A stretch of DNA of 23,619 bases from a virus. The DNA lies in the IMG/VR virus record IMGVR_UViG_3300035698_024328, positions 1 to 23,619 of that record. One strand, written 5' to 3'. Positions 1-23,619 of this stretch are shown piece by piece (position 1 is the first letter of the stretch; the number at the start of each line of letters is the position of its first letter). The position numbers and the translations under genes were made by a program. Below the pieces are notes generated by a model. It was not told where the DNA came from and made no database searches. It was given only the letters and a program-made list of their open reading frames with translations.

Positions 1-1405
1 AGGCAGCACTATCTCCCATTCGGACAATAGTGTCATCCCCTGAAGCTGAAATTAAGCTGTGATTATCATGCCTAGTAGTTACCAATTTACCAACAGTCCC
101 ATGAGCATAAGATATAACAGCAACTTCTTCTACTGTTCCTGAAGTTGGGGTTGTACTTGAGAAGTTTCCGCTTGTGGTCATATAAAGAGTGTCACCATCA
201 GACCAAGTTTCCGTAGTCCCTGGAGTTCCTGTCCCATCTGTATCTACTCCTGTTAATTCTCCTGAAACCCTAACAAGGATTGTTTGTCCACTTGTCTTTG
301 TTTCTGCGGCAATCCCTATATAATCATGTTTTGCAGAATTAGTATTATCGCACAAAGAAACCTGTGGGAATTGCCCTGTTGCTCCAGAGATATAAACACA
401 TTGTCCTTTGGCTACATTCTCAGCAGCCTTAGCACTTAATGTTAAAGCAGAAGCAGCAGCAGATCCTACTCCTGTTAAGTTAGAACCATCCCCATACCAA
501 GTTGTAGCATAAGCATCTCCTACAACTGTTAATGGATGCGAGAGAGTAGTCGTCCCAATGCTTAATTGCCCATCTATGGTTAAATTACCAGACATCGTAT
601 CACTCGTATTTAGTACATAGGAATCACTCGCGATAGCATAAAATCCTGATGTAGCATTACTATAATTATCCAGATCATTATCTACCACAAAATTGATAGT
701 ACCATCTCCAGACCCTGCTCCATCAACATAAGTGACTGTGATTAAGGTTTCTGTCCCTCCAAGCATTCCACCTACAAAATCCTCAACCTCTTCTTCTGTT
801 AGAGTTGCTGTAAGGAAATCGCTATTACAAACTAACCCATCCACAGTAGTATAGATACAACCCTTTGTATTAGTTAATGTCCCTGCATTCACACTAAAGG
901 CTGTACCCGTAAGATCAAGCAAAGTTCCAGTTGCTGTATAGGTAGTATCATCATCAGCTTCACAAGCCAAATCATCACCACTAAGATAATAATGATTCCC
1001 TGCCGCACAAGCAGTAGAGAAATTTATATCTGCTTCATCTACTGAATTGTCAGGGATTGTTAATACTCCAGTAACTGTCAGACTTGATATAGTAGTGGCC
1101 GCCAAGGAAGATGTCCCTACCACATTCAAATCTCCTGCTAAATCCAACCCGCCTCCAGTAGTAAAATCAGTAGTAGCAGCACCAATATTCAGAATGAGGT
1201 CATCCCCCATATCTAAATTTCCAGTGGTCACCCCTCCTATTGATATACTGCCAACCAGTAGATCCCAGTCATCTCCGATTGGGCTTAAATCAGTCCCTGT
1301 TAACTTCCAGAAGTTTGGGACCGAAATTCCACCTCCCATCTGAGCGAGAGCCACAGTAGAGGTGAATAAAAGTCCGATTATAATTACTAACAGTGTTTTT
1401 CTCAT
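1..1405 (-). CDS. Secreted fibre-like repeat protein (partial, C-terminus off the window)
   Basis: I translated this by hand from the ATG at 1405 to the left edge: 468 residues with no stop, so it is incomplete at its C-terminus. Residues 1-22 (MRKTLLVIIIGLLFTSTVALAQ) look like a Sec signal peptide: a basic start, a hydrophobic core and an ALA-type cleavage site. The rest is rich in Thr, Ser, Gly, Asp and Asn with short beta-type repeats. A WYGDGSNLTGV stretch lies near residues 302-312; similar GDGSNLTG motifs occur in bacterial and phage fibre or adhesin proteins, often ahead of a C-terminal chaperone or peptidase domain. It starts 4 nt after the stop of the gene before it. It could be a receptor-binding fibre, or a phage-encoded cell-surface protein. 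The signal peptide is odd for a virion protein. The reading frame is certain; the role is inferred. Confidence 0.75.
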   Translation of the reverse strand, partial: MRKTLLVIIIGLLFTSTVALAQMGGGISVPNFWKLTGTDLSPIGDDWDLLVGSISIGGVTTGNLDMGDDLILNIGAATTDFTTGGGLDLAGDLNVVGTSSLAATTISSLTVTGVLTIPDNSVDEADINFSTACAAGNHYYLSGDDLACEADDDTTYTATGTLLDLTGTAFSVNAGTLTNTKGCIYTTVDGLVCNSDFLTATLTEEEVEDFVGGMLGGTETLITVTYVDGAGSGDGTINFVVDNDLDNYSNATSGFYAIASDSYVLNTSDTMSGNLTIDGQLSIGTTTLSHPLTVVGDAYATTWYGDGSNLTGVGSAAASALTLSAKAAENVAKGQCVYISGATGQFPQVSLCDNTNSAKHDYIGIAAETKTSGQTILVRVSGELTGVDTDGTGTPGTTETWSDGDTLYMTTSGNFSSTTPTSGTVEEVAVISYAHGTVGKLVTTRHDNHSLISASGDDTIVRMGDSAA

Positions 1406-1409
1406 ATTC

Positions 1410-1745
1410 TTATGACCAAGCCTCTATCTCCGCGATCTGCGCGGCAGTTGGGCTTTGAAAATAAAGAGTAATTCCACTCAACCAAGCTCCCTCTAGCCAT
1501 TTAGACGTTCCAACAGGGAGAGTAACATAATTTGTCCCCGATTCAGTTGAAACATAGGCTAACTTCAGTGGAGCTGTCCCACTTCGCAATTTAATCAAGA
1601 CCTTTTTTGTCCCAGTTGCTAAAAGCTGGGAGTACTCCGTATCTTTAGTTGCCATCGTCACATTATGCATTGCTGGGACTAAATCTTCTACGAAATAGTT
1701 TGCTAATGCGATAACGGCATCATTGAAATTTAAGATTTTATTCAT
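1410..1745 (-). CDS. Small virion protein candidate (beta-rich)
   Basis: 111 residues, family not recognised with certainty. The N-terminal third (to about residue 30) looks helical. The remainder alternates beta-type segments (KKVLIKLRSGTAPLKLAYVS, then YVTLPVGTSKWLEGAWLSG) and ends in ITLYFQS and an acidic short helix. This layout resembles small beta-sandwich head-decoration or fibre-base proteins that follow phage capsid genes. It lies between the lysine-tailed protein at 1797 and the fibre-like gene at 1405, so a structural role is likely. It has its own AAAGGTCG box 26 nt upstream and an A-rich leader without a Shine-Dalgarno site. There are no cysteines, membrane segments or signal peptide. 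Confidence 0.7.
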   Translation of the reverse strand: MNKILNFNDAVIALANYFVEDLVPAMHNVTMATKDTEYSQLLATGTKKVLIKLRSGTAPLKLAYVSTESGTNYVTLPVGTSKWLEGAWLSGITLYFQSPTAAQIAEIEAWS

Positions 1746-1771
1746 ACTTTTGAATCTTAATTAGTTTAACT

Positions 1772-1779
1772 CGACCTTT
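1772..1779 (-). promoter_or_regulatory. AAAGGTCG leader box, gene at 1410-1745
   Basis: This is an exact AAAGGTCG on the minus strand, 26 nt before the ATG at 1745. It is followed by an AT-rich leader with no Shine-Dalgarno. It is one of eight leader copies in the window; the function is unknown. Confidence 0.55.
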
Positions 1780-1796
1780 TACGACAAAAACCTACC

Positions 1797-2198
1797 CTAA
1801 AAAGCAGGTTTTTCTTTTTTAGTTGACTTCGACTTTGATTTTTTACCTCTCTTTTTGGGGAGACCAGATCCCTCCTCCAACTTCTTACCCTTCCTTTCTT
1901 CCGCATCTTTTTGAGCTTCTGCTTCTTGCCTTTTATCAGATAGGGTCTTGCCTATCTCTACCTTCTCTTCCTCTGCATTCTTTTTAACCTTAATAAAGAC
2001 TGAACCAAAGTTAGGGTGACCCTCTAAAAATTCAACTTCTGCCGGATTGTCTGTTGCATAGACCCCATCTTCAAATTGGATGGAACTTCCCTGTACAACT
2101 ATAACTCTCCCTGCCACCTCTTTAGAGTAGGAGGACTTGTTGACTAATCGTAATCTCAAAACTTTTGAAATATATTGTGTTTCCTTTGTTTTAGACAT
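1797..2198 (-). CDS. Hypothetical head-associated protein with Lys-rich tail
   Basis: 133 residues. Residues 1-70 form a small, mostly beta domain that includes YATDNPAEVEFLEGHPNFG; similar 'threatened by position L-x-x-HP-x-F' segments are familiar in small phage proteins encoded just after the major capsid gene. Residues 75-133 are a highly charged Lys/Glu/Ser tail ending KSKSKSTKKEKPAF, probably disordered and possibly nucleic-acid binding. It is the first gene after the capsid gene, separated from it by a structured 129-nt spacer and an AAAGGTCG box. That placement suggests a capsid accessory or head-completion role. This is inferred from context, not from a named family. Confidence 0.7.
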   Translation of the reverse strand: MSKTKETQYISKVLRLRLVNKSSYSKEVAGRVIVVQGSSIQFEDGVYATDNPAEVEFLEGHPNFGSVFIKVKKNAEEEKVEIGKTLSDKRQEAEAQKDAEERKGKKLEEGSGLPKKRGKKSKSKSTKKEKPAF

Positions 2199-2221
2199 TT
2201 TGTTATCGTTTGATTTTGACT

Positions 2222-2229
2222 CGACCTTT
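2222..2229 (-). promoter_or_regulatory. AAAGGTCG leader box, gene at 1797-2198
   Basis: This is an exact minus-strand AAAGGTCG, 23 nt before the ATG at 2198. Here the box also forms the 3' arm of a hairpin in the spacer RNA, so folding could hide or expose it. Confidence 0.55.
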
Positions 2230-2315
2230 TACTTCTTATCTGTCGGGAAGTAAGGTCGCCACCCCAATAGCCAAGGCAGTAACCTTACTCCCCGCCCTAA
2301 GGTAGGGAGATAAGG
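2222..2315 (-). promoter_or_regulatory. Attenuator-like spacer RNA with four alternating pairing segments
   Basis: Read on the minus strand, the spacer after the capsid gene contains four segments in order: S1 CCTTATCTCCC (2305-2315), S2 GGGGAGTAAGG (2283-2293), S3 CCTTACTTCCC (2245-2255) and S4 GAAGTAAAAGG (2225-2235, extended by TCG). S1 can pair with S2 (one mismatch plus wobbles). S2 can pair with S3 over 11 positions with one G-U. S3 can pair with S4, extended to GAAGTAAGGTCG against CGACCTTTTACTTC with a two-base bulge. So 1:2 plus 3:4 competes with 2:3. No U-run follows, so this is not a simple terminator. It may tune capsid mRNA processing, stability or translation of the next gene. 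Confidence 0.5.
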
Positions 2316-2327
2316 CACAAAGTGTGT

Positions 2328-3542
2328 TTAAAGAGCTGATTTACTCATTTCAGCGTGACGAGCATCATGCTCCATTTGAAGACCGACTTCAGAGATGTAT
2401 TCATCCACTCTTTCATCATCCCCATTTGCTTGGCGGTTAGTCTTAAGCTTAGTATCTCTATTAGATAGATACCGATAAGTCAAGCATTCCATGTCAAGCA
2501 TAAGGCCGTAATTCCCATAAGGAGTCCCTGTTAATAAGGGATGCTTTATAAGATTTACTGTGCCATGAGGAGATTCGTATCTGGTAATGGTCAATCCATA
2601 AGTCTTGTCTTTTGCCAAAACTTCAAGCTTTCCCTTAGCCCAGCCGTTAATCATTGAAATAACAGATGCTGAAGCAAAAAGATACTTTTCGACATTTCCA
2701 TAAGCAAAGGCACTCTCAAGCCAAGTCTCAAACTCAGCTTCAGTGTCAACGTTGGCAGTTGCGTAGACGGTAATCTTGTGCAAAACACCATCCGTTAACC
2801 TGACTGGGTGTGATGTCCCCCTTCCAGTGTCAGCGCTTGAGACGCCAAAGATAAAAGCTCTTTCGATATCAACCACATGTTCGATCCCTTTCTTTCTCCT
2901 CTGATAATCAAGGTCATTCTCCTTGATCAAGGTCTGGGTATTCTTGGCAGTCTCAGTAATCCCGAATGGAGTCCTGAAAATCTGACAATATCCAGTCTTT
3001 ACAACTGGAGTAGTCCCTTTAATGGTCCTTAACCCAACCCCCTCTTCATTGGAGTTACCGATAATCCAAATAGGCTTACTGGAAATATCTCTATCTGTGG
3101 TCTTTCCATCCAGCTCATCACTCATCTCTATTGCTCCTGAACCTGAGGCTCCTGCGAGTGACGTGACTGAGAATCTCCAACTCTCCCCCGCATAAGCTTC
3201 GGGGATAAGGACGATATCTCCTACCTGAAAGTACTCCTGATGGGGCACTGTAATAGCGGGAGTAGCGTCCGGGTCGGTTGAACCTTGTCCACCATCAATC
3301 GTGTCTACCCTTAATCCAAAGGTATCCTCATACCATCTGAATTCTGGGTCAGTAGCCTCCTTTTTCTTCATTGCTTTTCCTTTCTTGGATACAAGATCTT
3401 TCCCTGCATTGGTTAGGATCGCCAGAAGTGGATATCGATTCACATCGAGTAAACCAATAACATCTGACATGTCATACTCTCTCATCCCAGCCACGATTGA
3501 TCCTGTTCCTCTTGTTCCTGTTGCAGGCATAATTTTTGTCAA
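2328..3542 (-). CDS. Major capsid protein, DUF5309/SU10 type
   Basis: 404 residues, in the normal size range for an HK97-fold major capsid protein. The N-terminal region (YDMSDVIGLLDVNRYPLLAI), the central GLRTIKGTTPVVKTGYCQIF RTPFGITETA stretch and the C-terminal region (LDMECLTYRYLSNRDTK, then EVGLQMEHDARHAEMSK) are the pattern I know from DUF5309 capsid proteins related to phage SU10. The protein assembles the icosahedral shell around the scaffold. Its gene lies directly after the scaffold gene, as expected. The start at 3542 has an A-rich leader and no Shine-Dalgarno site. A 112-nt untranslated leader with hairpins precedes it, fitting a separately controlled, highly expressed gene. Confidence 0.9.
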   Translation of the reverse strand: MTKIMPATGTRGTGSIVAGMREYDMSDVIGLLDVNRYPLLAILTNAGKDLVSKKGKAMKKKEATDPEFRWYEDTFGLRVDTIDGGQGSTDPDATPAITVPHQEYFQVGDIVLIPEAYAGESWRFSVTSLAGASGSGAIEMSDELDGKTTDRDISSKPIWIIGNSNEEGVGLRTIKGTTPVVKTGYCQIFRTPFGITETAKNTQTLIKENDLDYQRRKKGIEHVVDIERAFIFGVSSADTGRGTSHPVRLTDGVLHKITVYATANVDTEAEFETWLESAFAYGNVEKYLFASASVISMINGWAKGKLEVLAKDKTYGLTITRYESPHGTVNLIKHPLLTGTPYGNYGLMLDMECLTYRYLSNRDTKLKTNRQANGDDERVDEYISEVGLQMEHDARHAEMSKSAL

Positions 3543-3654
3543 TTACATTGATTATGTGAGAAGCTCGACTATTCTTCCCAGGGCGATTTGGATTATCGGG
3601 AGTTACCCTTTCGGACTCTCGGTCGGGGGTGCTTCCTCCCCCAATTTGATATTA
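3543..3654 (-). promoter_or_regulatory. Structured 5' leader of the capsid gene
   Basis: This is the spacer between the scaffold and capsid genes. On the minus-strand transcript it holds a GGGGG/CCCCC hairpin with an 8-nt loop (3625-3629 with 3638-3642). A shorter GGG/CCC hairpin (AGGGTAACTCCC) follows, and then an unstructured A-rich stretch runs to the ATG. A variant of the leader box (AGTCGAG) is present, but AAAGGTCG is not. Stable 5' hairpins are common on abundant capsid mRNAs and may protect the transcript end. No other gene fits here. Confidence 0.4.
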
Positions 3655-3682
3655 TTATAATCCGCCTAATAGGCCTACTGAA
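3654..3682 (-). promoter_or_regulatory. Possible capsid-gene promoter
   Basis: The minus strand has a perfect TATAAT (3654-3659), 17 nt downstream of TTCAGT (3677-3682), which matches TTGACA at three of six positions. It overlaps the end of the scaffold gene and would start transcription near 3647, giving the capsid mRNA a leader of about 105 nt. The -35 is weak, so this is tentative. Confidence 0.3.
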
Positions 3683-4491
3683 CCTCTTAACATTTTTTCC
3701 TTCATTTTTTGCTCTTCTGTACCCTTTCCCTTACCTCCTCCTGGTGCAGCTCCTGTTTCTACTTGCGCTTGGGCATTCTTAAGCCTTGCCTCTTCCGTAT
3801 CTTCACTCTTTCCTTCTCCCTTGAAGGCATCAACCTGCGTACATGCCTCTTTTAATTCTATCTTTTTCCCCTTGGAACTTGCCGATTCTATGATTGCAAG
3901 AACTAAACTCCGATAGGCTTTACCCACGTCTGTTTTGTCTTTAAGAAGTGGATGGTTTTTCCTAGCTTCCTCTATATCCTTTGTTACCTCAATCCTGACT
4001 TTCGCACTGTCCGCTACCACCTTCTCTGCTACTCCCTTTGATACATTCTTCGCCTTCTCCTCTGCTTTCTCATCTATCCTTTTGTCCACCCATCCTGCAA
4101 ACTTCTTCGGGGTCATCTTTTCAAAATCAATTTCTTTGTCCTTTTTCTCTTCCTCTTTTTTATCTTCCTCCTTTTTATCCTTCTCTGCTTTGTCTTCCTT
4201 TTCCTTTGATTTCTTTTCCTCTAAAGCTTTAGCATCTTTCTCATACTTTTTAATCTTCTCTGTATCCTTGCTCTTTAGCTTTTCTAATTCAGTGTAAGAC
4301 TTTGCTATATCCTCTGGACTTTTATCCTTAAACTTGTCGGGCATTTTGAATTTTTCGCCCCCCTCCTCTATCTCCTCGGTCTCCGGCTCTTCTATTGCTC
4401 CAGGTTCTTCCTCAGGTTCTTCTTCAGGGTCCTCATCCGGTTCCTCAGGAGTATCAAGTTGGGATTTGAGTTCGTCTGTGTTCTCCGACAT
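3655..4491 (-). CDS. Capsid scaffolding protein
   Basis: 278 residues, extremely charged. The N-terminus is very acidic (DEDPEEEPEEEP). It is followed by KFKMPDKFKDKSPEDIAKSY TELEKLK (about residues 47-73), a segment typical of phage scaffold proteins, and then by a long Lys/Glu coiled coil to about residue 120. The C-terminal part has a helical domain and a Gly/Lys-rich end (GSVGLLGGL). Scaffolds guide capsid assembly and then leave the head. The position just upstream of the capsid gene supports this. No protease catalytic motif is visible, so I do not call a fused prohead protease. The start has an AAAGGTCG box 28 nt upstream. Confidence 0.8.
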   Translation of the reverse strand: MSENTDELKSQLDTPEEPDEDPEEEPEEEPGAIEEPETEEIEEGGEKFKMPDKFKDKSPEDIAKSYTELEKLKSKDTEKIKKYEKDAKALEEKKSKEKEDKAEKDKKEEDKKEEEKKDKEIDFEKMTPKKFAGWVDKRIDEKAEEKAKNVSKGVAEKVVADSAKVRIEVTKDIEEARKNHPLLKDKTDVGKAYRSLVLAIIESASSKGKKIELKEACTQVDAFKGEGKSEDTEEARLKNAQAQVETGAAPGGGKGKGTEEQKMKEKMLRGSVGLLGGL

Positions 4492-4519
4492 GATGATTTG
4501 TTGTTTTATGTTTAGTAAA

Positions 4520-4527
4520 CGACCTTT
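4520..4527 (-). promoter_or_regulatory. AAAGGTCG leader box, scaffold gene
   Basis: This is an exact minus-strand AAAGGTCG, 28 nt before the scaffold ATG at 4491, with an A-rich leader between. It overlaps the last codon of the preceding gene by one base. Confidence 0.55.
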
Positions 4528-4739
4528 TAATCTAACTGTGTTCTAAACTCTTTTGACTTTGTAATGCTTGATTTACAGATAGCTATGGCTGCCTCCTTTT
4601 TCGTTCTCCCCTTTTGAGGTTTAAACTTGGGATCAGCCATCATACCATTGACACACTTTTCTATCTGAGCATCTACTTTCTGCCCAACCTTAGTCTTTTG
4701 TTCCCACTCTTTAGTTTTACCTTTTACTCCGTAGGGCAT
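4527..4739 (-). CDS. Hypothetical small head-module protein
   Basis: 70 residues, basic, with two cysteines. The segment TKKEAAIAICKSSITKS resembles a short motif (K-x-A-x-A-I-A-x-C) that I have seen at the C-terminus of several small phage head-region proteins, but I cannot name a domain. The N-terminal MPYGVKGKTKEWEQKTKV is hydrophilic. It lies between portal and scaffold in an ordered head operon, so a head-associated or assembly role is possible. The leader is A-rich without a Shine-Dalgarno site. Confidence 0.65.
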   Translation of the reverse strand: MPYGVKGKTKEWEQKTKVGQKVDAQIEKCVNGMMADPKFKPQKGRTKKEAAIAICKSSITKSKEFRTQLD

Positions 4740-4743
4740 AATT

Positions 4744-5016
4744 TTATCTTAATTTATCTTCTGCTATTGTTTTGGCTGTTAAAAACTCTTGAACAAACCC
4801 TAAAACCTTCTCATAAGCATTAAGGTTTGACCGATGTTCTAAATACTCTGCTGCTATTTCTTGAAGCATTCTCTTCTCTATCGAGAATTTTCTAATCTCT
4901 TCATTCTCGTCCTTAATCTCCTGCCTGATTTTCTTCTCCAAAATCTGCCAACCCTCAGTTGCCACCATCTCCTTTATCATTCTCCCCTGAGATAATTGTT
5001 CTTCATAATCCCTCAT
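4744..5016 (-). CDS. Hypothetical coiled-coil protein of the head operon
   Basis: 90 residues, predicted almost all helical, with heptad-like Leu/Ile spacing in two helices (about 15-55 and 60-85). Small helical proteins of this kind, with an EGW near the start of the first long helix, are common between portal and scaffold genes in tailed phages; their function is not known to me. Its ATG overlaps the TGA of the preceding gene (ATGA, 5013-5016), so the two are probably translationally coupled. Confidence 0.7.
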   Translation of the reverse strand: MRDYEEQLSQGRMIKEMVATEGWQILEKKIRQEIKDENEEIRKFSIEKRMLQEIAAEYLEHRSNLNAYEKVLGFVQEFLTAKTIAEDKLR

Positions 5017-5300
5017 GCTTCCATTGTATCTTCAATTTCTATCTTTTCCGTCTCAAGCCCACCCAAATTCAACTGTCCTGCTTGGATCTTTTGGAGAACC
5101 TCTACCAAATCTCCTAATGCCTTGTCAAAGCCCACAGTTTTCTCTCCTTCTCTTTGTTCAAATCTCCCTACATAAGCGTCCCTAGCCGCACTTACAGCAC
5201 TTGAGACCTTATCCCACTTTCTATTCTTATTCTCTCTAGACTGATCTTTCTTAAATTTAGCTAAGACAATGTTCCCTTTTGATTGTTTTTCTTTAGACAT
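5013..5300 (-). CDS. Hypothetical protein of the head operon
   Basis: 95 residues. The N-terminus is basic (MSKEKQSKGNIVLAKFKKDQ), the middle helical, and the C-terminus acidic (EIEDTMEA). No family recognised. It sits 12 nt after the gene at 5313 and overlaps the next gene by 4 nt, so it is part of one tight transcription unit. The strong basic-to-acidic polarity is compatible with an assembly chaperone, but that is only a guess. Confidence 0.65.
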   Translation of the reverse strand: MSKEKQSKGNIVLAKFKKDQSRENKNRKWDKVSSAVSAARDAYVGRFEQREGEKTVGFDKALGDLVEVLQKIQAGQLNLGGLETEKIEIEDTMEA

Positions 5301-5312
5301 AATTTTAAACGC

Positions 5313-5744
5313 TTAACTATTGTCTATATCGTCTGCACTTAATCTTGGGAATGGCTTTTGGGCATTCCATAGAATGAAAGCACCAAAGCACTCCACTGTT
5401 GGAGTTGTCCCCGCAGTCGTAGTTACTACCATTCTGAGATACCTTTTAGTCCTTTTAATCTCCTCGGTATAACTGTGGTCTTGGACTACTGTTATCTCGG
5501 CTCCTCCATCTGCTACAGTAGCTGTACCAAAACCAGAATCATCATCTTCTTCGATCTTTACCTTTACCGAAGATGGGGCACCCGTAATATTCCCGATTTC
5601 TATTAAAGCCAAAGCTGTATCAAAGGTCTCACTCTCTGCGACTTTGGTATCGACAGCGTCTCCATCCAAAGATCCCGTAGAAGGAATTGTCTGGATTTCA
5701 ATGCTGACTGCTTTTGAAAAATTGTTCTTCATTAATTGAGGCAT
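5313..5744 (-). CDS. Beta-sandwich virion protein candidate
   Basis: 143 residues. Beta strands dominate: SSVKVKIEEDDDSGFGTA, then TEEIKRTKRYLRMVVTTTAG, then VECFGAFILWNAQKPFPR. The pattern 'RYLRMVVTT..GTTPTVE..GAFIL' is one I associate with small phage structural proteins (head decoration, or connector-like) encoded near portal and capsid genes. There are no catalytic motifs. It follows portal directly, and its own AAAGGTCG box overlaps the portal stop codon. The family assignment is weak; the coding call is strong. Confidence 0.7.
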   Translation of the reverse strand: MPQLMKNNFSKAVSIEIQTIPSTGSLDGDAVDTKVAESETFDTALALIEIGNITGAPSSVKVKIEEDDDSGFGTATVADGGAEITVVQDHSYTEEIKRTKRYLRMVVTTTAGTTPTVECFGAFILWNAQKPFPRLSADDIDNS

Positions 5745-5768
5745 TTTTTTGTGATGTTAAATAATTTG

Positions 5769-5776
5769 CGACCTTT
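5769..5776 (-). promoter_or_regulatory. AAAGGTCG leader box, gene at 5313-5744
   Basis: This is an exact minus-strand AAAGGTCG, 24 nt before the ATG at 5744. It overlaps the portal stop codon by two bases, so the signal has been squeezed into coding sequence. Confidence 0.5.
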
Positions 5777-7652
5777 ATCCCATAAGTCTCTTTAATAAAG
5801 GAATCCTCTGCTTCATCTCCTGTACAGGGGCTTTAATAGGTGCTTGAACCGGAGCAGGCTGAACTTTCTCTACCTGAACCTTCTCCTCTTCCCCAAGTAT
5901 CAAGTCCTCATATTGTTCCTTACCGAATTCCTCTAAAATCATTTTCTGCAAAGTTCTCTTCTTGGTCATCCATTGCTGGACTGCCTCAACGTTATTCTCG
6001 TCAGGCTTATCCTCTCCCACAAATGTTTTATAAAGTATCATTATGTCCTCCTGCCTCTGTCGTGGGGTTCTTTCCACTTTGGGTTCAATCTCTATCTTTG
6101 CATCCACCTCTACCGCCCTATCTTCCATCTTAAAATCCTTGAACTCTATTTCATCCCCCACTAACCGATATGTCTTATCTTCAGTCAAAAATTCCTCATT
6201 AAGTCCGATCAAGTTATTCACTAATCGAGACATAGAAATCTCAAACTGTTGGACTATTAAGCTAAACCGGATATTGCTCTGCATCAGCAATAGTTCAACC
6301 TTGCTCTTCGCCTCCTGCTTAGATTTTGGCATTCCCATCGCATACTCTGAAATTGCTAATGTCTCTTGAATCTCTCTTTTAAGGAGTGCATCTTTCTTTT
6401 CCCAATCCCCAGTCATAGCAGTAGGCCTCTCAGTTACCACATCGTCTGCTCTCTCCATTTCCCAAACTGCCCCTGGCTTATTCACAATGTCATCAGCAGT
6501 TAGATGCGCACCCTTCCTAACTTTCTTCACAGGGTCAAGATTGAATACTATGTCATCCATAGCCTGATTCCTGGAATCTGCCAACTCATGAATGGTAGTC
6601 TCTACTGGTTCAATGTGTCCGATTGACCATAACTCCCATAGCACTTCATGGTCAGAAAGGCAGATGAACATCCTGCCATCGTTTACCTCTTTATATGGGT
6701 TATCCACCTCCCTAATTTTTACTTTTCTGTTAGCTATTACTATGATCTTGTCTTCCTCATGATCCCAAATCTGCAATAACTCCACCTTCTTGTCCTTATC
6801 TTTATCCTCGGTCTTCTCTCCCTCTTCCTTAGTCACGCTGGTCCCAGTGATTTGGCCCATCTTTTTGGTATTAATCTCATACCTCTCTTTACGTGGATCT
6901 TCATGACTTTCATTCTCAACACACTCTAAATTTTCATAGATACTCCCTAACACTTCCTCATTCTCTCCCTTCTCTTTCTTCTCTTTCTTCTCTCCTTCCT
7001 CATCCCCCTCCTCGGTCTTCTCGGTCTTCTCGGTCTTCTTTTTCTTCTTACCCAAGAATAACTTCTCCCTCTCCTTCTCCTCCTTTTCTATCCGTTCTAT
7101 AGTCTTGAATGATTGAGTGATCTCCCACTTACTGTCTTTTTGGAGGTCAGTCGCCTCGGGGTCAGGATAGAATAACCACAAATCTTGAAGGCTAAGGAAT
7201 GGCTCCCCCTCTCCCTCCTCTCCCGGTTGCCAAGACAATTGGAGAACTCCATCTCCGAAGATTAATGCTGAGTTAACCCACTCTTTCTTTAAATTCGTAA
7301 AACCCATCATGTCTAGATCGTATTTGACTAAATCATCCCAAGCTTCCAATGACTTGGACTTTACCCCCTTTTTGAATCGAGGGAGAATCCGAACGTTTAT
7401 TTTAGATGCAACTAATCTTGGTTTTACTGTCTCTACAATCTCAAAAGCAATAGGTGGCATCAGATTGGTATTATAAGCATAATTTGACTTCTCTCTGTAA
7501 GCACGATAGAGATAGTGCATCCTTAACCACTTCTCTTGATATGGAGTGCGGAAGTCGTCTGCTTTCTTAAACCGCTTCTTCCACTTGTCTATCTCCTTTG
7601 TGTCCTCCGGAGAAGGATGATATTCCACTGTTTCTCTTTTATCGTCTGACAT
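5775..7652 (-). CDS. Portal protein
   Basis: 625 residues from the ATG at 7652. I prefer this start because it has the same A-rich leader as its neighbours; an in-frame ATG at 7700 would add 16 residues and overlap terL. Early parts match large portal proteins of podo- and siphophages: helical N-terminus, then LMPPIAFEIVETVKPRLVAS, then SALIFGDGVLQLSWQPGE, then FYPDPEATDL. Later it has DDIVFNLDPVKKVRKGAHL and a long helical crown. Twelve copies would form the DNA channel and dock the terminase. A charged low-complexity insertion (about residues 190-235 and again near 280-295 of this start) built on 9-bp tandem repeats is unusual for a portal. The gene follows terL directly. Confidence 0.85.
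   Translation of the reverse strand: MSDDKRETVEYHPSPEDTKEIDKWKKRFKKADDFRTPYQEKWLRMHYLYRAYREKSNYAYNTNLMPPIAFEIVETVKPRLVASKINVRILPRFKKGVKSKSLEAWDDLVKYDLDMMGFTNLKKEWVNSALIFGDGVLQLSWQPGEEGEGEPFLSLQDLWLFYPDPEATDLQKDSKWEITQSFKTIERIEKEEKEREKLFLGKKKKKTEKTEKTEEGDEEGEKKEKKEKGENEEVLGSIYENLECVENESHEDPRKERYEINTKKMGQITGTSVTKEEGEKTEDKDKDKKVELLQIWDHEEDKIIVIANRKVKIREVDNPYKEVNDGRMFICLSDHEVLWELWSIGHIEPVETTIHELADSRNQAMDDIVFNLDPVKKVRKGAHLTADDIVNKPGAVWEMERADDVVTERPTAMTGDWEKKDALLKREIQETLAISEYAMGMPKSKQEAKSKVELLLMQSNIRFSLIVQQFEISMSRLVNNLIGLNEEFLTEDKTYRLVGDEIEFKDFKMEDRAVEVDAKIEIEPKVERTPRQRQEDIMILYKTFVGEDKPDENNVEAVQQWMTKKRTLQKMILEEFGKEQYEDLILGEEEKVQVEKVQPAPVQAPIKAPVQEMKQRIPLLKRLMG
7012..7038 (-). repeat. 9-bp tandem repeat inside portal gene
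   Basis: Three exact copies of TCGGTCTTC (plus-strand reading) encode Glu-Lys-Thr repeats. A similar 9-bp TTCTCTTTC repeat lies at about 6970-6990. The units are multiples of three, so changes in copy number would keep the frame. Confidence 0.7.
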
Positions 7653-7671
7653 AATCTTTTTGTAAATAAAT

Positions 7672-9192
7672 TTATCCTTCAAATCTCTTTCTCTTGTCAT
7701 TGGCTATTTTCCAATAGACCAAAGCGTGTAAAAAATCGTCTTGCCCCAAGCTTGCCCACTCTCTTTTAACCAACCCCACCTTGTCTGTTACTGTCCTGGA
7801 ATAGAGCCGCTTGAGATGTTTAATTAACTCTTTAATCCTATCATCTCCTTTTAAAAAATTGAACTTTATCTTGACCCCCCTCCTTAAATCATCAATCAGA
7901 CTATCTATTATCCTATTCCTGTCTGTCAGTACCTTAATCTCCTCTTCAAATGTTTTGGTCTTGTCTGTAAATTTCCCCTCATCCCCGAACCTTACTATCT
8001 TTAACTTCTTAGAGTCTTCCTGATACCAGTTCATGTAAACTTTGTTAGGGTATCTCTTGGCAAATTCCAAAACTGAGTTAGTGTCATAATGAGCATCAAT
8101 CACCACAAATCTTGATTCATAAACCTCTATCAACTCCCCCAACCTATCCCACTTTGTCTTATTCCCTCTATCCTCTAATGCGGTAATCCCAAAAATCCCC
8201 TTGTTATTCCCAAGTATCACATAAAGCTCTCTAAGCTGGACATCTACCCCGATAGAACACCCCATTCCATCATTGCCAGGACCGATTAGATTCTTATTGA
8301 TTAAACTCGCGGGTATCTGGGATTCTGGATTAAGGTAAGGAACTCCTAAGACAAAATTGAAAAAGTATTGTTCATCTTCTGCATCCCTAAATTCCCCAAT
8401 CAAATCTGCTGCCGTTCTCCATGTACAAATCATTTGTGGCATCCAATACCCTGATATCTTCCTCTCGGGGAATCTTGCTTCCCACTCCCCGCCCATGATC
8501 GTTTCAGATGACAGAGGTTTAAAGCAATGTTTACACATGTAAATTTCTCTGTCAAAATCCACATTCTCCTCCCATTCCATATGCTGTCTGTGTCCACAAT
8601 AAGGACAAGTGAATCTCCAATGCTTTTGGTCTGATCTCTGGTAAAAACTATCTATTCCCGCGTCAGGGATAGTCGGTGTGCTTAAATAAATCTTCTGTCC
8701 AAGCTGTGAGTATCCCATCCGTGACGAATAATCCTGTATAACCGATGCCTTGCTTTTGTCAACTTCATCATAGACATTCCTGTCACTCGAAATCATGATT
8801 GGCGCTTTATCTGTAAAGGTTCCTTTGTAATAAATAAACGACTTGCCTATTCCCTTAATCCCCATACTATCCTTGTCCAGATTTATCTCATTCTCTGCCA
8901 AAATCTTGTCCACTTTGGTTGGGACAAACTCCCAAACATCACTTTCACTGGGCAAGGTATGAATCTGATTTATTCCTAGATACTTTGCGTCGTGAATCTC
9001 TCTGTTAATGGCAAGTGTGGATACTCCTTCCTGCGCCCCCTTCATTAACACAATTTCTTTGCTTTCATCTGCATAAGGTTCTAATAGGAATCCATGTTGC
9101 TTAAATTCTATCGGATCACCCTTTTCATTCTTTATCTTGTCTTTCTTTATCCAATACAGGATGCTTTTTCTTTTTCTTTCCTCCTCGTTCAT
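7672..9192 (-). CDS. terL: Terminase large subunit, GpA-like
   Basis: 506 residues from the ATG at 9192; a longer frame to 9267 would bury 143 nt inside terS. The packaging motor ATPase has a Walker A-like KGAQEGVST at 51-59 and a Walker B region YDEVD at 141-145. Two CxxC pairs (CPYC 196-199, CKHC 220-223) form the zinc-binding insert typical of the lambda gpA class. The C-terminal nuclease has GVDVQ (Asp317), VVIDAHYD (Asp366) and a late GQDDFLHAL acidic motif. It cuts concatemers and pumps DNA into the head through the portal, whose gene follows. Its start overlaps the end of terS by 68 nt. Confidence 0.92.
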   Translation of the reverse strand: MNEEERKRKSILYWIKKDKIKNEKGDPIEFKQHGFLLEPYADESKEIVLMKGAQEGVSTLAINREIHDAKYLGINQIHTLPSESDVWEFVPTKVDKILAENEINLDKDSMGIKGIGKSFIYYKGTFTDKAPIMISSDRNVYDEVDKSKASVIQDYSSRMGYSQLGQKIYLSTPTIPDAGIDSFYQRSDQKHWRFTCPYCGHRQHMEWEENVDFDREIYMCKHCFKPLSSETIMGGEWEARFPERKISGYWMPQMICTWRTAADLIGEFRDAEDEQYFFNFVLGVPYLNPESQIPASLINKNLIGPGNDGMGCSIGVDVQLRELYVILGNNKGIFGITALEDRGNKTKWDRLGELIEVYESRFVVIDAHYDTNSVLEFAKRYPNKVYMNWYQEDSKKLKIVRFGDEGKFTDKTKTFEEEIKVLTDRNRIIDSLIDDLRRGVKIKFNFLKGDDRIKELIKHLKRLYSRTVTDKVGLVKREWASLGQDDFLHALVYWKIANDKRKRFEG

Positions 9193-9610
9193 AATCAGAT
9201 ATAATTTTATTAATTGTCGCTGCCTCTTTCTTTTCCCTAGGAGTAAGCATTCTCTGAACGATTCCACTCTTTATTTCTCCTGAGATTTCCCTCTTCTCTG
9301 CTGGTCTCCACTCATCACTTTGGCACTTTAAGAAGTAAATAATAGCACCAAGATTCCCTGCCTGTAATAATTTAACCAATTCACTTACCGCATGGTCAAT
9401 ATGTTCTCTCTTAACAACATTCACCTCCTCCCTGAATTCCTCATCATTTTTAAGCCAACGAGAGCATTGAACCCTACTCTTCTCAATCTCCCTGGCCGCC
9501 CCCGTAACAGTCCATTGTTTTCTATAAGCATTAACAAAAGCTACCTTTTCTTTGGCTATCCTTTTTTGTAATATTTCAACTTGTTTCTTTGGCTTGGTGG
9601 TAACTTTCAT
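9125..9610 (-). CDS. terS: Terminase small subunit
   Basis: 161 residues. The N-terminal half has a helix-turn-helix (VTGAAREIEKSRVQCSRWLK, about residues 35-54) for recognising the packaging site. It continues with GNLGAIIYFLKCQSDEWRPA (about 93-112), a stretch typical of small terminases, where 'A-x-x-F-x-L-K' precedes a conserved Trp. The C-terminus is a Lys-rich helix. It should assemble as a ring and hand DNA to TerL, encoded just downstream with a 68-nt overlap. The ATG at 9610 overlaps the TGA of a 48-residue gene, consistent with coupled translation. Confidence 0.85.
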   Translation of the reverse strand: MKVTTKPKKQVEILQKRIAKEKVAFVNAYRKQWTVTGAAREIEKSRVQCSRWLKNDEEFREEVNVVKREHIDHAVSELVKLLQAGNLGAIIYFLKCQSDEWRPAEKREISGEIKSGIVQRMLTPREKKEAATINKIISDYERGGKKKKKHPVLDKERQDKE

Positions 9611-9753
9611 AGCCCTGTTGTTTTTAAAAATTTTCTTTGTATTCTTCTAAAAATAATAAATAGTACTATTTTGGTCCTCTGCCAAAAGGTTAAAGTGTCC
9701 ATCTTTCTCCTGATCGCTTGCCCCATCTCTCTTTGGATAGTATCCATTGCCAT
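9607..9753 (-). CDS. Hypothetical 48-residue protein before terS
   Basis: I read this from the sequence: ATG at 9753, TGA at 9607-9609 overlapping the terS ATG (ATGA). The upstream gene stops at 9754-9756, giving the junction TAAATG. The ORF exactly fills an otherwise empty 143-nt gap. The product begins MAMDTIQREMGQAIRRKMD and has an amphipathic hydrophobic patch (KIVLFIIFRRI). Its first half loosely resembles the first half of the neighbouring 77-residue protein (both have a helix ending in -TFW), so the two may share an origin. The perfect junctions argue for a real gene. The function is unknown. Confidence 0.6.
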   Translation of the reverse strand: MAMDTIQREMGQAIRRKMDTLTFWQRTKIVLFIIFRRIQRKFLKTTGL

Positions 9754-9987
9754 TTATTTTAATCCAGTTAGTATATTCTTAATTACTCTTAGATTATCCT
9801 GTCTCTCTTCATACTCTGCAAGCAGTTTCTGTAATACTAGCTTTTTCTTAGCCCCCTTGCCTTGAAAAGTTTCTAACTGCTTTTTATTCATCGGCCTAAT
9901 CCTTTCAATGCTCCAGAAAGTTTCTGCCATTTGTTTTTGCATTCTATCCCCTAAACTTTCCATTGCTTGTTTAAATGTTATAATCAT
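9754..9987 (-). CDS. Hypothetical helical protein
   Basis: 77 residues, basic and helical, family not recognised. The N-terminal helix (KQAMESLGDRMQKQMAETFW) is followed by a second helix (about 35-70) rich in Lys, Leu and Glu that could form a coiled coil. The start overlaps the stop of the zinc-ribbon gene upstream (ATGA, 9984-9987), and the stop abuts the next ATG. It lies just upstream of terS in the leftward operon; nothing else indicates its job. Confidence 0.65.
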   Translation of the reverse strand: MIITFKQAMESLGDRMQKQMAETFWSIERIRPMNKKQLETFQGKGAKKKLVLQKLLAEYEERQDNLRVIKNILTGLK

Positions 9988-10160
9988 AATTTTAATGCTT
10001 TTTTCTCGTCGTATTTTTCTACTTCAGTACCACACATAGCGCAGAAATTCCCGACAGATGTGTGGTTTACTCTTAAATCTGTCAACCTTCGATGACATTT
10101 AGGACACCACCACTCCCCAATAAATACTAAAACTTTTCTCTCTCTTTTATTTTTTGGCAT
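9984..10160 (-). CDS. Small zinc-ribbon protein
   Basis: 58 residues, translated by hand. It starts MPKNKRERKVLVFIGEWWCP. Two cysteine pairs, CPKC (19-22) and CAMC (40-43), are separated by 17 residues, a zinc-ribbon arrangement; a CxxCH extension follows the first pair. The stop overlaps the next ATG (ATGA), and the start lies 14 nt inside the end of the preceding gene, both typical of this phage. Small zinc ribbons often bind nucleic acid or partner proteins, but no target can be named. Confidence 0.7.
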   Translation of the reverse strand: MPKNKRERKVLVFIGEWWCPKCHRRLTDLRVNHTSVGNFCAMCGTEVEKYDEKKALKL

Positions 10161-10473
10161 AATGTTGTCCTCTTTTTAACTTTCGTTCATCTCTTGAACC
10201 TTCTTCTTGTGCTTTTGACCTTTCTGGCGCTGAAAGCATTCCCATTTTACCGGAAATTAGCTTGGCGAATGGGCTTGGTTCTTCAATCCCTTGGCCGACG
10301 ATTTTAGCTCTCTCATAATCAGGAATAATCGCTACTAAAAAGCTGGGATTAATGACACCTTCTCTAACTATGATAACGCTTTTTGTGTTAATCCCTAGGA
10401 TTACCTTTTCCAGTTCGTCTTCACGGACGCAAATTCCTGTTTTAAGATTACTCATGATTACTTGATACCTCAT
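10147..10473 (-). CDS. Hypothetical protein
   Basis: 108 residues. An in-frame ATG at 10455 (MSNLK) is possible, but 10473 overlaps the upstream stop (ATGA, 10470-10473), which favours the longer form. Residues 15-60 look like a compact alpha/beta domain (GICVREDELEKVILGINTKS, then VIIVREGVINPSFLVAIIPD). The rest is basic and probably disordered, ending RKLKRGQHYAKK. I do not recognise a family. It follows the replication-initiator-like gene. Confidence 0.6.
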   Translation of the reverse strand: MRYQVIMSNLKTGICVREDELEKVILGINTKSVIIVREGVINPSFLVAIIPDYERAKIVGQGIEEPSPFAKLISGKMGMLSAPERSKAQEEGSRDERKLKRGQHYAKK

Positions 10474-11273
10474 ACTATTATGTTCTTCTTTTTACTTGTG
10501 TCAAATTTTTCTAAATTCCTAAACCACGTGCCAAGTCGCCTTTTAAGTTCAAACGTTCTTTCTATTTCCCAACGTTGCTTTGTTCCACTCTTATTCCTCT
10601 CAGTCCAGTAGCCCTTAAAGTTGTTTAATTCACTAACCACCCTCTCCAAAGGTATTCGGGATTCACGGGAAATAAGCTCAGCCACTTTAAGAGCAAAATC
10701 TTTTCCCTCTAAGAATAATCTCATCTCCTCGGCTGGGGAGGGTTTCCCCCCTCTTTCTTTATTCTCCCTGTTTTGAGAGAGGACTTCTGTTCCTTTCTTT
10801 GAAAAAGAAATCTTTTCTTTGTTCTCCTTATTTTTCTTTGTTTTCCTTAGTGGTTCACCCGTGACCCCCGGTTCCGTGACCCCCGGTTCTACCGTGGATC
10901 TTGGGTGACCCATGGTAAACTTTGGGACTGGCTTTGGAGGTTTCCAAGAATCTTTATCTAAAAGAGTATAAACGTTCCGATTAAACTTGCCCTTGCTCCT
11001 CTCCTGCCCAACTGCTATTATCCTATATGATACTAATTTCCTGATTGCTCTCTTTACTGAACTAACTGAGATTCCATGCTGGTATGCTATCAGCTCTTGC
11101 GACGGAAAAGCTATCTGACTGTGGAATTCCGCATGCCTACACAAAGAGTTGTATACTACTGTCGCCATCATCCCACAAACTCTTGCATATTTGTCTAGGT
11201 AAATATCGTCAATCTTGTATTGCGTCTTTTCCCTAAGGTCTCTGACTTTAAATAGGGTTAATTGTTTCTCCAT
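10470..11273 (-). CDS. Winged-helix replication-initiator-like protein
   Basis: 267 residues from the ATG at 11273; an in-frame ATG at 11294 would add seven. The N-terminal half holds a winged helix-turn-helix (QIAFPSQELIAYQHGISVSS, then VKRAIRKLVSYRIIAV), as in phage replication-initiation and HTH_36 proteins. The C-terminal end (NFKGYWTERNKSGTKQRWEI, then RTFELKRRLGTWFRNLEKF) matches a tail common in phage O-like replication proteins. Between them is a low-complexity linker with an EPGVT repeat. It probably binds the origin and loads the host helicase. It is read leftwards, away from the other early genes. It may be a regulator instead; replication is the better guess. Confidence 0.65.
   Translation of the reverse strand: MEKQLTLFKVRDLREKTQYKIDDIYLDKYARVCGMMATVVYNSLCRHAEFHSQIAFPSQELIAYQHGISVSSVKRAIRKLVSYRIIAVGQERSKGKFNRNVYTLLDKDSWKPPKPVPKFTMGHPRSTVEPGVTEPGVTGEPLRKTKKNKENKEKISFSKKGTEVLSQNRENKERGGKPSPAEEMRLFLEGKDFALKVAELISRESRIPLERVVSELNNFKGYWTERNKSGTKQRWEIERTFELKRRLGTWFRNLEKFDTSKKKNIIV
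10861..10889 (-). repeat. Direct repeat inside initiator-like gene (possible iterons)
   Basis: Two exact 14-nt copies of GTGACCCCCGGTTC are spaced 15 nt apart; related pieces (ACCGTGG, GGGTGACCCATGG) follow. They encode the EPGVT linker. Lambda-type phages keep origin iterons inside gene O, so an origin here is conceivable, but two copies are few. Confidence 0.35.
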
Positions 11274-11327
11274 AAGGACAACAAGACCTTTCATGAGGCG
11301 AGGCGTGTCAAACCTATGGAGGGAGGC

Positions 11328-11363
11328 GATTAGTCACCCCACCCCATGAAAGACCTACTAATC
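11328..11363 (-). promoter_or_regulatory. Inverted repeat in leader of the initiator-like gene
   Basis: GATTAGT (11328-11334) and ACTAATC (11357-11363) form a perfect 7-bp inverted repeat with a 22-nt loop. A second inverted pair, CTTTCATG near 11288 and CATGAAAG near 11345, interleaves with it. This is the 112-nt stretch before the initiator-like gene. It could be an operator or a folded leader. Confidence 0.35.
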
Positions 11364-11377
11364 TTAATAAAGCAAAA

Positions 11378-11394
11378 GAGGCCTATTAAGCCTC
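11378..11394 (-). terminator. Weak intrinsic terminator after the DUF5679 gene
   Basis: On the minus strand, GAGGC-TTAATAG-GCCTC is followed by TTTTGCTTT. The stem contains the stop codon of the DUF5679 gene. It is short (5 bp), so readthrough into the initiator-like gene is likely. Confidence 0.4.
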
Positions 11395-11556
11395 CTTCTT
11401 GGATACAATTTTAAATAACTTCATGCCACAGACAGAGCATGTTCCTTTCAAGACGTTCGTCCCATTGGCGAATTTGTCTTTCTTCGGGTTTTTCATTATC
11501 TGTTTCTTCTTACACCGAAGGCAGTATGCTTCAATTTTGTTTGGTTTTTCCTCCAT
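11386..11556 (-). CDS. DUF5679-type zinc-ribbon protein
   Basis: 56 residues. I place the start at 11556, not at an upstream in-frame ATG at 11610, because a strong promoter lies between them and its -10 box ends six bases before this ATG. Motifs: YCLRCKKKQIM (Cys 12 and 15) and KGTCSVCGMKLFKI (Cys 40 and 43), separated by NPKKDKFANGTNVLKG. That is the DUF5679 pattern, a one-domain zinc ribbon related to those at the C-terminus of some topoisomerases. A nucleic-acid-binding role is plausible but unproven. It is the first leftward gene from the divergent control region and is probably translated from a leaderless mRNA. Confidence 0.8.
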   Translation of the reverse strand: MEEKPNKIEAYCLRCKKKQIMKNPKKDKFANGTNVLKGTCSVCGMKLFKIVSKKEA

Positions 11557-11562
11557 ACTCTT

Positions 11563-11591
11563 AGTATACTCTATCCTAAAAGTGCTGTCAA
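11563..11591 (-). promoter_or_regulatory. Sigma-70-type promoter giving a leaderless mRNA (leftward)
   Basis: The minus strand has TTGACA (11586-11591), a 17-nt spacer and TATACT (11563-11568). The ATG at 11556 starts six bases after the -10 box, where transcription itself should begin, so no ribosome site can exist on the mRNA. Confidence 0.75.
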
Positions 11592-11681
11592 GATAGGGGA
11601 GAGCATACAATAACAGTTCCTGTGTCGTTGAATATTGACAAACTCTCTAAGATGTGATAAGCTAAAAGTGTGGGAGAATAC

Positions 11682-11718
11682 TTGACACTTGACAAAGGTT
11701 TACACCACATGTTATAAT
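11682..11718 (+). promoter_or_regulatory. Early rightward promoter with doubled -35
   Basis: Two overlapping TTGACA boxes (11682-11687 and 11689-11694) precede a perfect TATAAT (11713-11718). The second is 18 nt from the -10. Transcription would start near 11725 and give an 18-nt leader before the ATG at 11743. A further TTGACA at 11635-11640 lacks a good -10. Confidence 0.7.
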
Positions 11719-11742
11719 TAAAATATACCATTAAACAAAAAT

Positions 11743-12021
11743 ATGAAAAGCAAAAAATCACCATATGAAAAATTACACCAAAGAGTAGTGGCACTTAAAA
11801 AAGACAAAACTTGGCAGGAGGTTTCAGACGAGGTTAAGCGCTCCATAAGCACATGCCGATACTACGCAGACCCTAAACGTAAAGAACTTATACAGAAAAA
11901 CTCAATAAAGTTTGTGGCCCAAAAACGTAAACACCAAAAGACATTAAAAAAAGAGATAGATGCATTGGTACATAAAGCGCTAGATTTAAGGAGGCAGTAT
12001 GGGCGCATGTTCCTTGAGTAG
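11743..12021 (+). CDS. Basic helical protein, possible early DNA-binding regulator
   Basis: 92 residues, strongly basic. The segment TWQEVSDEVKRSISTCRYYA (about 23-42) could be a helix-turn-helix, and the C-terminal half is one long Lys/Arg helix. I do not recognise a family. It is the first gene rightward from the divergent promoters, where tailed phages often place a regulator. The start has an A-rich 18-nt leader with no Shine-Dalgarno. The coding call is firm; the regulator role is inferred from position. Confidence 0.65.
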   Translation: MKSKKSPYEKLHQRVVALKKDKTWQEVSDEVKRSISTCRYYADPKRKELIQKNSIKFVAQKRKHQKTLKKEIDALVHKALDLRRQYGRMFLE

Positions 12022-12050
12022 CCTCTGTTATTATCACTAGCTAAAGATAC

Positions 12051-12079
12051 TTGACAAATTCTGAAGGACATGATACAAT
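12051..12079 (+). promoter_or_regulatory. Sigma-70-type promoter giving a leaderless mRNA (rightward)
   Basis: TTGACA (12051-12056), a 17-nt spacer and TACAAT (12074-12079). The ATG at 12089 lies nine bases after the -10 box, so the transcript should begin at or within a few bases of the start codon. Confidence 0.7.
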
Positions 12080-12088
12080 GGGAATACA

Positions 12089-12289
12089 ATGGATGAAGAA
12101 AACCAAAGAGTAATGAATGAATGGCCAGAAGAACTGCAGGGGAAGATAATAAAACACATGGTTACTAAGACAGGTTGGCACAACATTTTTATAGAATGTC
12201 CTCACTGTAAACAAATCTCCTATCGTGAGTATTGGGGTAGAGAATGGCACTATTGCCTACATTGTTTCAAAGAGTTCTGGGTAGAATAA
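12089..12289 (+). CDS. Small zinc-ribbon protein
   Basis: 66 residues. CPHC (about 37-40) and CLHC (about 56-59) are separated by 15 residues including aromatic positions (YREYWGREWHY), a zinc-ribbon layout. The N-terminus is an acidic helix (MDEENQRVMNEWPEELQGKI). The start is set by a promoter whose -10 ends nine bases upstream, implying a leaderless mRNA; an internal ATG eight codons in is the alternative. Its partner is unknown. Confidence 0.65.
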   Translation: MDEENQRVMNEWPEELQGKIIKHMVTKTGWHNIFIECPHCKQISYREYWGREWHYCLHCFKEFWVE

Positions 12290-12292
12290 AAT

Positions 12293-12300
12293 AAAGGTCG
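12293..12300 (+). promoter_or_regulatory. AAAGGTCG leader box, gene at 12330-12572
   Basis: This is an exact plus-strand AAAGGTCG, 29 nt before the ATG at 12330. It is followed by an A-rich leader with no Shine-Dalgarno. Confidence 0.55.
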
Positions 12301-12329
12301 AGAAAAAACAAATAAAACTACACAAAGTA

Positions 12330-12572
12330 ATGATCAAAAGATATACACTATACCAAGACATGAGAAGTGAAGATTTGGTGGGAGGAGTTACGATTACAGT
12401 AATGACAAATGATAACCATAAAGAATCAGAAGAGTTATTGGGAGCAGTGGACAAGGTACTACGGGGTTTAACTCTTGTAGGGAAAAACAATCAAAAAATC
12501 TTTCACCTAATGCTAGAACTATTAGATGATTGTGCGAGAACTCCTAGTTCATTGCCTGTAAAATTACCATGA
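12330..12572 (+). CDS. Hypothetical protein
   Basis: 80 residues, family not recognised. Residues 15-27 (LVGGVTITVMTND) look like a beta strand pair; residues 30-70 look helical (EELLGAVDKVLRGL, then KIFHLMLELLDDCAR). It has the AAAGGTCG leader, and its TGA overlaps the next ATG (ATGA at 12569), so it heads a small coupled unit. It is soluble, with a single cysteine. Confidence 0.6.
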   Translation: MIKRYTLYQDMRSEDLVGGVTITVMTNDNHKESEELLGAVDKVLRGLTLVGKNNQKIFHLMLELLDDCARTPSSLPVKLP

Positions 12573-12742
12573 AAACATACCTTATAGTAGTCAAGACGAT
12601 GATACCCTACCCTGTTGAGAAGAAATATACAGAATCAGCGAGTAAGATGTCTGTAGCAGTAAAACGGGCATTAGACAAGCACTGGCCAGTCATCAGTGGC
12701 AAAAGCATTAAAAACATTAAAATAGATGTAATATGGCTATAA
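12569..12742 (+). CDS. Hypothetical 57-residue protein
   Basis: I read this by hand. The ATG at 12569 overlaps the upstream TGA, and the TAA is at 12740-12742. The product starts MKTYLIVVKTMIPYPVEKKY and ends KSIKNIKIDVIWL. A strand-helix-strand layout is likely: beta at both ends and a basic helix (SASKMSVAVKRALDKHW) in the middle. The coupling to its neighbours on both sides supports it as real. No family is recognised. Confidence 0.6.
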   Translation: MKTYLIVVKTMIPYPVEKKYTESASKMSVAVKRALDKHWPVISGKSIKNIKIDVIWL

Positions 12743-12864
12743 CAACGATAGAACAAATCGCAAAGCAGAAAGAAGAGGCAGATAAAGAAGCAGGAAGAGA
12801 AACAGAAGAACTTGCCGACGATCACATACAAGGAGAAATCCTTGCAGACCAAGAAGAAGAATAA
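12733..12864 (+). CDS. Very acidic 43-residue protein
   Basis: Read by hand: ATG at 12733, TAA at 12862-12864, overlapping the previous gene by 10 nt. The sequence begins MAITTIEQIAKQKEEADKEA and ends EILADQEEE; more than a third of the residues are Glu or Asp. Small acidic phage early proteins sometimes mimic DNA or bind host factors, but no homology is visible. It fills the gap before the HNH gene, supporting a real gene; the small size keeps confidence modest. Confidence 0.45.
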   Translation: MAITTIEQIAKQKEEADKEAGRETEELADDHIQGEILADQEEE

Positions 12865-12883
12865 AAATTAATTGCAGAGTTGT

Positions 12884-13348
12884 ATGAGCTACAAAAATGA
12901 AACAGATAGAGAATATCATCAGAGGTATTGGAGAGAACACAGAGAGAAAATGAAAAAACAGCATAGAGCATATTGGAATAAATGGGGCAAGAATCCCATA
13001 AATAAAGAGAAACAAAGAAAAGCGAATAGAGATAATTATCATGAGAATAGAGAGGATAGATTAATACAACAAAAAGAATACTACAGAGAACACCCAGAAC
13101 AGAAAGAAAAACAGAAAGAAAAGAAAAGACAACGAGATAGAGACAGAAGGTTAAGGTTACGTTTTATAATATTCCAAAGAGACAAATTTACTTGTCAGTA
13201 TTGTGGGAGAAAAGCACCGAATGTCATTCTAGAGATAGACCACAGGTTTCCAAAAAGCAAAGGTGGCAAGGGCAATCCCGAAAATTATATTACATCTTGC
13301 AAGGAGTGTAATGTAGGCAAAGGAGACATTATCCTTGATGAGTTTTAA
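12884..13348 (+). CDS. HNH endonuclease
   Basis: 154 residues from the ATG at 12884 (a TTG at 12872 would add four). The N-terminal 95 residues are a long, very basic helix with YHQRYWREHREKMKKQHRAY-type repeats, often seen ahead of HNH domains and probably DNA-binding. The HNH domain follows: FTCQYCGRKAPN, then LEIDHRFPKSKGGKGNPENY, then SCKECNVGKGD, giving the paired CxxC zinc sites, the DH catalytic motif and the conserved Asn. It may be a free-standing homing nuclease or aid packaging and recombination. It does not neighbour terminase, so the first is as likely. Confidence 0.88.
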   Translation: MSYKNETDREYHQRYWREHREKMKKQHRAYWNKWGKNPINKEKQRKANRDNYHENREDRLIQQKEYYREHPEQKEKQKEKKRQRDRDRRLRLRFIIFQRDKFTCQYCGRKAPNVILEIDHRFPKSKGGKGNPENYITSCKECNVGKGDIILDEF

Positions 13349-13350
13349 AA

Positions 13351-13396
13351 TTAAGTTACAGACGGGGGAGGGTTAGGGGTAACTTAATCCCTCCCC
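13351..13396 (+). promoter_or_regulatory. Two-state leader RNA upstream of the recombination operon
   Basis: Two perfect inverted repeats interleave: TTAAGTTAC (13351-13359) with GTAACTTAA (13379-13387), 9 bp, and GGGGAGGG (13365-13372) with CCCTCCCC (13389-13396), 8 bp. Only one nucleotide separates the two 3' arms, too short to span the first helix in a pseudoknot, so the stems should exclude each other. No U-run follows. It fills the spacer between the HNH and coiled-coil genes. Confidence 0.5.
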
Positions 13397-13413
13397 GCCT
13401 TAAAGATAAACCT

Positions 13414-13989
13414 ATGGAGAAAACAATTAAAATTGACACAGCAAAAGCGATCGAATCCGCACAACAGAGAGTCAAGGACATCGAATCCCTGTCAGTAACT
13501 AGGGTTGAATCATTCCCCACTCATATACAGGCAAGGAAGGACCTAATAAGGGTAAAAGAGATAAGCAAGGACATTAAAAAGAAGAAAATGTCTATTATCC
13601 TCCCCCTGTATGAGGCGCTAAAGAATATAAGAAGTTTATTTGTCCAAGTGGAACACAGGATAGACGCAGTAGAGGGTCATCTTAAAAGTCAAATTCTGGC
13701 ATATAATGAAAGATTAGAAGTAGAAAAAGTAAAGAGAGAGAAGCAAGCAGAGGAACGGATGAAGAATGGCCAACCTCTCGATAAAGCCACCAAGGGATTA
13801 GACATCATCAATCAAAAGATAGACCAAGTCAGGAAGAGGAAAATTCAAAAGCTTAGAATAACAGATAAATCTAAGCTACCATTAGAGTATTTGATTCCGA
13901 ATGAGGTTAAGATAAAATCTGCCCTGCTTAAGGGAGCAAAGGTCGCAGGAGCAGAGATTTATGAAGAAACCATAATAGTAAGTACATGA
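13414..13989 (+). CDS. Coiled-coil protein of the recombination module
   Basis: 191 residues. A long coiled coil (about 15-130) is followed by KLRITDKSKLPLEYLIPNEV (about 147-166), KIKSALLKGAKVAGAEIYEE and a short strand. This C-terminal signature (a 'P-x-E-Y-L-x-P' followed by 'K-I-K' and 'G-A-x-I') is common in phage proteins encoded just before RecT or ERF annealing proteins. The family lacks a firm function; it is thought to work with single-strand annealing. Its stop overlaps the ERF start (ATGA). The leader holds alternative RNA stems. Confidence 0.75.
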   Translation: MEKTIKIDTAKAIESAQQRVKDIESLSVTRVESFPTHIQARKDLIRVKEISKDIKKKKMSIILPLYEALKNIRSLFVQVEHRIDAVEGHLKSQILAYNERLEVEKVKREKQAEERMKNGQPLDKATKGLDIINQKIDQVRKRKIQKLRITDKSKLPLEYLIPNEVKIKSALLKGAKVAGAEIYEETIIVST

Positions 13990-14576
13990 ACAACGAACTA
14001 AACAAAAAGATTTTAGCGATTAGAAGGGAGGCCAGTGCCTTAAAGAGGTCAGGGAAGAATACTCTCAACAACTATGAGTACTCAACCGAGCAAGATGTCT
14101 TAGATCCCATAGGAGAATTGATGAACAAATACGGTCTCATATTGATCCCGGAAGTGATCAAAAGCAGAAAAGAAGAAGCTATTACTAAAGTAGAGATGTT
14201 CTTTAAGGTGGTAGATACCGATTCGGGGGAGAGCATGACAAAACGTTGGTTAGGATGGGGATTAGACAAGCAAGACAAGGGTGGATACAAAGCATACACA
14301 GGGGCGACCAAGTATTTCCTTATGAAGCTGTTCGGGCTATCTTTTAAGGGAGACGACCCTGAGGCAAATGGGAAACAGGAGAAGAAAAAATCTGCAGACC
14401 TTCTGTCTGTTGAGGAGATATGCAAAAGGATAGAAAAGATTAGAACACAAAAGACAATCCAAAAGTACAAGGCATGGGTGAGGAAGAGTACAGAAGGATA
14501 TACTCCTGCGCAGCAGAATGTTATTAAACGAAAAATAGAGGAACAGGAGAAGACAATATCGAAGGTAAAGAAATGA
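13986..14576 (+). CDS. erf: ERF family single-strand annealing protein
   Basis: 196 residues. The N-terminal domain (about 1-125) has the ERF pattern: a helical start, LNNYEYSTEQDVLDPIGELM, then LILIPEVI, ending with GWGLDKQDKGGYKAYTGATK YFLMKLFGL. ERF proteins anneal complementary single strands in RecA-independent recombination, as in phage P22. The C-terminal 70 residues are basic and helical and may contact the nuclease. Genes on both sides overlap by 4 nt (ATGA), giving a coupled unit: coiled coil, annealer, exonuclease. Confidence 0.88.
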   Translation: MNNELNKKILAIRREASALKRSGKNTLNNYEYSTEQDVLDPIGELMNKYGLILIPEVIKSRKEEAITKVEMFFKVVDTDSGESMTKRWLGWGLDKQDKGGYKAYTGATKYFLMKLFGLSFKGDDPEANGKQEKKKSADLLSVEEICKRIEKIRTQKTIQKYKAWVRKSTEGYTPAQQNVIKRKIEEQEKTISKVKK

Positions 14577-15163
14577 GGATAAAACCATACATTTCATACT
14601 CGCAATATATTCTTTTTTCAAAGAGTCCAGCCCAATACAAGAAAGTTTACATCGATGGTATGAGAATAAATAGCAAGTATTTGGACTTTGGGTCTAGAGT
14701 AGCAGCAGCGTTGGAGACGGGGGAGATGATAGATACAGAAAACTTGAAAAGGATACTTGCTTCACTCCCACTAGTGGACAAGAGAGAAAAGGAGATAAAG
14801 GTTGACTTTAGTGGTGTTCCTATCTTTGGAAGACTTGATGGTTTTACGCAAAGAAAGAGGATTATAACAATAGATGAGTATAAGACAGGCACAGTACCTT
14901 GGACACAGACAAAGGTAGATAAGAGTGAACAGCTTGACTTCTATGCCATCTTAGTCCACCTGAAATACAAAGTACCCATAGCGAAGATAAGGATACTACT
15001 ACATTGGATGGAAACATATGAAGATACAGACGGCTCTATTCATTTGACAGGCAGGGTGTTTACTTTTCACACACAAAGAACAACAGCAGACATGCTTAAC
15101 TTCTATCCTAAAGTTAAAAGAGCATGGGATGGAATTGAAAAATTAATTGACAGCATAGTGTAA
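14573..15163 (+). CDS. RecB-like PD-(D/E)XK nuclease
   Basis: 196 residues. The catalytic core is GRLDG (Asp about 88), ITIDEYKTG (Asp-x-Glu-x-Lys, about 100-108), then QLDFYAILVHLKY, a motif that completes RecB and Cas4-type nucleases. A conserved Tyr/Ser N-terminal segment (YISYSQYILFSKSPAQYK) also fits. No iron-sulphur cysteines are present, so it is not Cas4. It most likely resects duplex ends to supply single strands for the ERF protein next door. The ATG overlaps the erf stop. A promoter for the SSB-like gene lies in its last codons. Confidence 0.85.
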   Translation: MRIKPYISYSQYILFSKSPAQYKKVYIDGMRINSKYLDFGSRVAAALETGEMIDTENLKRILASLPLVDKREKEIKVDFSGVPIFGRLDGFTQRKRIITIDEYKTGTVPWTQTKVDKSEQLDFYAILVHLKYKVPIAKIRILLHWMETYEDTDGSIHLTGRVFTFHTQRTTADMLNFYPKVKRAWDGIEKLIDSIV

Positions 15164-15175
15164 AGGTCGTAGAAT
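15147..15175 (+). promoter_or_regulatory. Sigma-70-type promoter containing an AAAGGTCG box
   Basis: TTGACA (15147-15152), a 17-nt spacer and TAGAAT (15170-15175) drive the SSB-like gene. The last eight bases of the spacer are AAAGGTCG (15162-15169). Other copies of the box lack such flanking hexamers. Confidence 0.5.
15162..15169 (+). promoter_or_regulatory. AAAGGTCG leader box, SSB-like gene
   Basis: This is an exact copy, 25 nt before the ATG at 15195. It begins within the stop codon of the nuclease gene. Confidence 0.55.
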
Positions 15176-15194
15176 AAACCAATACAATAAAACT

Positions 15195-15575
15195 ATGGTA
15201 TGGAAAAAAATTGATATATCCCCGGCATGGAATTTTGAAGAGAACCCTGAGTTTGTCGGTATATTCGTAAGTGTAGAGAACAACGTTGGTCCAAACAACG
15301 CTAATCTTTATGACTTTAAGACAGAAGATGGAAAAGTAGCGGCAATATGGGGGAATAAACTTTTAGACAATAGGTTCAAAAGTCTAGAAAAAGGAGAAAA
15401 GGTAAAAGTGGTTTATAAAGGTAAGATCAAAAGTAAGTCATCAGCATACTCCTATAGTGATTTTGATGTCTTTAAAGACGACAAGGGAGATGACACAACC
15501 CCTTCCGTAGAGGAGGGAGAAACTGGTGTCCCTGATATCCCTGAAGATGAAGGAACATCAAATATGGAAGTATAA
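15195..15575 (+). CDS. SSB-like single-stranded DNA-binding protein
   Basis: 126 residues. Residues 18-92 alternate as five beta strands of an OB fold (FVGIFVSVENNV, LYDFKTEDGKVAAIWG, KVKVVYKGKIKSK, YSDFDVFKDD). The tail from about 95 is acidic (GDDTTPSVEEGETGVPDIPE), as in SSB proteins that recruit partners. The size and position after the annealing protein and nuclease fit a phage single-strand-binding protein. It is not a clear match to the bacterial SSB family; the assignment rests on fold pattern and context. It has its own promoter and box. Confidence 0.65.
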   Translation: MVWKKIDISPAWNFEENPEFVGIFVSVENNVGPNNANLYDFKTEDGKVAAIWGNKLLDNRFKSLEKGEKVKVVYKGKIKSKSSAYSYSDFDVFKDDKGDDTTPSVEEGETGVPDIPEDEGTSNMEV

Positions 15576-15586
15576 ACTTTACCCTA

Positions 15587-15663
15587 CTCCCCTGTTCGAG
15601 ACATTGCTTGTTTCTAACATCAAATAGTTGTTGGCCTGTGAGCAATACGCCACGGCAGGGGGG
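15587..15663 (+). ncRNA. Nested-stem structured RNA before a zinc-ribbon gene
   Basis: CTCCCCTG (15587-15594) pairs with CAGGGGGG (15656-15663), 8 bp with one wobble. Inside, ATTGCT (15603-15608) pairs with AGCAAT (15641-15646). The inner loop can add a short AACA/TGTT stem. The 3' arm ends six bases before the ATG at 15669. It may be a 5' leader controlling that gene or an independent RNA. No known riboswitch class is recognised. Confidence 0.35.
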
Positions 15664-15668
15664 TGGGG

Positions 15669-15860
15669 ATGGAGAACAAAATGACAACAGGAGAAATAAA
15701 AAATATTCGTTGCCCTTCTTGCAAGCAAAGGATGATTACTCTATTCAGAATAGATGATGAAGGCAAGACAAGGTTTCAAGTAAAGATACGGGTGTGTACT
15801 AACCCCAAATGTCAGCTTCACGTTGACACTGAAAGAGTTGAGGGTTGGAGGAGGAGATAA
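15669..15860 (+). CDS. Small zinc-ribbon protein
   Basis: 63 residues from the ATG at 15669; a GTG at 15663 and an ATG at 15681 are alternatives. CPSC (about 15-18) and CTNPKC (about 43-48) form an unequal pair, as in Ogr/Delta-like and topoisomerase-type zinc ribbons: 'R-C-P-x-C-x-x-R-M' then 'R-V-C-T-N-P-K-C'. The phage P2 Ogr family, which activates late genes, shares this C-terminal C-x4-C form, so a transcriptional role is possible but not shown. It is preceded by a structured leader. Confidence 0.65.
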   Translation: MENKMTTGEIKNIRCPSCKQRMITLFRIDDEGKTRFQVKIRVCTNPKCQLHVDTERVEGWRRR

Positions 15861-15934
15861 ATATTAAAGATAAATCATTAACTTAAAAGACAACTCTTTA
15901 GACAACCAGTCAAACGAAACCAAGCAATTCCTTA

Positions 15935-16112
15935 TTAACTTTTTAGCAAAATAATTGTTATCTGATACGGGGGAAATAATCAGCTGGGGCACTGGCTGAC
16001 GGGTAGATGCATATACCCGATAAATCAGCGGTTCGACTCCGCCTTGAGGGGAGCAGGCGACTCCTACCCCCATATCAGCTAATAATTAACCTTTTAGTAA
16101 AATAATTAATAT
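15935..16112 (+). repeat. 27-nt direct repeats flanking the tRNA-like element
   Basis: Copies at 15935-15961 and 16086-16112 agree at 23 of 27 positions; both begin TTAAC and carry TTTTAG followed by AAAATAATT. The first copy abuts the 12-bp inverted repeat of the element between them. The second forms the leader of the lysozyme-like gene. They could be an insertion footprint, recombination sites, or a duplicated leader. Confidence 0.6.
15962..16078 (+). ncRNA. tRNA-like structured RNA with extra arm
   Basis: A terminal stem, CTGATACGGGGG (15962-15973) with CCCCCATATCAG (16067-16078), pairs at 11 of 12 positions. Inside, in tRNA order, are: a D-like arm CAGC/GCTG (15981-15984, 15995-15998, 10-nt loop); an anticodon-like arm CGGGTA/TACCCG (16000-16005, 16014-16019) with loop GATGCATA; an 8-nt variable region; and a T-arm GCGG-TTCGACT-CCGC (16028-16042), whose loop is a perfect T-loop consensus. 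An additional hairpin GGAG/CTCC (16050-16064) then sits before the closing strand, so the normal 7-bp acceptor is absent. It could be a degenerate tRNA, a tRNA mimic, or a small mobile element. Confidence 0.45.
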
Positions 16113-16121
16113 AAAGAATAT

Positions 16122-16694
16122 ATGAAAAATGAGTATCCAACTTGGTGGAAAGTTTTAGTGGCGGCAGTGATCATAGGTTGTGTTATTTACATTCTCTTAT
16201 GGTTAACGATAGGACTCGTATGTAGTGCGGTAGAATCAATAGTACCAGAGGAGTGTAGGACAGAAGAATGTAAACTACCAAACCGCTCCGACAGTTCGGT
16301 CGTATGGTGGGAGTCCTTACCCTTCCAAAGAATATATCCAACATTGGCAACCCTGAGTAGTAATCACTTAGAAGAAAGAATCCCTGCTTGTGAGGGGAAC
16401 GGAGATCCTAAATCCTGTAACATGGAATTCGGTTGTGCCGGAGGTATGGGATTGTGGCAGATTATCCCTAACACGTGGAATGAAACGATTGACAGAATGT
16501 CCAAGGCGGGGGCTTACTTCCCTGAAAGATGTCGGCAAAAGGTTTATCTACCTGTAAGCAAAGACAGAATAGAGGCAGTGTTTGACCCTGTATGTAATGA
16601 TTTAGTGGGCAAATGGTTATTAAAAACAGACGGAACTAGACATTGGGGAACTGCCGAAACTTGGTGGGGTAGTTACTGGTGCTGGTCAAGGTAA
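16122..16694 (+). CDS. Membrane-anchored lysozyme-like (transglycosylase-fold) protein
   Basis: 190 residues. A single membrane segment lies at about 10-33 (VLVAAVIIGCVIYILLWLTI). A lysozyme-fold region follows: IPACEGNGDP with a candidate catalytic Glu91, then GCAGGMGLWQIIPNTW (about 104-119), the G-x-x-Q-I core of lytic transglycosylases and Rpf-like domains, and a Trp-rich end (HWGTAETWWGSYWCW). Several cysteines (about 45, 50, 90, 99, 105, 137, 158, 187) suggest disulphides, so it should act outside the membrane. It probably cleaves peptidoglycan during lysis or entry. It stands alone between two RNA elements. Confidence 0.7.
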   Translation: MKNEYPTWWKVLVAAVIIGCVIYILLWLTIGLVCSAVESIVPEECRTEECKLPNRSDSSVVWWESLPFQRIYPTLATLSSNHLEERIPACEGNGDPKSCNMEFGCAGGMGLWQIIPNTWNETIDRMSKAGAYFPERCRQKVYLPVSKDRIEAVFDPVCNDLVGKWLLKTDGTRHWGTAETWWGSYWCWSR

Positions 16695-16698
16695 ATAT

Positions 16699-16829
16699 GG
16701 CGCGGTGGCGGAATAGGTAGACGCTACGGATTTAGAAGAAAGACAATATACTATTGATTAAGGCAACCGTAATCCTTAATAAAAAGTCCTAATTATTGTT
16801 ATGTCAGGTGCAAATCCTGACCCGCGCCA
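16699..16829 (+). tRNA. tRNA-Leu-like gene (UAG) with insertion in the anticodon loop
   Basis: A 7-bp acceptor GGCGCGG/CCGCGCC closes the structure. T8 and a Leu-type D arm (GGCGGAATAGGTAGACGC) follow. ACGGA-TTTAGAA gives T33 and a UAG anticodon with A37 A38. The stem partner ACCGT/CCGTA comes only about 30 nt later (16767-16771). The insert contains a CAATA-TAC-TATTG hairpin. The variable region is long (about 31 nt). The T arm is GTCAGG-TGCAAAT-CCTGAC, one pair longer than usual, with G in place of T55. CCA is not encoded. Total 131 nt. It may be an intron-bearing, repurposed or decayed tRNA. An ATG at 16801 lies inside it and is not a gene start. Confidence 0.5.
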
Positions 16830-16848
16830 AAGGATTAACTCAAAAACA

Positions 16849-17538
16849 ATGAAAAAGATAAGATATCCAAACGACTTCATCAATAAGATAATCTGTGGGG
16901 ATTGCTTAAAAGTGATGGAGAGTATGCCGAATCAATCGGTGAAGTTAATCCTTACTGACCCTCCCTATGGGATTTCCTCATCATCTCATGTGAAAGAATG
17001 GGAGAAAGACAGCAACTCCCTTAAGGAGATGATAGGTTGGATGATAGAATGCCTAAGAGTGGGAGAGGTTGTTATATGGACTCTCCCAGCAACTCTCCTC
17101 CCCCTTCTGTTCAGCAATAATGAAATCACTCGTAAATACCATAGGTTAATGGTATGGAGCAAACCTCCGGGGTCGCAATTCACTGGGGCTATGCATAACA
17201 ACCTATGGTACTCGGTCGAGTTTATAGCGGTATTCTCTAATGTCAAGATGCCATCGGCAGATAAGAAAAAAAGATATGGATATAGCGTTTTCACACACAA
17301 GACCATTCTGCAGAAAGTTTTTGGGCATCCTACTACCAAACCTATCGGGCTTTTCAGGGAATTAGTATATTATTACACGAGCGAGGGGGATACAGTATTA
17401 GACCCTTTCTTAGGGAGCGGGACTACGGCAGTAGCATGTAAGGAATTAAAAAGAAAATTCATTGGAATAGAGAAGAACCCCCATTATTGTGATATCGCAA
17501 GGGGGAGAGTAGGGAGTATCCCCTATCCGATGTTCTAA
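16849..17538 (+). CDS. DNA methyltransferase, beta-class (N6_N4_Mtase)
   Basis: 229 residues from the ATG at 16849; an ATG at 16801 would start inside the tRNA-like gene. The catalytic motif IV is TDPPYGI (DPPY 37-40), near the N-terminus. The AdoMet motif I, DPFLGSGTTAVA (185-196), and FIGIEKNPHYCDIA are near the C-terminus. This order (IV before I) defines the beta class, and DPPY favours N6-adenine, though N4-cytosine cannot be excluded. No nuclease partner is adjacent, so it is an orphan phage enzyme, probably protecting DNA from restriction. A target-recognition stretch should lie at about 85-150. Confidence 0.88.
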   Translation: MKKIRYPNDFINKIICGDCLKVMESMPNQSVKLILTDPPYGISSSSHVKEWEKDSNSLKEMIGWMIECLRVGEVVIWTLPATLLPLLFSNNEITRKYHRLMVWSKPPGSQFTGAMHNNLWYSVEFIAVFSNVKMPSADKKKRYGYSVFTHKTILQKVFGHPTTKPIGLFRELVYYYTSEGDTVLDPFLGSGTTAVACKELKRKFIGIEKNPHYCDIARGRVGSIPYPMF

Positions 17539-17549
17539 CCCGGATATAC

Positions 17550-17557
17550 AAAGGTCG
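17550..17557 (+). promoter_or_regulatory. AAAGGTCG leader box, dut-purZ cluster
   Basis: This is an exact plus-strand AAAGGTCG, 30 nt before the ATG at 17588. It heads a run of four overlapping genes. Confidence 0.55.
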
Positions 17558-17587
17558 AGAGAAAATAAACAAATTAATGACAAGAAT

Positions 17588-17842
17588 ATGATTAAAATAG
17601 ACAGCCACGTTCTCCATATTACGGGGAAGGTAGGAATCACTCCCAATGAGTATGAGAGCCTAACGAAGGTTCATCATAGAGATGGGGAGGTAGCGATTAC
17701 TGTAAGAGGCAACATGAGATGGGTCGGCAAGGAGGAAACTAAAAATGATGGGACTTACATTGTCTTTGGTAGCTTCAAACCATTAATTGTAGAAGAGATA
17801 AAAGTATATGGAATTGGAAAAGATACTAATCCAAAGGAGTAA
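17588..17842 (+). CDS. Hypothetical beta-rich protein, first gene of the dut-purZ cluster
   Basis: 84 residues, family not recognised. Mostly beta strands (HVLHITGKVGI, EVAITVRGNMRWV, TYIVFGSFKPLIVEEIKVYG). There are no cysteines or membrane segments. It overlaps the dUTPase start by 35 nt, so it is probably cotranslated. It has an AAAGGTCG leader and no Shine-Dalgarno. A link to nucleotide metabolism rests on position only. Confidence 0.6.
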   Translation: MIKIDSHVLHITGKVGITPNEYESLTKVHHRDGEVAITVRGNMRWVGKEETKNDGTYIVFGSFKPLIVEEIKVYGIGKDTNPKE

Positions 17843-18248
17843 CAACGCAAAGGTCTTCCCTCTGCCAAAGCCCAAGAAGGAAGGAGATGTGGGGTTTGAT
17901 CTTTATGCGTCAGAGGACACTTACATTCCCCCCCGGAATCAGATCCCCATTGATGTACCAACAGGGTGTAAGGTTAAAATACCTGAAGGATATTGGATGG
18001 CGATCGTCCCCCGTAGTGGAGCTTTAAGCAAAGGCATCTTGATCCCATACAGTGTGATCGACAACGGATTTACGGGGGAATTATTGGCCAGGTGTTTCAA
18101 CATGACAGATGTAGAAGTGACGATCCAGGCAGGAGTACGCCTTGCCCAATTCGTTATTTTTCCTATATTTACCCCTGGAATTCAAGAAGTAAACGAGCTT
18201 CCAAAAACAGAACGTGGAGAATCGGGATTTGGAAGTACAGACAAATGA
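17808..18248 (+). CDS. dut: dUTP diphosphatase, trimeric type
   Basis: 146 residues, the usual length. All five motifs are visible: I VGFDLYAS (about 29-36), II PRSG (about 68-71), III VIDNGFTGEL (about 83-92), IV GVRLAQFVIFP (about 109-119) and V RGESGFGSTDK at the C-terminus. It hydrolyses dUTP to dUMP and pyrophosphate, keeping uracil out of DNA and feeding dTMP synthesis. The ATG at 17808 lies 35 nt inside the upstream gene. The TGA overlaps the next ATG (ATGA, 18245-18248). It belongs to a tight cluster with the PurA/PurZ-family gene. Confidence 0.93.
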   Translation: MELEKILIQRSNNAKVFPLPKPKKEGDVGFDLYASEDTYIPPRNQIPIDVPTGCKVKIPEGYWMAIVPRSGALSKGILIPYSVIDNGFTGELLARCFNMTDVEVTIQAGVRLAQFVIFPIFTPGIQEVNELPKTERGESGFGSTDK

Positions 18249-18445
18249 AAGATAAGAATGGAAGAAAATTGCATAGAATTTTCTGCAAAAGATGCGGTAA
18301 ACCCCGATGGGTAAGCTGTCAGAATTGGAAGCAGGTTAAATACTGCAAGTCATGCCAATATGATGTTAGACGTGAGTATAATTCAGCATACGTTAAGGTT
18401 TGGAGAGCAAAGAAGTTAAAATTAAAAAAGAAAAATGAAAAATAA
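18245..18445 (+). CDS. Small basic zinc-ribbon protein
   Basis: 66 residues. The start at 18245 overlaps the dut stop; a longer frame reaching back to 18092 only shadows dut. CKRC (about 13-16) and CKSC (about 33-36), with an intervening Trp and Cys (WVSCQNWKQVKYC), suggest a zinc ribbon. The C-terminal third is a Lys/Arg helix (VWRAKKLKLKKKNEK), fitting nucleic-acid binding. It overlaps the synthetase gene by 11 nt. No target known. Confidence 0.65.
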   Translation: MKDKNGRKLHRIFCKRCGKPRWVSCQNWKQVKYCKSCQYDVRREYNSAYVKVWRAKKLKLKKKNEK

Positions 18446-19511
18446 ACGTGGGTCTATTGATATTGTTTGTGGTGGCCAATATGGAGATGAAGGGAAGGGG
18501 TCAATCGCCATATGGTTAGCCACTCACAATAGATATAACTTTTCTGTCCGAGTAGGAGGGTTTAATGCAGAACATAGGTTTTTCTATGAAGGGAACGAAT
18601 ACACATCAAGAATTCTCCCTTGTGCAGGAGTATCTCCTCATATGGACCTCTATCTTGGGGCAGGACATCTTTTTTCCGTCAAATCCTTAAAGGAAGAGGT
18701 AAAGTCACTGGGCATCAATCCTGCTCGTATCTTTATTGACAAGAATGCTGGGATTGTCCTTCCTATGCATCAAAAGCAATCTCAAAATGCTAACCGTGGC
18801 AAGAGAGGTGGTACTACGGGGCAAGGAGCAGGGAAGGCGGCCACACACAAAGTGTTAAGAGACGGCACATTTGTCACAGCAAGTATGAGTCCTGAGCTAC
18901 AGGGGCAACCCTTCTACTTTCTACCTCAAAAAATCTGCAGTGATCTAAACATGGGCAAGTATGGACTGATCGAGGGATCTCAGGGAGCATTACTCTCCCT
19001 TAACCATGGATACTACCCCTTTTGTTGTGCCAAGGATGTAACCCCTGCAGGGGTATTGGCCGAAGTCGGGGCTACACTATCTGACGTGAGAGACATTTAT
19101 GCTATTTATAGAGCATACCCAATGAGAGTTCCTGGAAAGAGTGGTCCAACCGGTGGAGCAGAAATAGACTGGGAGGAGATGGAAGTGCGATTAGGTAGGG
19201 GTGTCTCCAAGGAAGGAAAAATGCAAACCCAATCTGATGGTAGTAAGAAAGGGACTGAGCGTATCTTTGAGTGGAGTTGGGGTGACTTTAGGAAATCCAT
19301 CGCTTTATGTGGACCGACCAAGATGGTTTTCACCTTTGCCGATTGGCATCACCCTGACAACCTCGGAGTAAATAAATGGGAAGATTTGCATAGTTCAACG
19401 ATGAAGCACATCTCAGATATGGAGAGAGTGGCGGCAGAGATTCTAGGGAGGCAAGTTATGGTTACCTTGATTAAGACAGGCCCTAAAGAAGAGGAGTACA
19501 TTGCAAGGTAA
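18435..19511 (+). CDS. purZ: Adenylosuccinate synthetase family protein, PurZ-like
   Basis: 358 residues; ordinary bacterial PurA has about 430. The GTP loop GQYGDEGKG (14-22) keeps Asp18 and Lys21, and NAEH carries His47 (PurA His41). GTTGQG (126-131) replaces the PurA GIGP-type loop. EGSQGALLSLN (180-190), CCAKDVTPAG (197-206) and AYPMRVPGKSGP (227-238) resemble the viral PurZ pattern rather than PurA, which has a TTAGG-type loop there. PurZ joins Asp to dGMP in the route to 2-aminoadenine (Z) DNA; PurA does so with IMP. The aspartate usually replaced in PurZ is retained, so PurA or PurZ0-like activity is open. It is cotranslated with dut. Confidence 0.8.
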   Translation: MKNKRGSIDIVCGGQYGDEGKGSIAIWLATHNRYNFSVRVGGFNAEHRFFYEGNEYTSRILPCAGVSPHMDLYLGAGHLFSVKSLKEEVKSLGINPARIFIDKNAGIVLPMHQKQSQNANRGKRGGTTGQGAGKAATHKVLRDGTFVTASMSPELQGQPFYFLPQKICSDLNMGKYGLIEGSQGALLSLNHGYYPFCCAKDVTPAGVLAEVGATLSDVRDIYAIYRAYPMRVPGKSGPTGGAEIDWEEMEVRLGRGVSKEGKMQTQSDGSKKGTERIFEWSWGDFRKSIALCGPTKMVFTFADWHHPDNLGVNKWEDLHSSTMKHISDMERVAAEILGRQVMVTLIKTGPKEEEYIAR

Positions 19512-19593
19512 AGGATACCTTCATGTAATCTCTTGCCATCTTCTTTGCATTTAGGGGGGATAAGAATCCTCTAACATTTATAAACACCATAAA

Positions 19594-19833
19594 ATGCAAA
19601 AAAATACCCAAGAAGCAATTTCAAAAGCACTGAAAAGAATAGGATTTAAATCCAATTTGGCTATTAGGGAGTTAACCTGCTGTAATGGTTGGTATAGCCC
19701 CAAAACAGCACACAAAGTTAAAATAGGAGAGAGAATCTATTGGAGAACAGAAAAAGGCCGTTCAATGGGTTATTGTGAAGAGTGCGCAAAGGCACTGGCC
19801 GAAGCATTTATCAAACAGCCATCACTTTTTTAG
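19594..19833 (+). CDS. Zinc-finger-like hypothetical protein
   Basis: 79 residues. CC (about 29-30), then a spacer with KIGERIYWRTEKGRSMGY, then CEEC (about 62-65): the spacing and the 'GERIYW' strand before the second pair recall small PARP-type or 'C2-C2' zinc fingers common in phages. The N-terminal helix (TQEAISKALKRIGF) may be a partner-binding arm. It starts 82 nt after the synthetase gene with an A-rich leader. The gap holds only a weak GGAT/ATCC hairpin. It ends two bases before the next ATG. Confidence 0.6.
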   Translation: MQKNTQEAISKALKRIGFKSNLAIRELTCCNGWYSPKTAHKVKIGERIYWRTEKGRSMGYCEECAKALAEAFIKQPSLF

Positions 19834-19835
19834 AT

Positions 19836-20192
19836 ATGAACTATCCACGTTACACAAGAGAACAAAATCTATCCTGTAAGTTAACAGAATCTCAGATCCA
19901 TATAATCCCCGCTCTTAAAGAGGAAGGTTGGACGGTAGCCAAAATCGGAGAAATATACGGTGTCTCTCCCTCAACCATCTCCTATTGGAGTTTATCTCAA
20001 ATAGAAAGGAAGAGAAGAAACAAACTTCAGTATTCTGTGCGAATCAGAAATGACATAGATAAACCTCAAAGGCAGTCCAAAAGTAAAAAGAGGAAATGGA
20101 GGACATCCCCAATATTTAGAAAATGGCAGAAGGCATATGACAAAAAATGGCGTAAAAAAAATAATAAAGAAAAAAACAATAGGACAGCTTAA
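19836..20192 (+). CDS. Helix-turn-helix protein
   Basis: 118 residues from the ATG at 19836; an earlier frame start at 19782 would overlap the previous gene. The N-terminal domain has a resolvase/transposase-type HTH: LTESQIHIIPALKEEGWTVA then KIGEIYGVSPSTISYW (about 17-52). The rest is very basic (RKSKKRKWRTS, KKWRKKNNKEK). It is likely a DNA-binding regulator or recombination accessory. It overlaps ninG by 56 nt. Confidence 0.7.
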   Translation: MNYPRYTREQNLSCKLTESQIHIIPALKEEGWTVAKIGEIYGVSPSTISYWSLSQIERKRRNKLQYSVRIRNDIDKPQRQSKSKKRKWRTSPIFRKWQKAYDKKWRKKNNKEKNNRTA

Positions 20193-20550
20193 GAAGAATG
20201 CAGACGATGTGTTCAGCATTTTTATCCGAATAAGGGACAAAGGGCGTTGCTTCACTTGTGGAGATGTAAAGGAATGGAAGTATCAGCAAGCAGGCCACTA
20301 TGTCAAGAGGGAATTCAACTCTACCAGATATGATGAAAGGAATGTAAACTGCCAATGCCCTCAATGCAATAAGTTTAAGGGTGGCAACATGGATGAGTAT
20401 GCTATGCGACTAGTCAGGGTACATGGTAAGAACGTCCTAGGGGAATTGAACACACTAAAACACCAAACCAAGAGATGGAGAGCATGGGAACTTGAGGAGA
20501 TAATAGAGAAGTATAAAGCTAAAATCAAGGAATACCAAAAAGAAGAGTAG
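20137..20550 (+). CDS. ninG: NinG (Rap) recombination protein
   Basis: 137 residues. A zinc-binding core is clear: CFTCGDVKEWKYQQAGHYVK (about 39-58), then REFNSTRYDERNVNCQCPQC NKFKGGN, then a helical tail. The H-Y-x-x-R and N-x-x-x-Q-C-x-x-C-N-x-x-x-G-G-N sequences are the hallmark of lambda NinG/Rap, a Holliday-junction-recognising nuclease. It is shorter than lambda NinG (about 200), lacking part of the N-terminus. It overlaps the HTH gene by 56 nt. It works with the ERF module at 14 kb in phage recombination. Confidence 0.88.
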   Translation: MTKNGVKKIIKKKTIGQLKKNADDVFSIFIRIRDKGRCFTCGDVKEWKYQQAGHYVKREFNSTRYDERNVNCQCPQCNKFKGGNMDEYAMRLVRVHGKNVLGELNTLKHQTKRWRAWELEEIIEKYKAKIKEYQKEE

Positions 20551-20573
20551 CACATTCCAAATTGAATAGAGAG

Positions 20574-20582
20574 AGGAGGTGA
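20574..20582 (+). promoter_or_regulatory. Strong Shine-Dalgarno AGGAGGTGA
   Basis: AGGAGGTGA ends five bases before the ATG at 20588 and decides that start over the GTG at 20579, which it covers. It is the first of several strong ribosome sites, absent from the rest of the phage. Confidence 0.75.
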
Positions 20583-20587
20583 ATGAA

Positions 20588-21388
20588 ATGTTGGAACAGT
20601 ATGTTGGTAAAGACAGACAGGGCGGTAAGACTATTCGTCTAAACCGCGTGCACCTCGACCCAAACGGGAAAGGGTATGCAGAAATTCTGTTCTTAGGGGA
20701 TATCCACTACGGACATCCAGGTTGCGACATCGAACGTGCTCAGCGAATGGTTGACTATTGCCTTAAAAAGCATGTTTATATGCTTGGTATGGGCGACTAC
20801 ATCGAAGCTGGGCTTCGCAACTCAGTTGGGGATTCTGTGTACATGCAGAACCTAAACCCTCAGAAGCAGATGGACTTTATCTCCGATATGTTAGAGCCTT
20901 TGGCGGACGCAGGTCTGCTGATCGGCCTTCTTACCGGAAACCACGAAGGGAGAATCCTTAAAGAGACTTCCGTCAACGTTACGAGCCTAATGGCCCGTAT
21001 ACTAAAGGTCCCATACCTTGGATATGCCTGTTGGAATCTCATCTATGTGGGGAATCAGAGTTACACAGTTTACTCCTTGCATGGTTCGACTGGTTCTCGG
21101 TATGTTTACACCAAACTAAAGGCATTGGTTGACATTGCCCACAACTTTGATGCAGACATCCTCGCGATGGGCCACGTCCATGAGCTTGCTGACGAGGCAA
21201 TCCTTGTCCAGAAGGTTGACAAGAAAAGGAAGATGGTTGTGGAGAGGAAGAAGTATCTTATCCTCACAGGCTCATATCTCCGGTACGATGACAGCTACGC
21301 TCAAGAAAAGGGCTACCCGATGGGAAGGCTCGGTTCTCCAAAAGTAAAGCTGTTTTCAGAGAAATATGATATCCACATCTCTTCGTAG
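20588..21388 (+). CDS. Calcineurin-like metallophosphoesterase
   Basis: 266 residues. Metal-binding motifs in order: GDIHYGH (about 37-43), GMGDYIE (about 66-72), GNHEG (about 117-121), SLHG (about 165-168) and GHVHE (about 193-197): the full D-x-H, G-D, G-N-H-E, H and G-H-x-H set. Phage members include nucleases, cyclic-nucleotide phosphodiesterases and RNA-end phosphatases; the substrate cannot be told here. The ribosome site AGGAGGTGA and a more balanced base composition set it apart from its neighbours and suggest later acquisition. Confidence 0.88.
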   Translation: MLEQYVGKDRQGGKTIRLNRVHLDPNGKGYAEILFLGDIHYGHPGCDIERAQRMVDYCLKKHVYMLGMGDYIEAGLRNSVGDSVYMQNLNPQKQMDFISDMLEPLADAGLLIGLLTGNHEGRILKETSVNVTSLMARILKVPYLGYACWNLIYVGNQSYTVYSLHGSTGSRYVYTKLKALVDIAHNFDADILAMGHVHELADEAILVQKVDKKRKMVVERKKYLILTGSYLRYDDSYAQEKGYPMGRLGSPKVKLFSEKYDIHISS

Positions 21389-21395
21389 GAGGTGA
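21387..21395 (+). promoter_or_regulatory. Strong Shine-Dalgarno AGGAGGTGA
   Basis: This overlaps the upstream TAG stop and ends five bases before the ATG at 21401. It repeats the site at 20574. Confidence 0.75.
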
Positions 21396-21400
21396 GCCGG

Positions 21401-21568
21401 ATGAAATGCACTAGGTGCGAGAAAGACATGCTCAACCTTCCAGCTGTTTATGGGGTTATAGGACTTAGAGGGTGGTATTGCTACCCTTGCGCCCTAAGGC
21501 TTCATCGGTTGCTAGGGTTGAAAATCGTAAGGGTAATCAACCTCCCTTACTATATATATAGGGGGTGA
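21401..21568 (+). CDS. Small zinc-finger protein
   Basis: 55 residues, translated by hand. CTRC (3-6) and CYPC (27-30) lie 20 residues apart, and the rest is basic and hydrophobic (LRLHRLLGLKIVRVINLPYY). It starts behind a perfect AGGAGGTGA, and its TGA abuts the ATG at 21569, so it is certainly part of this cassette. Its cysteine layout resembles that of the next gene, suggesting a pair of related zinc ribbons. Confidence 0.7.
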   Translation: MKCTRCEKDMLNLPAVYGVIGLRGWYCYPCALRLHRLLGLKIVRVINLPYYIYRG

Positions 21569-21838
21569 ATGATGGATAAGAAGTTGCGGACACTAGTAGA
21601 TGTCGCTGACTATCTAGCAACACAACTGAAGTTGATAGAGAAAGGCGAGAAGCATTACTGCTGTCGGTGTGGAGAGGAACTGGAAAGGGTTTATTATCGT
21701 ATTCCAGACATCTGCGGAGAATACTGCGATAAATGTATCCACAAGATTTATCGGATACACGCTCTAACGTTCTTCGCCATAGACAGGGAGGAGGATGATG
21801 GACCCAAAACTGAAACCCAAACTGAAAATCCTGATTAG
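21569..21838 (+). CDS. Zinc-ribbon protein
   Basis: 89 residues. CRCG (about 32-35) and CDKC (about 53-56), with a preceding C-C and the sequence YCDKCIHKIYRIHALTFFA. The N-terminus is a helix (TLVDVADYLATQLKLIEKG); the C-terminus is acidic (REEDDGPKTETQTENPD). The ribosome site GGGGGTGA overlaps the stop of the previous gene. Function unknown; belongs to the Shine-Dalgarno cassette. Confidence 0.65.
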   Translation: MMDKKLRTLVDVADYLATQLKLIEKGEKHYCCRCGEELERVYYRIPDICGEYCDKCIHKIYRIHALTFFAIDREEDDGPKTETQTENPD

Positions 21839-21983
21839 TAAGGGGTGGAAGGTCGTCGGAGTGGCAGGTAGAAACCTCGTCATTCTCAGGAGAGGAGTTG
21901 GAGAGATTGTCTATAGCGTCTTAACAAAAGAGGTTATAGATATAACTCCAGATGTAGGTGATATCTATGAAGAGAATTGGTGA
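21795..21983 (+). CDS. Hypothetical small beta-rich protein
   Basis: 62 residues. The start is ATG at 21795 or the adjacent ATG at 21798, behind GGGAGGAGG. It overlaps the previous gene by 44 nt. Beta strands dominate (WKVVGVAGRNLVILRRGVGE, then IVYSVLTKEVIDI). No family recognised. It is cotranslated with the membrane protein that follows. Confidence 0.6.
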   Translation: MMDPKLKPKLKILISKGWKVVGVAGRNLVILRRGVGEIVYSVLTKEVIDITPDVGDIYEENW

Positions 21984-22251
21984 GGAACTTCAGAAGGAAA
22001 TCGGGAAGGATATCAAGGGATATCAAGAATTACTCCATAAGTTAAGAGACATCCACGGTGTATTGTCATCTCTTATGGAGGGAACTCCAAAAGGAAGAGA
22101 CAGATCTTTTACGATCGACTTTATGGGAATTGGACGCCTTGTTGTAATAATCCTCGGATTGTTATATACAAGAGGAACCCCAATCTTCTGGGTAATGCTC
22201 TACTTCCTAGTGAAGGAGATCAAGTTCTGGATTAAGCTTAAAAGGAGATAA
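21967..22251 (+). CDS. Small membrane protein, possible holin
   Basis: 94 residues from the ATG at 21967, which has AGGTGA seven bases upstream; a GTG at 21958 is the alternative. The first 50 residues are a charged helix. Two membrane segments follow (FMGIGRLVVIILGLLY and IFWVMLYFLVKEI), ending in Lys/Arg. Two-segment small proteins near lysis genes are often holins. An amidase gene starts 74 nt later. Base use and ribosome site match the cassette rather than the lysis genes, so this is only a suggestion. Confidence 0.55.
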   Translation: MKRIGEELQKEIGKDIKGYQELLHKLRDIHGVLSSLMEGTPKGRDRSFTIDFMGIGRLVVIILGLLYTRGTPIFWVMLYFLVKEIKFWIKLKRR

Positions 22252-22277
22252 GCGGTAGTCCGATGAAGACAAAAACG

Positions 22278-22308
22278 GGGGGCATATAGTTTATCTATCC
22301 CTGCCCCC
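22278..22308. terminator. Hairpin terminator candidate, likely bidirectional
   Basis: GGGGGCA (22278-22284) and TGCCCCC (22302-22308) pair perfectly with a 17-nt loop. Read leftwards, the stem is followed by GTTTTTG, the better terminator; read rightwards, by ACTACTTATT, which is weak. It ends the Shine-Dalgarno cassette and may stop leftward transcripts from the right edge. Confidence 0.45.
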
Positions 22309-22325
22309 ACTACTTATTAAAAATT

Positions 22326-22853
22326 ATGACTAAAAACTTTTTACAACTATTAATACAGAGAATAACTCTACGGATTAAAATTCTTCAGTTGAGGTTACAA
22401 ATAATGAAAGGACAGAAAGTTACTTATCCTAAGTATAAGATTAAGGGAGTGATTGTTCATCATTCGGCTGGGGATTGGACATTTGACCAAGTAAATAATC
22501 ATCATAAAGACATATGGGGAGCTAAAAGTTCATTGGGATATTATGTTGGGTACCATAAAGTTATCGACCTCGATGGAACCCTACATATTGCTAGGAGAGA
22601 TGGAGAAGAGGGTGCACATGCGGTAGGAGGTATCCCTCATTACTACAATCGTTACTATGTGGGTATTTGCTTACAGGGGAATTTTGAAGAGAGAGAGCCG
22701 ACGGGAGAACAATTAAGAGTTCTTGAAAAGGAATTAGATAAATATAGAAGGGTCGGGTTGGAAATCTTGATGCATAGACAGGTGTCTGCTACTTTGTGTC
22801 CCGGCAAACATTTAATAGAATGGTTACAAGCATACAAAAAATATGGGAAATAA
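22326..22853 (+). CDS. N-acetylmuramoyl-L-alanine amidase (Amidase_2), endolysin
   Basis: 175 residues. The T7-lysozyme/PGRP fold: VIVHHSAG (His45), GYHKVIDLDGTLHIARRDGE (about 75-94), GAHAVGG, YYVGICLQGNF, and finally MHRQVSATLCPGKH with His150 and Cys158. The three zinc ligands and their spacing (His-x7-Cys at the end) match T7 lysozyme. It cuts the peptide stem from peptidoglycan glycan. Residues 1-27 are basic and hydrophobic (LLIQRITLRIKILQLRLQIM), possibly amphipathic; not a classic signal, so a holin is expected. It overlaps the next gene by 11 nt. Confidence 0.88.
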   Translation: MTKNFLQLLIQRITLRIKILQLRLQIMKGQKVTYPKYKIKGVIVHHSAGDWTFDQVNNHHKDIWGAKSSLGYYVGYHKVIDLDGTLHIARRDGEEGAHAVGGIPHYYNRYYVGICLQGNFEEREPTGEQLRVLEKELDKYRRVGLEILMHRQVSATLCPGKHLIEWLQAYKKYGK

Positions 22854-23208
22854 AAAATTAGTATACATTGCTTATCCCTACCGCGCTAAAACACGCAGAG
22901 GAATAAGAAAGAATATAAAAAAAGCCTGCCAATATGGCAAGCTTGCTTACGCCCAAGGGTATATACCTTTGATCCCTCACATCAATTCAAGCCCACTGTT
23001 TGGTTTGATGGGAGGAGATGATTCTAAAATAACTGAATATGACCTTTATCTCCTCTCAGCATGTAAATGTCTTTGGCTGTGTGGTAGTACAATCTCGAAG
23101 GGTATGGAGACAGAGAGAGACTTTGCGACGAGGGCAGGAATCCCAATAAAATATGTCGGGATGCCTATTCCTCATACCAAGGTTCTCCCTTCCTCCACTC
23201 TAAGATAG
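22843..23208 (+). CDS. DUF4406 / nucleoside 2-deoxyribosyltransferase-like protein
   Basis: 121 residues. YIAYPYRAKTRRGIRKNIKK (about 8-27), then GYIPLIPHINSSPL (about 39-52), then EYDLYLLSACKCLWLCG and SKGMETERDFATRAGIP (about 87-103). The pattern (Y-I-x-x-P-Y-R, P-x-P-H, D-x-x-x-L-x-x-C-D-like, S-x-G-M-x-x-E) is that of DUF4406, related to 2-deoxyribosyltransferases that exchange bases on deoxynucleosides. A role in base or nucleotide exchange would suit a phage with a PurZ-like enzyme. The catalytic Glu is likely that in GMETE. Its end overlaps the opposite-strand holin-like gene by 44 nt. Confidence 0.75.
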   Translation: MGNKKLVYIAYPYRAKTRRGIRKNIKKACQYGKLAYAQGYIPLIPHINSSPLFGLMGGDDSKITEYDLYLLSACKCLWLCGSTISKGMETERDFATRAGIPIKYVGMPIPHTKVLPSSTLR

Positions 23209-23383
23209 AATTGGTCACGAAAGGGATAATCCAAACCATAAAAGAGGCAAGGATTTGATTGTCAAATTCGACTGTGCCCAATGCCTTTAGGATAAACAAT
23301 CCTGCGACTGCCAAAGCTGAGAATACTGCTCCTTTCGCCGCTTTAACTAACGACTCTTTGTCAAATGAGTATGCTTTTTGCAT
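23165..23383 (-). CDS. Small membrane protein, holin-like
   Basis: 72 residues. It has a charged N-terminus (MQKAYSFDKESLVKAAKG), a hydrophobic segment AVFSALAVAGLFILKALG (about 19-36), a second weaker one at about 46-58 (ILASFMVWIIPFVTN), and a charged end (ILEWRKGEPWYEE). Layout and size fit a small phage holin that opens the membrane for endolysin. It is read leftwards, its AAAGGTCG box is 26 nt upstream, and its 3' end overlaps the end of the rightward DUF4406 gene. Confidence 0.65.
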   Translation of the reverse strand: MQKAYSFDKESLVKAAKGAVFSALAVAGLFILKALGTVEFDNQILASFMVWIIPFVTNSILEWRKGEPWYEE

Positions 23384-23397
23384 GTTCTTTTTTTTAT

Positions 23398-23610
23398 TTA
23401 ATTATTCTGCGACCTTTTGTCACGATCCATCATCAACCAATCCTTCAGTTGGGTAATGGCTGTTTCTAAGTCTTGGGTTGCCTTTGTATTGTGGTCTATA
23501 TGGTTACCCATAAATTTAAAGATAATCCTTAGAGTAAATGCTATCAAAAAGATAAGAGCCATACATATCCCTACTACTCCGTATTGAACTAAAGATGTTA
23601 ATTCTTCCAT
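23398..23610 (-). CDS. Small membrane protein with coiled-coil tail, lysis-associated
   Basis: 70 residues. One membrane segment (about 10-32, YGVVGICMALIFLIAFTLRI) is followed by FKFMGNHIDHNTKATQDLET and a heptad-like helix (AITQLKDWLMM). The N-H-I-x-H-N-T-x-A pattern with a single N-terminal segment is familiar from small phage proteins next to holins. It is likely an accessory holin or lysis partner. Its start is at 23610 with the upstream part only nine bases from the window edge, so its leader is not visible. It lies 14 nt before the holin-like gene. Confidence 0.65.
   Translation of the reverse strand: MEELTSLVQYGVVGICMALIFLIAFTLRIIFKFMGNHIDHNTKATQDLETAITQLKDWLMMDRDKRSQNN
23410..23417 (-). 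promoter_or_regulatory. AAAGGTCG leader box, holin-like gene
   Basis: This is an exact minus-strand AAAGGTCG, 26 nt before the ATG at 23383. It lies within the last codons of the preceding gene and is followed by an A-rich leader. Confidence 0.55.
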
Positions 23611-23619
23611 ATTTTATTC

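What the first reader, a model, noticed from the sequence alone, without database searches (positions are those of the whole stretch)
18435..19511. PurZ-like synthetase retaining the PurA aspartate: possible Z-DNA route
The short length and the loops GTTGQG, LSLN, DVTPAG and RVPGKSGP resemble viral PurZ, which makes the 2-aminoadenine precursor. Yet Asp18 of GDEGKG, replaced in PurZ of phage PhiVC8, is present. This could be an intermediate (PurZ0-like) enzyme, a compact PurA, or a different base-modifying activity. It is cotranslated with dUTPase. No DatZ, MazZ or DpoZ is in the window, and an adenine-type methyltransferase nearby argues against full replacement of A by Z.
Basis: partly seen in the sequence, partly recalled or inferred. 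Interest (0 to 1): 0.75.

Follow-up and report, generated by a model that had tools for sequence, protein, structure and literature searches.

The report
Asp-keeping PurZ-like enzyme with DutZ partner
This phage gene belongs to an undescribed branch of the enzymes that let some viruses swap the DNA letter A for another base; it kept one ancestral catalytic residue, lost the arginines that normally hold aspartate, and sits beside the kind of nucleotide-cleaning enzyme typical of such viruses, so it may make a known or an unknown modified DNA base.

Summary
In detail: 18435-19511 encodes a 358-aa PurA/PurZ-family protein that keeps the catalytic Asp (D18). It passes neither the curated PurZ cut-off (149 of 300 bits) nor the PurA ones.

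It belongs to a clade of 17 records. All share Asp13, a unique AEHR motif (E. coli G40-H41-T42 changed to E-H-R) and nearly all a PurZ-type RVPGxSGP loop. All 16 that cover the Asp-binding loop lack R303 and R305; all 165 other covered sequences keep R305. The tree groups the clade with PurZ/PurZ0, not PurA (100/99). Whether Asp was retained or regained is open (p 0.25 for an early branch).

The 'dUTPase' two genes upstream is the real link. It groups with PurZ0-linked DutZ (90/97) and has the Trp that, in 80 sampled viral dUTPases, occurs only beside PurZ0-type genes. One relative has the NDT-dUTPase fusion known from PurZ0 phages. DatZ, MazG and DpoZ are absent; relatives' PolA lacks the shared DpoZ signature in 12 of 13.

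Best reading: a DutZ-coupled, PurZ-type synthetase acting on dGMP, probably with a changed amine donor. Ordinary Z synthesis is the main rival. Substrate and product are untested.

The parts
18435..19511 (+). PurZ-related synthetase of the Asp13/E40/R42 clade ('D-clade'), 358 aa
18486..18488 (+). codon of D18 (E. coli PurA D13; Ser in all known phage PurZ and PurZ0)
   Evidence: PMC12884076
18567..18578 (+). AEHR motif (residues 45-48): E. coli G40-H41-T42 changed to E-H-R, clade signature
19125..19148 (+). RVPGKSGP loop (residues 231-238), PurZ/PurZ0-type inserted V273 loop next to the ribose 2' position
   Evidence: PMC8342488
19221..19262 (+). segment replacing the Asp-binding loop (residues 263-276, MQTQSDGSKKGTER): no R303 or R305 equivalent, Glu at 305
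   Evidence: PMC11276676 and PMC8342488 define the loop
17808..18248 (+). dUTPase-family protein of the DutZ kind, 146 aa
   Evidence: Pfam dUTPase E 2.2e-28; groups with PurZ0-linked dUTPases 90/97
17994..17996 (+). codon of W63, the DutZ-marking Trp in IPxGYW
18245..18445 (+). 66-aa Cys-rich ORF overlapping dUTPase (4 bases) and the PurZ-like gene (11 bases)
16801..17538 (+). N6_N4 DNA methyltransferase (DPPY motif) upstream in the same gene run; context only
   Evidence: E 5.1e-32
22843..23208 (+). DUF7768, a nucleoside deoxyribosyltransferase-like protein without the DmtZ residues D12 and N77; probably not a DmtZ

Best explanation
The gene encodes a PurZ-type synthetase from an undescribed clade that works on a purine deoxynucleotide, most likely dGMP. 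The neighbouring DutZ-type dUTPase supplies dGMP by hydrolysing dGTP and also removes dATP. The synthetase moves a phosphate from an NTP (GTP more likely, since D333 is kept) onto O6 of dGMP, and an amine then displaces it. Because the arginines that hold L-aspartate are gone and Glu stands in place of R305, the amine donor is probably not L-aspartate in the usual pose. The product would be a 6-substituted 2-aminopurine deoxynucleotide (or 2-aminoadenine made without the succinyl intermediate), which is phosphorylated and built into phage DNA. Shown: sequence, clade, lost loop, DutZ-type partner. Inferred: substrate, donor, product, incorporation.
For: Tree: the clade is monophyletic (100/99) and groups with PurZ, PurZ0 and kinase-fused Ser homologues (100/99), with the discussed residues left out. 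The PurZ-type V273 loop (RVPGxSGP, compare PurZ0 RVAGNSGP) and the Cys of YPYCT are PurZ-like; PMC8342488 ties that loop to exclusion of the ribose 2'-OH. Of 186 aligned homologues, all 101 covered Asp13/G40 sequences have R303 and R305, all 64 Ser13 ones have R305, and none of the 16 covered clade members has either (R305 is Glu in 16 of 16, R42 in 17 of 17). Published structures call this the Asp-binding loop (PMC11276676; PMC8342488). Partner: the window dUTPase and those of L009, L011 and L014 group with PurZ0-linked DutZ (90/97); all four carry the Trp found in 3 of 80 sampled viral dUTPases, each beside a PurZ0-type gene; Ghobes and Wayne DutZ hydrolyse dATP and dGTP (PMC12884076). L011 has an NDT-dUTPase fusion that aligns over 98-100% with Wayne-type DmtZ-DutZ proteins of Arthrobacter phages and with the Hiyaa protein; those of Wayne and Hiyaa lie beside PurZ0. 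dN/dS is 0.08-0.10 in three pairs (dS near saturation).
Against: No activity data. R306 is kept and the clade's new E46 and R48 could rebuild an aspartate site. The loop's model confidence is lower (pLDDT about 72 in the block 261-270) and the replaced segment differs between subclades, so residue matching there is approximate. The AU test does not formally reject the clade joining mainstream PurA (p 0.079) although it rejects joining Thermococcus PurA (p 0.03). A dUTPase passes the cut-off in only 4 of 17 records, although many records are fragments.
Confidence: 0.45

Rival explanations
1. Ordinary Z route by a third PurZ lineage: the enzyme uses dGMP, L-aspartate and NTP to make succino-2-aminodeoxyadenylate, which host PurB turns into dZMP. 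Aspartate is held by other residues (R48, R306), and Asp18 is simply the ancestral state.
For: Same placement and DutZ-type partner as the best explanation. A tree in which all Ser-bearing sequences form a clade apart from this one is not rejected (p 0.25), which fits retention of Asp. A family-A polymerase is present in 13 of 17 records, upstream of the synthetase and within about 1 kb in ten, as in PurZ phages.
Against: R303 and R305 lost in every covered member while R305 is kept in all Ser and Asp homologues. The only residue change shared by both DpoZ groups (Tyr to Phe, PMC8599892) is absent in 12 of 13 neighbouring polymerases. No DatZ or MazG. Adenine-type methyltransferases nearby.
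Confidence: 0.3
2. A compact phage PurA that makes adenylosuccinate from IMP (or dIMP) to raise adenine nucleotide supply.
For: Keeps Asp13, H41, D333 and R143 equivalents. The best PDB match by sequence and fold is P. horikoshii PurA. AU test against mainstream PurA p 0.079.
Against: Fails PurA cut-offs (134 of 395.55 and 200 of 368 bits). The sampled phage PurA keep TTGRxR and the short RVG loop. Their neighbouring dUTPases have Glu or Met where the window has Trp. Bootstrap support places the clade with PurZ.
Confidence: 0.15
3. A catalytically different or regulatory descendant that binds nucleotides (for example a dGMP/GTP sensor or an enzyme of host takeover) and makes no DNA precursor.
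For: Unique active-site changes; synthesis partners not all present in the window.
Against: Strong conservation of the nucleotide-binding residues, low dN/dS, and recurrent position next to a replication polymerase or DutZ in several phage types.
Confidence: 0.1

Closest known systems
PurZ0 of Gordonia/Arthrobacter/Streptomyces phages (Ghobes, Wayne, Hiyaa; PDB 7VF6)
   Same: Fold (Z 39.4), RVxGNSGP loop, D333, DutZ partner; NDT-dUTPase fusion in relative L011
   Different: PurZ0 has Ser at position 13, NAGHT and TTVTxKVRR; this clade has Asp, NAEHR and no R303 or R305
PurZ of phiVC8, S-2L and SH-Ab 15497 (PDB 6FKO, 7ODX)
   Same: Fold, SG insertion in the V273 loop, weak sister placement (82/84), family-A polymerase nearby in relatives
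   Different: Ser at position 13, ATP-type donor site (D333 changed to N/Q), DatZ and MazZ partners, TTVTKxxRR loop
PurA of Thermococcales (P. horikoshii, PDB 5K7X)
   Same: Short chain, Asp13, highest structural Z (44.0) and top PDB E-value
   Different: GRRRR aspartate loop, RVGAGPF, NAGHS; outside the PurZ assembly (100/99; p 0.03)
DutZ and DmtZ-DutZ (PMC12884076)
   Same: Window dUTPase shares the Trp and the clade (90/97); L011 shares the NDT-dUTPase fusion and the residues D12, P57, N77, E103
   Different: No DmtZ found in the window; window dUTPase is a separate gene; activity untested
Kinase-fused Ser-type PurZ homologues of bacteria and archaea (L015-L021, L027)
   Same: In the same assembly (100/99)
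   Different: Have Ser, NAGH and R305, an N-terminal kinase-like domain and cellular neighbours

Membership tests
PurZ/PurZ0 (2-amino-adenylosuccinate synthetase, NF038379) | NCBIfam model cut-off of 300 bits | tested here: not met
   Window 149, L003 164, L011 170; phiVC8 397 and Ghobes 346 pass
PurZ/PurZ0 (2-amino-adenylosuccinate synthetase, NF038379) | Catalytic Asp replaced by Ser (100% of phage members in PMC12884076) | tested here: not met
   D18 in the window, Asp in the whole clade
PurZ/PurZ0 (2-amino-adenylosuccinate synthetase, NF038379) | Inserted V273 loop with SG after R[VI] | tested here: met
   RVPGKSGP
PurZ/PurZ0 (2-amino-adenylosuccinate synthetase, NF038379) | Asp-binding loop T-x-T with R305 | tested here: not met
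   Absent in 16 of 16 covered clade members, R305 present in 64 of 64 Ser-type sequences
PurZ/PurZ0 (2-amino-adenylosuccinate synthetase, NF038379) | Phylogenetic place in the PurZ group | tested here: inconclusive
   Groups with PurZ, PurZ0 and kinase-fused Ser forms at 100/99, but whether inside or beside the Ser clade is unresolved (p 0.25)
PurZ/PurZ0 (2-amino-adenylosuccinate synthetase, NF038379) | dGMP + Asp + NTP to dSMP activity | not testable with these tools
   Needs enzyme assay
PurA (TIGR00184, NF003295) | Curated cut-offs | tested here: not met
   134 of 395.55 and 200 of 368 bits; Thermococcus L022 440 and 577
PurA (TIGR00184, NF003295) | Asp13 | tested here: met
   D18
PurA (TIGR00184, NF003295) | R303 and R305 of the Asp-binding loop | tested here: not met
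   101 of 101 covered PurA-type sequences have both, the clade has neither
PurA (TIGR00184, NF003295) | Placement inside cellular PurA | tested here: not met
   100/99 on the PurZ side; AU p 0.03 against Thermococcus PurA, 0.079 against mainstream PurA
DutZ (window dUTPase) | Groups with PurZ0-linked dUTPases | tested here: met
   90/97 in a tree of 46, one control row also inside
DutZ (window dUTPase) | Aromatic residue, mostly Trp, before motif II (mark found here, not published) | tested here: met
   W63; 7 of 7 PurZ0-linked sampled dUTPases aromatic versus 16 of 73 others, Fisher p 7.7e-5; Trp only beside PurZ0-type genes
DutZ (window dUTPase) | dATP and dGTP hydrolysis | not testable with these tools
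   Needs assay
DpoZ (polymerases of relatives) | Helix-O Tyr changed to Phe, shared by both DpoZ groups | tested here: not met
   Tyr in 12 of 13, Phe only in L010; Phe in 8 of 8 reference DpoZ

The most novel reading that the evidence does not exclude
A third branch of PurZ-type enzymes that couples an amine other than L-aspartate to the 6 position of dGMP, giving phage DNA an undescribed 6-substituted 2-aminopurine (or 2-aminoadenine made without PurB), with DutZ and DmtZ-like enzymes clearing the competing dATP.
Probability: 0.3. Interest if true: 0.9.

Novelty: new variant of a known kind. Interest (0 to 1): 0.7.

Why it matters
A published survey treats the Asp-to-Ser change as universal among phage Z-DNA synthetases (100% of 147 phage sequences, PMC12884076), so this clade would be filed as PurA and overlooked. 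If it works on dGMP it widens the set of base-replacing phages, may show the state before the Ser change, and offers a testable route to a new DNA base. The Trp mark and the NDT-dUTPase fusion give a simple sequence test for finding such phages.

Tried and rejected
DatZ (PF12917), MazG (PF03819) and lyase (PF00206, covering adenylosuccinate lyase) searches gave no match in any virus record of the clade (MazG only in the Eisenbacteria host genome). DUF5664 is in only two relatives, L004 and L005. The window's DUF7768 protein was considered as a DmtZ and rejected: it lacks D12 and N77. A DpoZ identity for the relatives' polymerases was tested and not met; the polymerase tree puts three of them (L009, L011, L014) beside DpoZ-1 (97/97) and the rest in their own clade. 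The GenBank phage collection gave no hit above 33% identity. A fifth scan of viral contigs for more members returned only already known members and other sequences without the clade's motifs, nearly all with the usual TTVT...RR loop. L004's NDT had no GenBank phage match. A paper search combining adenylosuccinate synthetase, bacteriophage and base modification found nothing. No model coordinates were available in the Python box, so active-site geometry could not be measured.

Full report
Observation. The window is a whole IMG/VR virus record of 23,619 bases. The ORF 18435-19511 encodes a 358-aa protein of the adenylosuccinate synthetase family. It lies behind a dUTPase gene (17808-18248) and a 66-aa ORF (18245-18445); the three overlap by 4 and 11 bases. 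The rest of the record codes for terminase, portal, capsid, ERF recombinase, a replication-initiation-like protein, NinG and a DNA methyltransferase. No family-A polymerase, DatZ, MazG or DUF5664 is in it.

A clade. Scans of viral contigs and of 84,980 prokaryote genomes gave 16 relatives at 34-50% identity: fifteen virus records (L003-L012, L072-L075, L078) and one contig in an Eisenbacteria assembly (L014). All keep Asp13 and share AEHR, in which E. coli G40 and T42 have become Glu and Arg; this occurs in none of the other homologues examined. A further scan added no new members. The GenBank phage collection has no close relative (best identity 33%).

Placement. In a 62-row tree and in a second 55-row tree with the discussed residues removed, the clade is monophyletic (100/99) and groups with PurZ, PurZ0 and a kinase-fused Ser-type family (100/99), away from bacterial, phage and Thermococcus PurA. 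Order inside that assembly is weak. A tree with all Ser-bearing sequences as one clade, this clade branching apart, is not rejected (p 0.25); joining Thermococcus PurA is rejected (p 0.03), joining mainstream PurA is not formally rejected (p 0.079). So Asp may be retained or regained. Curated models agree that it is neither: 149 of 300 bits for PurZ, 134 of 395.55 and 200 of 368 for PurA.

Active site. Kept: K16, N38 (one exception), H41, R143, Q224, V273, D333. PurZ-like: the SG-bearing loop after R-V (RVPGxSGP), which in PurZ presses on C2' of the sugar and disfavours ribonucleotides (PMC8342488), and the Cys in YP[YF]C. Unique: E40, R42 and the loss of the aspartate-binding loop. Of 105 Asp13/G40 sequences all 101 covered have R303 and R305; all 64 Ser13 sequences have R305; in the 16 covered clade members R305 is Glu and the T-x-T-x-[RK] stretch is gone. 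The loop is named as Asp-binding in H. pylori AdSS (residues 289-294, PMC11276676), and its tip is called crucial in S-2L PurZ, where R280 (equivalent to R305 in my alignment) lies near S23 (PMC8342488). That R303 and R305 hold aspartate in E. coli is from my own knowledge of the enzyme literature. The replacement differs between subclades: QTDSGxxER, QGD(ST)...EEER, GGSAG...GGxER.

Partners. Dut-like proteins of PurZ0 phages Ghobes and Wayne hydrolyse dATP and dGTP, and NDT-like DmtZ hydrolyses dAMP and transfers its sugar phosphate to Z (PMC12884076). The window dUTPase and those of L009, L011 and L014 group with PurZ0-linked dUTPases (90/97), apart from 24 of 25 controls. All four have Trp in IPxG[YF]W. 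In 80 viral dUTPases collected by an unrelated motif, Trp occurs three times, each beside a PurZ0-type gene; all seven PurZ0-linked ones are aromatic there versus 16 of 73 others (Fisher p 7.7e-5). dUTPases beside ordinary phage PurA have Glu or Met. L011 carries an NDT-dUTPase fusion with Y6, D12, P57, N77 and E103 of DmtZ; the GenBank phages with a full-length match that I inspected (Wayne, Hiyaa) have PurZ0 close by. L009 and L014 have separate NDT and dUTPase genes; L003, L004 and L006 have an NDT just downstream.

Polymerase. Thirteen of 17 records have a family-A polymerase with a proofreading domain, upstream on the same strand: less than 0.25 kb away in five (L007, L008, L012, L073, L078), about 0.6-1.1 kb in five (L003-L006, L010) and 2.4-5 kb in three (L009, L011, L014). 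The sampled phage PurA loci had none in their flanks. The only change shared by both known DpoZ groups, helix-O Tyr to Phe (PMC8599892), is absent in 12 of 13, so Z preference cannot be claimed. The window record has no polymerase and, as far as it goes, would depend on the host's.

Mechanism. I favour a PurZ-type reaction on dGMP fed by the DutZ-type neighbour, with a changed amine donor (0.45). The plain Z route is next (0.30). The shared core, a DutZ-coupled PurZ-type enzyme acting on a purine deoxynucleotide, has about 0.75. Steps shown: sequence, clade, loss of the loop, DutZ-type partner. Steps inferred: substrate, donor, product and incorporation into DNA.

Limits. Records are fragments; dUTPase passes the cut-off in 4 of 17 and NDT matches in 7 of 17. 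The aspartate-loop region is modelled with lower confidence. Methyltransferases of both the DPPY and SPPY kind occur in several relatives; E. coli enzymes methylate Z-DNA at least ten-fold less well (PMC8342488), so this neither proves nor excludes a modified adenine.

Noticed in passing
L015:8040-11725, also L016-L021 and L027: Ser-type PurZ homologues fused to an N-terminal dNMP-kinase-like domain in Dehalococcoidia, Pirellulaceae, Mesorhizobium, Sphingomonas and a Thermoplasmata MAG, often beside an ImmA/IrrE-type protease (PADLOC capP-like hit) and a DUF7002 protein; a candidate cellular, perhaps anti-phage, use of PurZ chemistry.
   Followed up: partly
L160-L239 and PurZ0 references, dUTPase position equal to window W63: Trp (or Phe/Tyr) before motif II of dUTPase tracks with a neighbouring PurZ0-type gene; looks like an unpublished sequence mark of DutZ.
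   Followed up: yes
L011:11624-12601: NDT-dUTPase fusion outside the PurZ0 phages, same domain order as Wayne DmtZ-DutZ.
   Followed up: yes
L151 (Streptomyces phage Hiyaa) 12551-19412: PurZ0 gene, NDT-dUTPase fusion and PurB-like lyase within 7 kb of an 83-kb phage.
   Followed up: partly
L065 (Bacillus phage vB_BpsS-140) 9956-11077: Gene annotated purA is a Ser-type PurZ relative branching below phiVC8-like PurZ (99/98), with adenylate kinase and dut downstream.
   Followed up: partly
L004:11734-15447: Downstream of the synthetase lie a ribonucleotide-reductase-like ORF, a DUF5664 dATP/dGTP diphosphohydrolase and a nucleotide-kinase-like gene.
   Followed up: no
L007:14710-17651; L014:16112-18128; L003:4632-5183: DNA methyltransferase genes near the synthetase, some in tandem (DPPY and SPPY types, MT-A70 in L003).
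   Followed up: no
L263:9458-10935: A PurZ-type gene with NAGHS and TTVTNRLRR next to a family-A polymerase and an NDT similar to those of the Asp-keeping clade; may be a bridge between the groups.
   Followed up: no
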